Shown: piece by piece, positions 1-38,219 of the stretch | Layout of the letters: each line of letters begins with the position of its first letter | How positions within the stretch are numbered: the stretch's first letter is position 1 | Source of the DNA: Patescibacteria group bacterium | GTDB lineage: Bacteria > Patescibacteriota > Microgenomatia > 2-02-FULL-39-11 | Assembly: GCA_023379265.1 (NCBI GenBank) | Contig: JAMCUI010000014.1 | Location: 1-38,219, forward strand | Direction: 5' to 3' | DNA length: 38,219 bases | Made by a program: the position numbers and the translations under genes | Notes under the pieces: model-generated | Told to the model about the DNA's origin: nothing | Databases searched by the model: none | The model's input: the letters and a program-made list of their open reading frames with translations, nothing else

Positions 1-52
1 TCCCTCTTGTCCTTTTTTCCGGTTTTTTGTATTATAGGAAATCTACAGAAGT

Positions 53-80
53 TGACAGGTAATAAGTACTACAATATATA
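53..80 (+). promoter_or_regulatory. Probable sigma70-type promoter for the M16 peptidase gene
   Basis: TTGACA lies at 53-58 and TATATA at 75-80, with a 16-base spacer. The start codon at 127 would then follow a leader of about 40 bases. No clear Shine-Dalgarno sequence precedes the ATG. The -35 match is perfect; the AT-rich -10 could shift by a base or two. Confidence 0.5.
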
Positions 81-126
81 TCAAAGCATATAGTCGCCAT
101 TTTCCTGTTACTTCCACAATAGTTTT

Positions 127-1410
127 ATGGATTACAAACTCAATACTCTTCCAAACGGACTTCGTGTTGTCACTATTCCCATGCCCTCTGTCAAGTCTGC
201 TACAGTGATGCTCATGGTGGGTGCCGGCAGCCGGTATGAGGAAAAAGACATAAACGGCATCTCACATTTCCTGGAGCATATGGCCTTCAAAGGTACACAG
301 AGGAGGCCAACAGCACTTGCTATTTCATCCCTTATTGACGGTATTGGCGGGGAATTTAACGCTTTTACCAGTAAAGACCATACTGGATACTTTGTCAAAG
401 CTGCAGCCAAACACTTGCCGCTTCTGGTCGATGTACTCTCAGACATGCTCCTGCACTCCAAATTTGACCCAGCTGAAATAGAAAAAGAAAGGGGAGTAAT
501 AATTGAGGAAATAAATATGTACGAGGATACACCTATGCGCAAGGTGGGAGATCTTTATGAAAACCTTCTGTATGGAGATACTAAACTTGGTCGGGATATT
601 GCCGGTAGGAAAGAAGTGATAAAAGCGGTCAAACGTGAGGATTTCCGTTCATATGTGGACAGGTTCTACGGTCCGGCCAATACCATTGTCACAATTGCCG
701 GAGCTGTGGATACTAATGGCAATACCACTGAGTCAGTACTCAAAGCAGTCAATCAATATCTGGGCGATTGGAAGCCAAAACCAGTGGTACAACCGGATGT
801 GATGCAGGACTTTCAGGAAAAACCCCGGCTTCTTTTACACTTTAAGGATACACAACAGGCACATCTTTGTCTGGGTGTACGTTCCTACAATCTGGCTCAT
901 GTTAACAGGTACAAGATTGAGGTGCTTTCAGCCATATTGGGAGGAGGCATGTCGTCCCGGCTTTTCATACAGGTACGGGAGAAAAGGGGTTTGGCTTATT
1001 ATGTGCGTTCGTCAAGTGAGGAGTATATAGATGTGGGCAATTTTGTCACTCAAGCCGGAGTTGACGTAGCGAGAATTGACGACGCCATAAAAGTGATGCT
1101 TGAGGAATTTGTGAAAATAACAAAAGAGAAGGTTACACGTGAGGAAATAGTGAAGGCAAAGGAATATATAAAAGGCAGGTTTACTCTGGAACTTGAGGAT
1201 AGCAAAAGCGTCGCCGCGCTTTTTGCCACAACTGAGGTTTTGGAAAACACTGTCCGGACACCTGAGGAAATCATGAAGCACATTGATGAGGTGACAATAG
1301 AAGACGTACAGGAGGTAGCAAAAGATATTTTCAAGGAAAATAGCCTGAACCTTGCTATAATAGGACCGTATAAAGAGGAAGAGAGGTTTACGAAGTTATT
1401 AAAGTTATAA
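127..1410 (+). CDS. M16 family zinc metallopeptidase (processing-peptidase-like)
   Basis: A 427-residue protein of the pitrilysin/mitochondrial-processing-peptidase family (M16B), which cleaves peptides and proteins with an inverted zinc motif. The HxxEH motif is visible as HFLEH at residues 47-51. The third ligand is probably E127, 76 residues further on, within the EEIN stretch, as expected for M16. The C-terminal half carries the RGLAYYV segment near residue 290, typical of the family's R/Y motif. The length fits a single two-domain M16B subunit. No signal peptide is visible, so a cytoplasmic role is likely. The 3' end of the gene runs into an AAAG-rich degenerate repeat, and its last residues (KLLKL) may derive from that repeat. 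The ATG at 127 begins a good M16 N terminus (NTLPNGLRV). Confidence 0.93.
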   Translation: MDYKLNTLPNGLRVVTIPMPSVKSATVMLMVGAGSRYEEKDINGISHFLEHMAFKGTQRRPTALAISSLIDGIGGEFNAFTSKDHTGYFVKAAAKHLPLLVDVLSDMLLHSKFDPAEIEKERGVIIEEINMYEDTPMRKVGDLYENLLYGDTKLGRDIAGRKEVIKAVKREDFRSYVDRFYGPANTIVTIAGAVDTNGNTTESVLKAVNQYLGDWKPKPVVQPDVMQDFQEKPRLLLHFKDTQQAHLCLGVRSYNLAHVNRYKIEVLSAILGGGMSSRLFIQVREKRGLAYYVRSSSEEYIDVGNFVTQAGVDVARIDDAIKVMLEEFVKITKEKVTREEIVKAKEYIKGRFTLELEDSKSVAALFATTEVLENTVRTPEEIMKHIDEVTIEDVQEVAKDIFKENSLNLAIIGPYKEEERFTKLLKL

Positions 1411-1500
1411 AGTCATAAAGTTTGTAAAGTAAGGAAGCAAAGGAAGTTAAAAAGTTTATAAAGATTGTAAAGTTTTAGGGTTGTAAAGGCAAAAAAGTAG
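1401..1500 (+). repeat. Degenerate AAAG-rich repeat, about 8-base period
   Basis: Between the M16 gene and ndk the sequence repeats AAAGT-like words at spacings of 8, 8 and 9 bases (1401, 1409, 1417, 1426), then continues with related words such as TTGTAAAG separated by 16. It overlaps the end of the peptidase gene. No gene or terminator is visible here. It resembles the 7-base arrays elsewhere in the window but has a longer period. Confidence 0.5.
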
Positions 1501-1547
1501 AATTTTGTACTTTAAAACTCTATTAACTTTTTACATTAAACTATTCT

Positions 1548-1967
1548 ATGGAACGAACGGTAGTATTGATAAAACCCGATGCAGTAAAAAGAGGAGTCAT
1601 CGGTGAGATTATTACACGTCTGGAAAAAGAAGGGTTTACACTTGTTGCGGCTAAATTCATGCGTTTGCCTGAAGATCTTATTGACCAGTGGTATTATCAC
1701 CACAGGGAGAAACCTTTTTTCCCGGACCTGAAGGCTTTTATGACCTCAACACCTGTCATGGCGATGCTTTGGGAGGGTAAAGATATTATCTCCCGGGTAA
1801 GGGCGATATGCGGTCCCACAGACAGTAAAAAGGCGGCGAAAGGGACTATAAGGGGAGATTTCGGGATCGATGTACAGATGAATGCAATTCATGCCTCCGA
1901 AAATGCCGGCGCGGCAAAGCAAGAGCTAGATTTGATGTTCCACCCGCATGAGATATATGAATATTAA
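1548..1967 (+). CDS. ndk: Nucleoside diphosphate kinase
   Basis: A 139-residue enzyme that moves the gamma-phosphate of ATP to other nucleoside diphosphates through a phosphohistidine. The phosphorylated histidine is H115 in NAIHASE. K9 in the IKPD motif, the GPT turn at 89-91 and the RGDFG segment at 102-106 are all present, and the C terminus ends HPHEIYEY as in bacterial Ndk. The length is normal and the protein looks intact. No Shine-Dalgarno sequence precedes the ATG. A diverged copy of the last 20 or so codons lies just downstream. Confidence 0.97.
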   Translation: MERTVVLIKPDAVKRGVIGEIITRLEKEGFTLVAAKFMRLPEDLIDQWYYHHREKPFFPDLKAFMTSTPVMAMLWEGKDIISRVRAICGPTDSKKAAKGTIRGDFGIDVQMNAIHASENAGAAKQELDLMFHPHEIYEY

Positions 1968-1978
1968 ATCCTGATTGT

Positions 1979-2050
1979 GATACTTCCGGGGGTAAAGCAG
2001 GAAGCTGACCTTATGTTCATCCTCACGAAATCTACGAATATTCCAGATAG
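1979..2050 (+). pseudogene. Fossil of a second ndk 3' end
   Basis: Starting 12 bases after the ndk stop, the DNA again encodes an Ndk C terminus. One frame reads KQEADLM (1994-2014) and, after a one-base deletion, the next frame reads HPHEIYEYSR and a stop (2018-2050). Upstream, DTSGG in a third frame may be part of the same homology. The nucleotides differ from ndk mostly at third positions, so this is a diverged copy rather than a simple duplication artefact. The rest of the copy is gone. Confidence 0.75.
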
Positions 2051-2124
2051 CTGTTAGCAATAGTTGATCGTTGTTAATTATTTGTGGTGTGTGATGGGTT
2101 GTTGGTTATGAATTGTGAGTCAGA
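2048..2124 (+). repeat. Degenerate heptamer array (about 11 units)
   Basis: The intergenic DNA reads as consecutive 7-base units with a consensus close to NNTTRTK, for example cgttgtt, ggttgtt and ggttatg. No ORF or terminator is visible. This is one of the weaker arrays by unit identity, but the phase is kept across the stretch. Confidence 0.45.
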
Positions 2125-2187
2125 TGATTTAAGTAGAAAGCGGAAAGAAACAGATAGATTGTTATTTATTATCTGTTTTGTGAAGAA

Positions 2188-2894
2188 TCACTTCAGCTCG
2201 TAGACCAGTGTAACTGTTCGTGTTAATTCTATTTTTCCCGGGGTTGATACATTTCTATTTGATAGAGGATTTGCTTGGGTGCTGACCGTGCCTACTGTCT
2301 GTGTTTGCTGGCCGGTGACAGAAACCAATTTCCCCAGTGTCTTTCCGGTTGCAGCTGCCATTTTCAAGGCTCTTCCTTCTCCGTCTTTTATAGCATTTGC
2401 TATTGCTTGGTCTTCCAGGTCTCTAGGATTTTGGGTCGTAAAAACTATATTTGTTACACTAATATTGTTTCCACCCACCTCGTAAAGCTTGGCTATAGCT
2501 GAATCCAAAGTTTGCAGTTTTTTATAGTTTACATTGAGTGTATTTACTGCCTGATAAAGTAGGTTTACCGTATTGTTGGTGGCGGATGGGGGTACAACCC
2601 TGGGATATGACTCCTGTATATCCGCGGGGTTCACGCCATATAAATTTGAAAGTGTATCTATAAGCTGCTTTCTCATTGTCTTTTCTGAATTTATGGCATC
2701 ATTTGCAGTGTTGCCATTGGCTACATAGGTGATTGTAAATTGGGCTACTTGAGGTGGAGCAGTTATTTTACCTTCTCCAGCCACCGTAAGAAGGGTAGAA
2801 GAACTGCTGGAAGAACTTATATTTTATATATTAGTCCCCCTCCGGCAAGAAGTAATAGCAATATGATAATTGTTACAGCTGTGATTTTTTTCAT
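2188..2894 (-). pseudogene. SIMPL (DUF541) domain protein, frameshifted after its N-terminal membrane segment
   Basis: The main open frame (2188-2784) encodes a SIMPL/DUF541 domain, a periplasmic or cell-surface fold related to BP26, with the typical VTNIVFTTQNPRDLEDQAI region and KMAAATGKTLGKL. It opens without a proper start. On the minus strand an ATG at 2894 starts MKKITAVTIIILLLLLAGGG, a signal anchor, and stops at TAA after TATAAAATA. One extra base in the A4 run (2822-2825 on the plus strand) would join it to SSSSSSTLLTVAGEGK and the domain. I therefore see one gene with a one-base homopolymer deletion: either a real lesion or a sequencing error. It is paralogous to the SIMPL gene near 25619. 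Confidence 0.72.
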
Positions 2895-2986
2895 ATAGGT
2901 TGAGACTAAGATTTAGCATAGGATGGAGAAAAAAAATTGTCAATAAGATTCTGATCTTGATATGAAATAAGTTTTTCACGAAAGAA

Positions 2987-3016
2987 TTGACATATAGACT
3001 CTCATACTATCATAAT
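2987..3016 (+). promoter_or_regulatory. Probable promoter for the Cys-repeat surface protein
   Basis: TTGACA at 2987-2992 and CATAAT at 3011-3016 are separated by 18 bases. The ATG at 3053 follows about 30 bases after the expected start site. It also serves as the divergent boundary with the SIMPL gene. Confidence 0.5.
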
Positions 3017-3052
3017 TTATTTAGACTATCTTGTAGGATGGTTCTATTGTGA

Positions 3053-5191
3053 ATGTCAAAAAATAAACTGAATTCTTTAATTGTCATTAACAAAAAATCA
3101 AATGCAGGTTTTTTGGAGATAATTTCTGCAGTTGTTTTGGCTGTACTTATGATTGGTGTAGCTGTTACGACGTTGGAGGTCCAGCATTCTCAGGATATCA
3201 GGCAATTTGCCTATGCACCTATTTCACCTACTTCACCGTTTGCCCCTCCGGTATCTCCCACTCCAGACTGTGATCCCTCAGACTACTACTGCCGAGCCCT
3301 AAGAAACGGTGCTATTACTCAAGCTCCAACACCGGAGCCAACATCTGTACCCACTCCAGACTGTGATCCCTCAGACTACTACTGCCGAGCCCTAAGAAAC
3401 GGTGCTATTACTCAAGCTCCAACACCGGAGCCAACATCTGTACCCACTCCAGACTGTGATCCCTCAGACTACTACTGCCGGGGTTTGAGAAACGGTGTAA
3501 TCACCCAAGCGCCCACGCCAGAACCAACAGAAATAGTGGACGTATCTCCTGCAGGAGAAAGTGGTGGTGCCACTGCAAATGGTACCTCCGGAGGTGGAGT
3601 AAATTCTGTTTCACCTACTCCAGACTGTGATCCCTCAGACTACTACTGCCGGGGTTTGAGAAACGGTGTAATCACCCAAGCGCCCACGCCAGAACCAACA
3701 GAAATAGCCTATGTAATACCAACTTCTGTACCGACATCCTTTCCCACTCCAGCATGTGACATATCAGATGCATGGTGTCGGGCAAGACAGGCGGGAACAT
3801 TGGTTATTCCGACACTAAATCCGACACAGAAATATGAAACTTGTATCGCAAGCGGAGGAACTCCTGATACATGTGAGGTACCGGGGAATGCGGTTCCTAC
3901 TGTGGTGGTACCAACAGTAGCAGCTCCGGCAACCAAACCTGCTGCAGACTGTGAAGCAGGATCAGTAAATGTGGGTAACGGCCAATGTGTTAACACCACT
4001 ACAGGAGAGTCTTATTATTTACCTGGTTATCACCAACCGACTCAGGACGAAATCCTCAGACAGGAATACCCGGCTCTAAAAGCGTGTGACAGTATAAGTG
4101 ATTCTTCCGCAAAAGATAAGTGTGTGAATGATACTCTCAGGACTGAAGAATTAAAAGCTACAGCTATTGGTATTGGATTAGGAGTGGGTACTGCGGCTCT
4201 AGTTACTGCTCCTGTGTGGGGACCAGCTGTTGTTGGTGGCGCACAAGCAGCAATAACTGTTGGTAGTGGAGCTGTTGCAACTAAACTTCCGGCCATACAG
4301 GAAGCTATAAATAATTCTCCATACCAGATAAACCAGTTTCTTATGGATCATCCAGGAATTAGTGTCAACTTAAATAGACTTGAGACTGCTACCAAGGTCA
4401 CGTCGGGAGTATTTTGTGTTGCAGGAAGCCAGGAAGCATGCACAACCTTTTTACCGACAAGCGAGTTACCTGAAGTTCCTGCTGCATCGTCAAAGCCAGC
4501 AGTGCCGTCCTGGAACGTAGGATCAAATTTATTGGATAGTCCTTATGACCCTTTTCTGGTTGGAATTTCAGCAGAGAATACGAGTAATGTCGTTCCAGTT
4601 ATAAAGGATGACTTAAATCAGGTATCGCAAATAGAGAACGAAACGAAAAGCTTAGAGAGTGACATTAATGCTGCCGGGTTGATACGGAAAGCAGCATCAA
4701 TAGATGACTTAAAAAGCAGAATAAATGAGATAAGTGATGTACAGGAAGTCACAAATAAAAGATTAGAGGCGTTAAACAATATGTCTGAAAAAAGTACACA
4801 AGCTGAAATTCAGGCAGGAGGGCCACAGCAGAATTCCACCACTAGCGTACAAGTTTCAGGTACAGATAGTAATTTTTCTGTAAACGGTATTATTAGCGGT
4901 TCACCCACGGGTACATCAACTAGTGTTCAGGCTGGCGGATCGGAATTAAATCAAACAATAGTATCGCAAACACCCGGATCCGGAAATAATTTTTCGGTCA
5001 GTACCATAACAAGCGGTGGCGGAAATAATCTTTCCACAAATGTGATGGCAGGCAGCCCAGAAAACAATTCTGCTGTGGTAATATCCGCCATTGACAAGAA
5101 TGATAAATTGGCTATTCTTGGTAATACTGGTCAGGAGGTGACGTCATTATTGAATCAACCATTAAGTATTTCTACGCCACTTGGTATATAG
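3053..5191 (+). CDS. Membrane-anchored surface protein with a 31-residue Cys/Pro repeat
   Basis: I do not recognise a named family for this 712-residue protein. It has an N-terminal membrane segment (about residues 20-41) after a short basic stretch, with a GFLEI sequence faintly like a prepilin site. Residues about 68-235 hold three tandem copies of a 31-residue unit, a fourth after a Gly/Ser-rich spacer, and a degenerate fifth. The unit core is CDPSDYYCR, followed by a Pro/Thr linker (APTPEPT). Each unit has two cysteines six residues apart, suggesting small disulphide loops on a stalk. A hydrophobic Ala/Gly-rich segment follows (about 365-400), then a charged, probably coiled-coil stretch (about 520-575) and Ser/Thr/Gly/Asn-rich C-terminal repeats (SVQ.. 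GS). No LPxTG motif is visible. Its exported surface location is inference. Confidence 0.75.
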   Translation: MSKNKLNSLIVINKKSNAGFLEIISAVVLAVLMIGVAVTTLEVQHSQDIRQFAYAPISPTSPFAPPVSPTPDCDPSDYYCRALRNGAITQAPTPEPTSVPTPDCDPSDYYCRALRNGAITQAPTPEPTSVPTPDCDPSDYYCRGLRNGVITQAPTPEPTEIVDVSPAGESGGATANGTSGGGVNSVSPTPDCDPSDYYCRGLRNGVITQAPTPEPTEIAYVIPTSVPTSFPTPACDISDAWCRARQAGTLVIPTLNPTQKYETCIASGGTPDTCEVPGNAVPTVVVPTVAAPATKPAADCEAGSVNVGNGQCVNTTTGESYYLPGYHQPTQDEILRQEYPALKACDSISDSSAKDKCVNDTLRTEELKATAIGIGLGVGTAALVTAPVWGPAVVGGAQAAITVGSGAVATKLPAIQEAINNSPYQINQFLMDHPGISVNLNRLETATKVTSGVFCVAGSQEACTTFLPTSELPEVPAASSKPAVPSWNVGSNLLDSPYDPFLVGISAENTSNVVPVIKDDLNQVSQIENETKSLESDINAAGLIRKAASIDDLKSRINEISDVQEVTNKRLEALNNMSEKSTQAEIQAGGPQQNSTTSVQVSGTDSNFSVNGIISGSPTGTSTSVQAGGSELNQTIVSQTPGSGNNFSVSTITSGGGNNLSTNVMAGSPENNSAVVISAIDKNDKLAILGNTGQEVTSLLNQPLSISTPLGI
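3257..3706 (+). repeat. 93-bp in-frame coding repeat, 4 copies plus a degenerate fifth
   Basis: Units begin at 3257, 3350 and 3443 with a period of exactly 93 bases (31 codons). A fourth begins near 3614 after a 78-base spacer, and a degenerate fifth lies near 3745-3810. The first two units are almost identical at the DNA level. Units three and four share a variant (GGGTTTGAGAAACGGTGTAA), which suggests a recent two-unit gene conversion or duplication. Confidence 0.9.
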
Positions 5192-5211
5192 AATTTATTG
5201 TTTGATCTAAT

Positions 5212-6069
5212 ATGGCCATATTTTTCGCTCTTATTACTCTTTTGGGATGGGGGACCGGGGATGTATTTATCACGATCTCCTCGCGGAAAATCGGCCATAT
5301 TTATTCGGTTTTCTGGGGGTTTATCATCTCGCTCTTTTTTGTCTCTTTGTATATCCCTTTTGCCGGTCCGATAGCATCATATCCCATATTTTTTCTAGCA
5401 ATACTTCTCAACTTGATCCAACTGGTTGGTGCCTTGACATACTTTAAGTCACTTGAGATAGGTAATGCTTCGCTCTCTGGGGCAATTGCCGGTTCATTCC
5501 CGCTTCTTAGCGTGATTTTTGCCTTAACCGTATTTAAGGAAATAATTACATCTGTTCAGCTGGGTGGAATCATTTGCATACTTGTCGGGATTATTTTATC
5601 GTCTGTGAACTTCGGGGAACTTAAGAAGTATCAGATGAAATCACTTTTCAGCAACAGGTCAGTAAATTATGCCCTATTGACACTGGTTTTTTGGGGTATT
5701 TACTTTGCTTTTGCCAGAATAACTGTGCAGGGAATAGGCTGGTTTTGGGCAGTATACCCGGTATACGTCCTCCCGCTTTTTTTTCTTTTCTCACCTGCTA
5801 TTAGGAAAAATGCAGTGGAGAAATTAAAGAAAGGAAAAGCTTTTGGAGCGCTTTTGGCATACGCGCTTCTAATCCTGACAGGTAATTTTACCTATAACGC
5901 TGGACTTCTTCACGGTTTTACATCAGTGGTGGCACCGATTGCTGGCAGCAGCCCGATTGTCTTTGTAGCCTTGGCCCGGATTATTTTCAAGGAGAAGTTG
6001 AACAGTCAGCAGAAGGCGGGGATACTGTTTTCTCTGGCGGGGATAATTTTTATCAGTTTCTCTCATTAA
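5212..6069 (+). CDS. EamA/DMT family transporter
   Basis: A 285-residue integral membrane protein with about ten hydrophobic segments arranged as two EamA repeats of five. The first repeat starts FFALITLLGWGTGDVF and the second YALLTLVFWGIYFAFARI, each with the Trp/Gly pattern of drug/metabolite transporters. The region FKEIITSVQLGGIICILVG and its C-terminal counterpart FKEKLNSQQKAGILFSLAG match the end of each repeat. The substrate cannot be told from sequence. It starts 20 bases after the previous gene, with no visible ribosome binding site, so it may be cotranscribed. Confidence 0.92.
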   Translation: MAIFFALITLLGWGTGDVFITISSRKIGHIYSVFWGFIISLFFVSLYIPFAGPIASYPIFFLAILLNLIQLVGALTYFKSLEIGNASLSGAIAGSFPLLSVIFALTVFKEIITSVQLGGIICILVGIILSSVNFGELKKYQMKSLFSNRSVNYALLTLVFWGIYFAFARITVQGIGWFWAVYPVYVLPLFFLFSPAIRKNAVEKLKKGKAFGALLAYALLILTGNFTYNAGLLHGFTSVVAPIAGSSPIVFVALARIIFKEKLNSQQKAGILFSLAGIIFISFSH

Positions 6070-6190
6070 TAATAGCCTAGAACATACATCAAAACTATGA
6101 TTTTGAATGCAAGTCATAGTATTCTATCAAGCTCAAATTAGAGGTTTTGATCTCAGTTCTGCACAAAAGTCTGCTTCTTGGTGGTGAAAT

Positions 6191-6997
6191 TTAGTTTTCA
6201 CTATTTCCTATCTTGATTTGAAGGAAAGGTATAGTGGGCATGATCGTGGTAGTTGGAGAATTGGCAGCATTTGTGTATGTGGTTTGTGTTGGTATGGGGG
6301 TTAACTGGTTTGGGTTTGATGAAGCAGGAGGAGTTGATGTGGGATAAAGTCCACATATGCCTGCATTGCTACCTGGTTCCCTTATGCAATATGGAGCATT
6401 CATTGGGCAAGTAGTCGTGTTATTACAAGGTGTAGGCGGCGTTGGTGTAGGAATGGGGGTAGGCGTGGGTGTGGGAGTTGGGGTTGGGGTAGAAGTTGGA
6501 GTTGGTGATGGGATAGGAGTAACTGTTGGAACTTTAGTTATTGTTGGTGAGGGAGGTGGACCAGGGGAATATATTTGATTTCAATTGATCCGTATGATGC
6601 GCCGTTGTTAAAATTTCCTTCAGAGGCGGAAGATGGGCTGAAGTATCCTCCGGGCGGTATACCAGCTGGCAGTCCCGTTGCAAAACCATCAACAGTGAGG
6701 AATTTGGTTTGGGGAGCGGCTCCACAATCAGCTCCACCTACAGACCAGTTGCCATTGCTGTCGGAGATTCCCGACGTAAAACCGCGTGAATTGCCTATAT
6801 CCTGCTCTTTTTGAGAATGATTGGTAACCTGGACTCCAGGTACTCCGATAACGCCATATGGAGAATTATAAGTAACCCGTCCGTAAAATGAGGCCCAGGC
6901 GAAAACCTGTTTCGGGCAGGCTGACGCTATAAAAAAAATAGAAGAAAAGACAATATATGCGGTTTAATAAAGCGTAACTCTATATTGTTTTTTTCAT
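6191..6997 (-). pseudogene. Secreted Pro/Thr-rich protein gene with three homopolymer frameshifts
   Basis: Read on the minus strand, an ATG at 6997 begins MKK. Adding one base to the A7 run (plus T7, 6988-6994) and one to the T8 run (plus A8, 6931-6938) would give a classic signal peptide ending ACPKQVFA. A beta-rich domain follows (GRVTYNSPYGVIGVPGV ... SDSNGNWSVGGADC), resembling carboxypeptidase-regulatory-like or Ig-like folds. One more base in the C4 run (plus G4, 6564-6567) joins this to a long PTPTPTP linker, a Cys segment (CNNTTTCPMNAPYC) and a second Pro/Thr/Asn-rich tail ending at 6191. As it stands the gene cannot be translated through. The 7-base inverted repeat near 6090-6117 just past its end is too weak to call a terminator. 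Confidence 0.65.
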
Positions 6998-7765
6998 TTT
7001 CAAGCCAATCCTGGTAGCTTCCTTTTCCTGTATTTACTCTCTTGGTTACTTTGATTATTCCATAAAATTCTTCTTGATTCTTACCTAGCTCTACCGTCGG
7101 GGGCGGATACTGGAAGATAGATGATGTTTGGCCTTCCTGAAGCGACCAGAGAATCGGATTTAATTCCTTATAGACAAAGACAGGATCAGAGGACGATTTA
7201 TCGTTGAATTCAAAGTAGGCATTGCCGGTATAATTCGGATCTATATGGAAATAAATGATCCGCTTATTTTTTCTTCTTCTGCCAACTTTCTAATTTTAAT
7301 ATCATCAGCAATTTTTTCGCGTTGATTATAATTTTTATCCGGGTTGTTAAAGATAGTAGCGGGCAGATTCAAATTGTTTTCTTTATTGTCAGTCTGAAGG
7401 AGAATGGAATTTTCTATTGCCACCGGAAGCGCGTCCTGTTTAATTTTTTCCAGAGATGTTTCCATATTAAGGAAATCCGGCGGATAACGGGTGAAAGAAA
7501 TATAATTTAAGTCGCGACCGTAAATGATTTCATTTCCTACTTTTGCGATTTTCTCATATTGGGGGAATTTGCCGCGGGTGGAAAGAGCATTGCCAAGTGA
7601 AATTTTTTCAGGCTGAATAGAGACAGGGACAATTTTTGCCTGTTTTGTACCTGGTGTTTTATTCGGAGCTGATTTGAAATATAAGAATAGTGCACTTATT
7701 GTCAAAACTGATACCAGACAAGAAATGATTATCAGATACCTGGTTTGCTTTGACAAAGTGGGCAT
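6964..7765 (-). pseudogene. SurA-N-like membrane-anchored protein, frameshifted
   Basis: The open part (7241-7765, 174 residues) starts MPTLSKQTRYLIIISCLVSV, a signal anchor. It is followed by a segment like SurA/parvulin N-terminal chaperone domains (KVGNEIIYGRDLNYI ... AIENSILLQTDNKENNLNL). It ends early. One extra base in the A6 run (plus T6, 7267-7272) would continue the protein as IIYFHIDPNYTGNAYFEF and onward to GSYQDWLENE. Adding a base to the A7 run at 6988-6994 gives a natural end, EKKQYRVTLY, stopping at 6964 and overlapping the next gene's start. A folding-helper role is inference; no complete parvulin catalytic domain is seen. Confidence 0.65.
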
Positions 7766-7983
7766 GCTTAATTTTTAGTCTAATTTTTTACAAGTGAGGA
7801 TGTCAAGTGAACCTGGTGTGGGTTATGTTCTTTCATATCGTCTGATGGTTGGGGATTATGTATGGACTGCCTGCTATTAGAACTTATCTCGATATTCTAT
7901 TTTTAGCTTCGCTTATTGCTAATGTTCATGCTTGAGAATGAGGTTTTGAGATGACTTCTAGTTTTATTTGGCGGGTGTACTGC

Positions 7984-8928
7984 TTATGGGTTTTTAGTTT
8001 TAGGTTGAAGATGTGGAGAAAGTAAAGGGATTAGTTTCTCCATTGGCATGCCAATGACATTTGAGATAGAGCCTTTTATATCCGTTATGAAATCTTGCGG
8101 TGGAGTGTCAAGTCCGTGTGTGTGGCCGGGTATATAGACCCCCCCAATTAATTCAATGTACGGAACATTTGATAGAATGTCTTTCATTCTGGGTTGACGG
8201 CATTTGGGACAGTTGAAAAGAGAATAACCGCCAGCAAATCTCGTATAGTTTGTATTCTTAAGATATAATTTGATGTCATCATTTGTTAGTTTGCGAAAAG
8301 TGACAAAGCTGCGGTCAAAAGTCTGCCAAATTTTAAGAGCTGATAAAGCCTCAATATCAATTTTTTCCGACATTGCCTTTTTGTCTTTAGCTGGCAAACT
8401 CTTGATACCGAATTTTTCAGACACGACGTGTTTGTTTAGAATTTGATGTTTTTTGGCGAAGGAAAATCTCTTTTTAGGATTAGGCGTTTTTACGTTTAGG
8501 TCGGTCTTCAAAATTGGTACCTGCGAATTTGCCATTTTAATAATATAGACGGCCGTTATAAACTTATGTTTCCTTCCTGAAAGAGTTTGGAGTATCTTGA
8601 CCGCGTCTCTGTAATCTTTCGGCTTGCCGATGAGTTGATTGTTCAGGATGGCTCCGGAATCAGCAGAAAGAATGATCAGTTGGTCGTTGGTAGTTGGTGG
8701 TTGGTGGTTTGAAGATGGTTTATATTTTTGAAATTTGAAATTTGATTTTTTGATTTTACTCAGCACTTCTTCACCTTTAAGTTTTGCCCGTAATTTCAGA
8801 GTTTCAAGGGGAGTGTTACCGATAATTTTATCCTCATCAAGTCTGCTTGGGATTATTTCAAAGGGGATATTAAGATGTGATAGCAGATCTTTTCGACCGA
8901 TAGATTGGGAAGCAAGGATGAGTCTCAT
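7984..8928 (-). CDS. maf: Maf family nucleoside triphosphate pyrophosphatase with large insertions
   Basis: Maf proteins hydrolyse noncanonical or pyrimidine nucleoside triphosphates. The family start MRLILASQSIGRKDLL begins at the ATG at 8928; a longer frame to 8967 adds an unlikely leader, so I prefer 8928. SADSGAIL with its aspartate, GKPKDYRDAVKILQTLSGRKH and SNVIGMPMEKL are the remaining signature blocks. The protein is 314 residues against about 190-200 usual. Three insertions account for this: a low-complexity segment (KPSSNHQPPTTN) produced by a heptamer array, about 65 residues between the TAV strand and the FRKLTNDDIKLYL block, and about 42 residues after FAGGYSLF. The last contains CPKC and GHTHG. 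Catalytic residues appear kept, so activity is plausible but untested. Confidence 0.85.
   Translation of the reverse strand: MRLILASQSIGRKDLLSHLNIPFEIIPSRLDEDKIIGNTPLETLKLRAKLKGEEVLSKIKKSNFKFQKYKPSSNHQPPTTNDQLIILSADSGAILNNQLIGKPKDYRDAVKILQTLSGRKHKFITAVYIIKMANSQVPILKTDLNVKTPNPKKRFSFAKKHQILNKHVVSEKFGIKSLPAKDKKAMSEKIDIEALSALKIWQTFDRSFVTFRKLTNDDIKLYLKNTNYTRFAGGYSLFNCPKCRQPRMKDILSNVPYIELIGGVYIPGHTHGLDTPPQDFITDIKGSISNVIGMPMEKLIPLLSPHLQPKTKNP
8679..8755 (+). repeat. Heptamer array inside the maf coding sequence
   Basis: On the plus strand the unit GTTGGTN occurs four times in a row from 8679, followed in the same 7-base phase by degenerate units and then two copies of ttgaaat (8728-8741) and related units. 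The array corresponds to a low-complexity insertion in the Maf protein (about residues 58-83), so the enzyme core tolerates it. Confidence 0.8.
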
Positions 8929-9190
8929 ACAGAAGTTGATTATAACCCCTAAGAAGTAAGCGGACAAATTACCGGAAGTGGTGGGGATGGACGGGGGAAT
9001 ATGAAGGGATGTTTAAAAGCTGCGAATTAGCTGAATGAGAATTATGTTCTGGATGGTCCTGTATCACACTTTTTTTCTTCATATGTTCTGACCTGTGACG
9101 GATAAGAGCATGCCAGTCTGAAGCGTTTTGGGACATACAATTTTAGGATACATCAATTGCGGGATTATGAAAAGTAAATTCAGTCTGAGC
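8929..9190. other. Intergenic stretch with no recognised feature
   Basis: Between the maf start and the tRNA-Pro repeat I find no ORF with a recognisable product, no RNA gene and no strong terminator. It may carry the maf promoter on the minus strand, but no convincing -35/-10 pair stands out. Confidence 0.5.
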
Positions 9191-9263
9191 GGCGGGAATT
9201 GAAATTACCTAATTAAATATTAGTCGGGGCGGCGGGAATTGAAATTACCTAATTAAATATTAG
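9191..9263 (-). repeat. Two 40-bp repeats carrying the tRNA-Pro 3' end
   Basis: The segment ggcgggaattgaa occurs at 9191, 9231 and, within tRNA-Pro, at 9271. The full period is 40 bases and the second unit also carries the acceptor-stem sequence cggggc. The copies lie downstream of the tRNA on its own strand. They contain only the T-arm and acceptor side, so they are not functional tRNAs. Confidence 0.85.
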
Positions 9264-9335
9264 TCGGGGCGGCGGGAATTGAACCCACTGCCTTTCGGTC
9301 CCGAACCGAACGTTCTACCGATGAACTACGCCCCG
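9264..9335 (-). tRNA. tRNA-Pro (CGG)
   Basis: A 72-base cloverleaf can be drawn on the minus strand. The acceptor stem is CGGGGCG/CGCCCCG with A73, and the D arm includes GTTCATCGGTAGAAC. The anticodon stem TTCGG/CCGAA encloses the loop TTCGGGA, giving anticodon CGG with G37 as usual for proline. The T stem is GTGGG/CCCGC. CCA is not encoded. Short copies of its 3' end follow downstream. Confidence 0.92.
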
Positions 9336-9410
9336 ATTTTTCAAATATTCAGCAGTTTTCGTATTTTAATTATTCCCATGATAAAATACAAATAGTTTAT
9401 ATCCTTGATT

Positions 9411-9484
9411 GTCCCCGTAGCTCAACTGGACAGAGCAGACCCGTCCTAAGGGTAAGATTGGCAGTTCGACTCTGCCCGGGGACG
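9411..9484 (+). tRNA. tRNA-Arg (CCT)
   Basis: A 74-base cloverleaf has acceptor stem GTCCCCG/CGGGGAC and discriminator G. The D arm is GCTC/GAGC, and the anticodon loop GTCCTAA gives anticodon CCT. The anticodon stem is GACCC/GGGTA with a G-A mismatch at its top. The T stem is GGCAG/CTGCC. CCA is not encoded. It lies divergent from tRNA-Pro, 75 bases away. Confidence 0.9.
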
Positions 9485-9540
9485 CATATTATTATAAAGC
9501 CGTTTTTCATACTCAGAATGTGGGACGGTTAACTTAGCTT

Positions 9541-9559
9541 GACTCTGCCCGGGGACGCA
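9541..9559 (+). repeat. 19-bp copy of the tRNA-Arg 3' end
   Basis: gactctgcccggggacgca is identical to 9468-9486, the T arm and acceptor side of tRNA-Arg, at a distance of 73 bases. It ends where a long hairpin begins. It may be an attachment-site remnant or another case of the 3'-end copies seen in this window. No integrase gene is present. Confidence 0.8.
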
Positions 9560-9590
9560 GAATATCCCGATCAAATCGGGATTTCTGCGT
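9555..9590 (+). terminator. Long hairpin between tRNA-Arg and the sortase gene
   Basis: Arms 9555-9571 and 9575-9590 form a stem of about 16 base pairs with one bulged T (9563) and a three-base loop (CAA). No U-tract follows, because the sortase ATG comes at 9593. It could end tRNA transcription or shape the sortase 5' leader; the sequence does not decide. Confidence 0.55.
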
Positions 9591-9592
9591 AA

Positions 9593-10339
9593 ATGCAAAT
9601 GCCATCACGAAGCGAAAAAATCAAATTCATCGTTATCCGTACGCTCGGAAATTTTTTCCTCCTCTTTTCACTTTTTGGTATGGCCGCCACTTTCGGTCCG
9701 GCTTTCTATATGGAAGTTCTCTACCGGACAAATCTTGCCAGAAACATTACGTATGTTGTTTCTTTTCCTACACCCTCGGTTGCTCCAGGGCATCCTGTGC
9801 CAACAATGATGCCCTCGCCCATTCCAAATGCTGGGAGACCCACGTTTTTTGGTGATTTGACTGGGGGTAATAAGGTGGAAGAGCTTTCCCCCGTATCCGC
9901 GCAGTTTGGGATAATAATTCCAAAAATTGGAGCCAATGCAGCAATTTACCCAAATGTTGATCCTGGCAATCCGGATATATATCTGCCTATACTGAAAAAG
10001 GGAGTAGCGCATGCCGCAGGGACTGTATTTCCCGGAGTAAAAGGCAATGTATATCTTTTTGCCCACTCAACTGATTCTTTTTGGGATGTGGGAAGATATA
10101 ACGCCATATTTTATCTTCTGAAAGAGTTGACCAACGGGGACGAAATAGACATTTTCTATAAGGGTGTAAGGTATGTTTATAGAGTGACAAATCGTCTGAT
10201 AGTTGATCCCACAGATGTCCGTTTCCTGACAGAAGAAACTCCTTATGAACAGCTGACTTTGCAGACCTGTTGGCCGCCGGGAACGACGTTAAAGCGTCTT
10301 CTGGTGTTTGCAAGGCCTGAAAAAGACCTGCTAAGATAA
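9593..10339 (+). CDS. Sortase family transpeptidase (class D/E-like)
   Basis: A 248-residue membrane-anchored cysteine transpeptidase that would link surface proteins to an envelope acceptor. An N-terminal membrane segment (about 12-40) precedes a Pro-rich linker (57-82) and the sortase beta-barrel. The catalytic residues are visible: H158 in LFAHS, C226 in TLQTC and R235 in LKRLLVFA. The signature TLQTCWPP is typical of class D/E-like sortases in CPR and Actinobacteria. ATGs at 9593 and 9599 are both possible starts. No gene here shows a clear LPxTG signal, so its substrates are probably encoded elsewhere or use another motif. Confidence 0.93.
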   Translation: MQMPSRSEKIKFIVIRTLGNFFLLFSLFGMAATFGPAFYMEVLYRTNLARNITYVVSFPTPSVAPGHPVPTMMPSPIPNAGRPTFFGDLTGGNKVEELSPVSAQFGIIIPKIGANAAIYPNVDPGNPDIYLPILKKGVAHAAGTVFPGVKGNVYLFAHSTDSFWDVGRYNAIFYLLKELTNGDEIDIFYKGVRYVYRVTNRLIVDPTDVRFLTEETPYEQLTLQTCWPPGTTLKRLLVFARPEKDLLR

Positions 10340-10371
10340 ATTAGTTGTTATTTGTTTTTTAATTCTTATCT
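10337..10371 (+). repeat. Short heptamer array at the sortase gene end
   Basis: Five 7-base units, including gttgtta and tttgttt, run from the sortase stop into the end of the convergent PEGA gene. They share the TTGTT core with the arrays at 11683 and 18922. Confidence 0.5.
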
Positions 10372-11592
10372 CAAATCTATCTCGTAAAGATTGGGGATAG
10401 ACTGAGGTTTGTAGAAGTTAGTGAGAATGACTAATTTATCTGATGAAGCCCATGGAAAGACAATATCACCCTCAAATGGCCCGGTATAGACAGTACGTAT
10501 GTTACTCCCGTCATAATCCACGATATATATTGAACCTTTTTCTATCAATATGATGTGTTTTGAGTCGGTATACCAGGTGATGGCTTGAGGACTATTTATC
10601 GATTTGGTATCCACTATAAAAAAGTTTTTATCTTCTTTGGTGTCATATATATAATATTTACCTGGAACGATGGAGCGTGATTCCTGCGTAGTATTTGTAC
10701 CAATAAGCGGAGGAACAATAACCTGAGCGAGTGTGGCCGAAGAAGTAGCTTCATAGAGTATCTTTGTGTCGTCAGGGGAAAAACGGATGTCAGAAGCTGC
10801 AGTATGTAAAAATGTGGCTACAAGCGGAGGTAATGAGTCTATAGCCGCATTATCTTTCAGTTTTTGTGTTTCCTGCCAGTCAGTTACAAGAGTCTCCCAG
10901 CTTGATGTAACGTCAGTGGGAAGAATATTAGGATTATCCACATAAATTTGGTAGGCAGAATAAACAGTTTCCATTTTTTCTTCAGTTTTGGAAAATTTCA
11001 AAATAATCTGTTTTTCATCCGGAGACCAGATTATTGATGCATCTTTCCAGATCTCGCTGCCATTTGCCGTATAGATCTGTTTAGGTTCGCTTTGGCCACC
11101 AAGAGGTCCACTTTTAAGGTCCATCACCCAGACTCCTGTTTTCGGCTTGAGACTGGCGCTATAAGAAGCTTCATCTGTAGTGACAAGATAGGCAACTCTG
11201 CCGCCTGTTGAGGAAAGCGTGGGATCCGTGACGCCTGTAATGGTAAGAGCCCGAAGCGACGGGTTGGTGGGAATAAGGAGTGCATCTGCCCTTGTGACTA
11301 CTTCGCCTTGTATACGGATTTGTTTTTCCCATGATTGGTAGCCTTCTTTACCTATGCGCAAGTTGTACCAGCCGGGTAAAAGTGAAATGGAAACATTGGT
11401 GGCTGATGTAAGCTTGTCATTTAGCCAAATTGAAGCACCTTCAGGATAGGAGGTGGCAGATAGTATACCTGTGGGTGTTAGTTCTTTGTCCTGTAGGTTG
11501 AAGCGGTAGCCACGGCTGTAGGCTATGATGCTACCGGCGATAAGAAGGATGAATAAAATTATACCAATTGAGGATAATAATCGTTTTATCAT
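10366..11592 (-). CDS. PEGA-domain protein with a beta-propeller-like region
   Basis: A 408-residue protein with an N-terminal signal anchor (about residues 5-26). A PEGA domain follows (about 42-108), recognisable by SYPEGASIWLNDKLT ... LLPGWYNLRIGKEGYQSW. PEGA domains are small beta-sandwiches common on surface proteins. The rest (about 115-408) shows repeated strand patterns such as IIWSPDEKQIILKF, DIRFSPDDTKILYEA and TWYTDSKHIILIE, as in TolB/WD40-like propellers. Together they suggest an extracytoplasmic binding protein. It is convergent with sortase and divergent from mreB. No enzyme motif is visible. Confidence 0.85.
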   Translation of the reverse strand: MIKRLLSSIGIILFILLIAGSIIAYSRGYRFNLQDKELTPTGILSATSYPEGASIWLNDKLTSATNVSISLLPGWYNLRIGKEGYQSWEKQIRIQGEVVTRADALLIPTNPSLRALTITGVTDPTLSSTGGRVAYLVTTDEASYSASLKPKTGVWVMDLKSGPLGGQSEPKQIYTANGSEIWKDASIIWSPDEKQIILKFSKTEEKMETVYSAYQIYVDNPNILPTDVTSSWETLVTDWQETQKLKDNAAIDSLPPLVATFLHTAASDIRFSPDDTKILYEATSSATLAQVIVPPLIGTNTTQESRSIVPGKYYIYDTKEDKNFFIVDTKSINSPQAITWYTDSKHIILIEKGSIYIVDYDGSNIRTVYTGPFEGDIVFPWASSDKLVILTNFYKPQSIPNLYEIDLR

Positions 11593-11638
11593 GTGGAGAA
11601 TTGATTGTAATTATAACACAGGGATAGTAAAATAGCTT

Positions 11639-11722
11639 CAAAGAACAAAGAACAGGGAATTGTGGATAAATAACGGCTGGAGTTGATTTTTTGTTTACTG
11701 TTATTTGTTAATTGTTTCTTGA
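11639..11722 (+). repeat. Degenerate heptamer array upstream of mreB
   Basis: About twelve 7-base units hold phase from 11639 (caaagaa twice, then cagggaa) to 11722. The last several share TGT or TTGTT (tttttgt, ttactgt, tatttgt, taattgt). The array reaches to within five bases of the mreB ATG, so it must form part of the leader or promoter region. Confidence 0.6.
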
Positions 11723-11726
11723 ATTT

Positions 11727-12755
11727 ATGTTTTTCAAACGTCTTGGAATAGATTTGGGAACAGCCAATTCGCTGGTATATCTGGCGGGTGAAGGCGTGGT
11801 TCTAAACGAACCAACGGTGGTGGCTGTAGCTATTGAAGATAATAGAGTGGTGGCGGTGGGAAATGAAGCAAAAGAGATGCTTGGAAGAACACCAGGCAAT
11901 ATAGTCGCTTCACGACCGCTAAAGGACGGAGTGATTGCCGACTATGTGGTGACTGAGGCGATGCTGCGGTATTTTATCGACAGGGTATGCGGCAAGACCA
12001 GATTTTTCAAGCCTGAAGTGATGATTTGTGTGCCGGCTGGTTGCACCCAGGTGGAAAGAAGGGCTGTTATGGATGCTACTATGGCGGCAGGAGCCCGAAC
12101 TGTATATCTTATTGAGGAACCGTTGGCTGCGGCAATTGGAGCCAAAATTCCCATAGCGCAACCATCAGGTAACATGATAGTGGATATAGGCGGAGGATCG
12201 ACAGAAGCAGCGGTAATTTCTCTGGGTGGAGTAGTAGTCCATAATTCGGTGCGGGTAGCTGGAAATAAACTGGATGAGTCAATCTCCGCATACATAAAGA
12301 AAAAATACAATCTTTTTATTGGGGAAAGGATGGCAGAGGAAGTAAAGATACAAATTGGAAGCGCGCTGCAACCAAGTAGTGCATCATCAAACAAGATGAC
12401 ATGGCCCAAAAAGATGGAGGTGCGCGGACGCGATTCACTTTCAGGGCTTCCCAGAATGATTGAAGTCCTTTCCGAAGAAATTACTACGGCCATACAAAAT
12501 CCTCTTACCAGCATTCTTTCCGCGGTCAAAGGTGTACTTGAAAATACACCTCCCGAACTTGCATCGGACATAATAGATAAAGGAATAGTTTTGTCAGGAG
12601 GAACATCTCTTTTGAGAAATATTGATAAGTTTTTGGTTTTGGGAACAGGAGTACCGGTACATGTTGCAGAGGATTCTCTTTTGTGTGTGGTACGCGGAAC
12701 TGGCGTTGCTTTGGAAAATATAGAATTGTATAAAAGAAGTATTGCAAAAAGATAA
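11727..12755 (+). CDS. mreB: Rod shape-determining actin homologue MreB
   Basis: A 342-residue bacterial actin that polymerises under the membrane and guides cell-wall synthesis. The phosphate-1 loop is GIDLGTANSLVYL near the N terminus. The phosphate-2 motif is IVDIGGGSTEAAVI (about residue 155), and the adenosine motif is GIVLSGGTSLLRNID (about 290). The IEEPLAAAIGA segment is typical of MreB. A TTG at 11712 would extend it by five residues, but the ATG at 11727 matches the family start MFFKRLGIDLGTANS. mreC and mreD are not adjacent. A heptamer array occupies the region just upstream. Confidence 0.97.
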   Translation: MFFKRLGIDLGTANSLVYLAGEGVVLNEPTVVAVAIEDNRVVAVGNEAKEMLGRTPGNIVASRPLKDGVIADYVVTEAMLRYFIDRVCGKTRFFKPEVMICVPAGCTQVERRAVMDATMAAGARTVYLIEEPLAAAIGAKIPIAQPSGNMIVDIGGGSTEAAVISLGGVVVHNSVRVAGNKLDESISAYIKKKYNLFIGERMAEEVKIQIGSALQPSSASSNKMTWPKKMEVRGRDSLSGLPRMIEVLSEEITTAIQNPLTSILSAVKGVLENTPPELASDIIDKGIVLSGGTSLLRNIDKFLVLGTGVPVHVAEDSLLCVVRGTGVALENIELYKRSIAKR

Positions 12756-13030
12756 AATGCCCCATGTAATTTTCCACGAAGTTATTACAACCTATAATGA
12801 TATAAAAGGTTAAAAAATTGTAATATAAATAACAATCTTTCACACGGATGTTTCATTTAGTATATTAGCTTATAGTGATAATGAATTTATCGCTAGAATT
12901 TGGTAGAAAGACAGGATATAATAGCAATTTAGGTTATAAAATAAGGATTAAATCGTGTAGACAAATAGTGTTCAAGGAAGTTTAATAAATATATTAATTT
13001 CCATTCTTAATAACATAAAATAATTATATT
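12756..13030. other. AT-rich intergenic region with an inverted repeat
   Basis: No gene is seen. ATTACAA near 12785 and TTGTAAT near 12819 form seven-base arms around a TATAAT-containing centre. This could be an operator or a weak hairpin, but there is no U-tract. The rest is low-complexity AT-rich DNA. Confidence 0.35.
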
Positions 13031-13906
13031 ATGGGACTCAAAACAAAAAAAATTCTTGACGTTGCGATAACAGTGCAAGAAAAAGATGAAATCCTAGAGG
13101 AAATAAAGAAGTATTTGTCCAAATCCCAAATCCCAAATCCCAAATCCCAAAATAAAATGGTAAATCCTTTGGTAATTTTTACTCCAAACCCAGAAATCAT
13201 AAATTTTGCCCAAAAAAATATATTTTTTAAGGAGGTTGTCAACTCGGCCCAAATTAATATTCCTGATGGAGCGGGGATAGTTTGGGCGCTTAAAAAAAAG
13301 GAGAATATGTCAATTGACAAAATTAGCGGAGCAGATTTCATTTTGGACTTGTGTAAACTGACAGATAAAAAAGGCTTTACAATAGGACTTATAGGAGGTA
13401 AGAATGGAGTAGCACTCAAGACCTCTGAGTGCTTACGAAAAAAATACAAAAAATCAAAAATTGAGGTTTTAGGGGAACCGGATATTTTAGTAGTAAGTAG
13501 TAAGTGTTATGTAACAAGTAAGAGTGATAAATTGCATATTACAAACGACATACTGTACTCTACAAAAGAGAAATCGGAAAAGAAAACGGAAAAATATTTC
13601 GAAAATCTGGTTAAGGAGATTATCAAACGGAGGATAGATACCCTTTTTGTCGCACTCGGTTTTCCCAAACAGGAATATTTTATAGAGAATGTTAAACATC
13701 AAATGTTAAACGTCAAAACTACCAAACCCTTAGTTCTGATGGCTGTGGGCGGAGCGTTTGATTATATCTCCGGATCGGTTCCTAGAGCGCCGTTTTGGAT
13801 GAGGAGAATAGGATTGGAATGGTTATTCCGACTTATTCGTGAGCCATGGAGGATAAAAAGACAAACTGCCGGAGCCGGATTTTTCTTTAGAGTGCTATTT
13901 AGCTGA
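13031..13906 (+). CDS. WecG/TagA/CpsF family glycosyltransferase (GT26)
   Basis: A 291-residue transferase of the family that adds a sugar, often N-acetylmannosamine(uronic acid), to a lipid-linked intermediate in surface polymer synthesis. Family blocks are in order: VIFTPNPEIINFAQ, INIPDGAGIVWALK, GFTIGLIGGKNGVA, DTLFVALGFPKQEYFI and VGGAFDYISGSVPRAPFWM, then GLEWLFRLIREPWR. The usual length is about 240. The excess comes from three low-complexity stretches that coincide with heptamer arrays: SQIPNPKSQN (about 31-40), residues about 153-183, and KHQMLNVKTT (about 222-231). All family blocks remain intact between them, so the protein is probably active. Donor and acceptor are unknown. Confidence 0.93.
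   Translation: MGLKTKKILDVAITVQEKDEILEEIKKYLSKSQIPNPKSQNKMVNPLVIFTPNPEIINFAQKNIFFKEVVNSAQINIPDGAGIVWALKKKENMSIDKISGADFILDLCKLTDKKGFTIGLIGGKNGVALKTSECLRKKYKKSKIEVLGEPDILVVSSKCYVTSKSDKLHITNDILYSTKEKSEKKTEKYFENLVKEIIKRRIDTLFVALGFPKQEYFIENVKHQMLNVKTTKPLVLMAVGGAFDYISGSVPRAPFWMRRIGLEWLFRLIREPWRIKRQTAGAGFFFRVLFS
13121..13148 (+). repeat. AAATCCC heptamer, four exact copies
   Basis: Four perfect 7-base units lie in tandem inside the GT26 gene and encode KSQIPNPKSQ-like residues in front of the conserved IFTPNPE strand. This is the cleanest array in the window. Confidence 0.9.
13487..13563 (+). repeat. Heptamer array in the GT26 gene, second site
   Basis: Units of seven bases (ttagtag, taagtag, taagtgt, tatgtaa, caagtaa) hold phase from 13487 to 13521. 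They continue in a more degenerate form to about 13563. They correspond to the non-conserved stretch after DILVVS. Confidence 0.65.
13691..13718 (+). repeat. Heptamer array in the GT26 gene, third site
   Basis: gttaaac occurs at 13691 and 13705, alternating with atcaaat and gtcaaaa, giving four units of seven bases. They encode the insertion VKHQMLNVK between two conserved blocks. Confidence 0.75.
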
Positions 13907-13916
13907 CTTTTCCTGT

Positions 13917-13946
13917 TTGCAATTCATCTTTCCTTTCCTATACAAT
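13917..13946 (+). promoter_or_regulatory. Possible promoter for the glycosyltransferase block
   Basis: TTGCAA at 13917-13922 and TACAAT at 13941-13946 are 18 bases apart; TATACA at 13939 with 16 is an alternative. The next gene starts at 13984, about 30 bases beyond the expected start site. Confidence 0.4.
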
Positions 13947-13983
13947 ACCCTCAAATAATAGAAATCCATATTTTATTTAATAA

Positions 13984-15174
13984 ATGAAAATCCTTTATCT
14001 TCAAACTTTTCCTTTGTGGGGGTCAGGATCAGGCACCTATGCCAGATATCTGGCAAGCGAGGTAGGACGGCATTTTAAGGTGGCGATGGTTTCGCCTGAT
14101 GACCGCGATATACCAAACGTCAAGCGGTATCCTCTCAAGATGTTTGACCGGGTAGCTTTTACAGGACATCCCGAGTGGCCTGAATGTAAATTGTTTACGC
14201 AGCTGACAAACCACGAGATTACCGAGCTTTACGAGGATTATTTGGATTCGGTGATTGACGCAGTTGAATCCTTTCAACCCAATATTATCCACGTCCACCA
14301 TGCTTTCCCTCTTTCCTGGATTGCCAGGGTGATAAAAGGCATATACCAAATACCATATATTATTACAGTCCACGGTTCAGAGCTGCCTACCGTACAAAAA
14401 GACAGGAGATATGTGGCTTTGACAAGTGATGCCCTGAGGCGTGCCCGAAGGGTGGTACCAAACTCTTTTTGGACAAAGGAATGGCTGTTTAAGATTTTTG
14501 GAGACGAATTCCGTTCACAAGTGAGGGTTATTCCGGGTGGGGTTGACCTGCATAAATTTAATCCCAATTTGAATACATCCGATATTGACAAGAAATACGA
14601 TCTTGCCGGGAAAAAAATTGTACTTTTTGCCGGCAAACTGACTGCTTATAAAGGGGTAAAATATCTGGTCCAGGCAGCTAAAAAGATACCGGCTGAGGTG
14701 ATGATACTGGGAGAAGGCCCAGAAAGGGAAAATCTGGAAAAAAGAGTGGTTGAGATGAAGTTGACTAATGTACAATTTGGAGGCCATTTGGGTACCAGTA
14801 TCGAGTTAAATAAATTCTATAAGCGTGCATCAGTCTTTGTCGCACCAAGTACTTGGGATGAGCCTTTGGGATTGGTGATTTTGGAAGCTATGGCGACAAA
14901 GACGCCGGTTGTTGTGACCAGAAAAGGCGGGATACCACTGGCCGTCAAAGACGGGGTAAACGGCTATTTTGTCCGCCCCAGAAATGCCACGGAAATTGCC
15001 GAAAAAGTGAATCTTCTTCTTAACAATGAAGAAAAAAGGCAAAAGATGGCCGAGAATGCCAGAAAAATTGTCGAACAGAAGTTCTCATGGGAAGCTATAG
15101 CCCATCGTTTCATCCTCATGTATATGAGGTTTTCCTACTTCCCCAAAAATAAGAATCACTCAAATTCAAAATAA
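13984..15174 (+). CDS. GT4 family glycosyltransferase
   Basis: A 396-residue GT-B transferase. The N-terminal Rossmann domain opens MKILYLQTFPLWGSGSGTYARYLASEV and includes IIHVHHAFPLSWIA and ITVHGSELP. The C-terminal domain has VLFAGKLTAYKGVKYLVQA and the donor-binding motif (WDEPLGLVILEAMATKTPVV), the EX7E element of GT4. KGGIPLAVKDGVNGYFV follows. It retains a nucleotide-sugar using fold; the sugar and acceptor cannot be told. It is less similar to the next three genes than they are to each other. It sits first in the block, with a probable promoter in front. Confidence 0.94.
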   Translation: MKILYLQTFPLWGSGSGTYARYLASEVGRHFKVAMVSPDDRDIPNVKRYPLKMFDRVAFTGHPEWPECKLFTQLTNHEITELYEDYLDSVIDAVESFQPNIIHVHHAFPLSWIARVIKGIYQIPYIITVHGSELPTVQKDRRYVALTSDALRRARRVVPNSFWTKEWLFKIFGDEFRSQVRVIPGGVDLHKFNPNLNTSDIDKKYDLAGKKIVLFAGKLTAYKGVKYLVQAAKKIPAEVMILGEGPERENLEKRVVEMKLTNVQFGGHLGTSIELNKFYKRASVFVAPSTWDEPLGLVILEAMATKTPVVVTRKGGIPLAVKDGVNGYFVRPRNATEIAEKVNLLLNNEEKRQKMAENARKIVEQKFSWEAIAHRFILMYMRFSYFPKNKNHSNSK

Positions 15175-15297
15175 TTCTTCTTGGTTTTACCATTTATTTA
15201 ATTACTTTATACTTATAGTTTGATAGCTTATACTGGATGTGTAACTAAAAGTATAATTTGTAGAGACTGAATTTTTCATTATTACCTAAAATAAATT

Positions 15298-15374
15298 AGG
15301 AATTTTCTTTATATGCGAATAGCAATTTTGGGATCAGTTGCGCTTCCGGTACCACCGCCTGCTCATTCGAGTTT
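15298..15374 (+). repeat. 77-bp tandem duplication of the next gene's 5' end
   Basis: The leader and first 18 codons of the following GT gene appear twice. The segment from 15298 recurs from 15375, with the linker ttcgag where the first copy breaks off. The first ATG (15313) reads 17 codons in common, then drifts out of the gene and stops at a TAG about 28 codons in. The second ATG (15390) begins the full gene. It may be a real tandem duplication or an assembly join. Confidence 0.85.
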
Positions 15375-15389
15375 AGGAATTTTCTTTAT

Positions 15390-16556
15390 ATGCGAATAGC
15401 AATTTTGGGATCAGTTGCGCTTCCGGTACCACCGCCTGCTCAAGGTGGTACTGAGTGGATTGCTTATTTTCAGGCTTCAGGACTTGCTAAACTTGGACAT
15501 GATGTAATTTTATTTGCCGCAAAAGGATCTAAAAAGGAAAAGGGTTATGAGTTGGTTGAAGTGGGAGGAGGGGATACGGTGGTGGGAAGCAGGAAGCGGG
15601 AAGCGGGAAGCGGGAAACCGGATGTTGAATCCTCGATACCGAATTCTTCAACCGTTCATTCTCAGCTCTCAAAGTTTGCACCTTCAGATTTCCCCAATAA
15701 GTTACAGGATAATTTAAATATCGAGTCGTCCCGCGGTCTGCGTAAAGAAAATGTTTATCTATCACAGGTAATGGAGCAGTTGATAGAGAGGAAAGACGAT
15801 TATGACCTTATTCTGAATAACATGAGGGGTGAGGCAGTGTTTCTACCGGTTGCAAAAATGTTAAATAAACCTTTTGTAAATGTAATGCATTTGCCGCTTT
15901 TTGACGAGTTGGTTGAAGTTTTCAGAAAATACAATACCCATGTTATCACCATAAGTAATGCGCAGCGAAAAGGATTTGACGAACTGAATTATTTAGCAAC
16001 GGTAAATAATTGTGTTGATACCGATAAGTTCACATTTAACCCGACTCCACAGGATTATATTCTCATGATGGGTAGCATTACACCGCATAAAAATCAGGCA
16101 TCGGCCGTAAGAATCGCTAAAAAATTGGGAATGAAGCTAATACTGGCCGGAAAAATAAATGACAAAAAATATTTTGAAGAGCTGAAAAAAGATATTGATG
16201 GGGAGAAGATACAGTATTTTGGAGAGTTGGACTTTGATCAGAAGGTCGAGCTTTACAGGAATGCCAAAGCATTTATTTTCCCCATACTTTGGGAGGAACC
16301 TTTTGGACTTGTTATGATTGAAGCAATGTCCTGCGGGACGCCGGTGGTAGCCTTTGGAAATGGAGCGATACCTGAGGTAGTAGTAGATGGTATGACAGGG
16401 TTTGTCATATCAAACAATGATGAAGAAGCGATGGAAAGAGTAATTCAGAGTATTGACCAGATAAAAAGAGAGGACTGCCGAAGGCATGTTGAGGAGAATT
16501 TTACCGTGGAGAAGATGGTAAAGGATTATGAGAAGGCACTTTTGATTTTAAGATGA
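15390..16556 (+). CDS. GT4 family glycosyltransferase, first of three tandem paralogues
   Basis: A 388-residue GT-B enzyme. The N-terminal glycine loop lies in MRIAILGSVALPVPPPAQGG. VITISNAQRKGFDELNY leads to the C-terminal domain, which has ILMMGSITPHKNQASAVRIA and the donor motif EEPFGLVMIEAMSCGTPVVA. An insertion of about 35-45 residues after EVGGGDTVVG (about residues 66-105) coincides with a GGGAAGC heptamer array and is missing from the neighbouring paralogues. It ends in TGA, which supports the standard code. A 77-bp duplication of its start precedes it. Confidence 0.93.
   Translation: MRIAILGSVALPVPPPAQGGTEWIAYFQASGLAKLGHDVILFAAKGSKKEKGYELVEVGGGDTVVGSRKREAGSGKPDVESSIPNSSTVHSQLSKFAPSDFPNKLQDNLNIESSRGLRKENVYLSQVMEQLIERKDDYDLILNNMRGEAVFLPVAKMLNKPFVNVMHLPLFDELVEVFRKYNTHVITISNAQRKGFDELNYLATVNNCVDTDKFTFNPTPQDYILMMGSITPHKNQASAVRIAKKLGMKLILAGKINDKKYFEELKKDIDGEKIQYFGELDFDQKVELYRNAKAFIFPILWEEPFGLVMIEAMSCGTPVVAFGNGAIPEVVVDGMTGFVISNNDEEAMERVIQSIDQIKREDCRRHVEENFTVEKMVKDYEKALLILR
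15584..15618 (+). repeat. GGGAAGC heptamer array in the GT4 gene
   Basis: Five units in tandem (gggaagc, aggaagc, gggaagc, gggaagc, gggaaac) encode SRKREAGSGK at the start of a low-complexity insertion. The array is nearly perfect and in frame. Confidence 0.88.
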
Positions 16557-16642
16557 TCTCGTTGAATTAAATCTTTTATCTGTAAGTTTTTTCTTTGAAT
16601 CTTTTTGTTTGACGTATCTCATGATAAGATTTTCATATAGGG

Positions 16643-17692
16643 ATGAAAATTGCAATACTTGCCCCGCCTTATTTACCGATTCCACCCGACGGCTACGGAG
16701 GAGTGGAACGGATTGTCTATCTTCTGACTGAGGGTTTGGTAAAAAAAGGACATGATGTGACGCTTTTTGCTCCGGGTGATTCCAAAACCTCTGCCAAACT
16801 TTCCGCCACTTTTCCAAAATCCATAGGAAATAGCGGTTTGGATAAAAGCAAATCGCTTTCAGCGGTTTATCCTCTTATAGAGTATACAGATTGTTTCAAT
16901 AGAGCCGGGGAGTTTGACCTCATCCATAATCATGCTGAATACTATGCCATGTTTCTTGCTGATTTTGTCAAAACTCCTGTCGTACACACAATCCATAGCT
17001 CTTTATCCGAAGGAAATGTCAAAGCGGAAAAGAGAGCGACACTAAAAAGATTCTCCAGCCATAATTTTGTCAGCATATCAGACAGCCAACGTAGGCCTTT
17101 ACCTGATATCAATTGGGTGGGGACGGTATATAACGGAGTGAATCTGGAAGAGTTTGAATTTAGTCCTGAAAAAGGAAATTATCTTCTGTGGATGGGCAGG
17201 ATTACTCCCAAAAAGGGGCCGGTTGAAGCAATAGAAGTGTCAAAAAAAACCGGAATTCCTTTAAAGATTGTCGGAGTAGTCGATCCTGCCGACAACACTT
17301 TTTTTGCCGAGAAAATAAAGCCGCAAATTGACGGAAAGCAGATAGAGCTTTTAGGTGAGCTGCATGGCAGAGCTCAAGCGGATTTGTATAAGAATGCCCT
17401 CGTCACTCTTTATCCCATATCCTGGCATGAGCCTTTTGGACTGGTGATGGTAGAGTCGATGGCCTGTGGGACACCTGTTGTGGCTTTTGACATAGGCAGT
17501 GTTCCTGAAATTGTGGAAAACGGACGAAATGGATTTGCAGTAAAAAGTGTGGAAGAAATGGTAGAGGCGGTTGGCAAAATAGGAAATATTAAAAGAGAAG
17601 ATTGCAGAAAAAGCGTGGAAGAAAAATTTACAGCAGAGAGAATGGTTGAGGGATACGAAGAGGTATATAAAAAGGTTTTTAGGAATAGTTAA
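16643..17692 (+). CDS. GT4 family glycosyltransferase, second tandem paralogue
   Basis: A 349-residue compact GT-B enzyme with MKIAILAPPYLPIPPDGYGG at the N terminus, then LIHNHAEYYAMF and FVSISDSQRRPLPDINWVGT. The C-terminal half has LLWMGRITPKKGPVEAIEVS and the donor motif HEPFGLVMVESMACGTPVVA. Its ISDSQR and TVYNGV blocks are shared with the following gene, which points to local duplication. It begins 86 bases after the previous gene. There is no insertion at the site where its upstream paralogue carries the heptamer array. Confidence 0.94.
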   Translation: MKIAILAPPYLPIPPDGYGGVERIVYLLTEGLVKKGHDVTLFAPGDSKTSAKLSATFPKSIGNSGLDKSKSLSAVYPLIEYTDCFNRAGEFDLIHNHAEYYAMFLADFVKTPVVHTIHSSLSEGNVKAEKRATLKRFSSHNFVSISDSQRRPLPDINWVGTVYNGVNLEEFEFSPEKGNYLLWMGRITPKKGPVEAIEVSKKTGIPLKIVGVVDPADNTFFAEKIKPQIDGKQIELLGELHGRAQADLYKNALVTLYPISWHEPFGLVMVESMACGTPVVAFDIGSVPEIVENGRNGFAVKSVEEMVEAVGKIGNIKREDCRKSVEEKFTAERMVEGYEEVYKKVFRNS

Positions 17693-17770
17693 CGAGTGAG
17701 AAGCGCTTCAGATTCATAGTATAACTTTGTTATCAATTAGATAGAGCGTTGATTAATCTTTTAAATTTGT

Positions 17771-18913
17771 ATGAATATAGCTATTTTTATTTCCCCCAGA
17801 CACAGGGTACCCCCCAATGAGGAGAAAATATTGGCGCCATGGTATTTGGCAGAGGATCTAGTGAATGGACTAGTGGACAGAAAGAAAACCGTTTACCTTT
17901 TTGCCGCCAAGACTTCCCAGACAAAAGGTATTTTATGCGATTACGGAATTGAGCCGACATTTCCGATGAAATCCAAATTTTCACAATTCGAATATAAAGA
18001 ATACGTGAAAAGAATGGACCAGTTGTTATTTTCCAAAATGGTCGAGACAACGCAGGAAAAATCAATTGAAGTGGTGCATAGTCACCAATTGGAGAATGCA
18101 TATGAGATAATTCGTGACGCGCCGCCATCTTTGCAATTTGTTTTTACCCTTCATGATCCCTTAAATGAAGATAAGGAAAGACTTATAGCCCAACTGAATA
18201 CCCTGCCAAATTGCCATTTTGTCAGTATCAGCGATTCCCAGCGGCAAAATCTCCCTTACCGTTTTGCCGCTACTGTATACAACGGGATACGTATTATCGA
18301 CTGGTCTTTCCAGGTAAACCCTTCCGATTACCTGTTGCATATGGGCCGGCTTGTCCCTGAGAAGGGTTTGGATGATGCTATTTTGGCCGCCATAAAGCTG
18401 AATATGCAGCTTGAAATAGGAACTGATTTCTCTGATAGCAACATAAATAAAGATTATTATAAGAAAAGAATTGAACCATACTTGAAAAACCCTCTTATTG
18501 GGGAACCCGGTATCGTCACCGGTAATGAAAAAAAAATACTTTATAAACAGGCTAGGGCTTTGCTTTTTCCGATAAAATGGGAGGAGCCTTTTGGACTGGT
18601 TATGACTGAGGCGATGGCCTGCGGGACTCCAGTGGTTGCTTACGGGCGGGGAAGCGCACCGGAAGTAGTAGTTGACGGAATAACGGGTTTTATAGTCAAC
18701 GAGTCGGAAAAGGAAAAAAGAGGCAACTGGATAGTAAAAAAACCCGGAGTGGACGGGTTGGTTGAGGCTGTAGAGAGGATAAATGCCATGGATGAGCGGG
18801 GATATAGCGCAATGCGTGAGGCCTGCAGGCAGCATGTAGAGGATTATTTTAGCGTGAAGAATATGGTTATAGGATACGAGAAAGTTTATAATATGATATT
18901 AGGAAGAGAATAG
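17771..18913 (+). CDS. GT4 family glycosyltransferase, third tandem paralogue
   Basis: A 380-residue protein beginning MNIAIFISPRHRVPPNEEKI. It shares FVSISDSQRQNLP and ATVYNGIRI with the previous gene, and has HMGRLVPEKGLDDAILAAI and EEPFGLVMTEAMACGTPVVA with the expected EX7E element. Its N-terminal glycine loop is less canonical (PPNEEK in place of PP..GG), which may alter acceptor binding. A probable transferase of the same pathway; substrate unknown. Confidence 0.92.
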   Translation: MNIAIFISPRHRVPPNEEKILAPWYLAEDLVNGLVDRKKTVYLFAAKTSQTKGILCDYGIEPTFPMKSKFSQFEYKEYVKRMDQLLFSKMVETTQEKSIEVVHSHQLENAYEIIRDAPPSLQFVFTLHDPLNEDKERLIAQLNTLPNCHFVSISDSQRQNLPYRFAATVYNGIRIIDWSFQVNPSDYLLHMGRLVPEKGLDDAILAAIKLNMQLEIGTDFSDSNINKDYYKKRIEPYLKNPLIGEPGIVTGNEKKILYKQARALLFPIKWEEPFGLVMTEAMACGTPVVAYGRGSAPEVVVDGITGFIVNESEKEKRGNWIVKKPGVDGLVEAVERINAMDERGYSAMREACRQHVEDYFSVKNMVIGYEKVYNMILGRE

Positions 18914-18914
18914 A

Positions 18915-18949
18915 AAGAAGTTAGTTGTTAGTTTTTTGTTATAAGTTAT
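18915..18949 (+). repeat. Heptamer array in the glgA leader
   Basis: Five 7-base units (aagaagt, tagttgt, tagtttt, ttgttat, aagttat) fill the whole gap between the third GT4 gene and the glgA start codon. No Shine-Dalgarno sequence is present. Confidence 0.65.
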
Positions 18950-20392
18950 ATGAAAGTTTTATTTGCTGTTTGGGAGCTTGATCCCTTTTTCAAGTTCGGC
19001 GGGTTGGGGGATGTGGCAAGATCTCTGCCTGGAGCTCTTTTGGCCTCGGGAGTGGACATCCGTATAGTCATGCCATTTTATAAAGTACTAAAACTGGGAA
19101 CCGCCAAAAAGAAAAAAGCGGCAGAATTCACTGTAAGGTATGGGGATAAGGATGAATTAGTTGAGATATACTTGACTGCTCATCCGGTGACTCATGTCCC
19201 TGTATATCTCTTGAGGAACAGGAAGTACCTTTTTATAGCGAAATCCGAAGACACATTTGCTTTTTTGGATAAAGCGATAGTGGAGATGGTAAAGAAAAAT
19301 GTAGTGGGCTTTGTACCGGATATAGTCCATTGCAATGATCATCATACCGGTCTTATTCCCGTACTAATCAAAGAAGAAAAGTTAAAAATCGGGACAATCT
19401 TAACAATTCATAACCTTTCCTACCAGGGTGAAGCAGAAGTGGAAATACTGGATAAGATAGGACTGGCCAGGTCAAAAAGCAAGGTTTTGGAATGGGAAAT
19501 AAAGTCCAGAAGACTCAATTTTCTCATGGAGGGAATTATTCATGCCGATGTAGTCACTACTGTTTCTCCTACTTATGCTCGGGAGATAATGACTGAGGAA
19601 TTTGGAGCAGGGCTTGAAGATGTTCTGCGCGGTAAGGAGGGAAGAGTGTTCGGGATTCTTAACGGTATTGATCTTGATTACAGTACCGATATGAATAACA
19701 GGATTTTGGAGATTAGACGGAAAGACGCCCGGGTAAAAAGCGTTGAGGATAAACATAAAATAGAAAAGGATTTAGAGAAAGAGAAGAGGCTGCATAAGCT
19801 TTTTCTGCAGAAAAAGCTTCATCTGACCGTAGATCCGGATATTCCTCTTTTTTCCTTTATCGGCAGATTCGATCCAGGACAGAAAGGGATAGACATACTG
19901 CACAAAATGTTGCGCAGGATTGATCTGGAAAAATATGAATTTGTTGTACTTGGCAGTGGTAATCATGATTGGGAAGAAAGGTTTCAATGGTTGTGTACCT
20001 TTTTCCCGAAAAACGTATCCTGCAATTTTGTATTTGATGATGTTCTGGCTCACCAGATGTATGCCGCTTCCGACTTCATGCTGCTTCCATCCCTTTTTGA
20101 GCCCTGCGGACTGGTACAGATGTTAGCCATGTTTTGCGGTACTCTTCCTATAGCGCATAAAACAGGAGGATTGAAAGACTCAATAAAAGACGACAGGAAC
20201 GGTTTTCTTTTTGAAAGCTATTCTTCGGAATCCCTTGAAAGAACGGTCAAAAAAGCCGTAGACATATGGCATCATGATAAGCTGCGGTACCGTAAAATGG
20301 TGGAAGATGCAGTAGCCTCTGATTTCTCCTGGAATAAGAGTGCAAAAGAATATATAGGACTTTACCAAAAACTAGTTGCAGGGGAGCTATAA
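18950..20392 (+). CDS. glgA: Glycogen/starch synthase (GT5)
   Basis: A 480-residue GT5 enzyme that extends alpha-1,4-glucan from ADP- or UDP-glucose. The donor-binding motif is KFGGLGDVARSLPGAL near residue 16. VPDIVHCNDHHTGLIPVL, TIHNLSYQGEAE, VTTVSPTYAREI and FGILNGIDLDYS follow in the family order. The C-terminal domain has SLFEPCGLVQMLAMFCGTLP and KTGGLKDSIKDDRNGF, matching the GT5 signature. Length is normal. With the preceding transferases it could make a storage or surface glucan. No glgB or glgC is in the window, so the pathway partner is unknown. Confidence 0.95.
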   Translation: MKVLFAVWELDPFFKFGGLGDVARSLPGALLASGVDIRIVMPFYKVLKLGTAKKKKAAEFTVRYGDKDELVEIYLTAHPVTHVPVYLLRNRKYLFIAKSEDTFAFLDKAIVEMVKKNVVGFVPDIVHCNDHHTGLIPVLIKEEKLKIGTILTIHNLSYQGEAEVEILDKIGLARSKSKVLEWEIKSRRLNFLMEGIIHADVVTTVSPTYAREIMTEEFGAGLEDVLRGKEGRVFGILNGIDLDYSTDMNNRILEIRRKDARVKSVEDKHKIEKDLEKEKRLHKLFLQKKLHLTVDPDIPLFSFIGRFDPGQKGIDILHKMLRRIDLEKYEFVVLGSGNHDWEERFQWLCTFFPKNVSCNFVFDDVLAHQMYAASDFMLLPSLFEPCGLVQMLAMFCGTLPIAHKTGGLKDSIKDDRNGFLFESYSSESLERTVKKAVDIWHHDKLRYRKMVEDAVASDFSWNKSAKEYIGLYQKLVAGEL

Positions 20393-20482
20393 TGCATGAT
20401 AGATGTTTGCAGTATAAATTTTCTTGCTCGCAAATTCATGAGGTTGTGTGAGTGCGTTATTAGATCAGTATTTTTCGAATTC

Positions 20483-20510
20483 TTACTTATCTTTGGTTAA
20501 AAAGTATACT
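20483..20510 (+). promoter_or_regulatory. Possible promoter upstream of the CoA gene
   Basis: TTACTT at 20483-20488 and TATACT at 20505-20510 are 16 bases apart. The 190-base gap between glgA and the next gene holds no other feature I can support. Confidence 0.35.
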
Positions 20511-20583
20511 TGGAATAAGAGCTCCGTATGCGATCTTCGAAAATTTACACATGCTTCACATCCATCGTATACTTTTTCAAAAT

Positions 20584-21705
20584 ATGTATAAAACTATTGC
20601 TCTTGCAGGGACTTTTGACAGGCTGCATAAGGGGCACAGATTTTTTATCCGACAGGCATTTTATCAGAGTCGGAATGTCTTAATTGGTTTGGCGTCTGAC
20701 GAATATGTCCAGGGAAAGCTCAAAACTCAAATGTCACATCTTGCCTGCGGGCGGGCAAATATCAACCTATTCGACAAGCTCAGGGTTGATACTGATGGAA
20801 GCCGGAGCATCAAAACTCAAACATTCAGTTTTAAGGAGAGAAAAAGAGAATTGGAGAATTTTCTGAGAGAAGAAAAGCTTTTGGACAGGGTAGAGATCGT
20901 AAAGATAGACGATATGTACGGGCCTGCAATTGATGTTAATAGTAGAATTGAAGCGTTAGCCATTACTCCGGAAACATCAAGAGGAGGTAAAGAAGTCAAT
21001 AGGAGAAGGAGGAGATTGGGATTAGACGCTTTGCCTCTTATAACTATTTCCTTAGTCTTATCAGAAGACACCAAAAGGATATCCTCAACAAGGATAAGAA
21101 ACGGCGAGATTGACAGGATGGGAAGAATTTACCGGAAAGTTTTAACCTTCAATGGCAAAATACCTGAAGCCCTCAGGATGGAATTGAAAGAACCCCAGGG
21201 GCGACTCATCAATGGTGACCTAAAAAACCTCCAGGAGGCAATACACAAAGTGAAGGGCCTTATGAAAAGTATGTTTTACGAAATGGTGATAACTGTGGGT
21301 GATGAGGTGACAAGCCAATGTAATAAAGCAAAAATTGAAGCAGATTTGGCAATTGTGGATTACCATATCAACCGCAAGCGTAAATTCAGATTTATACACG
21401 AATTGGGTTTTGAAAAAGATAATCTCAACAGGATAAATATTCTATCAGCGCGCAATCCTGCCGGATGTATCACGACTTCATCAATAAAAGCTGTAAACAA
21501 TTCAATAAAAAGTTTTATCGAAACTGGTAATAGACAGATTATTACAATCGTTGGGGAGGAGGATTTGGTGGCGGTGCCGGCTATACTTTTGGCGCCTTTG
21601 GACGCTATAGTCCTTTATGGTCAGCCTGGAAAGGGTATAATAGTAGTGCAAGTGACTGAAGAAAAAAAGAAAGAGATGAAATTACTCATAGAAAAATATA
21701 AATAA
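20584..21705 (+). CDS. Fused archaeal-type PPAT and GTP-dependent dephospho-CoA kinase (DUF359)
   Basis: Residues 1-180 are a phosphopantetheine adenylyltransferase of the archaeal/eukaryotic type. GTFDRLHKGH is the nucleotidyltransferase motif, SDEYVQGK and FKERKRELENFL follow, and ISSTRIRNGEID is the second motif. Residues about 190-374 match DUF359, the archaeal GTP-dependent dephospho-CoA kinase: ELKEPQGRLINGD, ITVGDEVTSQC, DLAIVDYHINRKRK, ARNPAGCIT, VGEEDLVAVPAILLAP and LYGQPGKGIIVVQVTEEKK. One chain would thus carry out the last two steps of CoA synthesis. I start at the ATG at 20584 (MYKTIALAGTFD); the longer frame from 20551 adds 11 unlikely residues. A 30-residue insertion with palindromic DNA lies at about residues 49-79. 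pgl follows six bases later. Confidence 0.88.
   Translation: MYKTIALAGTFDRLHKGHRFFIRQAFYQSRNVLIGLASDEYVQGKLKTQMSHLACGRANINLFDKLRVDTDGSRSIKTQTFSFKERKRELENFLREEKLLDRVEIVKIDDMYGPAIDVNSRIEALAITPETSRGGKEVNRRRRRLGLDALPLITISLVLSEDTKRISSTRIRNGEIDRMGRIYRKVLTFNGKIPEALRMELKEPQGRLINGDLKNLQEAIHKVKGLMKSMFYEMVITVGDEVTSQCNKAKIEADLAIVDYHINRKRKFRFIHELGFEKDNLNRINILSARNPAGCITTSSIKAVNNSIKSFIETGNRQIITIVGEEDLVAVPAILLAPLDAIVLYGQPGKGIIVVQVTEEKKKEMKLLIEKYK
20732..20821 (+). repeat. 90-bp in-frame palindromic insertion with 12-bp direct repeats
   Basis: TCAAAACTCAAA occurs at 20720-20731 and again at 20810-20821, exactly 90 bases apart. Between them are two hairpins: ttgcctgc/gcgggcaa at 20741-20758, and ATCAACC/GGTTGAT at 20761-20790 around TTCGACAAGCTCA. 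The insertion adds 30 codons with no stop. It falls between SDEYVQGKLKTQ and TFSFKERKREL, where PPAT homologues have no such segment. It looks like a mobile palindromic element with a target-site duplication. Confidence 0.75.
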
Positions 21706-21710
21706 CCTTT

Positions 21711-22424
21711 ATGTTGAAAAATATTACAGTCTATCATTATAAGCCTGCTGAAGTGTGGGGGAAAGCTGTCGATTTTCTGGTGAATAGAATAAGGCTAAAC
21801 CACAACATGTCTATCAAAACCCTAATACTTCTTTCTGGAGGTAGCGCCGTGAATCTTTATAGGGATTTGGGCGCTTTTATTGAAAAAAATGATCTTGATC
21901 CCAAGTTTTTGACTTTTGCTCAGGTTGATGAGAGGTACCAGCCGGAAAGCGGGAGAGATATAAATGCCAATAACATAAAAGAAACAGGTCTTTGGAAAAT
22001 ATGCGACGAAAAAAAAATCTCTTACCACCTGATTTCTCAAAGAGAATCATTTACTGATTCTATTGACGGGTATAATGCAATTTTAGAAAGCCTTTTCAGG
22101 ATGACATATAAACTGGCTGTATTGGGCGTTGGTGCTGATGGACATACGGCGGGCCTTTTGCCGGGTTCTGAAAAAAAATGGAACAAGAAACTATTTGTTA
22201 CCGGTTATGAAAATAATGGTGAATATAAAAAAAGGATTTCGGTAACTCCTAAAACAATAGGACTTCTGGATCAAGTTTTTGTTGTGGCAAATGGCGTAGA
22301 GAAAAAAGAAGCATTAACCAATCTAGTAAAGGGAAAGAAAAAAGGAAAATGGGATGAATTTCCGGCTGGAATAATAGCTCTTGTCCCCAACATCAATTTG
22401 TTTACCGACCAGAGAATAATCTAG
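21711..22424 (+). CDS. pgl: 6-phosphogluconolactonase
   Basis: A 237-residue lactonase of the SOL/DevB family that opens 6-phosphogluconolactone in the oxidative pentose phosphate pathway. LLSGGSAVNLYRDL is the N-terminal phosphate-binding loop, FAQVDERYQP the conserved DER block, and LGVGADGHTAGLLPGS the catalytic histidine block. KRISVTPKTIGLLDQVFVVA fits the C-terminal part. Length is normal. It starts six bases after the CoA gene, so the two are probably cotranscribed. Its pathway partners zwf and gnd lie 5-10 kb downstream. Confidence 0.95.
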   Translation: MLKNITVYHYKPAEVWGKAVDFLVNRIRLNHNMSIKTLILLSGGSAVNLYRDLGAFIEKNDLDPKFLTFAQVDERYQPESGRDINANNIKETGLWKICDEKKISYHLISQRESFTDSIDGYNAILESLFRMTYKLAVLGVGADGHTAGLLPGSEKKWNKKLFVTGYENNGEYKKRISVTPKTIGLLDQVFVVANGVEKKEALTNLVKGKKKGKWDEFPAGIIALVPNINLFTDQRII

Positions 22425-22556
22425 GTTTTTACCGCAATCTTCATTTCCCAGATATGCTAAAATAGTAAAATTGTGCCAAGCGACCTATCATTTGGAAAGT
22501 TATGGCGCAAAAATGAATGCCTTATATTATTATTAATGTTGTAAAAACCAAATCAT

Positions 22557-22940
22557 ATGAGTCCTGATCTGCAGCAGAATGTCTTAGTCACAATTTACCT
22601 TCTTTTTTCCCATAACTATATAGTTTTTGCCTATTTTATAGGGCTACTTATAGGAATAGGGTTGGCACTGTATAGACCTTCGCGATTTGCCACTCTTATC
22701 CTTTTAGGATTTGCAATACTCATGTTTTCCTTTGAGTATGACAAGCACATAATTGACGCCTTCAGGCAGCAGACGATGAATTCTCTTATTACATTACAGC
22801 CTCATTACAAGCTGCAGCATCTTATCAATCTTGTCATTTCAGAGCTTTTACCAGTATTTTTTTATGTTTTGGGATGGTTGCTTCTTTATGCGGCAATCAT
22901 TTATTCAGCGCTGAAGAATAAGGAAAAAGGGAAGAAGTAA
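22557..22940 (+). CDS. Small integral membrane protein of unknown function
   Basis: I do not recognise this 127-residue protein. It has three or four hydrophobic segments: about residues 8-38 (a pair around FAYFIGLLIGIGLAL), 43-58 (TLILLGFAILMF) and 93-118 (LLPVFFYVLGWLLLYAAII). The C terminus is lysine-rich (KNKEKGKK), probably cytoplasmic. It sits just upstream of the deacetylase gene, on the same strand, 48 bases apart, so an envelope role is possible. It has no enzyme motif. Confidence 0.7.
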   Translation: MSPDLQQNVLVTIYLLFSHNYIVFAYFIGLLIGIGLALYRPSRFATLILLGFAILMFSFEYDKHIIDAFRQQTMNSLITLQPHYKLQHLINLVISELLPVFFYVLGWLLLYAAIIYSALKNKEKGKK

Positions 22941-22988
22941 TTCCCGTGGAGTGATTGCCCCGAATTGACTGGTGAAGGCTAACTAATT

Positions 22989-23900
22989 ATGTATTTTCAT
23001 ATTCATTCCAACGCTAAAAGCAGAAGAAGTTATCTTTTGGGGTTTCTGAGCGGAATTGCTGTTGTGACAATCGCTTTTGGAACATATTGGTTTGTAAAAA
23101 ACAGGCAGACTAGAGAAGCAACCAGTACAATTGTAGCTCCTTATTATACACAGGCGGTATTTCAAAAGCCTGCAGGTTTGATAAGCGAAAAAAACGCCAG
23201 CATTTCTGCCCAGACAAAAATAAAACTGCCGGTGGTTATGTATCACTACATAGAATATGTGAAAGATGCTGGGGACATTATAAGAAAGAAGCTTGACATA
23301 AATCCTTTTACGTTTGACAAACAGTTGGAGAGTTTACAAATTGCCGGTTATACTACTTATTTTGTGAGAGATATACCGCAGCTACTGCAAAATCCGTTTG
23401 AATTGGACAATAAAAAACCAGTGGTGCTTACTTTTGACGATGGTTATGAGGATTTCTACACGGATGCTTTCCCCATACTAAAAAAATATGATATGAAGGC
23501 AACTATATATCTTATTTATGATTTTATCGGACGGAAAGGCTATCTCACTGACAAAGAGATTAGGGAATTAATTGATAGCGGTCTGGTAGAAGTAGGAGAT
23601 CATACTCTTGACCACGTTTATTTGAAACTTGCACCTTTGTCTTTTGCAAGGAAACAGATATTTGAGAGTAAAAAGATGCTAGAGGACAAATTTGGAATAA
23701 AAGTGGATACTTTTGCCTATCCGTATGGAGCGTTTTCCCAAGATACGATTAACCTGGTTAAGGAAGCCTCATTTTCGGCAGCAGTGTCAGTGATACCAGG
23801 AGTGATGCAGTCAGGAGAGAATTTGTATTATCTTTACCGTATCAGGCCAGGGATGTTCGGAAGTGATGCCGCCAGAGTGCTCGATAGACTGAATAAATAA
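22989..23900 (+). CDS. Polysaccharide deacetylase (NodB domain), membrane anchored
   Basis: A 303-residue CE4 esterase that removes acetyl groups from amino sugars in extracellular polymers. An N-terminal membrane segment (about 16-36) places the domain outside. The NodB domain begins PVVMYHYIEY at 81. Motif 1 is TFDDGYED (148-155, with D150 and D151), motif 2 is HTLDH (H205 and H209), and motif 3 is AYPYG (243-247). The active-site set is complete, so it is probably an active metal-dependent enzyme. The substrate may be peptidoglycan or a surface glycan made by the nearby transferases. Confidence 0.94.
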   Translation: MYFHIHSNAKSRRSYLLGFLSGIAVVTIAFGTYWFVKNRQTREATSTIVAPYYTQAVFQKPAGLISEKNASISAQTKIKLPVVMYHYIEYVKDAGDIIRKKLDINPFTFDKQLESLQIAGYTTYFVRDIPQLLQNPFELDNKKPVVLTFDDGYEDFYTDAFPILKKYDMKATIYLIYDFIGRKGYLTDKEIRELIDSGLVEVGDHTLDHVYLKLAPLSFARKQIFESKKMLEDKFGIKVDTFAYPYGAFSQDTINLVKEASFSAAVSVIPGVMQSGENLYYLYRIRPGMFGSDAARVLDRLNK

Positions 23901-23942
23901 AAATCAATAATAAATCCTCATTTATATTTGTCAGTATTCCCC

Positions 23943-23958
23943 GAAAAAGTGTGGAACC
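23943..23958 (-). repeat. 16-bp copy of the Hint gene 3' end
   Basis: gaaaaagtgtggaacc at 23943-23958 is identical to 24008-24023 inside the end of the Hint-domain gene, 65 bases away. On the minus strand the neighbouring codons also read like a decayed GSTLF C terminus. Nothing else is seen in this short convergent gap. Confidence 0.7.
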
Positions 23959-23996
23959 AGCAGAAACTCCGTAATCAATAGTCTAAAATATCTGGG

Positions 23997-25496
23997 TTAA
24001 CGGTTTTGAAAAAGTGTGGAACCGACAAGGATACCGTTTGCATAGTAATACCCCGTATCGCTATCCGGCAAAAGGTCATATGTTTTTGATCCGGTGTACG
24101 GGATAAAATCTTTTTTCACTATTTTTGCCCCATCATATATTTGGCCTTCCTTGAGCTGGCTTACTGGAATTCCCAAGATTGTCGGATGGCTTGCTGATAT
24201 ATAGAGGATTCTTCTATCTGATAAGTTCAACCGGTAAATCTTTTGATTTTTGACAGCGGGAATTGAATTTATGGCAATAACCGGAACAGAAATTTTTTCT
24301 CCTTTACTATCTACACTCCAGACAACCATACCGGTTTTGATATCCTTCACATTTATCTCGCCTTGCGGAGTGGATATATCGGTATTTTCCGCCAGACATC
24401 TGGGACAACCATATTGTTGTCGGCTGGCAATTTGTGCCGGGTCAAGGCATGAAGAGGCAGGAGTGGGGTCTCCAATCCGCGCAACAGGAGGCCCGCAATC
24501 TTGGATACACTGGTATCCTGCGGATAGTTGACTGTCAGTGCAACAGTTAGCACTAGATCCATTAACAGGTGTAGGAGTCAAACTGGGTGTGACGGTAGCT
24601 GCAATTGGTGTTGGAGTGGGGGTATCGTTTGTAGGAGTAGATGTTGGTATGGGTGTATTAGTAGGTAGTGGTGGTGGGACTGATGTAATTTGGATTTGAG
24701 TACCGTTGTTTCTTCTCCATATCTCAAAATCTATAAGGTCAGTGACGCCGTCGTTATTGAAGTCAGCAGGACCATATTGTTTATTGTTGTAATAATCTTC
24801 CTGCCATAAGTTGAAATCAGAATCATTGACCTGACTGTCACAATTAGCGTCCCCGAAAGGTCTTGTAGCGCAATCCGGAAATAAGTGCAATGTACAGAAA
24901 CCATTTTCGCATACCCCAGTGGATCCGTTGATAATACATGCCGTGTTGCTTGGTTTATTTCCGCAGATATTGATTGATCCAGGTGAAGGATAGATGTAAT
25001 CTGATCCTATTGCTGCTTTTACTGATGCCGTGACGCTTGTATCTTGGTATCTTGCGGTGACAAAAAGATCTCCTATACCATCATTTTGCGGAGTAAATGA
25101 AGTGATATCCGAGTTGGTGGTGCGTGATAGCGAACCTATTGATTGTGAGGAGCTTATGCCCCAATCGTAAGTGACACCTGACCAGATGGGATTATTTTTT
25201 TGATCATATGCAAGAGCGGAAAGTTGCGTGGGGGAATTGCCGATATAAGTATAAAATAAACCCCCTGGGCTAATATTCACTTTTGTCAGAAGTGGCAAAT
25301 AGGGAGTAGATGATGGTTCAGCCGCGCGGTTTCTGATGTCAAAAGAACTGCCCCGATTACTGACGGAAAGAGCTGCCAGGCTGATTCCGGCGATTACAAA
25401 AGGAAGAAGAAGGGCAAGAAGTATCTTCTTTTTGAAAGAACGGCTATTACCATCTTTCATAATTGTTGATGGTATATTGGAATTATCCATGGGCAA
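23997..25496 (-). CDS. Surface protein with Ig-like, EF-hand and C-terminal Hint domains
   Basis: A 499-residue exported protein. It has a signal anchor (about 23-45), a beta-sandwich region resembling bacterial Ig-like domains (about 68-170), and a Cys-rich stretch. Two EF-hand/dockerin-like loops follow: DANCDSQVNDSD and DFNNDGVTDLIDFEIW. A Thr/Pro linker leads to a Hint domain from C367 to the end. The Hint domain opens CLAENTDISTPQGEINVKDI and contains the conserved SHPT histidine (H437) and YYYANGILVGS at the end. Hint domains cleave themselves at their N-terminal Cys, as in hedgehog proteins and inteins. There is no C-terminal extein, so splicing is not expected. Self-release or attachment of a ligand at C367 is inference. 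Confidence 0.85.
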   Translation of the reverse strand: MPMDNSNIPSTIMKDGNSRSFKKKILLALLLPFVIAGISLAALSVSNRGSSFDIRNRAAEPSSTPYLPLLTKVNISPGGLFYTYIGNSPTQLSALAYDQKNNPIWSGVTYDWGISSSQSIGSLSRTTNSDITSFTPQNDGIGDLFVTARYQDTSVTASVKAAIGSDYIYPSPGSINICGNKPSNTACIINGSTGVCENGFCTLHLFPDCATRPFGDANCDSQVNDSDFNLWQEDYYNNKQYGPADFNNDGVTDLIDFEIWRRNNGTQIQITSVPPPLPTNTPIPTSTPTNDTPTPTPIAATVTPSLTPTPVNGSSANCCTDSQLSAGYQCIQDCGPPVARIGDPTPASSCLDPAQIASRQQYGCPRCLAENTDISTPQGEINVKDIKTGMVVWSVDSKGEKISVPVIAINSIPAVKNQKIYRLNLSDRRILYISASHPTILGIPVSQLKEGQIYDGAKIVKKDFIPYTGSKTYDLLPDSDTGYYYANGILVGSTLFQNR

Positions 25497-25618
25497 TATA
25501 TTTCTATTATGGGCATGAGTAAATCGAAATGTAAAGAGGGGTATCTATATAATTTTCCTTGATGCTACAAATTTGCATGTTATTTTGTATTATGCTTTAA
25601 TAATTTAAAGGTAGAAAT

Positions 25619-27068
25619 ATGTTGAAAAGGAAAAGATGGCTGTTTACCGCCGGTTTGTTTATTGTTGGAATATTGGTTGGTGTAGGCACGACTTTATCGA
25701 TACAGTATTTCAAGGGGCCAAAACAAATTGTCAACGTGACAGGACAGGGGGTCGTAGAAGCATCGGCAGATCAAGCAAGCATTAATATTGAAATTCAATC
25801 TTCCTCCTGGAGTCAGGATCAGGCTGTGAAAGATAATAAACAAGAGGTACAGGATCTGAAGGATAAGCTGATCGGTCTAGGGATTCCTGAAAGCAGGATA
25901 AGCCAGTCAAGTTATTCTACGCCTCCTTTACCTATGACGGTTCAGCCGGATCAGATAAATTCTCCTTTACCCATGATGGCTCCAGGACAGACAATTCCTC
26001 CTACTGAGGATATGAACAGAAATACCGTTCCAGTGATCATTCCTCCGGTAAGTACCAAAAACCCAACTGTATCGACGGCTTTAAGTATTACACTTGACAG
26101 TATTGCGGGAATTGACAAAATATTTGCGGTGATAAACTCCAGTCCAGATGCAAAAATCACCAGTACTAATTATTCCTTAAAAAACTCTTCAATTTATGAA
26201 ACACAGGCTAGAGAAAAAGCTCTTCAAGATGCAAGAAACCAGGTAGAGTCAATTGCCAGGATAAACAACCTTCATGTAGGAAAACTTTATTGTTGGAATA
26301 TTGGTTGGTGTAGGCACGACTTTATCGATACAGTATTTCAAGGGGCCAAAACAAATTGTCAACGTGACAGGACAGGGGGTCGTAGAAGCATCGGCAGATC
26401 AAGCAAGCATTAATATTGAAATTCAATCTTCCTCCTGGAGTCAGGATCAGGCTGTGAAAGATAATAAACAAGAGGTACAGGATCTGAAGGATAAGCTGAT
26501 CGGTCTAGGGATTCCTGAAAGCAGGATAAGCCAGTCAAGTTATTCTACGCCTCCTTTACCTATGACGGTTCAGCCGGATCAGATAAATTCTCCTTTACCC
26601 ATGATGGCTCCAGGACAGACAATTCCTCCTACTGAGGATATGAACAGAAATACCGTTCCAGTGATCATTCCTCCGGTAAGTACCAAAAACCCAACTGTAT
26701 CGACGGCTTTAAGTATTACACTTGACAGTATTGCGGGAATTGACAAAATATTTGCGGTGATAAACTCCAGTCCAGATGCAAAAATCACCAGTACTAATTA
26801 TTCCTTAAAAAACTCTTCAATTTATGAAACACAGGCTAGAGAAAAAGCTCTTCAAGATGCAAGAAACCAGGTAGAGTCAATTGCCAGGATAAACAACCTT
26901 CATGTAGGAAAACTCCTTTTTATAAACAATAATTCTGGTCCTATACCCATGTATAAAGAGGGATCTGTAAGTACCAGTGCGCAGCCGTCCTTAAACAGCG
27001 GAGTGACATATGGAGAGAAAACCATAGAAATAACCGCTTCTTTTAACGCCCAATACGAGTTGGATTGA
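25619..27068 (+). pseudogene. SIMPL (DUF541) gene interrupted by a 628-bp tandem duplication
   Basis: The gene starts at 25619 with the signal anchor MLKRKRWLFTAGLFIVGILV, followed by a SIMPL domain with a Pro/Met-rich insertion (PLPMTVQPDQINSPLPMMAP). At 26285 the sequence jumps back and repeats 628 bases. Because 628 is not a multiple of three, the first frame goes off into an unrelated tail and stops at 26413. The second copy continues to a proper C terminus (KTIEITASFNAQYELD) at 27068 but lacks the signal. Removing one copy restores an intact protein of about 273 residues. A TTG at 26301 could start the second copy, without export. It is a paralogue of the SIMPL gene at 2188. Confidence 0.85.
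25658..26913 (+). repeat. 628-bp direct tandem duplication
   Basis: 25661 onward recurs from 26289 onward; I see no difference between the copies. The junction is at ggaaaact/ttattg, and the second copy ends at ggaaaactcc near 26913. Identity suggests a very recent event or an assembly fault. Confidence 0.9.
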
Positions 27069-27237
27069 ACATTTTACCACATTTGATTCTTCAAACGATT
27101 TTCTCGTCGCCGGCATATGAGCTTCGCTTTCATCTTGGAAGTAGAGAATAAAACTTTTCAGGAGAGGGTATTTCTGTTATATTGGAAGGCGATTGATAAG
27201 TTATCGTAATAGGTAGTTGAGTGCTTAACAGGTCAGT

Positions 27238-27612
27238 GTGATTTTCGGAGCTACAGCAGTTACGGAAGTTAATTTAGTTTGACCTATGCAACAAATTAAT
27301 ACCTTTGTCATGGTGATTTTCGGAGCTACAGCAGTTACGGAAGTTAATTTAGTTTGACCTATGCAACAAATTAATACCTTTGTCATGGTGATTTTCGGAG
27401 CTACAGCAGTTACGGAAGTTAATTTAGTTTGACCTATGCAACAAATTAATACCTTTGTCATGGTGATTTTCGGAGCTACAGCAGTTACGGAAGTTAATTT
27501 AGTTTGACCTATGCAACAAATTAATACCTTTGTCATGGTGATTTTCGGAGCTACAGCAGTTACGGAAGTTAATTTAGTTTGACCTATGCAACAAATTAAT
27601 ACCTTTGTCATG
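27238..27612 (+). repeat. Five 75-bp tandem repeats carrying the zwf 5' end
   Basis: Units start at 27238, 27313, 27388, 27463 and 27538, with the gene copy at 27613. Each full unit has about 30 bases of upstream sequence and the first 45 bases of zwf. Four ATGs (27286, 27361, 27436, 27511) each open an identical 23-codon reading frame. Its first 15 codons are those of zwf, and it ends TGACCT just before the next ATG. The period is exactly 25 codons. No Shine-Dalgarno sequence is present. Confidence 0.92.
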
Positions 27613-29121
27613 GTGATTTTCGGAGCTACCGGTGATCTTACAGCCAGAAAACTCATGCCGGCACTATACAAATTACTTTCCCAGGCTATATTGCCGGATA
27701 GATTTTTTGTAGTTGGTGTAGCAAGGCGCAGTCTCTCTCATGATGAGTTTCGTAATCTTATGGAAGAGGCAGTGATAAAGTATGCAAAGATAGAAAATAT
27801 TGATTCTAGCGTATGGAGAAAGTTGTTAGCCAATCTCTATTACCAACAGGGTTTTTTTGAAGACGAACATCCCTATAGGAAACTGGTCGATCTTCTTGCG
27901 GCTTTTGATAAGGAAATGGGTGCCTGTATTACTAGGTTTTTCTATTTGGCTACACCTCCACAGAATTATTCGACTATTTTGACAAACCTGGATAAATCCA
28001 AGCTTGATGAAGGATGTGGGCAAGGGTCAAGTAAATGGACCAGGATTCTAATTGAGAAACCGTTCGGTAAGGATCAGGATAATGCCAAAAAGCTTGAGGA
28101 GCAGCTGGCGTCCACTTTTGAGGAAAGGCAAATTTACAGGATTGACCATTATCTGGCAAAGGAGACAATCCAGAACATGCTTGCTTTCCGGTTTGCCAAC
28201 AGGCTTTTTGAACCGCTGTGGAACAAAGAGCATATCGATAATGTCCAGATAACCCTTTTTGAGGCTGGAGGCGTGGGTAGAAGAGGTAAGCTATACGAGA
28301 ATGTGGGAGCCTTGCGTGATATTTTCCAGAACCATATCATGGCTATGATTGCCTTTACATCTATGGAGGAACCGGGGGATTTTACCGCCGAGGCGATAAG
28401 ATATGAAAGGGTTGAGGTATTGAAGCACATGAGACTGATTGATCCAAAAGAAGTCGGAAATCTAGTCGTACGGGGTCAATACGAAGGATATAGGACGGAA
28501 AAAGATGTTGATCCCAATTCATGCACAGAAACCTTTGTCGCAGCCAAACTCGAGATTGACAATGATAGATGGAATGGAGTGCCTTTTTATGTCCGAACGG
28601 GCAAGAAAATGAAGGAATCGACAGTGAGAATCGATGTCGTATTTAGAGGGTCGGTATCCAAGCTGTACAGCCATTGTGAATATAAGGATGGAATTTATGT
28701 ATGTAATATCCCCAAGCATAAAATAGAAGGTAAAAGTACAGAAACAAAATTTACTAATATTTCCAATGTCATTACCATCCACGTCCAGCCAAGAGAAGGG
28801 ATAAGCATAAAATTTAATGCCAAGTCTCCCGGTTTGACTTATGACTTAATGCCTGTGGAGATGGAATTTTCATACTCAAAATCTTTCAGGAAGGAAATTT
28901 CCGATTCATACGAAAAACTGTTGGTAGATGCTATGACAGGGGACCAGACGCTTTTTGCCACTTCATCGGGATTTGGAAGAACCTGGGAACTTGTGACAGG
29001 GATCATGGAAGGTTGGGATCCGGTCACACCTTCATTCCCCAATTACAAACCGGGAAGCTGGGGACCCAAAGAAGCTGATTTGTTAATAGAGAAAGACGGT
29101 AGGAATTGGATGTTGAGATAA
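27586..29121 (+). CDS. zwf: Glucose-6-phosphate 1-dehydrogenase
   Basis: A 511-residue enzyme that oxidises glucose-6-phosphate with NAD(P)+ to 6-phosphogluconolactone. The coenzyme loop is [18 protein letters not shown] near residue 12. The catalytic block [15 protein letters not shown] is near residue 185, with the active-site histidine in DHY. Further blocks are EKPFGKD, the [14 protein letters not shown] segment and VRTGKKM. Length is normal and the protein looks intact. Its start is preceded by five tandem copies of its own first codons, so initiation may be unusual. It feeds pgl (21711) and gnd (32375). Confidence 0.97.
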
Positions 29122-29154
29122 AGGGGAGGACAGTTAATAAGAAAATTATAAAAC

Positions 29155-29583
29155 ATGAACCACAATGGTGAAATGATGCCAGCCCCAGCCCCAGCCGCAG
29201 GGGATGGTGGAACAGGAAAAATTGTTGCACCTCAACATTCGGAAGCTTTATCGCCGGAGGAGGCAATTGCCAGACTTCAGGCGAGATTTTTCCAAGGATC
29301 AGTGGATAGATTATGGTCTACCCAAACAAATCCTCAATATATGCTAAATATCCTCAGAGAAAGATCGGATCTAATCATGGAAGAAGTAAAAAGAGGTATG
29401 TCTGACGTCACTGAGGGAAGAGTAGTGTTTAGACCGGGAATAGCAGCTGAGATGGGTATGGAGCCGGAAAACCTAGAATTCAATTTCGGCTATAATGCCT
29501 TATCTAAAGACGAGATTCGGAAGATGTTGGGAGATGGTTTTACCGAAAGAGCGAAAGAAGCTTTTCAAAAAACAAAGGAGTAG
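29155..29583 (+). CDS. Hypothetical protein, short
   Basis: I do not recognise this 142-residue protein. It has an Ala/Pro-rich N terminus (MPAPAPAAGDGG), then a mostly helical, charged remainder (SPEEAIARLQARFFQGSVDR ... LSKDEIRKML). There is no signal peptide or membrane segment. It lies 33 bases after zwf and 29 bases before the next gene, suggesting cotranscription. A possible partner of the next protein, by position only. Confidence 0.6.
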   Translation: MNHNGEMMPAPAPAAGDGGTGKIVAPQHSEALSPEEAIARLQARFFQGSVDRLWSTQTNPQYMLNILRERSDLIMEEVKRGMSDVTEGRVVFRPGIAAEMGMEPENLEFNFGYNALSKDEIRKMLGDGFTERAKEAFQKTKE

Positions 29584-29612
29584 TTCGTCATGAATTAAAA
29601 CCAGGAGTCATC

Positions 29613-30680
29613 TTGACGATAAATGTAGGTGATGTGGCTTTAGAGAGTGAAGCTCAATTAATTGACATAAAAAGTTCTTATGGAACGGTTCCCTTGGTGG
29701 GAAGTGGGGAATATACTGCAGAAAGATTGGTTACCGAAGCCGTCGAACAATTTGCTTCTGAAGCAGAGAGTACTTATGATGAGTGGGTAAGCCACCCAAG
29801 GGCAAAAAGAGTCGATCATTGGGGGAATGAGTTGAATGTATCAGTTACGGCTCCGGAGGCAATTGAAATGATATTAGAAAGGACAAAATTTATGCCTGCA
29901 AAAACTGATTTTTTAACTGCGGCGACCACTCCCGGAGTACTTTCCAGATTCGAAAAGCTATTTGTTTTAGCCACTATGCAGGATGCAATTGTCGCTTCAG
30001 AAAGCGTATTACCTAAATCTGCAACAGTTGATTTGAATGAAAGAATTAAAACTGTGTGGCCAAAATATATGGAAGTACTGGCGGTTAATCAAGTTAACAA
30101 TATAGTAGAGGATGATGGGGTTGTTTTAGCTATGGAAGGTAGAGCGGTGTTACCTCAAATACCAGAGTCAGAAAAAAAGGAAATAATAAGAATAAATATG
30201 GAAGCCTTGAAGCGGAAGCTGATGGGATACCAAACAGAAGGAGAAGTCAGGCATGATGTGGCATCGGCAATGGATGGGATTTCTACAATGACTGTATACG
30301 CTGATGGTACTACTGAGATGCGGATCATATATAGGACAAGCGACGGTAAGATAGGTTGGCCGGAATCAAAGTATCTACCAGGAGATTATTCGGTTTTACG
30401 TACAGCATTAAGAAGATTGAAAGACGAAGGCTATTTAATTGAGTTGTATCATGATGGAGGTGTTTTGACCGTTGCTGAAATTGATGCTTTGCTGATGGGA
30501 AAAGCTGAACCGGAAACTGAAGAAAGAATGGTAATGCCTGAAAGGCTAATGCCGGGACAACAAATTCAACAGAGAGGAATAATGGAAAGGTGGGGAGAGT
30601 CTAAGTTGACTCCAAATATACAGGGAGATACAATCTTTTTGGATTCCGTCAGACAATTCAATCGGGAAAACAGTCATTAA
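29613..30680 (+). CDS. Hypothetical protein, 355 residues, TTG start
   Basis: No family recognised. The frame opens with TTG at 29613, preceded by AGGAG at about the right spacing (29603-29607), which supports this start. An in-frame ATG upstream is followed at once by a stop. The protein is soluble and mostly helical. Its middle holds a segment with a repeated acidic/basic pattern (VRHDVASAMDGISTMTVYAD), followed by DGTTEMRIIYRTSDGKIGWP, which looks like paired beta strands. It follows the small hypothetical gene closely, so the two may act together. No catalytic motif is visible. Confidence 0.6.
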   Translation: MTINVGDVALESEAQLIDIKSSYGTVPLVGSGEYTAERLVTEAVEQFASEAESTYDEWVSHPRAKRVDHWGNELNVSVTAPEAIEMILERTKFMPAKTDFLTAATTPGVLSRFEKLFVLATMQDAIVASESVLPKSATVDLNERIKTVWPKYMEVLAVNQVNNIVEDDGVVLAMEGRAVLPQIPESEKKEIIRINMEALKRKLMGYQTEGEVRHDVASAMDGISTMTVYADGTTEMRIIYRTSDGKIGWPESKYLPGDYSVLRTALRRLKDEGYLIELYHDGGVLTVAEIDALLMGKAEPETEERMVMPERLMPGQQIQQRGIMERWGESKLTPNIQGDTIFLDSVRQFNRENSH

Positions 30681-30736
30681 ATACTCACTTTATTTTTAGA
30701 AGTAAAAAGTTGGATTTATTGGCGTAAGTATAAGAT

Positions 30737-31285
30737 TTATATATTTATTGCCTGCTTTAACCGGGAGATAAAGCCGGAATTTTCAGTTTCTTCTGGCTTT
30801 GCAGTGACAATCAATAATTTCCGGTGCATGTGTTTATATTTGAATGCCTTATCTACAATCAGTAACTGTTTTTTGGGTAATAGAGGCAGGTTTTCCAGAT
30901 TGAAAAAACCAAAGTCGATGACTTCATCACTTGACTTGAACTCCCCACCGATAAAAGTACCGACATAGCTAATATCCAGACAGGATGAATCTTTATCAAG
31001 GTTTATGCGCAGTTTATCGTCAATACTGATCATAAGGCCTGATTCTTCTTCAATTTCCCTCTCAAGACCATTCACGGGGTGTTCTTTTGCTTTAAGATAA
31101 CCTCCTGGTAATCCCCAAGCAGTACGCCTGTAAGAATGCTTGAAAAGAAGAATCTGATCATGTTCGTCAAATATCACTCCGCTCACGCCAATCAGGAATT
31201 GATCCTGGAAAAGCCGCATGATTGATATCTGTACTCCTTTGGGCAGGCTAAGTATCCTCCAGATTTTCAAAAGTAGTGCCGTCAT
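30737..31285 (-). CDS. Nudix hydrolase
   Basis: A 182-residue pyrophosphohydrolase. The full Nudix box is present: G62, E68 and R76-E77, then EEESGL to residue 84 (pattern Gx5Ex7REUxEExGU), in the segment GGYLKAKEHPVNGLEREIEE. The N terminus includes VSGVIFDEHDQILLF. The substrate cannot be told from the box alone; the length exceeds a minimal 130-150 residue Nudix. Its start overlaps the LapA stop by four bases, indicating translational coupling. Confidence 0.94.
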   Translation of the reverse strand: MTALLLKIWRILSLPKGVQISIMRLFQDQFLIGVSGVIFDEHDQILLFKHSYRRTAWGLPGGYLKAKEHPVNGLEREIEEESGLMISIDDKLRINLDKDSSCLDISYVGTFIGGEFKSSDEVIDFGFFNLENLPLLPKKQLLIVDKAFKYKHMHRKLLIVTAKPEETENSGFISRLKQAINI

Positions 31286-31629
31286 ATGGAGTTTTCATCC
31301 TCAGTCTCGCCATCTCCGTTTTCTTCTTTTTGTTTTTCGGATGTCAGTTCAAGCTGGTGTACTCTTTTTATAAGTTGGGCGATGGTTTTTTTCAGTTCTT
31401 TTAGGGTATTTTCTTTTTTCCGCAGGATAAGAAAATTGGTTAGGGAGTCGATAATATGGATAATTGTAGCCAGAATAATTCCAACTAGAAGCGAACCTAA
31501 TATGACAAGGTAGAGAGGGATACCGTAGAATGTAAAATTGCTGATATGGATGGTGACGCTCAACGTATTTTGCGTGGCAAAATAGGCAAACCCCAAACCA
31601 AAAACAATGGTAACAAGTAGAACAATCAT
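31282..31629 (-). CDS. LapA/DUF1049-type small membrane protein
   Basis: A 115-residue protein with two hydrophobic segments (about 1-20 and 38-62). They are separated by a short loop rich in beta-type residues and followed by a charged coiled coil (LKELKKTIAQLIKRVHQLEL) and an acidic tail. This is the layout of LapA-domain proteins, which help assemble envelope components in other bacteria. A strong Shine-Dalgarno AGGAGG (31636-31641 on the plus strand as cctcct) sits six bases before the ATG. Middle gene of a three-gene minus-strand operon. Confidence 0.8.
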   Translation of the reverse strand: MIVLLVTIVFGLGFAYFATQNTLSVTIHISNFTFYGIPLYLVILGSLLVGIILATIIHIIDSLTNFLILRKKENTLKELKKTIAQLIKRVHQLELTSEKQKEENGDGETEDENSI

Positions 31630-31656
31630 TTATATCCTCCTTTTGTAAATTAAATA

Positions 31657-32199
31657 TTAAGTTTGAGAAAAAATAATTCCCACATCAGTCCCCGTTTTTG
31701 TCTCAGGAAGAAATTTTTCGATCAGCTGGATATATTTTTGCGGGTTTTTGATGGCTGGGATAAAAATGTGCTGTTTGAGGAGAGGATTGTAAAGTCTTAT
31801 CGTGCCGTAATTCATCAGTTTTTCGATAAGACCCTGGTTAAGACTGATGGATTCGATATGCTGTAGAGTATACCTTTTTTCTTTATGAAGGATAATTCCA
31901 TACCTGAATATGATTTCTCCCGGTTTTATTTCATAATGCTGGCCCAGCCAGTCAAATATCATATGAAGTGTGCCGTAAATCTGGAAAAGGATAAGGACGA
32001 TGAAAACGGCTATCGTGAAAGTCAAAATACGGGATTTATAAGGAGGCGGCAGGTCAAAGCTGTTCTCAAAAATAAATATAAGAAGGTATACTGCGGAAAA
32101 AAGCAGCTGCAGGAGGATAATGCGCATAAAAAGACACGTGATGCTCTGCCGAAGAATCATCGAAGAAGGAATGGTTTCCGGACTGTCTGTATTGGCCAG
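31657..32199 (-). CDS. bPH2-domain membrane protein, possible CTG start
   Basis: Two membrane segments (about residues 15-40 and 48-75 from the ATG at 32160) precede a bacterial PH-like (bPH2/YdbS) domain. The domain is marked by HYEIKPGEIIFRYGIILHKE and YTLQHIESISLNQGLIEKLM, then YGTIRLYNP. An ATG exists at 32160, but no ribosome site lies near it. AGGAGG (plus 32205-32210) sits five bases before an in-frame CTG at 32199, giving LANTDSPETIPSSM ahead of that ATG. bPH2 proteins often have an ETI-type lead-in, so I prefer 32199, though CTG starts are rare. First gene of the PH-LapA-Nudix operon. Confidence 0.78.
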   Translation of the reverse strand: MANTDSPETIPSSMILRQSITCLFMRIILLQLLFSAVYLLIFIFENSFDLPPPYKSRILTFTIAVFIVLILFQIYGTLHMIFDWLGQHYEIKPGEIIFRYGIILHKEKRYTLQHIESISLNQGLIEKLMNYGTIRLYNPLLKQHIFIPAIKNPQKYIQLIEKFLPETKTGTDVGIIFSQT

Positions 32200-32359
32200 A
32201 ATATCCTCCTTTCCAGTTTAAGTTAGTAATAGATTTTTGTGCTAACTCAAAAGAGGTGTCTTTTATGAACTTGAGTTAAATGATATCTGAAATTTAGACT
32301 GATGTCAAATTTTTTGTGAGATAGATTACAAAAATAAGTCACCAATCAGAACGGTTTCA

Positions 32360-32368
32360 TGGTATACT
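32360..32368 (+). promoter_or_regulatory. Extended -10 element giving a possible leaderless gnd mRNA
   Basis: TGGTATACT at 32360-32368 fits an extended -10 (TGnTATAAT). The expected start site seven bases downstream is the A of the gnd ATG (32375). No good -35 is seen, which extended -10 promoters tolerate. No Shine-Dalgarno sequence exists. Confidence 0.45.
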
Positions 32369-32374
32369 TACTGT

Positions 32375-33316
32375 ATGAAATTGGGATTTATCGGCCTTGG
32401 AAGAATGGGGCATGCGATGGTATTGCATCTTTTGGAGCAGGGCGTGGATGTAGTGGTTTTTAATAGGACTGCTGGAAAAATTGACGCACTTTCCCAGGAA
32501 GCGGAAAGTGTAAAGCATAAAGCGGAAAGTTCAGGTAAATTAATTACAGCATATACTATTGATGAAATGATAAAATGGCTTGACAAGCCTAGAATAATCT
32601 GGCTGATGGTGCCGCAGGGGAAGCCTGTTGATGAGATGATGGAAAAATTACTTTCAGCAGGTATTGGGAAAGAGGATATATTGATTGACGGGGGAAATTC
32701 TTTTTATAAGGATAGTATCAGGAGATATCAACAACTGAAAGAAAAGGGAGTACATTTTCTGGATATAGGAACTTCCGGAGGTTTGGAAGGTGCCAGAAAT
32801 GGGGCATGTGTGATGGTAGGTGGAGATAAGAAGATATACGAAAAAGTAAGGCCTGTTCTGGAAAAAGTGGCCATTCACGATGGCGCAACATATATGGGGC
32901 CATCCGGAGCAGGACATTTTGTAAAGATGGTCCACAACGGTGTGGAGTATGGAATGCTTGAATCATTAGGTGAGGGTTTTGAGATACTTTTTAATGGTCC
33001 GTATCAGCTGAATTTTGAGGAAATTGCTAAAAACTGGTCACATGGGAGTGTTGTGCGAGGATGGCTGGTGGAACTTTTGGAAAGAGCTTTTGCAGCCGAT
33101 CCAAAACTTGAAAAAATAGAAGGGGTGATAGGAGGCGGGACAACAGGCGGCTGGACGATAGAAATAGCAAAAGAATTAAATGTTAGTGCTCCCGTTATTG
33201 CAGATTCTCTAGAAGTAAGAAAAAAGTCATTGTCAAAACCGACTTTTTCCGGTAAAGTAGTAGCGGCTCTCAGGAGGGAGTTTGGGGGACACGAGGTAAA
33301 GAAGCGTAAAGGGTAA
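32375..33316 (+). CDS. gnd: 6-phosphogluconate dehydrogenase (short, GntZ/GndA type)
   Basis: A 313-residue decarboxylating dehydrogenase making ribulose-5-phosphate. The coenzyme loop is GFIGLGRMGHAM. NRT at residues 30-32 after the second strand suggests NADP over NAD. IWLMVPQGKPVDEM, DGGNSFYKDSIRR and DIGTSGGLEGARNGACVMVG are conserved, and GAGHFVKMVHNGVEYGM holds the catalytic lysine. It lacks the long C-terminal domain of the 470-residue type and ends FSGKVVAALRREFGGHEV as in the short type. A ten-residue low-complexity insert (about 42-54) and the KKRKG tail both coincide with heptamer arrays. Confidence 0.95.
   Translation: MKLGFIGLGRMGHAMVLHLLEQGVDVVVFNRTAGKIDALSQEAESVKHKAESSGKLITAYTIDEMIKWLDKPRIIWLMVPQGKPVDEMMEKLLSAGIGKEDILIDGGNSFYKDSIRRYQQLKEKGVHFLDIGTSGGLEGARNGACVMVGGDKKIYEKVRPVLEKVAIHDGATYMGPSGAGHFVKMVHNGVEYGMLESLGEGFEILFNGPYQLNFEEIAKNWSHGSVVRGWLVELLERAFAADPKLEKIEGVIGGGTTGGWTIEIAKELNVSAPVIADSLEVRKKSLSKPTFSGKVVAALRREFGGHEVKKRKG
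32501..32535 (+). repeat. GCNNAAA heptamer array in gnd
   Basis: Five units (gcggaaa, gtgtaaa, gcataaa, gcggaaa, gttcagg) encode EAESVKHKAESSG between the NRT block and the next helix. They add residues absent from typical homologues. Confidence 0.75.
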
Positions 33317-33337
33317 AGCGTCAAGCGTAGGGTATAT
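33303..33337 (+). repeat. AGCGTAA heptamer array at the gnd end
   Basis: Five units (agcgtaa, agggtaa, agcgtca, agcgtag, ggtatat) cross the gnd stop codon at 33316. The last codons of gnd and its stop are therefore supplied by the array. Confidence 0.75.
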
Positions 33338-33366
33338 TTTCTAACGATTAAGGCTTATACATAATT

Positions 33367-33852
33367 ATGATTTACTTAGGTTCTGATCACGGAGGATTTG
33401 ACCTGAAGGAAAAGATAAAGAAATGGCTGACTGCTTGGGATATTGCGTGGGAGGATTTGGGGAACACAGTCTATGAAAGCGAGGATGATTATCCCAATTT
33501 TGCCTTTCTGGTGGCTCAAAAAGTAGCTAAAAGTGAAAAAGAAGGGAAAGTGTATCCCGTACCATGGGCTAAAAGGGATAGGGGGATTTTAGCATGCCGA
33601 TCGGCAGCAGGGATGGTGATTGCGGCAAACAAAATTGAAGGTGCCAGGTGCAGCCTGTCTTTTGACGTACGGTCCGCCCAGCATTGCAGGCTCCATAACG
33701 ACGCCAATATATTGGCTCTTTCAGGAGACTGGCTTGAGGAATATCAGGCCCAAAAAATACTTAAAACCTGGCTGGAGACGGAATTCTCCGGTGAAGCAAG
33801 ACATATAAGAAGACTGCAGCTTATAAGCAAATTTGAATCCTCAGGAAAATGA
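33367..33852 (+). CDS. rpiB: Ribose-5-phosphate isomerase B (RpiB/LacAB family)
   Basis: A 161-residue sugar-phosphate isomerase joining ribulose- and ribose-5-phosphate. SDHGGFDLKEKIK at 6-18 and the RLHNDANILALSG block near 108-120 match RpiB. The active-site cysteine is C77 in GILACRSAAGMVIAANK. The usual CGTGxG loop is replaced by CRSAAG, so the anion-binding turn differs. A ten-residue insertion (KVYPVPWAKR) precedes it. It follows gnd by 50 bases on the same strand, which fits the pathway order. Confidence 0.9.
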   Translation: MIYLGSDHGGFDLKEKIKKWLTAWDIAWEDLGNTVYESEDDYPNFAFLVAQKVAKSEKEGKVYPVPWAKRDRGILACRSAAGMVIAANKIEGARCSLSFDVRSAQHCRLHNDANILALSGDWLEEYQAQKILKTWLETEFSGEARHIRRLQLISKFESSGK

Positions 33853-33972
33853 CTTCACTAAACAATTTCTAAGATATACGAAAATTAGCGGTATTCTGAA
33901 ATCACCGCCATCAAGCAGGGTCCAGCTGAGGCGGGACAAGTTCAGAACGACATTGGATACCGTGATTTCTAT

Positions 33973-34749
33973 TCACTCCATATTTGCCCCAATTATTATA
34001 AGAATGTCAGAGTCCGGCGATGGTGGTGCTTCATTTTGTGGCATGGTGGAAACAGATGCGGAAAGGGCTGTTGCAAGATCTGAAGCAGTTTTCTGGTTTA
34101 ATCCTTTTAGATTTATAAGAAGTGTGTTCTCATAATTTTGGCGGGAAGCATCTGCCGTATCCACTATCTCAAGCTGTGGAATTTGGGAAATGAGATTTTT
34201 CATTTTGGATAAAGCCGGAGGTGAATTAGTACCGTTTAATACTGAGATTTTTATTTTGGCGGTAGTAGGTGATACTGGGAGATTAGAATTTAAGGAAGAG
34301 CTTTCAGAGGAAACAGGAGTAACAGCGTTTTTGTCGGAGGCTTGTGGAGTTTGGGAAGGTGCTACTCTAATTTGAGCAACATTTATCACTTTATCAAGAA
34401 TAGGATCGTAAAGTATCACTTCCTGGCTATAGACTAAAAGAATATTGCCATTCTTGGCATTGGTAAAAAATGGCTGGTCTTTTTTCAGAGTGTCCACATT
34501 AGCTAAGGTGATAGCATGTGGTATTTCATTTGCCGGAAGTAGGAAATGTTTACCGACTTGAGCAACAAGCCTTTTAATCTCGTCTGCTGTGGGAGTGGGT
34601 GCTGCACCATCCAAACCGGCCTGAAGTTGAAGCTGGTTCAGCTGATTCTGGGAGTTAAGATAAAGTTTTAAGAGAAGACCCATGCCAGCAAGAAGAAAAA
34701 AGAAAACGGGGATGATGATATAAAAAATCGGGTTGATTTTTCTGACCAT
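33973..34749 (-). CDS. Membrane-anchored protein with LytR_C domain
   Basis: A 258-residue protein with an N-terminal membrane segment (about 8-28), a short Gln/Leu-rich coiled stretch, and a central region (about 55-130) of unknown fold. A Ser/Pro linker (132-160) leads to a LytR_C-like domain: KISVLNGTNSPPALSKMKNL ... ENTLLINLKG ... DILIIIG. LytR_C domains occur on cell-wall-related proteins, including many from CPR. There is no LCP catalytic domain, so this is not a full LytR-CpsA-Psr ligase. It is convergent with rpiB; a GCGGT/ACCGC hairpin lies between them without a U-tract. Confidence 0.85.
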   Translation of the reverse strand: MVRKINPIFYIIIPVFFFLLAGMGLLLKLYLNSQNQLNQLQLQAGLDGAAPTPTADEIKRLVAQVGKHFLLPANEIPHAITLANVDTLKKDQPFFTNAKNGNILLVYSQEVILYDPILDKVINVAQIRVAPSQTPQASDKNAVTPVSSESSSLNSNLPVSPTTAKIKISVLNGTNSPPALSKMKNLISQIPQLEIVDTADASRQNYENTLLINLKGLNQKTASDLATALSASVSTMPQNEAPPSPDSDILIIIGANME

Positions 34750-34827
34750 AAGTTATTTTTTTCCAATAGCAACTTATAATTTTATACCGAACAAACTCAA
34801 GCTTGCAACTGACGATTAAAAATTCAT

Positions 34828-37800
34828 TTAACCACCTGGTGAATTTACTGTCGCACTGCTTGTGGCATTGCTCTGGTTAAGCGGGGGAGGAGATGGCGGT
34901 GATGAAGATACGGGAGTAGGTGATGGGGTGATTAAGATTGGTGTGGGTGTAGCGGTAGGTTTTGCTACAGTTGGCGTAGGGGTGGGAGTATTTGATGAAA
35001 CAGTTATTGGTGTTGGGGTAACAGTGGGTAACGGAGCCACTGTTGTTTCCTCAAAAACTGGATATAGAGTAGGTGTAGGCGTAATAGTTGTATCCTTGGT
35101 GTTTTGGTTTTCTATGATAAGCCAGTTGAACGGTACATCCTGGCCGACCGGGTTGTCCAGGCCAAGAGTAAATCCGATACCCGCAACTTTCTTCACTATA
35201 AAGAATCTGGTGGCAGGCGCATAATCTGCTTCAAAGGTGATTTGAATGATGCTTTTGTCATCCACGGATGGTGCAGAAACATCAATTTCCTTCTTGCCTT
35301 CAGGAATAATGGATTTTCCGGCGTTGTCGGTAAGAGCAATCTTGTTGACATAAAGCGAACCCGAGATAACAAGATCATGTATGACGCCATATGAGACTGT
35401 ACCGTCAAAGTTGCTGCTTTCTACTCCAAGGACGTTGGGATCAAACAGATACGCAAAATAATTACTGCGGCACAGAAGCTGGGTGATATCACAAATCGGT
35501 GGAGGAAGTGCCAGTTGAGGATGAATAACTGCTTTTATTGTACCCTCTTTGATAGAGCGTTCAAAAGCAACAGCCTGTTCCAGATTGTTCTTAATAATAT
35601 CAATTTTTTGATCTCTGGTGAAAACATCAGTTGAAGTACCACTTGCAGTGCTGGTAGTAGTGTCACGATCAGAGTTGATGGCTAACAGAGCACTTTCTGT
35701 ACTAGTTAACGATTGGTTTTGATCTTGTGTAGTCAGAGTGGCAGATATAGATGATTCTTCAGGTTGTACCGTTGGTTGAATTGAAATGGCTCCAAGGAGG
35801 GAAGCTGATGAAGTGGAAACCTCGGAATTTACGCCAGGAGTCGGTGTGGCATACGGAATGCTTGAGCCGTCAAAATCTTCCAAAGCTTGGCCTATGACAG
35901 TGCCGGCGCTGGTAGCTTTCATGGCGACACCTGGTTGGGATGAGGTTGTCAAAAAGTCTCCACGTTTTATCGGTCCGTTTTCAGTAGATACAGCAATAAT
36001 ATTTTCTCCTCCCATGGTTATTTTGACTTTACTGTCTGTGGAAATATCCGATACTACGCCAAGAACCGTCGGGCTGTAAGCTCTGACGGTTTTTTCAACT
36101 GACAGTTGACCGGAGTTGGTTGCCATCTGTACTGTATCACCTATTTGGGGTGGGGGACCAGTGGCTTCAAAAGTACCCTCCTCAGGTGATTTTTGGAGAG
36201 TTGCCTGGCTAGCTGAATTAGTTGCGATAGTAATATACGTGATTTGTTGAGCAAGCTCTTTAGCCGGAGGACTTGTGGAATTGGAATTGTTGTTTGTTGA
36301 TGGAGATAATTGCATCTGGGCAATTTGGGCGGAAATTGATGCTAATTGATCTTGTTGGTTCAAAACAGCTTTTGTCAAAAGCGATAAGATCTCATCATAT
36401 GAAATGTTTTGGGATTGGTCTTTGCCGTAAGCGATTTCATTCAGAGTCTTTTTGATTTGAGCGATATTTTGAGCGTCTGCTCCGGCTGTCTGAATATTTC
36501 CTGAAGTGGTAAAGTAAGCGTTGGGATCATACCATGACAGGTTTACCAAAGCGATAATCTGTCCAACCGGATAGCATTTTTCTCCATCGGAACAAGCTGT
36601 ATCATTTACGATCCAATTCCCAATACCATTGTCCTTGTGGGCAAAGCGAATAGATTTTGAACCGTCAAAACCGGTAAGCGCTTTTGCTACAATAGAACCA
36701 GCTTTTACTGATTTCATACCAATACCTGGAATATCGCTTGAAGTGATAGGATCGCCGGCAACAATTGGGCCGTTTATAAGAGATACGTTGACTGGGACTT
36801 GGCCGGATAACGAAAGAGGTACAGTGGGCGTGTCTTGTTCGTATTTATCGTTGGCTATAAGAGTAGGATGGGTGGAGATGATGCCAGCCATCTTGGCACT
36901 ATATGGTTTGGTGGATTTAACAAGGACATTGTTAAGATCGGTGTTACTTCTTGGTTGGATATCAACTATATCACCGGGACCCATAAGCGGACCACTTCCA
37001 ACCGGGAAGTTTTCAGCCAAATCTCCAAGGCTGCTTGCGGCATTGTCTGAAGTGAATTGTTTGGTCGAAGCAGTCATGACAGGATTTGCTTTTAGTTTCA
37101 ATTTTCTCCACACCAGAGGAGCGGGAAGAATAACGGGCTTTCCCGTTTCAGGACTAACTGGTGGAGTTATATCTGTAGGATCAATATCCATATAGTTATT
37201 TAGATATTCCAAAAGTGATAGGTTATGAGATTTTGCTTGATCAATCCATTGGTATATATCCGTTGGGTCGATAATGACAATCTCTTTATCCGAAGGAACA
37301 TTGTGGCCATAATAATTCAGGAATGGATGGGGATGGGTTTGGAAAGTGTCACCAGGCCTGTATTCATATGGTGGATCTTCTGATACCCAGCCGTTTTCTT
37401 TCAGATTGGTATTTTTATCCCAGACATAGTAGATAAACCAATTCATCTTGTAGCCATCGATAAAGTATGGAGGAGATGCTTGTATATAACGCTGTTGAGC
37501 ATAAAAAGTAGCATTATTTGAGGATGTAGCTCCACCTATCGTTAGAGCCATAGCTAAGCCAGACACATATGTAGAACTTGTAGAGGTAACTCTACCATCG
37601 CCTTCGGCTGTAGAAGTACAACCAACATCGTTAACAACTTTTGTTTGAGGATAAAATCCGTAAGACCCGCCTCCCATATCAAAGAAGCTGAAAGCTGTAG
37701 TGCCAGTGGTGGTGCAGGTTCGGGCCACACTTTGTTCTGTACCAAGAGTAGTTTTTAGATCGGCTTGTGGAATACCTTGAACACCGCTTTTATAAATATT

Positions 37801-38219
37801 TCCTGTGTAATTTATGCTGCCCGCTACATCAAGAGTTTTTGTAGGACCGGTAGTACCGATGCCGACATTGCCTGTAAAGAATGCATTGCCTGTGGCTCCT
37901 AGCCATATTTTTGCCGATGAGGTAGCGTTACCTCCTATAGCTAAGGATTGACTTGATGGGTCAAGGTAAGGATAGATAAGTCCACACCAACCACCGGGGC
38001 CTGAACAGTTATTATTTTCCCATAAGAGAGATATTCCGTTTGGACCTACAGGTCCGGTGGGGCCAGTGGCACCAGTACTTCCAGTCGGTCCGGAGGATCC
38101 AGTAGCGCCTGTAGGTCCAGATGAACCGGTATTTCCTGTAGCGCCTGTAGGTCCAGATGAACCGGTATTTCCTGTAGCGCCTGTAGGTCCAGATGAACCG
38201 GTATTTCCTGTAGCGCCTG
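34828..38219 (-). CDS. Giant collagen-like stalk/fibre protein, 5' end outside the window
   Basis: The minus-strand frame is open from the window edge to 34828, more than 1,100 residues. The 37728 start sometimes drawn is an internal GTG; the frame continues upstream. From the N-terminal side: collagen-like Gly-X-Y repeats (unit [12 protein letters not shown]), then [17 protein letters not shown] tail-fibre-like segment, [20 protein letters not shown], follows. Two related domains share a GPI..GD.ITSSD.PG..MK pattern ([20 protein letters not shown], and [20 protein letters not shown]), separated by a helical stretch. A Thr/Pro-rich C terminus ends the protein. Such proteins form surface fibres in CPR and phage tails. 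A host or virus attachment role is inference. Confidence 0.85.
38100..38219 (-). repeat. 36-bp collagen-like coding repeat, running off the window
   Basis: At least three 36-base units, each encoding the 12-residue [12 protein letters not shown] on the minus strand, occupy the window edge. Period and reading frame agree exactly. The true number of units is unknown, because the array continues outside. Confidence 0.85.

Follow-up and report, generated by a model that had tools for sequence, protein, structure and literature searches.

The Rickettsia palindromic elements (RPEs) and the intragenic GTAG/CGTC REPs are short palindromes, arranged partly as dimers, that lie in frame in housekeeping genes and add about 20-30 residues to the product, and several REP families are situated inside other palindromes (PMC3733652). 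Another class of short repeats, the TAACTGA heptamers of Beggiatoaceae and Cyanobacteria, is dominated by one unit and is mostly intergenic, with many copies located just upstream of start codons (PMC4679880). We compared with these systems a 90-nt block found in a 38,219-nt stretch of DNA from a Patescibacteria group bacterium (hereafter the window). The block probably represents a palindromic dimer with an extra GC hairpin that is placed in a heptad array of a variable surface loop of phosphopantetheine adenylyltransferase (PPAT), the palindrome having entered the array or grown within it.

The host gene (20551-21705, + strand) codes for an archaeal-type PPAT fused to DUF359 (GTP-dependent dephospho-CoA kinase). 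Its 384-aa ORF contains the CTP_transf_like and DUF359 domains (Pfam PF01467 and PF04019), has PDB relatives in 8jvc (GTP-dependent dephospho-CoA kinase) and 3do8 (PPAT), and continues uninterrupted across the block. The 12-mer TCAAAACTCAAA, composed of the seven-base units TCAAAAC and TCAAATG, occurs as an exact direct repeat at 20720-20731 and 20810-20821 with a start-to-start distance of 90 nt, and the period with its two hairpins and no stop in the CoA gene was exactly as the original prediction had it. The coordinates were right as well, but the left repeat continues as part of a longer heptad phrase, and 20787-20812 forms an additional, degenerate hairpin.

All parts of the block are given here on the + strand. 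The left heptad phrase CTCAAAACTCAAATGTCA (20719-20736) contains the left 12-mer; its assignment draws on the 19-mer CTCAAAACTCAAATGTCAA, exact in many genera of the class and hairpin-free in several of them, on heptad arrays found class-wide and on an uninterrupted array in leuS. It is followed by the GC-rich hairpin TTGCC-TGCGGGCG-GGCAA (20741-20758), defined by sequence and DNA folding and missing from both other copies in the genome (L002 and L003). The second hairpin (20760-20791), with arms TATCAACC and GGGTTGATA enclosing TTCGACAAGCTCA, begins with left arm S (TATCAACC) plus the spacer TA (20760-20769); the arm pairs with the middle arm, as supported by arm complementarity across loci. 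Conserved loop 1, TTCGACAAGCTCA (20770-20782), leads to middle arm S' (GGGTTGATAC; 20783-20792), which the dimer table and a permutation test identified as common to both dimer hairpins. The degenerate loop 2 (TGATGGAAGCCGGA, consensus TGAG..GTCGAA; 20793-20806) was placed by alignment to the two other copies and to relatives, and right arm S (GCATCA; 20807-20812), recognized in the dimer analysis, continues into the right heptads, the second 12-mer copy (20810-20821), which have similar counterparts at the right ends of the two other copies. Single-strand folding of the 102 nt gave z ~ -1.5 on either strand, a window of such size held on average ~1 12-mer direct repeat with a spacing of 20-120 nt in a first-order Markov simulation, and the 20300-21200 region had no Rfam match, so no known RNA family was matched. 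The repeat and the folding alone are not striking statistically; the significance of the block comes from its other copies, from relatives without the block and from the class-wide conservation of the core.

Matches to the host protein were detected in 25 of 59 related genomes, the nearest orthologue being ~50% identical, and occupied and unoccupied loops are compared across that distance. None of the related proteins aligned contained the 30-residue block. At this site the sequence is VKEK-SKIKIKNYSDRK in the shortest family members and would be VQGK-LKTQTFSFKERK in the window protein without its 30 residues, and the loop length in relatives fits the window protein with 30 aa removed. Because the related proteins lack the block, the 30 codons constitute an insertion, which supported the in-frame palindromic insertion proposed originally; the loop is unoccupied in the related proteins. 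At the DNA level, the same loop contained TTTCAAA arrays in L015 and L022, a TAACAAA-type array in L020, a mixed array in L017, TTTCCAA-type units in L023, the palindrome CACCTCGGGGG..CCCCCGAGGTG in L016, and the palindrome CCGCCAGCTGGCGG in L019 and L021. One PPAT loop is occupied by differing repeats in differing genera. The 30 inserted residues most likely form a tolerated loop extension rather than a functional domain. A single-sequence structure prediction of the window PPAT was uninformative (mean pLDDT 30).

A search of the genome for further copies, as suggested originally, returned two, at C5:4953-5025 and C19:30061-30135, bringing the total to 3 dimer copies in 1.53 Mb, with the exact 12-nt core present once. 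Neither is situated in a long ORF reading through it, and they carry left ends of the TCAAAACTCAAA type and right ends of the GCATCAAAAC type. The ends of the block are therefore shared beyond the window locus. The core had originally been likened to palindromic repeats of many bacterial intergenic regions, and that it is a palindromic repeat of many genomes was borne out by its 15-mer TTCGACAAGCTCAGG, which 109 of the 280 class genomes contained, against 0 matches for the reversed control; exact cores usually numbered 0-12 per genome. An exact-dimer scan using one genome per species yielded 9 loci: three belonged to Omnitrophota and the others to Falkow-, Curtiss-, Roizman- and Gottesmanbacteria and further Patescibacteria-type records. 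Text searches of the literature for the motif DNA string gave no match, those for its peptides led to unrelated papers only, and no paper pairing Patescibacteria with "repetitive extragenic palindromic" was retrieved. As a separate observation, the 19-mer TCCTTCGACAAGCTCAGGA occurred in 77 viral-contig stretches (L236-L312), and phages or prophages may carry it.

The predicted RPE-like behaviour of the core was also observed: 37 of the 83 core copies read were contained in ORFs of 150 aa or more, in many different proteins. Twenty of these 37 cores were read as (P)STSSG, 7 as LRQAQ, 7 from the opposite strand as PELVE, 2 as FDKLR and 1 as LSLSKG. In 6PGDH, Pth and PilB, PDB alignments of the single-copy inserts were consistent with loop insertion, at a divergence too great for exact ends to be defined. 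In L156 (G195) and L174 (G254), which belong to different families, the core lay at the same place of apparently one gene.

The element has a REP/BIME-like dimer architecture, arm-loop1-arm'-loop2-arm, that was recovered at 23 loci. Its loops are conserved and its arms are locus-specific, with 16 distinct middle arms among the 23 loci. Pairing of the right arm, which had played no part in locus selection, with the middle arm reached 5.83 of 6 positions within the own locus versus 3.85 across loci (permutation p = 5e-5). Flanks of the dimers were periodic at lag 7 (9.23 versus 6.32 for single copies, p = 1e-5, measured on the 13 dimers recovered by queries free of heptads), and this lag was the strongest, other lags being at most weakly raised; the dimer set is small (21-23), and 8 of the initial 21 came from a heptad-containing query. 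Single copies had complementary outer flanks more commonly than cross-locus controls (p = 5e-5), and some were placed at the tips of other hairpins, such as terminator-like stems and other REPs. One core was located inside an Rfam group I intron (L122, 910-1128, genome G087); L125 and L172 resemble this case below the Rfam threshold. At L116, L173 and L180 the core occupied the tip of a palindrome with TTGC.TCG / CTCGCRATGAC-type arms, forming nested palindromes.

The heptad pattern TCAAANNTCAAANNTCAAA was detected in 43 of 59 relatives and gave 23 matches in the window genome versus 2 for controls. Nine of the 15 window-genome arrays were in frame inside ORFs longer than 200 aa, including Fpg, GatB, LeuS, ProS (these four identified by PDB match, the others by eye) and glycosyltransferases, and in relatives 14 of 20 arrays were within ORFs, compared to 75% of random positions. 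Arrays in frame inside ORFs were also found in the window itself. A TTTCAAA array (8727-8745, - strand), in frame in a 327-aa ORF (7984-8967), adjoins a (GTTGGTG)4.4 array at 8679-8709; (CCAAATC)4.7 (13119-13151, + strand) is in frame in a WecG/TagA-like glycosyltransferase ORF (13031-13906); and (GGGAAGC)4.7 (15584-15616, + strand) is in frame in a glycosyltransferase-like ORF (15390-16556). Longer repeats were also noted: a 75-bp unit repeated 5.2 times with 100% identity (27238-27629), a 77-bp perfect direct duplication (15296-15442) that overlaps the beginning (15390) of the glycosyltransferase-like ORF, and tandem repeats of 93 bp x2.9 (3257-3529) and 36 bp x3.4 (38098-38219), both with units that are multiples of three.

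Orthologues carried arrays of different units at one place in WecG/TagA (window and G001), in a glycosyltransferase (window genome G000 and G012) and in ProS (G000 and G006). The G001 orthologue of the WecG/TagA gene had (TCAAAGT)n where the window has (CCAAATC)4.7. The proS gene of the window genome (C4:93992 region, L224) had in-frame heptads, a CCCGCC..GGCGGG palindrome and again heptads, and its 77% identical G006 orthologue had heptads only, with an exact 21-nt difference between the two. A 7-base unit gives a 7-residue period, because steps of 7 and of 3 nt coincide every 21 nt. TCAAA-unit arrays can code in one orientation only, because their reverse strand has a TGA that is necessarily brought into frame, and all gene-internal arrays seen had the coding-capable orientation, as required. 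The GatB and LeuS arrays lie on native positions, where the length differs little or not at all from that of PDB relatives; arrays are therefore not in every case simple insertions.

The leuS gene of the window genome contained the in-frame, hairpin-free array TCAAAAC-TCAAATG-TCAAAAC-TCAAATA, and a hairpin set between its units 2 and 3 would yield the flanks of the window block. The original prediction had taken the 12-mer for a target-site duplication. This assignment was weakened: the 12-mer equals two heptad units that stand in leuS without hairpins, its ends are common to the two other copies, and other units fill the PPAT loop of relatives. If the palindrome entered a pre-existing array, the 12-base direct repeat would therefore be array sequence flanking the insert rather than a transposase footprint.

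An unlikely alternative, though one with evidence of its own, is a genuine MITE- or RPE-like mini-element that transposes, duplicates 12-14 bp of its target and prefers heptad-like targets. The flanking direct repeats of the dimers are locus-specific (observed sum 145 versus 111.7 +/- 6.0 after permutation, p = 5e-5), they fall into a narrow 12-14-nt range at five loci (L131, L145, L155, L207 and the window), as a true target-site duplication would also give, and at L145 and L155 each side shows the same succession of two different heptads. However, the repeats at all five loci are themselves heptad-periodic, repeats of 12-14 nt are absent in most dimers, the window phrase exists as an uninterrupted array in leuS, and no candidate transposase was found.

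The dimer is presumably mobile. We consider it improbable that it was spread by a RAYT/Y1 tyrosine transposase in the manner of GTAG-tagged REPs, an explanation that is compatible with palindrome entry into a heptad array and would provide its missing enzyme. Y1_Tnp genes are common among relatives (48 of 59 genomes searched), the dimer layout is BIME-like, and intragenic REPs have been described (PMC3733652). Against this, Y1_Tnp had no match in the window genome at 94% completeness, none of the 30 Y1 loci read in relatives was flanked by the motif, and the GTAG/CGTC tetranucleotide was absent from both strands of 20760-20812.

That the block is an old, conserved and functional loop of the PPAT family, and not inserted repeat DNA, is very unlikely: loop length does differ among relatives, several of which have additional residues, but those residues come from other repeats, the block is absent from every relative, and its DNA core recurs in unrelated genes and between genes. 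An assembly or binning artefact is hardly credible, since the insert keeps the frame exactly, related copies lie on other contigs of the window genome and parallel cases occur in many independent genomes, even though this genome is a draft of 20 contigs with 94% completeness.

Among the described systems, RPEs are a functional type that the window element matches, as it is likewise an in-frame palindrome found in unrelated protein genes (the 37 ORF-internal cores), with its host ORF intact. It differs from RPEs and GTAG/CGTC REPs by its conserved loop, locus-specific arms and association with heptad arrays; GTAG/CGTC REPs are also of high copy number, whereas the window genome has only the three dimers. 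The element works like intragenic REPs and RPEs, but it has no GTAG/CGTC tag and is not present in many copies. With REPs and BIMEs it shares small repeated palindromes and head-to-head hairpin pairs, in opposite orientation at the 23 loci (loop 2 of the window being degenerate); in contrast to them, one middle arm is common to both hairpins, and the loop is constant while the arm varies by locus. MITEs are similarly small, repeated and bracketed by direct repeats, but the outer ends of the window element are direct rather than terminal inverted repeats, and its direct repeat is probably array sequence. The heptads resemble the TAACTGA repeats in their seven-base direct units, short arrays and wide, patchy distribution, and differ from them in having many unit types (NNTCAAA and others) and in that most of the examined arrays are intragenic and in sense orientation.

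Under the preferred reading, in which a palindrome entered or grew within a heptad array, the arrays would lengthen through slippage or tandem duplication at places where none of the three sense frames of the unit contains a stop. A hairpin unit would then enter such arrays or the tips of hairpins, and candidate routes of entry are a transposase that acted in trans and later disappeared, or template switching at hairpins. Within genes, presumably only events with a net length that is a multiple of three would survive. More tentatively, and with somewhat less confidence than an even judgement would carry, we propose that two coupled types of repeat, heptad arrays and loop-conserved palindromes landing in arrays or hairpin tips, repeatedly and independently rewrite the same surface loops in conserved enzymes, keeping the frame, and are a general source of new protein segments.

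Most in-frame palindromes known previously came from Rickettsia and certain REP-rich genomes. The palindrome described here, which is low in copy number, conserved in its loop and locus-specific in its arms, runs through a large group of uncultured bacteria, and a heptad system, with an intragenic share close to that of random positions, spans the same group. Variable loops in proteins of this class should be interpreted with caution, as they may be repeat debris. Hairpins and heptads in frame inside conserved genes offer a simple way for new protein loops to arise from DNA repeats, and because orthologous loops differ in their repeats by genus, this lineage is a natural experiment on the conversion of non-coding repeats into protein.
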